Shown: in pieces, positions 1-36,048 of the stretch | Numbering within the stretch: the first letter of the stretch is position 1 | Layout: every line of letters starts with the position of its first letter | Source: Betaproteobacteria bacterium | GTDB taxonomy: Bacteria; Pseudomonadota; Gammaproteobacteria; Burkholderiales; SG8-41 | Assembly: GCA_025353085.1 (NCBI GenBank) | Contig: JANXRI010000451.1 | Location: 1 to 36,048, forward strand | Direction of reading: 5' to 3' | DNA length: 36,048 nucleotides | The notes under the pieces: generated by a model | What the model saw: the letters and a program-made list of their open reading frames with translations, nothing else | Databases searched by the model: none | Told to the model about the DNA's origin: nothing | Program-made: the position numbers and the translations under genes

Positions 1-129
1 CTCAACGGCGCGCAGAATTTCTGCATCATCCGCTCCTATCTCGATACCATGCACAAGCAAGGACATAATTTGTTCGAGGTATTGCGCTTGACCTTCTTGG
101 GGCACGCCCCTATGCCTGCCTCAGGCTGA
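1..129 (+). pseudogene. C-terminal end of an IS66-like transposase, cut by the window edge
   Basis: Frame 1 reads LNGAQNFCIIRSYLDTMHKQGHNLFEVLRLTFLGHAPMPASG*, resembling IS66-family C-termini (RSYLST..KQG...). Absent from the supplied ORF track because it has no start in the window. Confidence 0.6.
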
Positions 130-219
130 ATAGTCACGAAAAAAATACAATTACGTCTGCCTTGCGCATCATAAGCGCCGGTGCTGTTGTGCGCGCGTAG
201 CAGCTAGCTGTAACCTAGG

Positions 220-1659
220 GTGATGCTATACCCGGGCTCGTTTTTAAAACTGCTGCTGGTCGCATTCTCACTCGTCGCGTTGCCGCTTGTCGTGGCGTTG
301 GTGACGAGTGCAATCGCGGTCGACCAACTGGCAGATCGCAGCGAGACCGCCGTATATCAGGCGGTTAGGGCGACCCAAAGCAGTCGCCGTCTGAGCGAAC
401 TGCTGACGACGATGGAGCGCAGCGCGCGTCAGATCGTTATTTTGAACGACCGCAGCCTGCTGGCCGCCTATGAAATCAGCCGCGCCCAGTTTGCGGACAC
501 GACCGCGCAGTTTGCGCAGTTGCCGTTCGATGCCGAACAGCGCGGCGAACTCGATTCGATTATCGCAACCGAACAGCAGATCTACGATGCGCTTTCGCAC
601 GCCGAACTGCTGGCACCGTCTGCGCTGCGCACGCAGGTCGGTCGCTTCGGCGATCTCGCCAACCGCGCGCAATCGATTATGGCCAAAAGCGCGCGCGCAA
701 TCGACCACGAGGTCGAGGAGTTGCGTAGAACCGCGCTCGAAGCACGGCGCATTATGTTGTGGCAGGCGCTCGCACTGGTCCCGGTCGTAATGTTTCTCGT
801 CTTCGGCTTTGCAGCAGTGATCGCGCGGCCGATCAGACAGATCGATGCCGCGATCCGCCAGTTGGGCGGCGGAAAATTTGACACGCCGGTCACTGTATCC
901 GGGCCGGCCGATCTCGAGTACCTGGGTAGCCGCCTCGAGTGGATGCGCCGCCAGCTCATAGACCTGGAACAGCAGAAGAACCGGTTTCTGCAACAGATAT
1001 CGCATGATCTCAAAACGCCGTTAACGGCGCTGCGGGAGGGTGCGCAACTTCTGTCCGACGATGTGATAGGCAGCTTGACGGCCGAGCAGCGAGAAATCGT
1101 TGAGATCCTGCGGCAAAACAGCATAAAGATGCAAAAACAGATAGAAGAGCTCCTCGACTACAGCGCGATTCCCCTGCGCAAGCTCGAGCTGGCGCCGATT
1201 AATCCCGGTCAGTTAATGACCGCTGTAGCGAGCGATCACAAGCTGCCCTTACAAGCCAAAAACCTCAGGCTGGAAACGCACGATGCCGGCACCGGGATGG
1301 TGGGCGACGCCGCCAAAATTCGCGTCGTTCTCGACAATTTGCTTTCCAACGCAATCAAGTTTTCCCCGCCCGGTGGCATCATCACGATGGACCTGCGCAC
1401 TGAAGGGGGCGAAATGATTGTCGACGTGGTTGATGATGGCCCGGGCATCGCGCCGTCGGACAGGCCGCACGTATTCGAACCTTTCTATCAAGGCAGAGTC
1501 GAAAGCATGGGCCCGGTGAAGGGCAGCGGGCTTGGACTGTCGATAGTGAGAGAGCATGTCGTGGCGCACGGCGGCAGCGCCGAGATTCTTGCGAAGGAGG
1601 GTGCTTCCGGCACTCATTTTCGGGTACGGCTGCCCCTGAACGGCGGGGCCGCGGCATGA
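220..1659 (+). CDS. glrK: Sensor histidine kinase, GlrK/QseE-like
   Basis: Two TM segments, HAMP-like linker, H-box QQISHDLKTPLTALREG, N and G boxes (NAIKFSPPGG, DDGPGIA, GSGLGLSIV); followed by lipoprotein and sigma-54 regulator. Confidence 0.88.
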   Translation: MMLYPGSFLKLLLVAFSLVALPLVVALVTSAIAVDQLADRSETAVYQAVRATQSSRRLSELLTTMERSARQIVILNDRSLLAAYEISRAQFADTTAQFAQLPFDAEQRGELDSIIATEQQIYDALSHAELLAPSALRTQVGRFGDLANRAQSIMAKSARAIDHEVEELRRTALEARRIMLWQALALVPVVMFLVFGFAAVIARPIRQIDAAIRQLGGGKFDTPVTVSGPADLEYLGSRLEWMRRQLIDLEQQKNRFLQQISHDLKTPLTALREGAQLLSDDVIGSLTAEQREIVEILRQNSIKMQKQIEELLDYSAIPLRKLELAPINPGQLMTAVASDHKLPLQAKNLRLETHDAGTGMVGDAAKIRVVLDNLLSNAIKFSPPGGIITMDLRTEGGEMIVDVVDDGPGIAPSDRPHVFEPFYQGRVESMGPVKGSGLGLSIVREHVVAHGGSAEILAKEGASGTHFRVRLPLNGGAAA

Positions 1660-2165
1660 AGCGGGATCTTGTTGTGCTAGCCGGAGCGATGGCGTTAGGG
1701 CTTGCGGGCTGTGGCACGCGCGGCACGCCAGCCACGCCTGCTGTTTCCGCAGCGCCGGCTAATATCGAGTCTGAAGTCAAGCCGCCGTCGCCTGCACCGA
1801 TGCGCCCGGTGGTGGTGAGTGACAGTGAAATGCTGCTGACCTATGTAGATCAGGTGCGTAAGATGCCGGCAGGCGAACTGGCGAAAGAAAACGATCAAGT
1901 GCGTAAACTTTACGCGAAGACGCGAACGGATATTACGCGTATGCGCTATGCAATTTTGTTAAGCGCTTCGAATCCTGCGCCCGGCGATGATGTGCGCACT
2001 GCCGAACTGCTGGACCCGGTGCTCAAAGGCGCCGATGTGGGGTTGCGCGCACTGGCCTACTTGCTGAGCGCGCAATTTCAGGAGCAGAGGCGGGCCCAGG
2101 CGCTTCAACAAAAGCTTGATGCATTAATGTCGCTAGACAAGACCATCATCGAACGTGGAAGGTAG
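1656..2165 (+). CDS. Small lipoprotein in QseG-like position between kinase and regulator
   Basis: Lipobox LGLAGC; ATGA overlap with upstream kinase; synteny with glrK-qseG-glrR. Confidence 0.7.
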   Translation: MKRDLVVLAGAMALGLAGCGTRGTPATPAVSAAPANIESEVKPPSPAPMRPVVVSDSEMLLTYVDQVRKMPAGELAKENDQVRKLYAKTRTDITRMRYAILLSASNPAPGDDVRTAELLDPVLKGADVGLRALAYLLSAQFQEQRRAQALQQKLDALMSLDKTIIERGR

Positions 2166-2171
2166 GAGATT

Positions 2172-3527
2172 ATGAGCGAGCCCGCGCGCAGGATTTTGGC
2201 GGTGGACGACGATCCGGACTTGCTGCGACTGCTTACGATCCGGCTTAAATCGGCGGGCTACGACGTAACGGCCGTCGATAGCGGCGAAAAAGCGATCGCG
2301 CAATTGGCCGTCGCGCGTCCAGAACTCGTCGTGACCGACTTGAAAATGAGTGGCATGGACGGCATGGCCTTGCTCGATGCCATACATCAAACATATCCGA
2401 CCCTGCCCTCCATTATTCTGACCGCGCATGGAACGATACCGGAGGCCGTGGCAGCAACCAAACGCGGCGTATTCGGCTATCTGACCAAACCGTTCGACGC
2501 GCAGGAGTTGCTCGGCGAAGTCGAGCGCGCGCTCGCCGTCGGCGGCGGCATGCAGCCCGTGGCACAAGGCGATGAATGGCGCTCGGCAATTATCACCTGC
2601 AATCCGGTGATGGAAGACATCCTTGCCAAAGCGCGCATGGTCGCGACCGGAGATGCGAGCGTCTTTATCTACGGCGAGTCGGGGACTGGCAAGGAGTTGC
2701 TCGCGCAGGCGATTCACAATGCGAGCGCCCGGCGCGACCGCGCGTTCGTCGCTATTAACTGCGGCGCGATTCCCGAGCAATTGCTCGAGTCTGAGCTGTT
2801 CGGGCACGTCAAAGGCGCGTTCACTGGCGCGGTGCGCGACAACAAGGGTCTATTTCAGACGGCCGATCGCGGCACGCTGTTCCTCGATGAAATCGGCGAT
2901 CTCGCGCTGCCGCTTCAAGTAAAGCTGTTGCGCGTTTTGCAGGAGCGGCAAGTGCGTCCCGTCGGCTCGACGCAAAGTTATGAAGTCGACGTGCGGGTGA
3001 TTTCAGCGACCCATCGCACCATCGAAACTGAAATGGCGCAGGGACGTTTTCGAGAAGACCTTTACTACCGTTTGAATGTCGTCGCGTTCAACCTGCCATC
3101 GCTGCGTGAACGGCGCGAAGACATACCGCTGCTCGCCGGACATTTTCTGGCCCTGCTTGCCAAGAAATACGGCAAGGCGATCAACCGGATCGCGCCCGAG
3201 GCGCTCCAGCTTTTGGTCGGCGCGAACTGGCCGGGTAATGTGCGTCAGCTCTATAACGTCATCGAGCGCTCAGTCGCCCTGTGCAATTCTGCGCTGATAC
3301 CTGCGTCGCTGGTGCAACAGGCGATTCAGCACCAGCAAACCGAATTCGCGTCCTTCGAGAAGGCTCGCAGGCAGTTCGAGCGTGAATATCTGGTTCGTTT
3401 GTTGAAGATCACCGGCGGCAACGTTTCCCAGGCGGCGAAGCTTGCCCAGCGAAACCGCACCGAGTTCTACAAATTGCTCCAGCGGCATGCGCTCGATCCA
3501 TCGTCGTTCAAGGCCGCGGTGTCCTGA
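2172..3527 (+). CDS. glrR: Sigma-54-dependent response regulator, GlrR/QseF-like
   Basis: Receiver domain, Walker [15 protein letters not shown] loop, C-terminal Fis-type HTH. Confidence 0.92.
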
Positions 3528-3543
3528 CGCTTAGCGCGCGGGA

Positions 3544-3561
3544 CGTCGCTGTGCGGCGACA
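3544..3561. promoter_or_regulatory. Candidate GlrR-type operator 1
   Basis: CGTC-N10-GACA (cgtcgctgtgcggcgaca), one mismatch to TGTC-N10-GACA. Confidence 0.45.
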
Positions 3562-3608
3562 AAAATATTCAAACGATATCAATCCGCCCTGCAGGTTTCG
3601 CAGCGAGC

Positions 3609-3626
3609 TGTCTCCCGATGGCGACG
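3609..3626. promoter_or_regulatory. Candidate GlrR-type operator 2
   Basis: TGTC-N10-GACG (tgtctcccgatggcgacg), one mismatch to TGTC-N10-GACA. Confidence 0.45.
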
Positions 3627-3690
3627 ATTGGTTCCGTGAACGGGTGCGAGTGCGATTTCAAGGCACTGAACCGTTTAAATAAAACTCTTT

Positions 3691-3706
3691 TGGCATGATG
3701 GTTGCT
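3691..3706 (+). promoter_or_regulatory. Candidate sigma-54 (-24/-12) promoter
   Basis: TGGCATGATGGTTGCT: GG-N10-GC spacing exact, one mismatch to TGGCACG-N4-TTGCW; about 80 bp before the ATG at 3784. Confidence 0.7.
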
Positions 3707-3783
3707 GCGCATTACGCACACGAATCGCACCTGATTTATAGCGTTCTTTAGGGCGGGTAAGATGACGTCCGCAGGAGAAAATT

Positions 3784-4086
3784 ATGCGAGCCGTTTTATT
3801 ACAGCCAAAGGCAAACCACCAAGGGTGGTTGTATCCGTTGCTTATCATAGCCGCCATCTCGGTGATCATATTGAGCGCGATAGGCGCCGCCGCACTGGCG
3901 GGCTGGTTGCCGCGTGCCGAATCTGCGAATGATAGACAGTCGGCAGTCGGGTATCAGCAGAACGTAGTTCACTATGAAAAACAGGGCGCAGTTTCCGGGT
4001 TGAGCGGGTCGCGGAATCCCGGCGGTTTTTTTGTTCGGGCAATCGCTCTGCATCGTTGCCGAATTGCCGGTAAAGTTACGCCATGA
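3784..4086 (+). CDS. Small membrane protein (single N-terminal TM)
   Basis: AGGAG ribosome site; hydrophobic LLIIAAISVIILSAIGAAALAGWLP; ATGA overlap with next ORF. C-terminal half looks non-conserved. Confidence 0.55.
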   Translation: MRAVLLQPKANHQGWLYPLLIIAAISVIILSAIGAAALAGWLPRAESANDRQSAVGYQQNVVHYEKQGAVSGLSGSRNPGGFFVRAIALHRCRIAGKVTP

Positions 4087-4370
4087 GAAAACGACTGATT
4101 GCTTTGACCATTGCGATATTGGCCGGTTGCGCCGGCCAACCGATCAGCGGGCCCGAAACTATTCCACCAGCACCAGCACCCCGCGCGCCAACGGCCGCGG
4201 CACCGGGTGTTAATCTGTCCGGCTATCCGGCGGCTTTTCGGGCTGGCTACGTGGACGGCTGTAATAGCGTAGATGGGGTGCGCAAGCGCGACGACGTGCG
4301 CTTTAAAAACGAGACGGATTACGCGCAGGGCTGGCGCGACGGCAACGACATTTGCAAGCGCAGGAAGTAA
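4083..4370 (+). CDS. Putative lipoprotein with GYxDGC/GWxDGxxxC motifs
   Basis: Lipobox ILAGCAG; GYVDGCNS and YAQGWRDGNDIC. Confidence 0.65.
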   Translation: MRKRLIALTIAILAGCAGQPISGPETIPPAPAPRAPTAAAPGVNLSGYPAAFRAGYVDGCNSVDGVRKRDDVRFKNETDYAQGWRDGNDICKRRK

Positions 4371-4382
4371 GTGCGCTTTGTG

Positions 4383-6557
4383 TCAGTCAAAGCGTCGATG
4401 CGTGACGCGCATGATGCGGATCACTTCCGGCAAGCGCCGCAATACGCGCATGATTTGCGCCAGATGCAGCCGGTTGAACACCTGGAGCGTGAAATGCATC
4501 GTCGCATAAGGGTCGCCTTCTTCGGGGTCGACGGTCACGTTGTCGATGTTTGAGTCGGCGCCGGCGATTGCCGCGGCGACTTTGGCGAGCACACCCCGCT
4601 GGTTTAAGACGACCAACTTGATGCTGACGTTGAAAAGCTTCTTGGTTTCCGGCGACCACTCGACATCGATTACCTTGCCCGGATCGGCGCGCGTTTTCGC
4701 AATGACCGAGCAATCGTGGGTATGAATTACCATGCCCTGGCCTTTGCTGATCAGGCCTATGATTGGATCACCGGGGATCGGTTTGCAGCACTGCGCAAAT
4801 TGAACAGCCATTCCTTCCGAGCCGCGAATCATCACGGGTGCAACGTCCCGACGCTCCTCGCCCGCCGCATCGCTCAGCGACAACAAGCGGCGCGCCACCA
4901 CCACACTCAGGCGCTTGCCTAGACCGATGTCAGCAAGGATGTCCTGGCGCGATTTGGCGCCGGTATCTTTGAGGAGCTTGGCCCATTGCGGGTCCTTGAT
5001 CTCGTCAACGCCGGTGTGCAAGACACTCAGCGCCTGGTTGAGCAAGCGCTCGCCTAACTGTGCGGACTCCTGCGACTGCACGGACTTCAGGAAATGCCGG
5101 ATATGCGAGCGCGCTTTGGCGGTGATCACATAGTTGAGCCACAGCGGGTTCGGTTTCGCGTGTGAGGCGGTGATGATCTCGACCCGCTCGCCGTTCTTGA
5201 GATCGGTTCTGAGTGGCATCAATTCATCGTTGATTTTGACCGCAACGCAGCGGTTGCCGATGTCCGTGTGCACCGCGTACGCGAAATCCACCGCGGTCGC
5301 TCCGCGCGGCAAGGAAAGTATTTTGCCTTTCGGTGTAAACACGTAAACGGCATCCGGAAATAAATCGACTTTCAGGTGCTCGAGAAATTCGGTCGAATCA
5401 CCGGTGCCGGATTGGATTTCGAGCAGGCTCTGCAGCCATTGATGGGTTTTTTTCTGGAGCTCGTTGAGCGACGCGTCCATACTCTTGTAAAGCCAGTGCG
5501 AGGCGACTCCGGCTTCGGCAATCTTGTGCATTTCCTGGGTGCGCACCTGCGCTTCGATCGGGCTGCCGAAGGGGCCGAACAGCGTCGTGTGCAGCGATTG
5601 ATACCCGTTCGCCTTGGGAATCGCGATGTAGTCCTTGAATTTGCCCGGGATCGGCTTGTAGAGCGAGTGCAGCGCGCCCAGCACCAGATAGCAGGACGGT
5701 ACATCCTTGACGATGATGCGAAAACCGAACACGTCATGCACCTTCGCAAACGACAAGTGCTTCTCGCGCATCTTGCGGTAAATGCTATACAGGTGTTTCT
5801 CGCGGCCGTGCACCTCCGCTTCGATGCCGTCTTTCTTTAAGCGCTTGATGACTGTGTCTTCGACCTTGCCGACGACTTCGCGGCGGTTGCCGCGCGCACT
5901 TTTGAGCGCTTTCGAAAGAACGCGGTTGCGCGCCGGGTAAAGGTAAAGGAAAGCGAGGTCTTCGAGTTCCTGGTAAATGCTGTTGAGTCCAAGGCGATTG
6001 GCGATTGGCGCGTAAATGTCGAGCGTCTCGCGCGCGATGCGTTTTCTTTTTGGCGCCGGCACCGCGGCGAGCGTGCGCATGTTATGCAGGCGGTCCGCCA
6101 GCTTGATGAGAATGACACGCACATCGCGGGCCATCGCGAGCAGCATCTTGCGGAAATTCTCAGCCTGCGCTTCTTCGTGCGTTTCGAATTCGATACGGTC
6201 GAGCTTCGAAACCCCGTCGACGAGGTCCGCGACCGGCTTGCCGAATTTTTTGCTGATTTCCGCTTTAGTGACCGCCGTGTCTTCGACAACGTCATGCAAT
6301 AGCGCGGCGGAGAGCGCCTGCGAATCGAGATGCAGTTGCGCGAGGATGTTGGCGACTGCGAGCGGATGCGAAATGTACGGATCGCCGGAGGCGCGGAATT
6401 GGCCGTGGTGCGCGGCCTCGCTAAAGTGGTACGCGGTTTCGACCCGCGCTATATCGTCCGGCTTGAGGTAGCCGGCCCATTTCTTGAACAGCGTGGCGGC
6501 TTCGGGCATGGCGCCGGCGGGATCAAGTGAGAGGTTGAAAGACCGGGCTTGGGGCAA
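4383..6557 (-). CDS. spoT: Bifunctional (p)ppGpp synthetase/hydrolase SpoT/RelA
   Basis: HD domain (HDVVEDT), synthetase domain, TGS and ACT regions; rpoZ and gmk upstream. Confidence 0.95.
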   Translation of the reverse strand: MPQARSFNLSLDPAGAMPEAATLFKKWAGYLKPDDIARVETAYHFSEAAHHGQFRASGDPYISHPLAVANILAQLHLDSQALSAALLHDVVEDTAVTKAEISKKFGKPVADLVDGVSKLDRIEFETHEEAQAENFRKMLLAMARDVRVILIKLADRLHNMRTLAAVPAPKRKRIARETLDIYAPIANRLGLNSIYQELEDLAFLYLYPARNRVLSKALKSARGNRREVVGKVEDTVIKRLKKDGIEAEVHGREKHLYSIYRKMREKHLSFAKVHDVFGFRIIVKDVPSCYLVLGALHSLYKPIPGKFKDYIAIPKANGYQSLHTTLFGPFGSPIEAQVRTQEMHKIAEAGVASHWLYKSMDASLNELQKKTHQWLQSLLEIQSGTGDSTEFLEHLKVDLFPDAVYVFTPKGKILSLPRGATAVDFAYAVHTDIGNRCVAVKINDELMPLRTDLKNGERVEIITASHAKPNPLWLNYVITAKARSHIRHFLKSVQSQESAQLGERLLNQALSVLHTGVDEIKDPQWAKLLKDTGAKSRQDILADIGLGKRLSVVVARRLLSLSDAAGEERRDVAPVMIRGSEGMAVQFAQCCKPIPGDPIIGLISKGQGMVIHTHDCSVIAKTRADPGKVIDVEWSPETKKLFNVSIKLVVLNQRGVLAKVAAAIAGADSNIDNVTVDPEEGDPYATMHFTLQVFNRLHLAQIMRVLRRLPEVIRIMRVTHRRFD

Positions 6558-6611
6558 GTTGCGAGAGGCGCCGGATTTCCATGCTGTATTCCCGGCGGCT
6601 TAAGCGCGCGA

Positions 6612-6818
6612 TTAAGTCGGCGTCTTGTTGAGTATGTCGAGTCCGTAATGCGCTTCGGCGAGTTCGCGCAACGCTATGACTGTCGCCTTGTCGCGGTTCG
6701 CTTCGATCATCGGCGTGGCGCCGTTGGCAAGCTGGCGCGCGCGGTAAGTCGCGGCCAAGGTCAACTCAAAACGGTTCGGGATGATCTTCAGGCAATCTTC
6801 TACAGTAATGCGAGCCAT
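6612..6818 (-). CDS. rpoZ: RNA polymerase omega subunit
   Basis: [30 protein letters not shown]; gmk-rpoZ-spoT order. Confidence 0.95.
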
Positions 6819-6875
6819 GAGTATTTCCTTAAGTGTAGTTGCAGCCGCAAAGAGCAGGTCTTCTTCGCAACAAGG

Positions 6876-7484
6876 CTACGTCATGCGGTTAATCAGCTCG
6901 CTGTGATGAGCCAGTTGGCTGGATGCCAGCAGTCGCCGGGCGCGAACTATGCTGACCAAGTCCAGCACCGCCTCGTCGAATTTGTCGTTAATAATAACAT
7001 AGTTAAACTCGCTCACGTGACTGATTTCCGCGCGCGCAGCCGCGATCCGGCGCGCAATAACGGCGGGCGGGTCCTGCGCTCGTGTATTGAGCCGGCTCAT
7101 CAACGCATCGAGGGATGGCGGGAGGATAAAAATACCGATCGCGTCCGGAACCAATTTGCGCACCTGGGCTGCGCCCTGCCAGTCGATCTCAAGCATGATG
7201 TCGGCGCCCGCCGCGCGCTGATCACTGATCCAGTGCTGCGAAGTCCCATAGTAATTGCCATGCACGAATGCGCTTTCGAGGAAGGCGCCGCCGGCCGCGA
7301 GTTCATGAAACCTGGGCTCATCGATAAAATGGTATTCACGCCCGTCGACTTCGCCGCCGCGCGGTTGGCGCGTTGTATAAGAAACCGACAAGCGGATGCC
7401 GGTATCCGCTACGAGCAGTCCGGTGACGAGGGTGGTCTTGCCGGCGCCCGACGGCGCGCACACGATGAAGAGACTGCCGCTCAT
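6876..7484 (-). CDS. gmk: Guanylate kinase
   Basis: P-loop APSGAGKTTL, VSYTTRQPRGGEVDGREYHF. Confidence 0.96.
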   Translation of the reverse strand: MSGSLFIVCAPSGAGKTTLVTGLLVADTGIRLSVSYTTRQPRGGEVDGREYHFIDEPRFHELAAGGAFLESAFVHGNYYGTSQHWISDQRAAGADIMLEIDWQGAAQVRKLVPDAIGIFILPPSLDALMSRLNTRAQDPPAVIARRIAAARAEISHVSEFNYVIINDKFDEAVLDLVSIVRARRLLASSQLAHHSELINRMT

Positions 7485-8347
7485 TCGATATTTTGAATCT
7501 GTTCCCTCATCTGCTCGATCAGCAGCTTTAAATCGAGGGCGACTTTGGTTACTTCGGCATCGACTGATTTCGAGCCCAGCGTATTCGCCTCCCGGTTTAA
7601 TTCCTGCATCATGAAATCGAGGCGTTTACCGACCGCGCCGCCGGTCGCGAGGATGCGCTTGATTTCACTGAAATGCGCGGTGAGGCGCGACAGTTCCTCA
7701 TCAACGTCGATGCGGTTGGCAAACAGCGTAATTTCCTGGCGAATGCGTTCGTCATCGTTAACCGCCATCGCCTCGTGCAGGCGCAGCGCAAGTTTCTCGC
7801 GATAGGCGGCGAGCACCTCGGGCATGCGCGGCGCCACCGTCGCGATGCGTTCTTCCATCGAGGCCACGCGCTCGAGCAGAATGGCCTTCAATTTTTCACC
7901 TTCGCGCGAACGCGACGCTGTGAATTCGCCCAGTACCTCGAGCAGCGCCGAGTGACACGCGGCGCGCATCTCATCGAGCGGCACCGATTCGGCACCCAGC
8001 ATGCCGGGCCAGCGCAATATGTCCGCGGCGGTGAGTCCCTGCACGCTCGGCCAGGCCTGGCGCAACTGTTCGCTCAACGCGCGCAACTGCTTCAGCACTT
8101 CCAGGTTGAGATCGATCGATTTTTGCGCTGTGGGCAGCGCGTTAAGAGCGATCCGGCATTCGACCTTGCCGCGATTGAGCTTGCCCACGATCTGTTCGCG
8201 CAGGCCGGCTTCGAGCGCGCGCAATTCATCCGGCAGGCGGAACTGCAAATCGAGATAGCGGTGATTGACGGAGCGCAACTCTACATTGAGCGCGGTGGTC
8301 GAAAGTTCGCGCGTCGCACTGGCAAATCCGGTCATGCTGTAGATCAT
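7481..8347 (-). CDS. yicC: YicC family endoribonuclease
   Basis: Likely start MIYSMTGFASATRE; C-terminus REANTLGSKSVDAEVTKVALDLKLLIEQMREQIQNIE. Confidence 0.92.
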   Translation of the reverse strand: MIYSMTGFASATRELSTTALNVELRSVNHRYLDLQFRLPDELRALEAGLREQIVGKLNRGKVECRIALNALPTAQKSIDLNLEVLKQLRALSEQLRQAWPSVQGLTAADILRWPGMLGAESVPLDEMRAACHSALLEVLGEFTASRSREGEKLKAILLERVASMEERIATVAPRMPEVLAAYREKLALRLHEAMAVNDDERIRQEITLFANRIDVDEELSRLTAHFSEIKRILATGGAVGKRLDFMMQELNREANTLGSKSVDAEVTKVALDLKLLIEQMREQIQNIE

Positions 8348-8470
8348 TTTGTCCATCGCGAGTGATATGTGCGGAGTGGAGGGTAAAATACGCGGCTGTC
8401 CGAATCCGGTAAAGCGACCGGACTTTAACGCATCAGCATCCCGAATTTTAGCCCTGAAAGATAGCACATT

Positions 8471-9187
8471 ATGCGGCCCAGCCAGCGCCAGCCAGACGAG
8501 TTACGCAAGATCCGGATCACCCGTCGCTACACGCGCCACGCCGAGGGCGCGGTGCTGATCGAGGCGGGCGACACCAAGGTGTTGTGCACAGTGAGCGTGG
8601 AGGACAAAGTGCCGCCGTTTTTGAAAGGCCGCGGGCAAGGCTGGCTCACCGCGGAATACGGCATGTTGCCACGCGCTACCAACACGCGCTCCGACCGCGA
8701 GGCAGCGCGCGGCAAACAATCCGGTCGCACGCAGGAAATCCAGCGCTTGATCGGCCGTGCGTTGCGGGCGGTGGTGGATCTAGGGGCGCTCGGCGAGCGC
8801 ACCCTCCAAATCGACTGCGATGTGATTCAGGCCGATGGCGGTACGCGCACCGCCAGTATCACCGGCGCATTCGTTGCCGTGCAGGACGCCGTGCGCTATT
8901 TGCTCGACCAGAAATTGCTCGCGGCCTCACCGGTGCGCGATTCCGTCGCCGCGGTTTCCGTCGGCATCTATCAGGGCGTGCCGGTGCTCGACCTCGATTA
9001 TCCCGAGGACTCCAAATGCGACACGGACATGAACGTTGTGATGACGGGCAGCGGCGGTCTTATCGAAGTGCAGGGCACCGCCGAAGGCGCGCCATTTTCT
9101 CGCGCCGGGATGAATGCATTGCTCGACCTCGCGCAGAAGGGCATTGCCGAGTTGATTGAAGCGCAGAAAGCAGCGTTGGCGAACTGA
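8471..9187 (+). CDS. rph: Ribonuclease PH
   Basis: [54 protein letters not shown]. Confidence 0.96.
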
Positions 9188-9199
9188 CACGGTTACGTT

Positions 9200-9874
9200 A
9201 TGCCGATGAAAAAAATTGTCATCGCCACGAACAACGTCGGCAAATTGAACGAGATCGGCGCGATACTGGCGCCCCTCGACATCGAGATCGTGGCGCAATC
9301 CACGCTCGGGGTCAGCGAAGCGCCTGAACCGCATTGTACGTTTCTTGAAAATGCGCTCGCCAAGGCGCGCCATTCGAGCGCGCATACCGGATTGCCGGCA
9401 TTGGCTGACGACTCGGGCATCTGCGTCGATGCGCTTAACGGCGCGCCCGGCGTGTATTCGGCGCGGTTTGCCGGTGAACCAGCCGCTGGCGTTGCTGGCA
9501 GTCGCGCGAACCAGGACGTGCGCAACAACCAAAAGCTGCTTGAACTGCTCGCCAACGAAAATAATCGCCACGCGCATTATTATTGCGTCATCGTATTGAC
9601 CCGCCGCGCCGACGATCCGCAGCCGCTCGTGTGCGAGGCTGAATGGCATGGTGAGATCATAAAGACGCTGCGCGGCAGCGGTGGCTTTGGGTACGATCCA
9701 TTGTTCCTGATTCCAGCGCTCAACAAGACCGGCGCGGAATTAAAGCCGGCGGAAAAAAACCGCATCAGCCATCGCGCGCAGGCATTGGCAGTACTTGCCG
9801 CAAGGCTCGCAGGATTGGGGACAGCGCAGCGAGGGGCCGACGATCGAGGACCGCCGGCGCCGCGCCGGCGTTAA
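9200..9874 (+). CDS. rdgB: XTP/dITP pyrophosphatase (RdgB/HAM1)
   Basis: IVIATNNVGKLNEIG, LADDSGICVDALNGAPGVYSARFAG, GSGGFGYDPLF. Confidence 0.95.
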   Translation: MPMKKIVIATNNVGKLNEIGAILAPLDIEIVAQSTLGVSEAPEPHCTFLENALAKARHSSAHTGLPALADDSGICVDALNGAPGVYSARFAGEPAAGVAGSRANQDVRNNQKLLELLANENNRHAHYYCVIVLTRRADDPQPLVCEAEWHGEIIKTLRGSGGFGYDPLFLIPALNKTGAELKPAEKNRISHRAQALAVLAARLAGLGTAQRGADDRGPPAPRRR

Positions 9875-9877
9875 CCC

Positions 9878-11086
9878 GTGTCGCTCCCGCCTGCGCCGCA
9901 ATCCACAATTATCGATCCTCGATCGCCAAAGTTCAAGGCGCTGCCGCCGCTTTCTCTCTACATCCACATTCCATGGTGCGTGCGCAAATGCCCGTACTGC
10001 GATTTCAATTCGCATGAGGTACGCGAACCGGTTCCTGAAAACAGCTACGTCGATGCGTTGATCGCGGATCTCGAAGCCGCACTTCCGCTGATCTGGGGGC
10101 GCAAGATCTACACGGTGTTTTTCGGCGGTGGCACACCGAGCGTGTTTTCCGCCGCGAGCATCGAACGCATACTCGCCGCAGTGCGCGCGCGGGTTCCCTT
10201 ATCGAGCGAGGCTGAGATTACACTCGAAGCCAATCCGGGTACTTTTGAAGCGGACAAATTCCGCGCGTTTCGCGAAGCTGGCGTTAACCGCTTGTCGATC
10301 GGCATTCAAAGCTTCAATCCGGCGCATCTCAAAGCGCTCGGGCGCATACACGACGACCGTGAGGCGCGTGACGCCATCGACATCGCGCGCGCCAATTTCG
10401 ACAACTTCAATCTCGATCTCATGTACGGTCTGCCGGCGCAAACGCCCGACGAAGCGCTCGCCGACATCGAAAGCGCGCTCGCGTTCTCGCCGCCGCATCT
10501 GTCGGCCTACCACCTGACACTCGAGCCCAACACCTTATTTCATCGCTATCCGCCAAGCCTGCCCGACGATGACGCGACTGCGCAAATGCAGGATGCTATC
10601 GAGGCGCGTCTTGCTGCGGCCGGTTACCGCCATTACGAAACGTCGGCGTTTGCCATACCGGGGCGGCAGGCGCGGCACAACATGAACTACTGGACCTTCG
10701 CCGACTATCTCGGCATCGGCGCCGGCGCCCACAGCAAGCTGTCATTTCCCGACCGCATCACGCGCTACGTTCGCTTCAAGCAGCCGCGGCAATACATGGA
10801 AAGCGCCGCTGCCGGCGATGCAGTACAGGAATGTCACGACGTTGACGGCGGCGAAATCGGGTTCGAGTTCATGATGAATGCGCTGCGTCTGACCGGCGGT
10901 TTTCCGCTGGTGCTGTTTGAGGAGCGCGCGGGCATTCCTTTGACGACGGTGCTCAGGCAACTCGATGACGCGGAAAAACGTGGCCTGATCGAACGCGATC
11001 ATCAGCGCGTGACGCCGACTCAACTAGGCCGGCGGTTCCTCAACGATTTGCTGCAGATATTTCTGCCGCCGCGCGCAACGGCTTAA
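9878..11086 (+). CDS. hemW: Radical SAM haem chaperone HemW
   Basis: LSLYIHIPWCVRKCPYCDFNSHE (CxxxCxxC); FFGGGTPS. Confidence 0.95.
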   Translation: MSLPPAPQSTIIDPRSPKFKALPPLSLYIHIPWCVRKCPYCDFNSHEVREPVPENSYVDALIADLEAALPLIWGRKIYTVFFGGGTPSVFSAASIERILAAVRARVPLSSEAEITLEANPGTFEADKFRAFREAGVNRLSIGIQSFNPAHLKALGRIHDDREARDAIDIARANFDNFNLDLMYGLPAQTPDEALADIESALAFSPPHLSAYHLTLEPNTLFHRYPPSLPDDDATAQMQDAIEARLAAAGYRHYETSAFAIPGRQARHNMNYWTFADYLGIGAGAHSKLSFPDRITRYVRFKQPRQYMESAAAGDAVQECHDVDGGEIGFEFMMNALRLTGGFPLVLFEERAGIPLTTVLRQLDDAEKRGLIERDHQRVTPTQLGRRFLNDLLQIFLPPRATA

Positions 11087-11439
11087 ATTTTTTGAGCCGC
11101 TTTGACGGCAGGAAACTGCTGCGGCGCTTCTGCCCGCTCGAACATACCGTAGTCGCGCACGACCGAGGCGACACGCAGACGGTAATCGGCAAACACGCCG
11201 CCGCGCCCCTGCCATTGCGCGCGATGGTGTTCATCATGCTGCCGCCAGTTGAGAATCGCTGCCTCATCGCGCCAGAAAGAGAGCGACAGAATTTTGCCGG
11301 GCTTGGTTAAGCTTGCAAAGCGCTCGATTGAGACGAAGCCGTCGATTTTTTCGAGCTCAGGCCGCAACGTGGCGGCAATGTCGAGATAGTCCTGTTGCTT
11401 GCCGGGCGCCGGCTCGACTTCAAAAATAACTGCAAGCAT
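11083..11439 (-). CDS. Antibiotic biosynthesis monooxygenase (ABM) domain protein
   Basis: MLAVIFEVEPAPGKQQDYLDIA...DGFVSIERF...SLSFWRDEAAILNWR. Confidence 0.8.
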   Translation of the reverse strand: MLAVIFEVEPAPGKQQDYLDIAATLRPELEKIDGFVSIERFASLTKPGKILSLSFWRDEAAILNWRQHDEHHRAQWQGRGGVFADYRLRVASVVRDYGMFERAEAPQQFPAVKAAQKI

Positions 11440-11555
11440 GTGGGAATCCTCGCGATAGAGCCTAAAGCAAATGATATCGCACGTGTGCGGGCGAATTGCA
11501 TTTTAGGTATCTTGCACTAGAATAAGCGCCGCAGGGAACAAGCTAAGGAGGCGTC

Positions 11556-12530
11556 ATGAAATTCACCGGTCGGCTAATCAGTGCCAGCGTAATCGCGTGC
11601 TCGGCAATAGGCGGTTCTGCAAACGCGCAGGACTATCCAAACAAGCTCGTCAGATTTATCGTGACTTACCCTGCGGGGGGCAGCTCCGACGTAATGGCGC
11701 GCATCATTGGCCATAAACTTACTGAGTACTGGGGCCAGGTGGTGCTGGTCGATTCACGGCCCGGTGCGGATGGCTCGATCGGCATGGAATATGCGGCGCG
11801 CCAGCCGGCGGATGGATATACGTTCCTGCTCGGCAATTTCGGTCCCGTCGTCGCCAAACCGCTGCTCGCAAAAGTTTCCTACGATTGGCAAAAGGACTTT
11901 GCGCCGGTATCGCGCATCACCAATTCAGCGAACATCCTGGTGGTGCCGGCGACTTTACCGGTGAAAAATACCAGGGAACTCATTGCGCTGGCGAAGCGGC
12001 ATCCCGGCGAACTTAGCTATGGCACGAGCGGCCCTGGCAGCATGTCGCATTTTGCCGGCGAAATGTTCAAGCGGCTGGCGGAAGTAAATATGATCACGGT
12101 GCCGTATAAGGGCAATGCGCTGGCCATCACCGATGTCATGGGAGGGCAGATCACGACGATGTTTTCGGACGCATTGCCCGCGATGCAGGCGATGAAAACC
12201 GGCAAACTTCGCGCGCTCGCCGTCACGAGCGAGAAGCGCTGGCCGTTTACGCCTGAGCTGCCGACGCTCGCCGAAGAAGGCATAAAAGGTTTTGCCGCGG
12301 TGAACTGGTGGGGCATTCTGTTTCCGGCGGGTGTGCCGCGGACCATCATCGAGAAGGTCAATGCGGATCTCGTCAAAGCGCTCGCAACCCAGGATGTGAA
12401 GAACAAGCTCGCCGAACTCGGCGTCGAAGCAGTCTCAAGCACGCCTGAGCAATTTGGCCAGTTCATGGCGAGTGAAACGGCGCGGTGGGGCAAGCTCGTC
12501 AAGGAAGCGAATCTGCGCGTAGAGCCGTAA
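11556..12530 (+). CDS. Bug/TctC-family tripartite tricarboxylate transporter substrate-binding protein
   Basis: Signal peptide then DYPNKLVRFIVTYPAGGSSDVMARIIGHKL; ALPTLAEEGIKGF. Confidence 0.92.
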   Translation: MKFTGRLISASVIACSAIGGSANAQDYPNKLVRFIVTYPAGGSSDVMARIIGHKLTEYWGQVVLVDSRPGADGSIGMEYAARQPADGYTFLLGNFGPVVAKPLLAKVSYDWQKDFAPVSRITNSANILVVPATLPVKNTRELIALAKRHPGELSYGTSGPGSMSHFAGEMFKRLAEVNMITVPYKGNALAITDVMGGQITTMFSDALPAMQAMKTGKLRALAVTSEKRWPFTPELPTLAEEGIKGFAAVNWWGILFPAGVPRTIIEKVNADLVKALATQDVKNKLAELGVEAVSSTPEQFGQFMASETARWGKLVKEANLRVEP

Positions 12531-12566
12531 CGAAGCGAGCGCGCGATGTGAGAGTTGCGCGCCCGT

Positions 12567-12830
12567 TCAGCGTTTGTATTCTCGTAAGTTCGGATCGAGA
12601 CGATCGATATCGGCTTGCACCTGCGCCCGGCTGCGCTCGTAAACAATTTCGCGTCCCATCGCCGATCCCACATAGGCGAGCCCGGTGCGCGTCGGCGACA
12701 GGTTGCATTTCACGCTGTGCACGCCCTCGCCCAGCACCACTTGTATCCCGGCCGCGCGTTTGTCGTAAACCACGACTTCCATGGTCTGTCCGCTTTCTGT
12801 CACCCGCACTTTTATTTTTTCGATATTCAT
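12567..12830 (-). CDS. Conserved hypothetical protein
   Basis: 87 aa ORF starting MNIEKIKVRVTESGQTMEVVVYDKRAAG on the same strand as trmB. Confidence 0.5.
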   Translation of the reverse strand: MNIEKIKVRVTESGQTMEVVVYDKRAAGIQVVLGEGVHSVKCNLSPTRTGLAYVGSAMGREIVYERSRAQVQADIDRLDPNLREYKR

Positions 12831-12857
12831 CGCGTTGTCCGTTCTTAAGTTGAGAAA

Positions 12858-13538
12858 TCAGGTTCGCTTGAAAATCACATCCCACACGCCGTGGCCGAGC
12901 TTGAGCCCGCGCGTTTCGAACTTGGTCTGCGGGCGGTAATCCGGGCGCGGCGCGTAATCCCGCGCGGTGTTGACGAGCTGCAGGTTGTCGCGTAGCACGG
13001 CGAGGATGTACTCCGCGTATTCCTGCCAATCGGTTGCAACATGCAGATACGCGCTGGACTTCATGCGTTCAACGAGCAGCGCGACGAGCGGCGGCTGCAA
13101 GAGGCGGCGCTTGTGATGACGCTTTTTGGGCCACGGGTCAGGGAAGAACACATGCACCGCGTCGAACGTGTTGGGCGTAATCATGTGGCATAGCACTTCA
13201 ACGGCGTCATGCTGCACGATGCGCACATTGGCAAGACCCCGCTCACCAATGGCTTTCAAGAGGCTGCCGACGCCGGGCGTGTGGACTTCAATGCCGAGGT
13301 AATCAATTTCTGGATGCAGTGCGGCGATCTCAACCGTCGTTTCACCCATGCCAAAGCCGATCTCGAGAACTTTCGGCGCATGGCGGCCGAATATCGCATC
13401 GAGATCGATGGAGTGCGGCGCGTATGGAATGCCGAATCGGGGCAGCAGCGTTTCGTGCGCGCGCTGCTGGGCGTTCGATACGCGTCCCTGGCGCAGCACA
13501 AAACTGCGGATCGGGCGGTGGGTGGTATTCATGGCCAC
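12858..13538 (-). CDS. trmB: tRNA (guanine-N7-)-methyltransferase
   Basis: [45 protein letters not shown]. Confidence 0.95.
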
Positions 13539-13608
13539 CGCAGTGTAACGGTGGGGCGAAGTGCGCGCCAGACGCTGAGCGTCAATCAGCCCGCGTCCTT
13601 ATGCAGGA

Positions 13609-14475
13609 CTAAAGCCTCACTGTGCGATCGATGGGTTTGTCTTGGTTTGCCGGTCTTGCGGCTGTGCTTGCGGCAGTCGGCGCAATCGTGCCGGCGGACG
13701 GCGAACTCGCCGAAGCAGTGTACGGTTTCTTCGGCATGCGGCCGGCCAGGAAAGCTTCGCGCCCCGCTTCAACCGCTTTTTTCATCGCAGAGGCCATCAT
13801 CACCGGATTTTTTGCGGTCGCAATCGCGGTGTTCATCAGTACGCCTTGGCAGCCGAGCTCCATCGCGATCGCCGCGTCCGATGCTGTGCCCACGCCCGCA
13901 TCAACGATCACGGGAACCTTCGCGTTGTCGATGATAATCTGCAAATTCCACGGATTGAGTATGCCCATGCCCGAACCGATCAACGACGCGAGCGGCATCA
14001 CCGCGCAGCAACCGATCTCTTCGAGTTGTCGGGCTGCAATTGGATCGTCGCTGCAATAGACCATGACCTCAAAGCCGTCTTTGACCAGCGTCGCTGCGGC
14101 GCTCAGGGTTTCGGCCATATTCGGAAACAAAGTCTTCTGATCGCCGAGCACTTCGAGCTTGACGAGCGAGTGCCCGTCAAGGAGCTCACGCGCGAGCCGC
14201 AAAGTACGCACGGCGTCGTCGGCGGTATAGCAGCCGGCCGTATTCGGCAGAATGGTGAATTGCGCCGGCGGCAGCACTTCGAGCAGGCTTGGCTGCTTTG
14301 GATCCTGGCCGATATTCGTGCGCCGGATGGCGACGGTAACGATCTGCGCGCCGCTGGCATCGATTGCCGCGCGTGTTTCCGCGAAGTCTCTGTACTTGCC
14401 GGTGCCGACCAGCAGGCGCGATTGATACGGCTTGCCGGCGATCAAAAGGGTGTCGAGATTTTCACTGGGTTTCAT
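13609..14475 (-). CDS. thiG: Thiazole synthase ThiG
   Basis: [53 protein letters not shown]. Confidence 0.95.
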
Positions 14476-14565
14476 GGGAGCAGGATTCGGGAGTCAGGAT
14501 TCGGTCTTCAGGATACAGCCAAAGTATGCATCGTTAACAGGTTCGCAGCATTTGACCCCGGTCGA

Positions 14566-14769
14566 TCAGCCGCCGCCGACGGCGACGACGATTTCGAGCG
14601 TGTCGCCATGAGCGAGCATTTCCTCCGCATGGCGGCCGCGAGGAACGATCTCGCCGTTGCGCTCGAGCGCTATGCGTTTGCCCGCAAGATTCAGATGCTC
14701 GAGAAGTTCGCGGCAATTGAGCGGGCGTGCGAACTGATGGGCTTCGCCATTGACGGTGAGTGCGATCAC
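14566..14769 (-). CDS. thiS: Sulfur carrier protein ThiS (GTG start)
   Basis: VIALTVNGEAHQF...GDTLEIVVAVGGG with C-terminal GG; adjacent to thiG. Confidence 0.92.
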   Translation of the reverse strand: MIALTVNGEAHQFARPLNCRELLEHLNLAGKRIALERNGEIVPRGRHAEEMLAHGDTLEIVVAVGGG

Positions 14770-14834
14770 GACTGGTTCCGGGAAAATACGACGTAAAATT
14801 CTTGCAGCGTGGCGATCAACCGGCAACCGGGAAA

Positions 14835-16937
14835 TCAAAACTGCAATTGGGCGTTGACGCCGACGAGGTAATTGCGCGTCGGCGACGGCTCGTAGAATCG
14901 CAGGTTGCTGTCGGCAACAATCACCGAGCCCACGTATTGGCGGTTGGTAATGTTATCGATGCGCGCGAATTCGGTAACGCGCCATTTGCCGCTGCGTTGC
15001 TCAAAGCCGGCGCGCATATTGCCAATCGTGTAAGGATCGGCAAACGCGCTGTTCTGGTCGTTCACATAAACTTTGCCCGACGAACGCACTTCGGCCGCGG
15101 CGTGAAAACCGCTCGTCGCATGCCGCCACACCACTTCGCCGTAAATTGTGTAAAGCGGCACGCCCGGCAACCGGTTGCCGGAAGCCACGCTGACGGCCGG
15201 CGTGCCCGACGTGAACGGCTGGGAGAATCCGGCGTTGAGCCAGGTATAGGCGAGCGCCGCTTCGAAGCCGGCGCCGAGATAACTTTCCACCGACAGTTCG
15301 ATGCCTTTGCGATCGGTCTTCGGCGCGTTTTTGTAAGTGGTGCGGCCGCCGACTGATGTATCGACCACGATTTCGTTATCGGTGTTGACTTGGAACAGCG
15401 TGAGATTGACGCGCGCGGCTTTGCCGAGCTTGCCCTTGACGCCGATTTCCCTGCTCAAACTGGTCGACGGTTGCAGCGCAAAGTTGAGGCCTGTGCCGGT
15501 ATTACGGTACGCGAGTTCAATCAATGTCGGCGTCTCAAAGCCGCGCCCGATGTTGGCATATACATTCCACGACTGCGCCAGATTGAAAAGCACGCCCGCG
15601 ACCGGTGTTGTCTTCGCATAACTGACCGCGCCGCTATCGTTGCCGTTGCTGACAAAATAATCGTTGGAATTGAAGCGCACATTGCTGTAACGCAGGCCCG
15701 CCGTCGTGCTCCAGCGTGGCGCAAACTTCCATTCGAATTGCCCGTATAAGTCGCTATTCGTGACGGTGTTTTTTTCGTCGCGTTTGAGCGTGCCCTGAAT
15801 GCCGTTATTGTTGAGATAGCCTTTGCGATGCTGGGCCATGCGGTCGTAGTCGACGCCGGCGCTGAAATTAAGCGGGCGGTCGCCGTCGCTGAGGGTATGC
15901 GTCCAGCGCACGCCGAGACCTTCGTAGCCAAAATCCTGATCGACCACGGCGCCCGACGACGTGGCGACGAGTTGGGCCGCGAGCGGAATCGCCTGGAATT
16001 GCGTGACCTGGCGGTCGCCGAGATAAGTGCGCGCCTGGATCTTGTCGGCGCTGCCGAGATTCATGTCATAAACGAGACCGACCTGGTTTTGCCGCACGCT
16101 TTTGCGCGTGTTGAACAGCCTCGCGCTCGGATCGGCTTGGCGCGGGTTCGCGATGACCTGCGCACGGGTCAAGCCGAGCGGATCCTGGGTTTCAGGTTGA
16201 TCGACCGCGTTCACGACCATCGTTAACTGGCCACCGGGCGCCGGCATTTTGAATTTGGCATTCGACAGGTCGCGCGTCACCGTGCTGTGGTCGCGATAAC
16301 CGTCGCTGTGAAAGCGCGATGTGTCGAACATGTAATTGAAACGGCCATCCTGCCCGCCGAACTGCAGGCCGCCTTTGTACGTGCCATAGCTGCCGCCGAA
16401 AGTGGAGCCGCTGAGCGTCGGCTCGGGCGGACCATCGGCCGTGAACAGTTGAATTACGCCGCCCGATGCATTGCCATAAAGACTCGAGAAGGGTCCGCGC
16501 ATGACTTCGATGCGCTCGGCCGAATTCAAATCGAAGCTGGACGCCTGGGCGGAGCCGTCGGGGAGGGTTGCGGGGATGCCATCGGCAATCAGCCGGATGC
16601 CGCGTACGCCGAACGCCGAGCGCGCGCCGAAACCGCGCGATGAAATCTGCAGGTCCTGCGCATAATTCTGGCGATTGAGTATCGAAATACCCGGCACGCG
16701 ATTGAGCGATTCAGAAAGGTTGACCTGCAAGCGGTCTTCGCGGATGACGCTCTTGTCTACGCTGTCGATCGCGACCGGCAGATCGAAACTGTCGCGCGCG
16801 CTGCGCGTGGCGCTCGTGACGACTTCGGGCAACAGGACCGGCGCTGCTGCCGGTTTGGACTCCTGAGCGAACGCGTCAGGCGCCAGGGCCGCGAGCGCAT
16901 AACCGGACAGAACGTATAACGACGCGGTTAGGTTCAT
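14835..16937 (-). CDS. TonB-dependent outer-membrane receptor, YncD/PqqU-like
   Basis: GISILNRQNYAQDLQISSRGFGARSAFGVRGIRLIADGIPATLPDG...RGPFSSLYGNASGGV and GRGFETPTLIELAYR closely resemble my recollection of E. coli YncD. Confidence 0.85.
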   Translation of the reverse strand: MNLTASLYVLSGYALAALAPDAFAQESKPAAAPVLLPEVVTSATRSARDSFDLPVAIDSVDKSVIREDRLQVNLSESLNRVPGISILNRQNYAQDLQISSRGFGARSAFGVRGIRLIADGIPATLPDGSAQASSFDLNSAERIEVMRGPFSSLYGNASGGVIQLFTADGPPEPTLSGSTFGGSYGTYKGGLQFGGQDGRFNYMFDTSRFHSDGYRDHSTVTRDLSNAKFKMPAPGGQLTMVVNAVDQPETQDPLGLTRAQVIANPRQADPSARLFNTRKSVRQNQVGLVYDMNLGSADKIQARTYLGDRQVTQFQAIPLAAQLVATSSGAVVDQDFGYEGLGVRWTHTLSDGDRPLNFSAGVDYDRMAQHRKGYLNNNGIQGTLKRDEKNTVTNSDLYGQFEWKFAPRWSTTAGLRYSNVRFNSNDYFVSNGNDSGAVSYAKTTPVAGVLFNLAQSWNVYANIGRGFETPTLIELAYRNTGTGLNFALQPSTSLSREIGVKGKLGKAARVNLTLFQVNTDNEIVVDTSVGGRTTYKNAPKTDRKGIELSVESYLGAGFEAALAYTWLNAGFSQPFTSGTPAVSVASGNRLPGVPLYTIYGEVVWRHATSGFHAAAEVRSSGKVYVNDQNSAFADPYTIGNMRAGFEQRSGKWRVTEFARIDNITNRQYVGSVIVADSNLRFYEPSPTRNYLVGVNAQLQF

Positions 16938-16963
16938 GTGAAGAAGCACCGTTCGCAAGCGAC

Positions 16964-17557
16964 TTAGCGCATACCGGAAAAATAATTGGCGAGCATATCG
17001 ATATCGGCTTCCGACAGCGGCTGGGCGGCCGAGGTCATCTGGCCATCCATGTCGAAGCGCGTCGATGCCTTGAACCCGCGCAACTGCGTTTTGAGGTAAT
17101 CACGCTGTTGGCCGGCGAGTCGTGGAATATGTTGTTGGCCGAGCAGCGCCGGTCCGTGACACTGCACGCAATTGTATTGTTGAGAGAGGCGGGCGCCGGC
17201 CTGCGTAGCAGTGGCATCTACACCCGTAGTCGGCGGCGTCAATTTTTGCGTCGTGAAATAAGCGGCGAGATTATTCAAATCGGTATTCGTGAGATTGGCG
17301 GCGAATGGCGACATTTGCGCGTCCTTGCGTTTGCCTTCCCGAAACATCAAAAGCTGTGTGGCAATGAATTGAGCGGGTTGTCCGGCCAGCGACGGTACGG
17401 TCGGATTGCTGGATATACCTTCGGCGCCGTGACATGCAACGCAGACCTGGGCTTTTTGCATGCCGGCGGCCGCATCAGCGGCGAGCGCCGGATAAGATAA
17501 CGCGGTGGCGAGTAATCCCGCCACCGCGTGTGCAGTAACTATCTTAGTCAGGCTCAC
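16964..17557 (-). CDS. Di-haem c-type cytochrome (c4/c553-like)
   Basis: Signal peptide; CVACH and CVQCH motifs. Confidence 0.9.
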   Translation of the reverse strand: MSLTKIVTAHAVAGLLATALSYPALAADAAAGMQKAQVCVACHGAEGISSNPTVPSLAGQPAQFIATQLLMFREGKRKDAQMSPFAANLTNTDLNNLAAYFTTQKLTPPTTGVDATATQAGARLSQQYNCVQCHGPALLGQQHIPRLAGQQRDYLKTQLRGFKASTRFDMDGQMTSAAQPLSEADIDMLANYFSGMR

Positions 17558-18813
17558 TTCTTGTAACTGATCCGGTAAATGATTCCGTTGTAATCGTCGG
17601 ACACGAGCATCGCGCCGTCACGCATCATCATTACGTCGACCGGGCGGCCCCACATTGGCGGATCGCCTTTCTCGTCGGTCAGGAAGCCGTCGAGGAACGG
17701 TTTCAACGTGGCTTTGCCCTGGCCGTCTACCACCACGCGCATCACGTTATAGCCGTGCTTGGTGCTGCGGTTCCATGAACCGTGCATCGCCACGAAAATG
17801 TTGCCCTGGTATTCGGCCGGAAACATCTTGCCGGTGTAAAAACGCATGCCGAGCGGAGCGATGTGCGGACCGAGTTTTAACGCTGGCGCATCAAACTCCG
17901 CGCAGGCGCGGCCTTTGCCGAATTCAGGATCGGGCAGGTCGCCCTGATGGCAGAACGGATAGCCGTAATTCATATTCTTGTGCGAGACGCGGTGCAGCGT
18001 ATCGTTCGGCAGATCGTCGCTGATCCAGTCGCGCGCGTGGTTGGTGAACCACAGTTCCTTGGTCTTGGGGTTCCAGTCGAAGCCGACTGAATTGCGCACG
18101 CCATGGGCGACGGTCTCGAGTGTGCCCGTCTTGGGATCGACGCGGTGGATGGCCGCCTGCATGTAATTCGGCATCACGATGTTGCCGGGCGCGCCGATGT
18201 TGAAATACAGCTTGCCATCGGGGCCGAGGGCTAAAAATTTCCAAAAGTGGCCGGGCTGCGAAGACGGATCCAGGTTGTCGATAACGATTTTGGCCTCCGG
18301 CGGATTGTCGAGGCGGTCTTCGATCCCATCGTAACGCGTGATGCGGTGGCGCTCGGCGACGAACAGCGTGCCTTTGCTGAATGCGACGCCGTTTGGCGCG
18401 TTAAGGCCGGCCAGCAATTTTTTGACTTCGCGCTTGCCGCCGCGGTCGATGATTGCGTACACGTCGGAAAGATTGCGGTTGCCGGCGAACACGGTACCTT
18501 TGTCGCCGAGTGCGAGCGAGCGCGCCTCGGGGATGCCCTCTGCCCATACTTCGATTTTGAAGCCCGGCGGCAGCTTCAATTTGCTGAGCGGCAACTCGCT
18601 TGACGGGCGTCCCGTGAACAGCGGCGCGAACGGATGCAGGGTTGACGTCCCTTGCTCAGTTGAGCGGCCTTGCTGCCACGATGGCGGTGCGGCCGGCGCG
18701 GCGGTCGGCGGCGTCTGCGCCCATGCGCTCGTAAGAAGCAGTGAAGCGGCAATCACGCCCGCCCCACGCTGGAATCCGCGGTGCAGTTGGTTCAACCCGA
18801 TGGAAACTTGCAT
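17554..18813 (-). CDS. PQQ-dependent sugar dehydrogenase / sorbosone dehydrogenase family protein
   Basis: Start MQVSIGLNQLHRGF preceded by AGGAG; KLPPGFKIEVWAEGIPEARSLALG; GHSW-like HGSWNRSTKHGYNVMRV; MWGRPVDVMMMRDGAMLVSDDYNGIIYRI. Confidence 0.85.
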   Translation of the reverse strand: MQVSIGLNQLHRGFQRGAGVIAASLLLTSAWAQTPPTAAPAAPPSWQQGRSTEQGTSTLHPFAPLFTGRPSSELPLSKLKLPPGFKIEVWAEGIPEARSLALGDKGTVFAGNRNLSDVYAIIDRGGKREVKKLLAGLNAPNGVAFSKGTLFVAERHRITRYDGIEDRLDNPPEAKIVIDNLDPSSQPGHFWKFLALGPDGKLYFNIGAPGNIVMPNYMQAAIHRVDPKTGTLETVAHGVRNSVGFDWNPKTKELWFTNHARDWISDDLPNDTLHRVSHKNMNYGYPFCHQGDLPDPEFGKGRACAEFDAPALKLGPHIAPLGMRFYTGKMFPAEYQGNIFVAMHGSWNRSTKHGYNVMRVVVDGQGKATLKPFLDGFLTDEKGDPPMWGRPVDVMMMRDGAMLVSDDYNGIIYRISYKK

Positions 18814-18972
18814 ATTTTCTCCTATGATAAAAACGAGACCTGTTGGCGTGGTTCGACGTCCGGTTTCCACGTGAGGCAGTATCTTCTGCAGTATCAGAAT
18901 AAGTGTAGCACTCCGAGCGGACCGGGATGCCGTAACTGCTAAAAACAGAAACATGGATAACGGAATTCGCCT

Positions 18973-19614
18973 CTATATCACCCTGAAGTAACCGTGTTTT
19001 GCAAAGGTGCAGCCGAATTTGCTTTCGCGCGCAGTATCGGCCTGCAGGCGTCCCGGATTCGCGGCCAGGTACTCGATGATCGCCTCCATCGGTCCGGGTC
19101 CAAAATCGGGCCTTACCGGATGTCCGTTGACGATGGTGTCTTCGACGACGAGATAGTCGCCCGGTTTGAGCCACGGTACCCATACCGTGAGTTCCTTGAA
19201 CACATGCGACGCGGTGTGATCGGAATCGAGCATTAGCAGTAAACCGTGCCGCCGTTTCGGCGGGATGATCGCGGCAACCTGTTCGACCATATCGTCCGCC
19301 GCGCTGTCGCCGAGCAAAAACCGGATGTGTGAATGGGTCGTGGCGACCGGATCCAGCGCGTCATGCGTTACGTCGATCGTGACGACGCTGCCCTCGCGAT
19401 CGCCTGCCGCGAGCAGATCCGCAAAAAACAGGGCCGAGCCGCCGTGGCGGGTGCCCGTTTCGAGCACCCAGTGCAGGTTATTTTCAAAAATGATTTCCTG
19501 GTAGTTCCACATATCGAGTGGCAGCTTCAGCGTCCGAACGCCGCGATAGTGCAGATCCTTCCAGACATGGGTGCCGTAAAACCACTCGAGATACTGCTGT
19601 CCTTCAGGAGTCAC
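18973..19614 (-). CDS. CmcI-like (cephalosporin hydroxylase family) methyltransferase
   Basis: WNYQEIIFENNLHWVLETGTRHGGSALFFADLL; MLDSDHTASHVFKEL; GDYLVVEDTIVNGHPV. Confidence 0.85.
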   Translation of the reverse strand: MTPEGQQYLEWFYGTHVWKDLHYRGVRTLKLPLDMWNYQEIIFENNLHWVLETGTRHGGSALFFADLLAAGDREGSVVTIDVTHDALDPVATTHSHIRFLLGDSAADDMVEQVAAIIPPKRRHGLLLMLDSDHTASHVFKELTVWVPWLKPGDYLVVEDTIVNGHPVRPDFGPGPMEAIIEYLAANPGRLQADTARESKFGCTFAKHGYFRVI

Positions 19615-19624
19615 CGGGTGCCCT

Positions 19625-20152
19625 TTAACGCTCAGGTTTTTTTTCGCCGACGATCCGCATATCCCGCGGCTCCCGCAGCTTGAACTGGGCAGGTTCCTGC
19701 CGCAGATTTACAAGTCCCGCTTCATGCATGACTTCCCCGAGGCTCGCCGGCGAATAACCCCAGCGATGGTTCATCAACGGGTCCTTCCATGCTGGGTCGC
19801 CATAAAATACCCACATTGAACGTTGCCCTTCCTGACCCGGCCCAGTGGCGACATCGGGGTTGCGCAGCAGCTCCTGACAAGCTGAAATCAAGTTCGGGCA
19901 TTCGAGAATCATCATGCCGCCCGGCTTCATCACGCGCAGCCATTCCTTGAGAACGTCGACAACCTCCCAGCGCCAGAAATGCTCGACGACATGGACTGAG
20001 AGTATTTCGTCGATCGTGTCATCGTCGAACGGCGTAAGCCGATGCAAATCGCACAGCACATCGGGCTTATGGCCGCGCCGGCTGGCGGCGACATCGACAT
20101 TAACGTAGCCGGCAAGAATTTTGTCGCCGCAGCCGAGATTCAGCTTTCTCAA
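19625..20152 (-). CDS. SAM-dependent methyltransferase (type 11-like)
   Basis: KLNLGCGDKILAGYVNVDV; ILSVHVVEHF; MKPGGMMILECPN. Confidence 0.85.
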   Translation of the reverse strand: MRKLNLGCGDKILAGYVNVDVAASRRGHKPDVLCDLHRLTPFDDDTIDEILSVHVVEHFWRWEVVDVLKEWLRVMKPGGMMILECPNLISACQELLRNPDVATGPGQEGQRSMWVFYGDPAWKDPLMNHRWGYSPASLGEVMHEAGLVNLRQEPAQFKLREPRDMRIVGEKKPER

Positions 20153-20310
20153 GAACGTTTCCCCATTCCAGCGCTGTTAGCTCACAACAATAGCGGTATA
20201 TGTTACTTGATCGCGCCGGTATAGAATTCGCGTGCCGGTGAAAACAAGACATCTTTACAATCGCGCGCCGGGTCCGTGGATAATTTTCAGGCCGAACGCC
20301 GGATAGGTTT

Positions 20311-21321
20311 ATGAAGGCAGTCTGGATCGTGCCACAGCACGCGCTCAAAACCAATGCCGGCGGCACGGGATCGGACCTCGCGAGCATTCGCTATCGCGCA
20401 ATTATGCCGATGCAGGGCCTGATCGCGCGTGGGCACGACGCGTCGGTGATCGGACTTGATCGAAATTGCGCCGATAACGTGCGCAAGCACATTGCGGACG
20501 CCGACCACCTCGTGTTCATAAAGAATTACGCTGATCCCGTCTGCAGCGAAACAGTGCTCGAAGAGCAACGCGTTAACGGTATAAAGACATGGTTTGATCT
20601 TACCGATGACCGTTTCGAAGGCGCCGCCAGCGAGCATCTTCACCGCATGGTTTTGCTCGCCGACAATGTCATCACGGTATCGTCCGCGCTGCGGCAGATT
20701 ATTTTGCAACATACCGGCAAAGATTCCGTTATCGTCGGTGATCCCTTTGAGGGCCCGCGCGGGACGCCGACGTGGTCGCCGGATGGCGCGCGCCTTAAGA
20801 CGTTATGGTTCGGCTATGGATGGAACATTCCGGGCTTAATGAAGGCGTTGCCTTCATTATTGGAAGCCGCCCGGCAATTTCCGATGGATCTGCGCATCGT
20901 GACCGCGGGTGTCGAGGGCATCGAGCGCTATTGCGAGAAGTTCAATCGCAAAAATGGCGGCGCCTTGTCGCTTGTGTACGTGCCATGGTCCAGCGCCGAA
21001 ACATGGAACACGCTGGCCGCCACCGAGGTTGTGCTTATTCCAGCCTTGCAGGACGAGCCATAGACACTTGCAAAAAGTCCTAACCGGATCATTGAGGCAC
21101 TTTGGTCCGGCCGTTTCGTCATCGCTCATCCGATTCCTTCGTACCTGAAATTCAAGGACTGGGCGTGAATCGGCGCCGACCTGGCGGAAGGCGTCGCATG
21201 GACGATGAACAACCAGGATTCGATCGTTGCGCGTATCGGCGGCGCGCAGACTCATATTGAGTCGGCCTATTCCCCCGCCACGATCGCCTTGCGGCGGGAG
21301 CAGGTTTTCGAGAACGCTTGA
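20311..21321 (+). pseudogene. Glycosyltransferase-like gene interrupted by in-frame TAG (21061-21063) and TGA (21166-21168)
   Basis: Same frame continues after each stop: QDEP*TLAKSPNRIIEALWSGRFVIAHPIPSYLKFKDWA*IGADLAEGVAWTMNNQDSIVARIGGAQ...REQVFENA*. Confidence 0.8.
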
Positions 21322-21511
21322 CCCCATACATTTTCTGACGCCACTGACTGACCGGTCCCGGTTGGGCGACGTTTAAAACGCGCCCTGTTTAAAAGTCAGA
21401 CTTCGCCTGCAGTGTGGTTTCCCGTCCATATTTCCCCGCCGGGTTCTTATTTGAGTTATGCCTTAGATATTTATCTGGACGCCCGACCCTCGGATTTTGG
21501 TCATCTATTCG

Positions 21512-21900
21512 TCATAATGATGGACCGGCACCACTTAAGTTCATGCCGAACAGCACAGGTAACGCGATGTATTCCGCGGGATATGCATCCAGCATCCGAA
21601 CGATCCGCAGTGCCAGCGACCTTAATGTGTTGTAGGCCACTCCAGGACGAATGGCGTGCGTACTCCGGTTTATATATGCCAATGCGTTTGGCATTCTTCG
21701 AGGAAAAATTACAAAAATCCATTCGTTCGATTCTGGATCACGCAATCTCAGAACACACACACACGTTCACCAAACCGAATCGATCGATCACCGCCACCGG
21801 GTACAACAAATCAAATTGGAATAGTGGTGGCTTCCAATCGATTTGGAAGAGGAGTCCATACACACGAACATTCGTCAGTGATTTCAAGACTCTCGGCGGC
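21512..21900 (-). pseudogene. Possible frameshifted, degraded minus-strand ORF
   Basis: Two overlapping frames join at a (GT)n tract at about 21753-21764; downstream part LAYINRSTHAIRPGVAYNTLRSLALRIVRMLDAYP vaguely resembles a tyrosine-recombinase N-terminal domain. Confidence 0.25.
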
Positions 21901-21901
21901 G

Positions 21902-22519
21902 TCACTTTGATTGCAGGAACTCGGCGACCGCTTTCATATCGGTAAGCTTCAATTCCGTGATCAACCCATGCATCACCGACGACTTGCGTAAATTGGTCTG
22001 GATAACCTGTAACTGTCTGACGACGTACGCCGCATGCTGTCCGGCCAGGCGTGGAAATATTGTGTTGCCCTCGGCATTGGCGCCATGGCAACTGACACAG
22101 GCCGTGATCTTTCTTGAGTCGTCGCCATTTTCGAATAAGTGCTTGCCCTGTGCGATGAGGGCGGGATCGCCGGGCTTGCCCGTCGCCGGCGTCTGCGATG
22201 AATAGTAGCCGGCCAATCCATCGACTAAAGCCTCATCCAATGTCGCGGCAATTCCCCACATATAGTCGTGGGCCTCGGGGTCGCTGCGGCTTTTGTCCTT
22301 GAGAGCCCTGAGTTGTGCGGATAGATACATCTTCTGCTGCCCGGCGAGTTTGGGAAATGTCGGTGATATGCTATTGCCCGCCGGACCGTGGCACGAAGAA
22401 CACAAATTGACCGCGACTTTGGCGGCGGCATTGTTGATCGCTTCTGATGATTCGGCCGCTAGTGCGGCACTCGAACTTAACGCCAGCGCCAATCCAACTG
22501 TTGTTGCAATACGCTTCAT
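21902..22519 (-). CDS. Di-haem cytochrome c4-like protein
   Basis: Start MKRIATTVGLALALSSSAALA; CSSCH and CVSCH motifs; FPKLAGQQKMYL and FPRLAGQHAAYV. Confidence 0.92.
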   Translation of the reverse strand: MKRIATTVGLALALSSSAALAAESSEAINNAAAKVAVNLCSSCHGPAGNSISPTFPKLAGQQKMYLSAQLRALKDKSRSDPEAHDYMWGIAATLDEALVDGLAGYYSSQTPATGKPGDPALIAQGKHLFENGDDSRKITACVSCHGANAEGNTIFPRLAGQHAAYVVRQLQVIQTNLRKSSVMHGLITELKLTDMKAVAEFLQSK

Positions 22520-22593
22520 CGCCACGCCCCCATTCTTTTTAGCGGTTGGTTGCACTGAAGCGATGCTGGTTTTATAAACCGTGATTGCGCGCA

Positions 22594-23997
22594 TCAAAAT
22601 GCCACCCACACATTTGCAAACAGCAGATTATTGTCGCGTGCACTTCGCGTGCCGACGCCGTCGTAGGCGGTGCCCCCACCGTTGAACTTCGTGAATCCCG
22701 TGTACTGGAGCATTAGTCGCACATTCTGAATCGGCAGATAATTCAGTTCCACGATGTAGCCGGTGCTGTTGGGACTCCCGTTCGCGCTGCCGGTGACAGC
22801 CGCAGGAGCGTAAAGCCCCGCATCGGCGCTTCCCGTCGTGTTGAAATACGCCACGGTTGCGCCATACTTGCGCTGATAATAGTACGTGCCCTTGACCTTG
22901 AATGTTTGCAGGTTGTTCGTGGCATTGATAGGAACCGGGCCGGCACCAATTCCGCCCGCCGGGAAGCTCGCTTTGTAATCCTGCTTTTCCCAGATATAAG
23001 CGGCCTGCGCGGTGTATGTGTGTACCCCCGACACCGACTGAAATTGGGCATCCACCGCGTAATCCGTGTACTGGTCGGTCGGCGTACTGGGCATTGAATT
23101 ATCGGGATACCGGTTCACGCGCAGGCCGTAGGTGCCTACCATGACCGAGTTCGGCCCCCATTCATGGTTCCATGCGAGACGCCAGTACGGGTTATAGCCT
23201 CGGAGGCGCGCGACGGCGCCAGGAGTCGCGGTGTCCTGTCCAGCGCGGAAGAACGAGAATGCTCCGTCGGCCGTACGATAGAACGATAGCTCCGCGTAAA
23301 TGGATTTTTTCAAAAAAATGTAGCCCCCCATTCCGGCGACCTGCTGGGCGAGCGTGTTGTCTACCTGGGTCTTCGCGGCAGGGTTTACAGCGAACGGCGA
23401 GGCGGTGTATGGGAAACCAAATGCCGACGTGCTGTTCCAAACGTCCTGCACCGTTGGATTGTTGTGCACGGTCAACCCGTAGATTAGTTCGGGCTCCTGT
23501 GAACCGGAGCCGGCATATTTGCCAACAAGACGTATGTCGCTATTGTCGAGCCCCGAGTGTCCTTTGAGGGAGGTGATCCCGTTCGCATCCGTGGAAGAAG
23601 AAACATTGTTGTAGGTGTATTGAACAAATCCGCCGAGATAATCCGTCGCTTTTCCCGCGACGAACAGACTTGCCGCGCTGAATACCGCATCGTTATTTCG
23701 GTTGTTTATGACTGATGCGCCTGAGCCAGTGCCGTCGTCGTTATTGCGGATGGAGTTATACGAAGCCTGCGCCATTACCGCGACCGGAAATAGCTGGCGA
23801 TCGCCTATCGTATATCCGGTTAGTTTGAAATAGCGGCCATACGCGGTAAGTTCCGGGAAACTAATGTGGCATGCGACACATGCCTGGCCGGTCTGTCGAG
23901 CATAGCTGGGGACGGCATGTGCATGTGGCAAAGCTACAAGTAGTAGCACGCCCGAGCACAACGCTTTCAATGGCAGAAATGGCTCTATCGATCGCAT
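22594..23997 (-). CDS. Outer-membrane mono-haem cytochrome-porin fusion, Cyc2-like
   Basis: Signal peptide, YARQTGQACVACHISFPELTAYGRYFKLTGYT near the N-terminus, then about 400 aa of beta-barrel-like sequence ending in aromatic F. Confidence 0.75.
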   Translation of the reverse strand: MRSIEPFLPLKALCSGVLLLVALPHAHAVPSYARQTGQACVACHISFPELTAYGRYFKLTGYTIGDRQLFPVAVMAQASYNSIRNNDDGTGSGASVINNRNNDAVFSAASLFVAGKATDYLGGFVQYTYNNVSSSTDANGITSLKGHSGLDNSDIRLVGKYAGSGSQEPELIYGLTVHNNPTVQDVWNSTSAFGFPYTASPFAVNPAAKTQVDNTLAQQVAGMGGYIFLKKSIYAELSFYRTADGAFSFFRAGQDTATPGAVARLRGYNPYWRLAWNHEWGPNSVMVGTYGLRVNRYPDNSMPSTPTDQYTDYAVDAQFQSVSGVHTYTAQAAYIWEKQDYKASFPAGGIGAGPVPINATNNLQTFKVKGTYYYQRKYGATVAYFNTTGSADAGLYAPAAVTGSANGSPNSTGYIVELNYLPIQNVRLMLQYTGFTKFNGGGTAYDGVGTRSARDNNLLFANVWVAF

Positions 23998-24148
23998 GAC
24001 TAAACCTCCTTGTTATTCCACCATATCTCGCTGTGGGCCACCGTACTACATTCCCTTAAAGACGATGTCACAGACTCCCTATGCGTTAGCGGACAGAGCG
24101 TGGCTTAAATTAAGTTTGACAATTGTGCAGTCCGCTCGACGAGTACGT

Positions 24149-24162
24149 TTGATCTAGATCAA
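24149..24162. promoter_or_regulatory. FNR/Anr-type box
   Basis: TTGATCTAGATCAA, exact match to TTGAT-N4-ATCAA; about 150 bp upstream of the 23997 start. Confidence 0.7.
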
Positions 24163-24386
24163 TTCAACTCGAATTAGACCGCTCACAAGGGCGGGGCTTG
24201 ATGAAGTAAAAACCGAGGGTTATTCAGAGTAATCGCGCCGCCGGGAGTCTTGGGATCACTGACCTATGAGCCAGTAGATTCACCCGAACTCGATATACCG
24301 CCGATGCGGCACCTTTGCTCTGCTGATTTGCATTCCCTCGATCCGCCGTTAACATATCGATTTCTTGGTGTATGTGAAACGGAGGC

Positions 24387-25092
24387 AGAATCATTGCGGC
24401 TTCCAAGCTCACGCCAGCCCGGAAGGACCGGATAGTCCGTGCGCTTCAGTCGCGCGGCCACGTGGTCGGCTTTCTCGGCGACGGCATTAACGACTCGCCA
24501 GCTTTGCGCACGGCGGACATCGGTATTTCCGTAGATACCGCGGTCGACATTGCGAAGGAGTCGGCCGACATAATTTTGCTTGAAAAAAGCCTGATGGTGC
24601 TCGAGGAGGGCGTGCTTGAAGGCCGCAGAACGTTCGGCAACATTTCAAAATATATCAGGATGGCGGCGAGTTCGAATTTCGGCAACATGTTCAGCATCTT
24701 GGGCGCGAGCGCATTTCTGCCTTTCCTCCCGATGCTTCCGCTACAGATTCTGCTTCAGAACTTGCTCTATGACATTTCGCAGATCGCCATTCCCTTCGAT
24801 GACGTAGACAAGGAATACACCGAGAAGCCGCGCAAATGGGTGATCGGCAGTCTGGCTCGTTTCATGATCTGTATCGGCCCGGTCAGTTCCATCTTTGATT
24901 ATGTGACGTTCGCGATGATGTGGTTTGTGTTCTCGGCGCAAGTCCCCACCTCACAATCCCTCTTTCAATCGGGCTGGTTTATCGAAGGGCTACTGTCGCA
25001 GACGCTAATCGTTTATATCATCCGCACGGCAAAAATTCCGTTTATTCAGAGCCGGGCCGCCCTGCCTTTATTGTTGACGACGGCTGCCACGG
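24387..25092 (+). pseudogene. mgtA: C-terminal fragment of an MgtA-type (P3B) Mg2+ P-type ATPase, truncated at both ends
   Basis: [65 protein letters not shown]...[25 protein letters not shown]; catalytic DKTGT half absent; stop codon in frame just upstream. Confidence 0.85.
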
Positions 25093-26239
25093 TAAGTTCG
25101 GAGTTCTCCAGTCGACCAATAGGGAACCATACCTTGTAACGTTGACTAAAAACGCGTCACTTCCAATGGTTCTGCGTAAGCGCATGGCTTTGTTGGCGCG
25201 GGGTTCGACTCTTTCAGAGAGCGATGGGATGGGTTTTAAGGCTGTATTAACGGAACGGGAGGATTGTAAAGATCGTTATAGCGATAGCGATGTATTAACA
25301 ATATCGAATGACTACGATTACTTAAGCGAGGGTGACATCATCCGGTTAGACCCCGTTACAGGTTCAATGCGGTCTCTTTTCAGAAGGAACTCACTTCACA
25401 ATACGATCCTGCTAACGGAGCAATGCAATCACTATTGTTTGATGTGTTCACAGCCTCCGAAGCGAGCAGACGATTCGTGGCTATTAAAGGAAGCGTTTGA
25501 GCTAGTAGATTTAATACCTCGAGACACTCAAGCAATCGGATTTAGCGGCGGGGAGCCGACATTGTACGGCGACAAACTGATAGAGCTATTGGCCCATGTT
25601 AAAAGAAACTTACCAAACACCGCTGTCGATATTCTTTCCAACGGGCGCACTTTCAAGGACTTTGAGTTTGCCAAGAAATATGCCGCCGTCTGTCATCCTG
25701 ACATTCTGGTTGGAATACCGATTTACTCTGATGACCCGGTTCGCCACGATTATGTCGTTCAAAGCAAGGGGGCATTTGACGAAACAGTTCGAGGTATTCT
25801 TAATCTAAAAAGAGTTCAACAGAAGGTGGAGATCAGAGTCGTTATTCATAAGCAAACGATAGATCGACTTGTTAAGACATGCGAATTCATCGCTCGAAAC
25901 CTATTGTTTGTCGATCACGTCGCCTTAATGGGGTTGGAAATCACCGGGTTCACTAGAGCAAATCTGGATGACCTTTGGATTGATCCATACGAATACAAGG
26001 ACGTACTCAGTGAAGCAGTTTCATTGCTAAACAGCTACGGAATGACATCGTCCGTGTACAACCACCAGCTATGCACTGTAAATTCTGACGTGTTGGGAAA
26101 TTACAGAAAATCAATTAGTGATTGGAAGAATGAATATCTTGAGGAATGTGCGTCGTGCACAAAATTCGTCGAATGTGGCGGGTTGTTTTCCTTGGCAAAA
26201 ATGTACAAACATAGCCAATACATAAGAGCATTTACCTAG
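24920..26239 (+). CDS. hxsC: HxsC-like radical SAM maturase (His-Xaa-Ser system); native part probably starts after about 25090
   Basis: [22 protein letters not shown] (CxxxCxxC), [72 protein letters not shown]. The ORF 5' end overlaps the ATPase fragment in another frame. Confidence 0.8.
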
Positions 26240-26353
26240 ATGTCCTGCTGAATGTTAGTAGCAGTTTGACGCCGGGTGGTCATTTACACAATGCCGATGT
26301 GTTGCAATCCGAATTGAAGAAGACCGCAATAGCTGTGTCGTCAACGACTCAAT

Positions 26354-26487
26354 TCAGTAAAAATCAGCACGCTTCCCCAAGCACACCATCCAAATTTACT
26401 GAGGGCAGACTAGTAGTTCCCCGTGCAGGGTCATCAGACACTTCAGTAAAAGTCACCGCTCTCCACCCATATACATCTTTTACTGAA
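26354..26487. repeat. Four alternating copies of TCAGTAAA, including a perfect 11-bp inverted repeat
   Basis: TCAGTAAA 26354-26361, TTTACTGA 26395-26402, TTCAGTAAAAG 26442-26452, CTTTTACTGAA 26477-26487. Confidence 0.8.
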
Positions 26488-26500
26488 CCCAAACAGTCTG

Positions 26501-26530
26501 TTGGAGGCAGGTCCGGTAGTAGCGTAAAAT
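26501..26530 (+). promoter_or_regulatory. Possible sigma-70 promoter for tRNA-Gly
   Basis: TTGGAG, 18 bp spacer, TAAAAT, ending 12 bp before the tRNA. Confidence 0.4.
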
Positions 26531-26542
26531 CGCCGCCAGTCC

Positions 26543-26616
26543 GCGGGTGTAGTTCAATGGCAGAACGGCAGCTTCCCAAGCTGCATACGAGGGTTCGATT
26601 CCCTTCACCCGCTCCA
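26543..26616 (+). tRNA. tRNA-Gly (anticodon CCC)
   Basis: Acceptor GCGGGTG/CACCCGC, anticodon stem GCAGC/GCTGC with loop TTCCCAA, T-arm GGGTTCGATTCCC, encoded CCA. Confidence 0.95.
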
Positions 26617-26656
26617 TTTGAATCGCGCGCGTCATCAACCAGACGGGGTCTGCGCC

Positions 26657-28894
26657 ATGAATAAAATCGTTAAATTTGTCGTCTTGCCGCTAGCCGCTTT
26701 GATTGTCGTCGTCGTGGCCATCGGCGCGTATGTCGCAGCGACTTTCGACCCGAACGAGTACAAAGCGCAGATCGTGCAGGCGGTAAAGGACAAAACCAAG
26801 CGCACCTTGCGGCTCGATGGCGACATCAAGCTGTCGCTGTTTCCGAGCATAGGCGCCAGGGTCGGCAAGGCGTCGCTGTCGGAATACGGCAAAGACCAGG
26901 AATTCGCGAGCGTCGATGAAATGCGCGTCTCGCTGAAGGTCATGCCGCTACTGTCTAAAGAGCTGATCATCGACGCGATCGAGATTAAAAACCTGCGCGC
27001 GAACCTGGTCCGCGGCAAAGACGGCAAACTGAACGTTGACGACCTGACGGGTAGCGACAAGCCGGCGCCGACCGCAAAAACCGAGACGTCGCCCGTTAAA
27101 ATCGATATCGACCACGTGACACTGGACAACGCGACGGTGTCTTATGTCGACCAAGCGGCCGGCACCAAGTACGCGCTGTCGAAGGTAAACCTTAAGACCG
27201 GCCGCATTGCGAACGGCGTGCCGGGCAAAATTGATCTCGCGTTTAACGCGCAAAGCGAAAAACCGAAGCTTAATCTCGACGCTGCGCTCAAAACCTCGCT
27301 TATGTTCAATCTGGACCAGCAGCATTACGTGCTCGACGGATTGGATTTCAACGCCAATGGTACGGCAGCCGGAATCAATAACCTGGCCGCGACCGTCAAG
27401 GGCGACATCGACGCCAAGCCGGCGACCAAGGAACTCGTGGTATCGAAACTTGCGGTTGCAGCGACCGGCAAACCGGCAGGCGGCGGCGACCTTAACGTGA
27501 AGTTCGACGCGCCCAAACTCAATGTGACCAAAGATAAAGTGAATGGCGAGAAAATTGTGCTCGATGCGACTATGTCCGACGCCAAGGGCAAGACCCTGGT
27601 CAAGCTTGAGATCCCAAGCTTGGACGGCACCGCCAAGGCGTTCACCGCTGCGAGCATGACGTTGAATATCGAAACGCAAAGCGATGGTGCGACGATGAAG
27701 GCCAAAGTCACGAGCCCGCTGACGGGCAGCGTCGATGCGGAAAAAATTGAGCTTGCCAAATTGACGGCGACCGTCAATGTCAACAACCCCAAGTTGCCGA
27801 AGAACCCGATTGATGCAACGGTCACCGGCTCAGCAGCGGTAGATCTGGTCAAGCAGAATGCGAACTTTGTTTTCGCCACTAAATTCGACGATAGCAATAT
27901 CAACGGCAAAGCGGGGTTGACCAAATTTACGCCGCCGTTTTACACGTTCGATATTAATATCGATCAGCTCGATGCAGATCGTTATCTGCCCAAATCGGAC
28001 CCCAAGCAGAAACAACCCGAGCAGCCGATCGACCTCGCCTCGTTAAAAGGCTTAAACGCCAACGGCACCATCAAAATCGGCACGCTAAAAGTGGCGAACG
28101 TCAAAGCAGCGAATGTGCGCGTTGAAGTGAAAGCGGCGAACGGCCGGGTCGACGTCAGTCCGATCGCCGCCAACCTCTATCAAGGTACGCTCGCCGGAGC
28201 GCTGTCGGTGCAGTCCGGAGCGACGCCGGTCATCGCCGTCAAGCAAACGCTTACCGGCATTAATGTCGGCCCAATGCTGAAAGATGCGGCGAACTTCGAT
28301 TCGCTTGAAGGCAAAGGCAATTTGTCGCTCGATGTGAGCGGACAGGGACACACTGTGTCGGCGATCAAAAAAGCGCTGAGCGGCAACGCCGCGATCAGGC
28401 TCACCGATGGTGCAATCAAGGGTATCAACATTGCCGGATCAATCCGCGATGCGAAGTCGAAACTGGGTGCGTTGAAAGGCGAGAAGTCGCAGGCCGCCAG
28501 CCAGACCGAGAAAACCGACTTCTCGGAATTAACCGGCACCTTCAATATCAAGAACGGCGTTGCGCACAATAACGACCTCGCCGGAAAATCGCCATTGCTC
28601 CGGCTCGGCGGCGATGGCGACATCGACCTCGGCAATGAAAATCTTAACTACCTGGTCAAGGCGACAGTGGTCGCGACGGCGGCAGGCCAGGGCGGCCGGG
28701 AGCTCGCGGAATTGAAAGGGCTGACGGTGCCGGTCAAGCTGACGGGGCCGTTTTCTGCGCCTCAGTACCAAATCGATTTCAGCGGTATTGCGGCGAGTGC
28801 GGCGCAAGCGGTCGTCGAAAGCAAGAAGGAAGAGATCAAGGCCAAGGTGCAGGATCAGCTGCAGGACAAACTCAAGGGGCTGTTTGGGCGCTAA
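26657..28894 (+). CDS. AsmA family protein
   Basis: Start MNKIVKFVVLPLAALIVVVVAIGAYVAATFDPNEYKAQIVQAVKDKTKRTLRLDGDI; C-terminal AsmA repeats. Confidence 0.9.
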   Translation: MNKIVKFVVLPLAALIVVVVAIGAYVAATFDPNEYKAQIVQAVKDKTKRTLRLDGDIKLSLFPSIGARVGKASLSEYGKDQEFASVDEMRVSLKVMPLLSKELIIDAIEIKNLRANLVRGKDGKLNVDDLTGSDKPAPTAKTETSPVKIDIDHVTLDNATVSYVDQAAGTKYALSKVNLKTGRIANGVPGKIDLAFNAQSEKPKLNLDAALKTSLMFNLDQQHYVLDGLDFNANGTAAGINNLAATVKGDIDAKPATKELVVSKLAVAATGKPAGGGDLNVKFDAPKLNVTKDKVNGEKIVLDATMSDAKGKTLVKLEIPSLDGTAKAFTAASMTLNIETQSDGATMKAKVTSPLTGSVDAEKIELAKLTATVNVNNPKLPKNPIDATVTGSAAVDLVKQNANFVFATKFDDSNINGKAGLTKFTPPFYTFDINIDQLDADRYLPKSDPKQKQPEQPIDLASLKGLNANGTIKIGTLKVANVKAANVRVEVKAANGRVDVSPIAANLYQGTLAGALSVQSGATPVIAVKQTLTGINVGPMLKDAANFDSLEGKGNLSLDVSGQGHTVSAIKKALSGNAAIRLTDGAIKGINIAGSIRDAKSKLGALKGEKSQAASQTEKTDFSELTGTFNIKNGVAHNNDLAGKSPLLRLGGDGDIDLGNENLNYLVKATVVATAAGQGGRELAELKGLTVPVKLTGPFSAPQYQIDFSGIAASAAQAVVESKKEEIKAKVQDQLQDKLKGLFGR

Positions 28895-28928
28895 GGTCAG
28901 ACCCAAGGCCCGCCCGCGCGCAGCAGCC

Positions 28929-29975
28929 GTGCAGGGCGCGACCTTCGCGAGCAAGGTCGTGCAATGGCAACAACTGCATGGTCGGCATGATTTGCCATGG
29001 CAGAAATCGCGCGATGCCTACCGCATCTGGTTATCAGAGATCATGCTGCAGCAAACCCAGGTCTCGACCGTCATTCCTTATTTTCAGCGCTGTCTCGAGC
29101 GCTTCCCCGATATCAAATCGCTCGCTGCAGCGGCGCAGGATGACGTGCTCGCGCTATGGAGCGGGCTCGGCTACTACTCGCGGGCGCGAAATTTGCATCG
29201 CGCTGCACAGCAAGTGTTGGCTGAACACGGCGGGCAGATTCCGCGCGAATTCACCGCGTTGATTGCGTTGCCGGGGATAGGGCGCTCGACGGCCGCAGCC
29301 ATCGCAGTATTTGCATTCGGCGCGCGTCACGCCATTCTCGACGGCAACGTGAAGCGCTTGTTCGCGCGCCGTTTCGGCATTGCCGGGTATCCCGGCGACG
29401 CCAAAGTGATGATCACTCTATGGCGAGAGACCGAGCGACAGTTGCCGTCGCGCAATATCAAGTCGTATACACAAGGCCTCATGGATTTGGGCTCGACCAT
29501 CTGCAAACGCACGCGACCGCGCTGTGAACTTTGCCCGGTAGCGTCCGCCTGCATTGCACGCAAGACCGATACGATCAAGCAATTCCCCGCGCCACGGCCA
29601 CGCAAAACACTGCCGCAACGGCACACGCAAATGCTGGTGCTGTTGCATGCGAAACAGGTGCTGCTCGAGAAGCGCGCGCCCACCGGGATTTGGGGCGGCA
29701 TGTGGAGCCTGCCGGAAGCTGCGGCGGGCGTCGATATCGTTGCTCTGTGCAAACAGCGCTTCGGCGCGAGCGTCGCGATGCAGCAGGCGATGCCGGTGCT
29801 CGCTCACGGCTTCACGCACTTCAAGCTCGATATCGCGCCGCAGCGCTTGCTCATCAGTGATATCGCGCCGCATGCCGCTGCGCCCGGCGTAAGCTGGTTG
29901 CCGATCGAAGATGCGCTCGGCGCGGCGATTCCAGCGCCGGTAAAACGAATTTTGCTCGCGATCCAGGCAGACTGA
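28929..29975 (+). CDS. mutY: A/G-specific adenine glycosylase (start uncertain, GTG proposed)
   Basis: HGRHDLPWQ, LSEIMLQQTQV, ALPGIGRSTAAAI, Fe-S loop CKRTRPRCELCPVASAC; NUDIX-like C-terminus. Confidence 0.93.
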   Translation: MQGATFASKVVQWQQLHGRHDLPWQKSRDAYRIWLSEIMLQQTQVSTVIPYFQRCLERFPDIKSLAAAAQDDVLALWSGLGYYSRARNLHRAAQQVLAEHGGQIPREFTALIALPGIGRSTAAAIAVFAFGARHAILDGNVKRLFARRFGIAGYPGDAKVMITLWRETERQLPSRNIKSYTQGLMDLGSTICKRTRPRCELCPVASACIARKTDTIKQFPAPRPRKTLPQRHTQMLVLLHAKQVLLEKRAPTGIWGGMWSLPEAAAGVDIVALCKQRFGASVAMQQAMPVLAHGFTHFKLDIAPQRLLISDIAPHAAAPGVSWLPIEDALGAAIPAPVKRILLAIQAD

Positions 29976-30068
29976 TTGTTTTATTCAAATTTGTCGCAGC
30001 GCTTCCCGTGCTGAGCCGGGCCGGTAATATCGGCAACGATGCGAGTCACCGGTGTATCCTTGGAACTT

Positions 30069-30108
30069 ATTGAGCGTTTCATGATGGATGACAATCGGAA
30101 CGCTCAAT
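30069..30108. repeat. 12-bp stem hairpin in the mutY / cyclo-ligase intergenic region
   Basis: ATTGAGCGTTTC-N16-GGAACGCTCAAT (10 perfect pairs, one G-U, one G-C). Confidence 0.7.
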
Positions 30109-30143
30109 CCCTCACCCCGGCCCTCCCAAAGGAGAGGGTGAGA
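30109..30143. repeat. REP-like imperfect palindrome
   Basis: CCCTCACCCCGGCCCTCCCAAAGGAGAGGGTGAG; resembles the common proteobacterial intergenic CCCTCACCC...GAGAGGG repeat. Confidence 0.6.
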
Positions 30144-30256
30144 ATGGCACTAACCCGCTGTTGCGAATTAGTGAAACATCAACAATCGACTCTAAGGCGT
30201 TCAATCCGGGATCGGCGATGCAGAAATAAGCGCGGAGCACGGCAGCCCAAAAATTT

Positions 30257-31012
30257 ATGGATCCGAACTGGATTGAAATCAGAGAGTGGCGCAAGCAGAA
30301 GCGCGCGGAACTGATCGCGCAACGCGAGGCGTTGGAAGCCGTCCGCCATCGCCAGATGAATGCCGCGATCAGCGCGCATATTGAAGCCGGCTTCACGCTG
30401 CTCTCGAACATGACTATCGGTTTTTGCTGGCCGTATAAAAGCGAATTCGACGCCCGTTTTGTGGTCAGGCACTTTCGTCAACTCGGCGCTGCCGCGGCGC
30501 TGCCGGTAGTAATCGCGAAGGCTCAACCGCTGCAATTTCGCGCATGGTGGCCGGGCGCGCCTATGATGAAGGGCGTCTATGACATTCCGATTCCCGATGG
30601 CACTGCATTGGTAGTACCGGATGCGGCCATTGTGCCGATGATCGGCTTTGACGCGCAGGCTTACCGCTTGGGCTACGGCGGCGGCTATTTCGATCGCACG
30701 CTCGATGCTGCCTCGCCGCGACCGTTGGCGATCGGCGTCGCATTCGAATTTGCGGGGCTGCCGACGATACGGCCGCAACCGCATGACGTGCCGATGGATT
30801 TCGTCGTGACCGAAGCGGGCATCTATGTTGCAAAGAATGCCGAACTGGCGCGTATCAGCGCGGAGGTCTGCCGCGAACGCGCGCAGCAACTGTGCCAGCA
30901 GCGGGGCCTGCCGCGCCCGCGCTCACAACCCGCCGGCGGGTATGCATCGCCGCCGTGTTATGCCGGCGAATTTCCAGGCTACTTCGGCGAGAGCGATGAA
31001 ACGAAGCACTAG
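30257..31012 (+). CDS. 5-formyltetrahydrofolate cyclo-ligase
   Basis: VVPDAAIVPMIGFDAQAYRLGYGGGYFDRTL. Confidence 0.93.
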   Translation: MDPNWIEIREWRKQKRAELIAQREALEAVRHRQMNAAISAHIEAGFTLLSNMTIGFCWPYKSEFDARFVVRHFRQLGAAAALPVVIAKAQPLQFRAWWPGAPMMKGVYDIPIPDGTALVVPDAAIVPMIGFDAQAYRLGYGGGYFDRTLDAASPRPLAIGVAFEFAGLPTIRPQPHDVPMDFVVTEAGIYVAKNAELARISAEVCRERAQQLCQQRGLPRPRSQPAGGYASPPCYAGEFPGYFGESDETKH

Positions 31013-31022
31013 GGACGAAGCG

Positions 31023-31646
31023 CTACGGCCTGATCGAGCGCAGGCCCTGCGCTGACAGAATTTCGCCTAACTGCGACAGCCGCGCCTGCGGATCTGTGAG
31101 GCGCAAAAGTTGCTGTTTTACTTTCAGGCTGATCGGCAGCACTTCACTCAAGCGATAGCCTATCCACGCGGCGTTATTGAAACGATGCGGCGATGGAAAA
31201 TGTTCGGCGCCGATTTTCTCGATGATGGCTTTAAGCACGTCGCTGCACAGCGTTTCTGCGGGCGCCACTTCAGAGTCTTGCGCCTGGCACTCAATTGTCG
31301 CGGAGATCAACCCGTTCTTTTCCACTTCCGTGGCCACAATGCGAAACCGCCGCACGCCTTCGACTTGCAGATGAAACACCCCCAATTGCGGCATATCCCA
31401 GTGCACGATGCGCGCGAGACATCCGATGTCTTGAGGCACCGCGGGCGTGCCGGTTTCGCGGCCTTCCTTGATGAGGCACACACCAAACGGCCGCTCCTCG
31501 CTGATGCACCGTTTCGTCATTTCAATATACCGCTGCTCGAAAATCTTGAGCGGCAGGGCGCCGCCTGGAAATAGCACCGTATTCAGCGGAAATATAAAGG
31601 TCCGCGCGCTGTCTTCGAGTGTCGATGCAGGTATTTTTTCGCTCAT
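31023..31646 (-). CDS. LON N-terminal substrate-binding domain protein
   Basis: [31 protein letters not shown]; likely start at MSEKIPAS. Confidence 0.9.
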
Positions 31647-32482
31647 ATTGAAAGTTCGCGGTGCCGAACCAGCACGCGGCGAGCAGCCCGAAAATTTTCC
31701 GCCAGCTTCTCGACGAAATAAACCGACCGATGCTCGCCGCCAGTGCAGCCGATCGCGACAGTCACGTAACTGCGGTTGTCGGCAACGAAACAGGGTAGCC
31801 AATTCTGGACGAAATCACGTATATCGGCGTACATCCGGCCGACATTGGCGTTGGCCTCCAGAAAATCGACAACCGCACGGTGTTTGCCGGTCAACGGGCG
31901 CAAAGCGGGATCGTAAAATGGATTGGGCAGGCAGCGAACGTCGAACACAAAGTCGGCGTCGAGGGGAATGCCGTGCTTGTAACCGAACGACTGAAACAGC
32001 AGAGTCAGGCCCGAATGATCGGACTCGACAAACTCTTTGATCCATGCGCGCAGTGCGCTCGGATTTAATTCACTGGTGTCGATATGATGCGACTCGGCGC
32101 CGATATCGGCGAGTAACTCGCGCTCGCGCGCGATGCATTCGCCGACCGTGAGTTCGCCAGCGCTCAACGGATGGCGCCGCCGTGTTTCGGAGAAGCGTTT
32201 CAACAGCGTTTCGGTTTTGGCTTCGAGGAATAACACCCGAACGCCGACGCCTCGCGCCTTCAGGTCGCGCACGTGCTGCGGCAGATCGCTCAGGGTGCCG
32301 CCGCTGCGAGCGTCGATGCTGACGGCGACGCGCGCATAACCGGCTTCGCGCAGAAACCCGACCATGTCGGGCAGCAGTTTGGCCGGCAGGTTATCGGTGG
32401 TGTAGAAGGCGCCGTCTTCGAGCACCTTGAGCGCGACGCTTTTGCCGGACCCCGAAAGTCCGGTGATGATGACGAGTTGCAT
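31643..32482 (-). CDS. rapZ: RNase adapter protein RapZ
   Basis: [53 protein letters not shown]. Confidence 0.95.
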
Positions 32483-32507
32483 GCGGGGTGTCGTCGGCGC
32501 CTGCTGG

Positions 32508-33452
32508 TTACTGGATATCGTTTTTCATTTGCAGTGCCTGACGCTCGATGAATTCGCGCGTGCTGTCGATGCCGCGCAATTGCAATACATGGTTGCGCAC
32601 CGCGGCTTCGACCAATACTGCCAGGTTGCGGCCGGCTGCCACCGGTATGGTGACTTTGCTGATGCTGACGCCGAGGATTTCAAGCATGCCCGGCTTGAGC
32701 GGCAGGCGATCAACATACTGCGTCTCGCTGCCGGCGGGCTTTTCGAGCTGCACGATCAATTTCATGTTCTTGCGCGGTCGCAACGCGGCCTCCCCGAATA
32801 TAGTGCGGATGTTGAGCACACCCAGGCCGCGCACTTCCAGGAAATCGCACAGCAATAGCGGGCACCGGCCTTCGAGCGTTTCGGGCGCGATTCTGTAAAG
32901 TTCGATGACGTCATCAGCGATCAGGCCGCTGCCACGGCTGATCAGCTCGAGCGCGAGTTCGCTTTTGCCCACGCCGCTGTCGCCCGTGATCATGACGCCC
33001 ATGCCGAGCACATCGAGAAACACGCCATGCATGGTGGTCGATTCGGCCAGCGCACGCGCGAGGTAGGGCCGCAGAAGCCACATGAGCTCGACGCTTTCGA
33101 GCGGCGACGCGAGCAGCGCAACATGCAGGGTATCGGCAAGCGTGCCCAGATGCCCGGGCGGCGCCTCGCCGCCGGCGACGATGATGCAGGCCAAGTCGGA
33201 AGTCGCGAGCTGGTGCAGCGTCTGTTGCCGCATGACTGTATCGAGCGCGTTAAGGTGATCGATCTCCGGCCGGGCGAGTATCTGTATCCAGTTCGGATGG
33301 ATGAAATTGAGGTGCCCGATCAGGCCGCCGCGCGAACCTTTCTGGTGGGCGCTGTCGAGCGTCTTGATGCCGCCATCGCGCCCCGCGATCCACGTGAGGC
33401 GCAGCTTGTCACGATTGTCGTCAAACAGCTGCGCTACGCTGATTTGCGGCAT
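32508..33452 (-). CDS. hprK: HPr kinase/phosphorylase
   Basis: [41 protein letters not shown]. Confidence 0.95.
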
Positions 33453-33906
33453 GAGGTTGCCATTCGGCAATCGACTGGTGCATGGCTTCGGCAGACGCCG
33501 ACTTGAGCAATTGCTCGCGAAACGCGTGATCGCTGAACATTTGTGCGAGCTCGCTCAGGATTTGCAGATGTAGATCGGTCGCCCGCTCGGGCACCAGCAA
33601 TACGAAGATGAGATTAACCGGCAGGCCGTCAGGGGCGTCGAATGGAATCGGTTCGTGCATGCGAATCAGCGCGCCGACGGCCTCTTTCAGCCCCTTGATA
33701 CGCCCGTGCGGAATTGCGATGCCCTGGCCCAGGCCGGTCGAGCCCAGTTTTTCCCGCGCAAAAAGACTGTCGAAGACCTGGCTGCGCGCAACGTTTTGAT
33801 TGTTTTCGAACAACAAGCCGGCGTGCTCGAACACGCGTTTTTTGCTGCCGACGTCGAGATCGGCCACTACATTCTGGCTTGGTAGAAGTGTGGCGATAAG
33901 ATTCAT
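33421..33906 (-). CDS. ptsN: PTS IIA-like nitrogen regulatory protein
   Basis: MNLIATLLPSQNVVADLDVGSKKRVFEHAG; GLGQGIAIPHGRIKGL; ends overlapping hprK start. Confidence 0.93.
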   Translation of the reverse strand: MNLIATLLPSQNVVADLDVGSKKRVFEHAGLLFENNQNVARSQVFDSLFAREKLGSTGLGQGIAIPHGRIKGLKEAVGALIRMHEPIPFDAPDGLPVNLIFVLLVPERATDLHLQILSELAQMFSDHAFREQLLKSASAEAMHQSIAEWQPHAANQRSAAV

Positions 33907-33972
33907 AGTGGTTAAGTTAGCAGCACGCAGCGGGGATGCAGGGTGGGACGATGGCACGCACGCGGCGGCGCG

Positions 33973-34299
33973 TCAATCTTCGCTGACCTCACGCCCCGGT
34001 TCGCGCCCGCCCCGATGCTCATTATTGCGTTCCTTGTGCTTGAGGATCTGGCGGTCGAGTTTGTCGACCAGCGCATCAATCGCTGCATACATGTCGGCGT
34101 CGGCGCATTCGACGAAAATGTCTTTGCCGCTGAGGTGCACATTGGCTTCGATTTTCTGGGTGAGCTTTTCCACCGACACGATCACGTTGACGTCGATGAC
34201 GTGATCGAAGTGACGCGTGATTCGCGTAAATTTGCTGGTGACATAGTCGCGTATTGCGGGGGTAACCTCGACATGATGACCGCTCAGATGAAGATTCAT
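33973..34299 (-). CDS. hpf: Ribosome hibernation-promoting factor
   Basis: MNLHLSGHHVEVTPAIRDYVTSKFTRITRHFDHVIDVNVIVSVEK; DMYAAIDALVDKLDRQILKHKER. Confidence 0.94.
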   Translation of the reverse strand: MNLHLSGHHVEVTPAIRDYVTSKFTRITRHFDHVIDVNVIVSVEKLTQKIEANVHLSGKDIFVECADADMYAAIDALVDKLDRQILKHKERNNEHRGGREPGREVSED

Positions 34300-34351
34300 A
34301 CAATCACTCCTCGGTTAGGTTGCGGTATTTCAGATTGCGGCTTGCGGGATA

Positions 34352-35797
34352 TCACAGCGACTTACGAAGATTGACCGGCAATATCTGCATAGATTCCCGA
34401 TATTTCGCGACGGTGCGCCGCGCGACGACGATGCCTTGCTGGCCGAGAATTTCAGATATCTGGCTGTCGGACAACGGTTTTTTGCCGTTCTCTGCACTGA
34501 CGAGCTGCTTGATCAACGCGCGGATCGCCGTACTCGACGCCGAGCCGCCCGTGTCGGTCGTGACGTGGCTGCCAAAAAAATACTTAAGTTCGTAGATGCC
34601 GCGCGCCGTGAACATGAACTTCTGGGTGGTTACACGCGACACGGTCGATTCATGCAGATCGAGGGTGTCCGCGATTTCGCGCAGCACCAGCGGCCGCATC
34701 GCCACTTCCCCATGCTCGAAGAAGTGGCGCTGGCGGTCGACGATCGCCTGGGATACACGCAATATGGTATCGAAGCGCTGCTGCACATTTTTGATCAACC
34801 AGCGGGCTTCCTGAAGCTGGCCGGCGAGCTGCTGGTGTCCCGCGTCGCGATTGCGCTGCAAAATGTCGGCGTACAACCGGTTGATGCGCAGTTTCGGCAT
34901 CGCGTCGGGATTAAGGGCGGCGAGCCACACACCTTTCAATTTTTTGACGATCACGTCAGGCACGATATAGCGGGTATCGCCCGACGAAAAACTAGCACCC
35001 GGACGCGGATTGAGACTGGTGATCAGGTTCTTGACGCCGCGCAGAACCGCGTCCTCGCAACGTAATACTTTTTTCAGCTTCAAAAAATCGCGCGCGGCCA
35101 GCACGTCGAGATGGTTTGTCACGATCTCGATCGCATGCCCGCGATACGGCGTGGCAGAGGGCAGGGTCTCCAATTGAAGCCTGAGACATTCGCCGAGCGT
35201 GCGCGCGCCCACGCCCGGCGGGTCGAGATTCTGCAGGTGCCTTAGCGCAACCTGCAGATCCTCGATTTCGATATTGAGTTCGGGCGGCAGCAACTCGATG
35301 AGTTCAGCTAAATCCTGATGGAGATAGCCGTGATCATCCAGCGAATCGATAAGCAGTGTGACGAGTCGTTGGTCGTGATCCGGGATTTGGGTCAACGACA
35401 ACTGCGAGATCAGATGCTCGCGCAATGACGGCGTTTCAGCAGCAACCTGCGGGTATTCGATTTCATCGTTGTCGTCGCGGGTGCCGCCGTGGCTGTAGTC
35501 TTCTTCAAAACCAGGTGTGTCGGCGCTGCCATGCGTGTCGCTGGCAGTCGTGTCGGCTACCGTGTCGCTTGGCGTTGCAGGTGCGGTGTTCGTCGTAAAG
35601 TCGCTACTGCCGGGGGAGGGCACCACGGGTTCTTCGCGCAGACCGTCTTCGCGTTCCAGCAACGGGTTGTCCTGCAGGAATTTCTCAATCTCCTGATTGA
35701 GCTCCAGCGTCGACAGTTGCAGCAGCCGGATGGATTGCTGCAATTGCGGCGTCAGCGTTAAATGCTGGGACAGCCTGAGTTGTAGCGAATGCTTCAT
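34352..35797 (-). CDS. rpoN: RNA polymerase sigma-54 factor
   Basis: MKHSLQLRLSQHLTLTPQLQQSIRLLQLSTLELNQEIE; RpoN box ARRTVAKYRESMQI. Confidence 0.97.
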   Translation of the reverse strand: MKHSLQLRLSQHLTLTPQLQQSIRLLQLSTLELNQEIEKFLQDNPLLEREDGLREEPVVPSPGSSDFTTNTAPATPSDTVADTTASDTHGSADTPGFEEDYSHGGTRDDNDEIEYPQVAAETPSLREHLISQLSLTQIPDHDQRLVTLLIDSLDDHGYLHQDLAELIELLPPELNIEIEDLQVALRHLQNLDPPGVGARTLGECLRLQLETLPSATPYRGHAIEIVTNHLDVLAARDFLKLKKVLRCEDAVLRGVKNLITSLNPRPGASFSSGDTRYIVPDVIVKKLKGVWLAALNPDAMPKLRINRLYADILQRNRDAGHQQLAGQLQEARWLIKNVQQRFDTILRVSQAIVDRQRHFFEHGEVAMRPLVLREIADTLDLHESTVSRVTTQKFMFTARGIYELKYFFGSHVTTDTGGSASSTAIRALIKQLVSAENGKKPLSDSQISEILGQQGIVVARRTVAKYRESMQILPVNLRKSL

Positions 35798-35883
35798 GGC
35801 CCCGAGAGAATGTGCGGCGCGTCGCGATGAGTGCTTAAACTTAAAAGAAAAAAGAGCCGCCGGCGCGCAGGCCGGGAGTGGAC

Positions 35884-35900
35884 TGTAGAGCGTATCTACA
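35884..35900. repeat. Short perfect inverted repeat at the end of lptB
   Basis: TGTAGA-GCGTA-TCTACA overlapping the lptB stop codon. Confidence 0.5.
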
Positions 35901-36048
35901 ACCGGAAATGCTCTCCGAGATAGACCTTTCTCACGCTGTCATTATAAACGATTTCGTCAGGTTTTCCGTAGGCGAGCACGCTGCCGTCGTTGATAATATA
36001 AGCGCGGTCGCAGATGCCCAATGTCTCGCGCACGTTGTGATCGGTGAT
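35896..36048 (-). CDS. lptB: LPS export ABC transporter ATP-binding protein LptB, C-terminal part (window edge)
   Basis: Reverse complement reads [50 protein letters not shown]; next to rpoN. Confidence 0.93.

Follow-up and report, generated by a model that had tools for sequence, protein, structure and literature searches.

The window, a stretch of 36,048 nucleotides from a 3.3 Mb MAG (89.5% complete), carries on its minus strand a cyc2 homolog followed by a cyc1-like gene, with an FNR-type operator upstream of the pair. It is likely that this arrangement constitutes a two-gene outer-membrane conduit of the Cyc2/Cyc1 type, which would be induced at low oxygen and would pass electrons from Fe(II), via a cytochrome c4, to a cbb3 oxidase. 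As proteins, the two are unremarkable representatives of a known family; what appears to be new is the regulatory wiring, an FNR-type box on cyc2-cyc1.

The Cyc2-family protein and its c4 partner

The cyc2 homolog (22594..23997, minus strand) encodes a fused mono-haem cytochrome/16-strand porin of 467 residues, as judged from the open reading frame, alignment and a structural model. The frame opens with an ATG that has a good ribosome-binding site (AGGAGG; 24005..24010, minus strand), and its hydrophobic leader ends HAHA/VPSY; residues 1–28, ending AHA (23914..23997, minus strand), form a probable signal peptide, the cleavage site of which was placed by eye. The Cyc2 signature is present as AVPSYARQT (23890..23916, minus strand), with Y in place of the F of the published consensus AXPXFAR[Q/K][T/Y]; the same substitution occurs in several near relatives, others retaining F. 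The single CXXCH of the protein is the haem c attachment site CVACH (residues 40–44), which is followed by PEL, corresponding to the published PXL motif (23866..23880, minus strand). The C-terminus reads VAF.

Sequence searches of Pfam, NCBIfam and the PDB with the 467-residue protein returned no match, and family membership was therefore shown by other routes. Relatives of the protein are found in the Burkholderiales, Rhodanobacteraceae (Dyella), Nevskia, a Ferrovum bin, Collimonas, Cupriavidus, Gemmatimonadota and Acidobacteriota; 80 relatives, 35–64% identical to the window protein, were fetched from genome records. The invariant columns of a 52-sequence alignment include P30, R34, Q35, C40, C43, H44, P48 and L50, and those of the haem region are the published Cyc2 signature, AXPXFAR[Q/K][T/Y] followed by CXXCH and PXL. 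A rus-type operon in another genome (G336), found through a rusticyanin search and recognised by its gene content, i.e. cyc2-coxB-coxA-ctaA-rusticyanin-like copper protein, with a cytochrome c1 further along, encodes a Cyc2 to which the window protein can be aligned over its whole length (33% identity, E 4e-69). The rusticyanin contig of a further genome (G280) was examined and no cyc2 was found on it. The tree contains a single Cyc2 reference, this rus-operon protein recognised by gene content, and a supported split separates it from the window protein.

An AlphaFold2 model built on the 52-row alignment (mean pLDDT 87.1) reveals a small N-terminal helical haem region preceding a barrel domain (residues 72–466; 22600..23784, minus strand) with exactly 16 predicted β-strands. 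Among solved structures, OmpF-type porins have the closest folds, and AlgE ranks high as well. The first-pass annotation had proposed a Cyc2-like haem-porin fusion with a single CXXCH, to be checked by structure prediction for a 16-strand barrel, and the fusion is borne out by the signature, by the full-length alignment with the rus-operon Cyc2 and by the model. That annotation had also named placement in an unrelated porin family, with a chance CXXCH, as grounds for abandoning the assignment, an outcome ruled out by the end-to-end homology to the rus-operon protein. At 467 residues the protein lies above the lower length limit for the family (at least 365), and we regard it as almost certainly a member of Cyc2.

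Elsewhere in the family, one genome of the class sample (G401) has four places that match the Cyc2 profile (L131 and three others). An A. ferrooxidans plasmid (CP084173.1; L126) carries a Cyc2 homolog that is annotated as hypothetical and has a transposase and a c-type cytochrome as neighbours; in the search table, a match on an Acidiphilium cryptum plasmid equals it in coverage, identity and score.

The cyc1-like gene (21902..22519, minus strand) starts 74 bp past the cyc2 stop on the same strand, just beyond the interval 22594–24162 that the first-pass annotation had correctly delimited, and encodes a periplasmic di-haem cytochrome c4 of 205 residues, as that annotation had described the next minus-strand gene. 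The protein has two CXXCH motifs within two haem c domains, and qualifies for membership of cyc1 (cytochrome c4). Its best solved relative is the A. ferrooxidans c4 of PDB entry 1h1o (E 1.5e-35; 126 bits, the next c4 scoring 104 bits), an entry which we take, from a cited reference and general knowledge, to be CYC41/Cyc1. Of 109 homologs, 58 have a cyc1-like gene 3′ of cyc2 in the same orientation (27 of 67 when non-redundant). The rus operon has the order cyc2-cyc1 seen here, and cyc2 and cyc1 genes that stand alone have also been published. We conclude that 21902–22519 very probably encodes the cyc1-type partner of cyc2.

Three congeners have cyc2-cyc1 in common with the present genome, with differing flanking genes, and of the 15 genomes in the genus only 4, counting this MAG, encode a full-length Cyc2 homolog. 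The pair is thus patchily distributed and, given the differing neighbours and the small number of genomes that contain a homolog, probably moves as a unit.

The first-pass annotation had placed the pair in an otherwise housekeeping context, which is partly right; the pair itself lies in a stretch of lower G+C (19500–27000; 0.48–0.56, against about 0.59 on either side), by a tRNA-Gly (26543–26616, plus strand), which is near the end of that stretch, and a truncated Mg-type P-ATPase. From its composition the stretch looks like acquired DNA. A direct repeat of the tRNA-Gly end, an island mark, was sought at the locus and not found. The P-ATPase gene (24462–25139, plus strand) is divergent from cyc2 and retains the C-terminal part only; the frame upstream of it looks like more ATPase before a stop, and on these reading frames the piece is a gene remnant adjoining the cyc2 promoter. 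Also in the window are a radical SAM maturase (24920–26239, plus strand), which scores above the cut-off for HxsC (His-Xaa-Ser system), and a TonB-dependent receptor (14835–16958, minus strand), which is nearest to the PqqU family and scores under the PqqU cut-off.

The FNR-type operator and promoter geometry

The operator TTGATCTAGATCAA (24149..24162, minus strand), recognised by pattern match and conservation, lies 151 nt upstream of the cyc2 ATG. The first-pass annotation had reported a perfect FNR-type box about 150 bp upstream, and its reading is supported by the conservation and class II geometry described below. The box is the sole site with no or one mismatch in the window, a window of such size being expected to yield about one chance match at up to one mismatch. 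The perfect box occurs at 11 sites in the 3.3-Mb genome, and a reversed control pattern at none. A −10-like hexamer, CACAAT (24122..24127, minus strand), follows 21 nt after the box, which is the class II FNR spacing.

Of the 17 closest homologs, 13 have TTGAT-N4-ATCAA with no or one mismatch in the 300 bp before the start (0.17 expected). Under the same limits on mismatch and distance, the box precedes 24 of the 68 Cyc2 homologs that are below 75% identity (0.7 expected), and five control palindromes of the same composition gave 0–2 matches in these 68. On these counts the excess is strong, though it is not to be read as an exact probability, because the expected counts for the 68-homolog set derive from first-order Markov sampling and because homologs that neighbour one another are not independent observations. 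The position of the box varies from −70 to −250 across homologs, so that simple sequence inheritance does not account for it.

When scored by distance after the box, the −10 hexamer gives a single clear peak at 21–22 nt, with none of 5000 shuffles as high, in a test that is partly dependent on a first look at the close clade, which is contained in the wider set viewed afterwards. A −10 peak was sought in the direction opposite to cyc2 and none was found. The combination of TTGAT-N4-ATCAA with a −10 element 21–22 nt downstream fits, by sequence and with a predicted start, a class II promoter in which the operator is centred at −41.5.

Across the tree the box shows a scattered distribution (18 changes, barely better than shuffled labels), which indicates repeated gain or loss. 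The homologs of Burkholderia/Paraburkholderia and of Gemmatimonadota have no box upstream, and control by the box is thus not universal. The Burkholderia/Paraburkholderia loci (e.g. L021, L038) have in common a conserved block upstream, which includes an ORF of roughly 565 residues with one CXXCH. For the window, the conserved palindrome and its spacing make FNR-type control of cyc2-cyc1 likely.

Proposed function, regulator and alternative explanations

Within the genome, intergenic perfect boxes precede cyc2, hemN, a cyclopropane fatty acid synthase gene, a SafE-like gene beside cco, and a CcoI-type copper ATPase gene, the placement of the last being judged by the likely start codon; the remaining perfect boxes of the 11 lie within reading frames. 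The ccoN product scores above the curated cut-off for cbb3, and a near-perfect box, TTGATCTATGTCAA, is located about 50 bp upstream of the gene. An aa3 oxidase is also encoded. Oxidases, haem synthesis and anaerobic respiration are the usual targets of FNR/ANR, and the boxed genes hemN and cco are the usual FNR/ANR set; to our knowledge, Cyc2 has not been reported as a target of FNR/ANR.

In the mechanism that we propose, an FNR/ANR-type regulator would activate transcription of cyc2-cyc1 when oxygen is scarce. Cyc2, at the cell surface, would accept electrons from dissolved Fe(II), or from a soluble donor of similar potential, and transfer them via its haem to the periplasmic c4, from which they would probably pass to the high-affinity cbb3 oxidase. 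The cbb3 oxidase is proposed as the acceptor because in this genome a box of the same type precedes its genes; c4 is known as an electron donor to cbb3 in other Proteobacteria. As to the natural donor of the window Cyc2, we lean slightly towards Fe(II), and we know of no close homolog that has been assayed. For the Cyc2 of M. ferrooxydans PV-1, Fe(II) oxidation has been published, as has a potential of 208 mV (PMC8406198). A search of the MAG for RuBisCO found none, and since none was detected the conduit is more likely to supplement the energy supply of an organotroph, or to serve it in handling Fe(II), than to form the basis for autotrophic iron oxidation.

The most probable alternative is a Cyc2-family protein which also works at low oxygen in an organotroph but has another job: it might export electrons to an acceptor outside the cell, oxidise some soluble donor that is not Fe(II), or act as a redox gate of a porin. 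Such a role would be compatible with the box, which could govern any low-oxygen pathway, with the lack of a detectable RuBisCO and with the occurrence of homologs in Dyella and further organotrophs; moreover, published authors call the function of Cyc2 uncertain far from the tested members. The haem-flanking signature and the Cyc1-type partner nonetheless match those of Fe(II) oxidases, and the published 208 mV would suit an Fe(II) donor better than reduction of Fe(III) oxides, so that we consider another job plausible but unlikely.

A second alternative concerns the regulator. The same box is read by Dnr, FixK and related regulators, which use identical half-sites, and the pair could in principle belong to a denitrification response, under an NO- or nitrate-related Crp/Fnr protein of the Dnr or FixK type, rather than to oxygen limitation. 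An fnr gene was searched for in the 89.5%-complete MAG and not found, as this reading would have it; a CRP-like protein without the Fe-S cysteines is present, together with other Crp-fold proteins. With regard to loss of fnr at a contig edge, the contig stops about 335 bp past the hemN box, and no start of an fnr ORF was found there. Across the genus, FNR scores above its curated cut-off in 10 of the 15 genomes, including all three congeners with cyc2-cyc1, which favours FNR-type control. At most of the fnr loci examined in FNR-positive congeners the gene adjoins hemN, which speaks against a Dnr- or FixK-type reader. So do the boxes before hemN and cco, the classic FNR/ANR set, and the molybdopterin enzymes detected in the MAG, which are NuoG and a formate dehydrogenase, with neither Nar nor Nap among them. 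On balance a denitrification response is improbable. The chance that an unrelated porin has acquired both a fortuitous CXXCH and a fortuitous upstream palindrome, as the want of a Pfam, NCBIfam or PDB sequence match might suggest, is negligible in view of a haem region invariant in 52 sequences, the full-length homology to the rus-operon Cyc2, and the conservation of both the box and its spacing.

Returning to the low-oxygen-induced Cyc2/Cyc1-type conduit, a broader proposal can be made only tentatively: it is possible that, across much of the Proteobacteria and not excepting organotrophs, the FNR/ANR regulon regularly comprises cyc2, alone or with cyc1, alongside the cbb3 oxidase. If so, surface oxidation of Fe(II) would be a widespread accessory of micro-oxic respiration and no speciality of iron oxidisers. 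In a limited literature search we found no published link between cyc2 and FNR control, and the paper on FNR of A. ferrooxidans makes no mention of cyc2, the rus operon or iron oxidation. Whether many cyc2 genes outside the known iron oxidisers encode iron oxidases is open in the literature. A conserved low-oxygen operator provides a direct handle on that question, in that it predicts when the cyc2 genes are on and which oxidase is co-expressed, and makes a clean test possible in cultivable relatives such as Dyella.

Comparison with known systems

The promoter resembles FNR/ANR class II promoters of the hemN and ccoN type, which likewise combine TTGAT-N4-ATCAA with a −10 element 21–22 nt downstream. 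With regard to the proteins, the rus operon of A. ferrooxidans has the order cyc2-cyc1-cup-coxBACD-rus (PMC10654088). The window pair is like the A. ferrooxidans system in its haem-porin fusion, its signature motif and the di-haem c4 (Cyc1) directly after cyc2 (PMC10654088), but comprises the first two genes only, without cup, cox or rusticyanin. Control also differs, since A. ferrooxidans uses RegB/RegA and sigma-70 promoters (PMC5506826), whereas an FNR-type class II operator is present here.

By its description, the Cyc2 of M. ferrooxydans PV-1 (PMC8406198) is similar in its single haem, 16-strand porin, and AXPXFAR[Q/K][T/Y] and PXL motifs. That protein belongs to Cluster 1, of the neutrophilic iron oxidisers, whereas the relatives of the window protein are mostly from Burkholderiales and Rhodanobacteraceae. 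Within the same clade as the window protein, the homolog of Dyella halodurans shares about 60% identity with it; cyc1 lies downstream, and the box there has one mismatch. Roseateles, like Dyella, is a cultured relative that has both the box and cyc1. The homologs of Dyella, Rhodanobacteraceae and Burkholderiales have been catalogued as putative iron oxidases (PMC7767972, PMC10654088).
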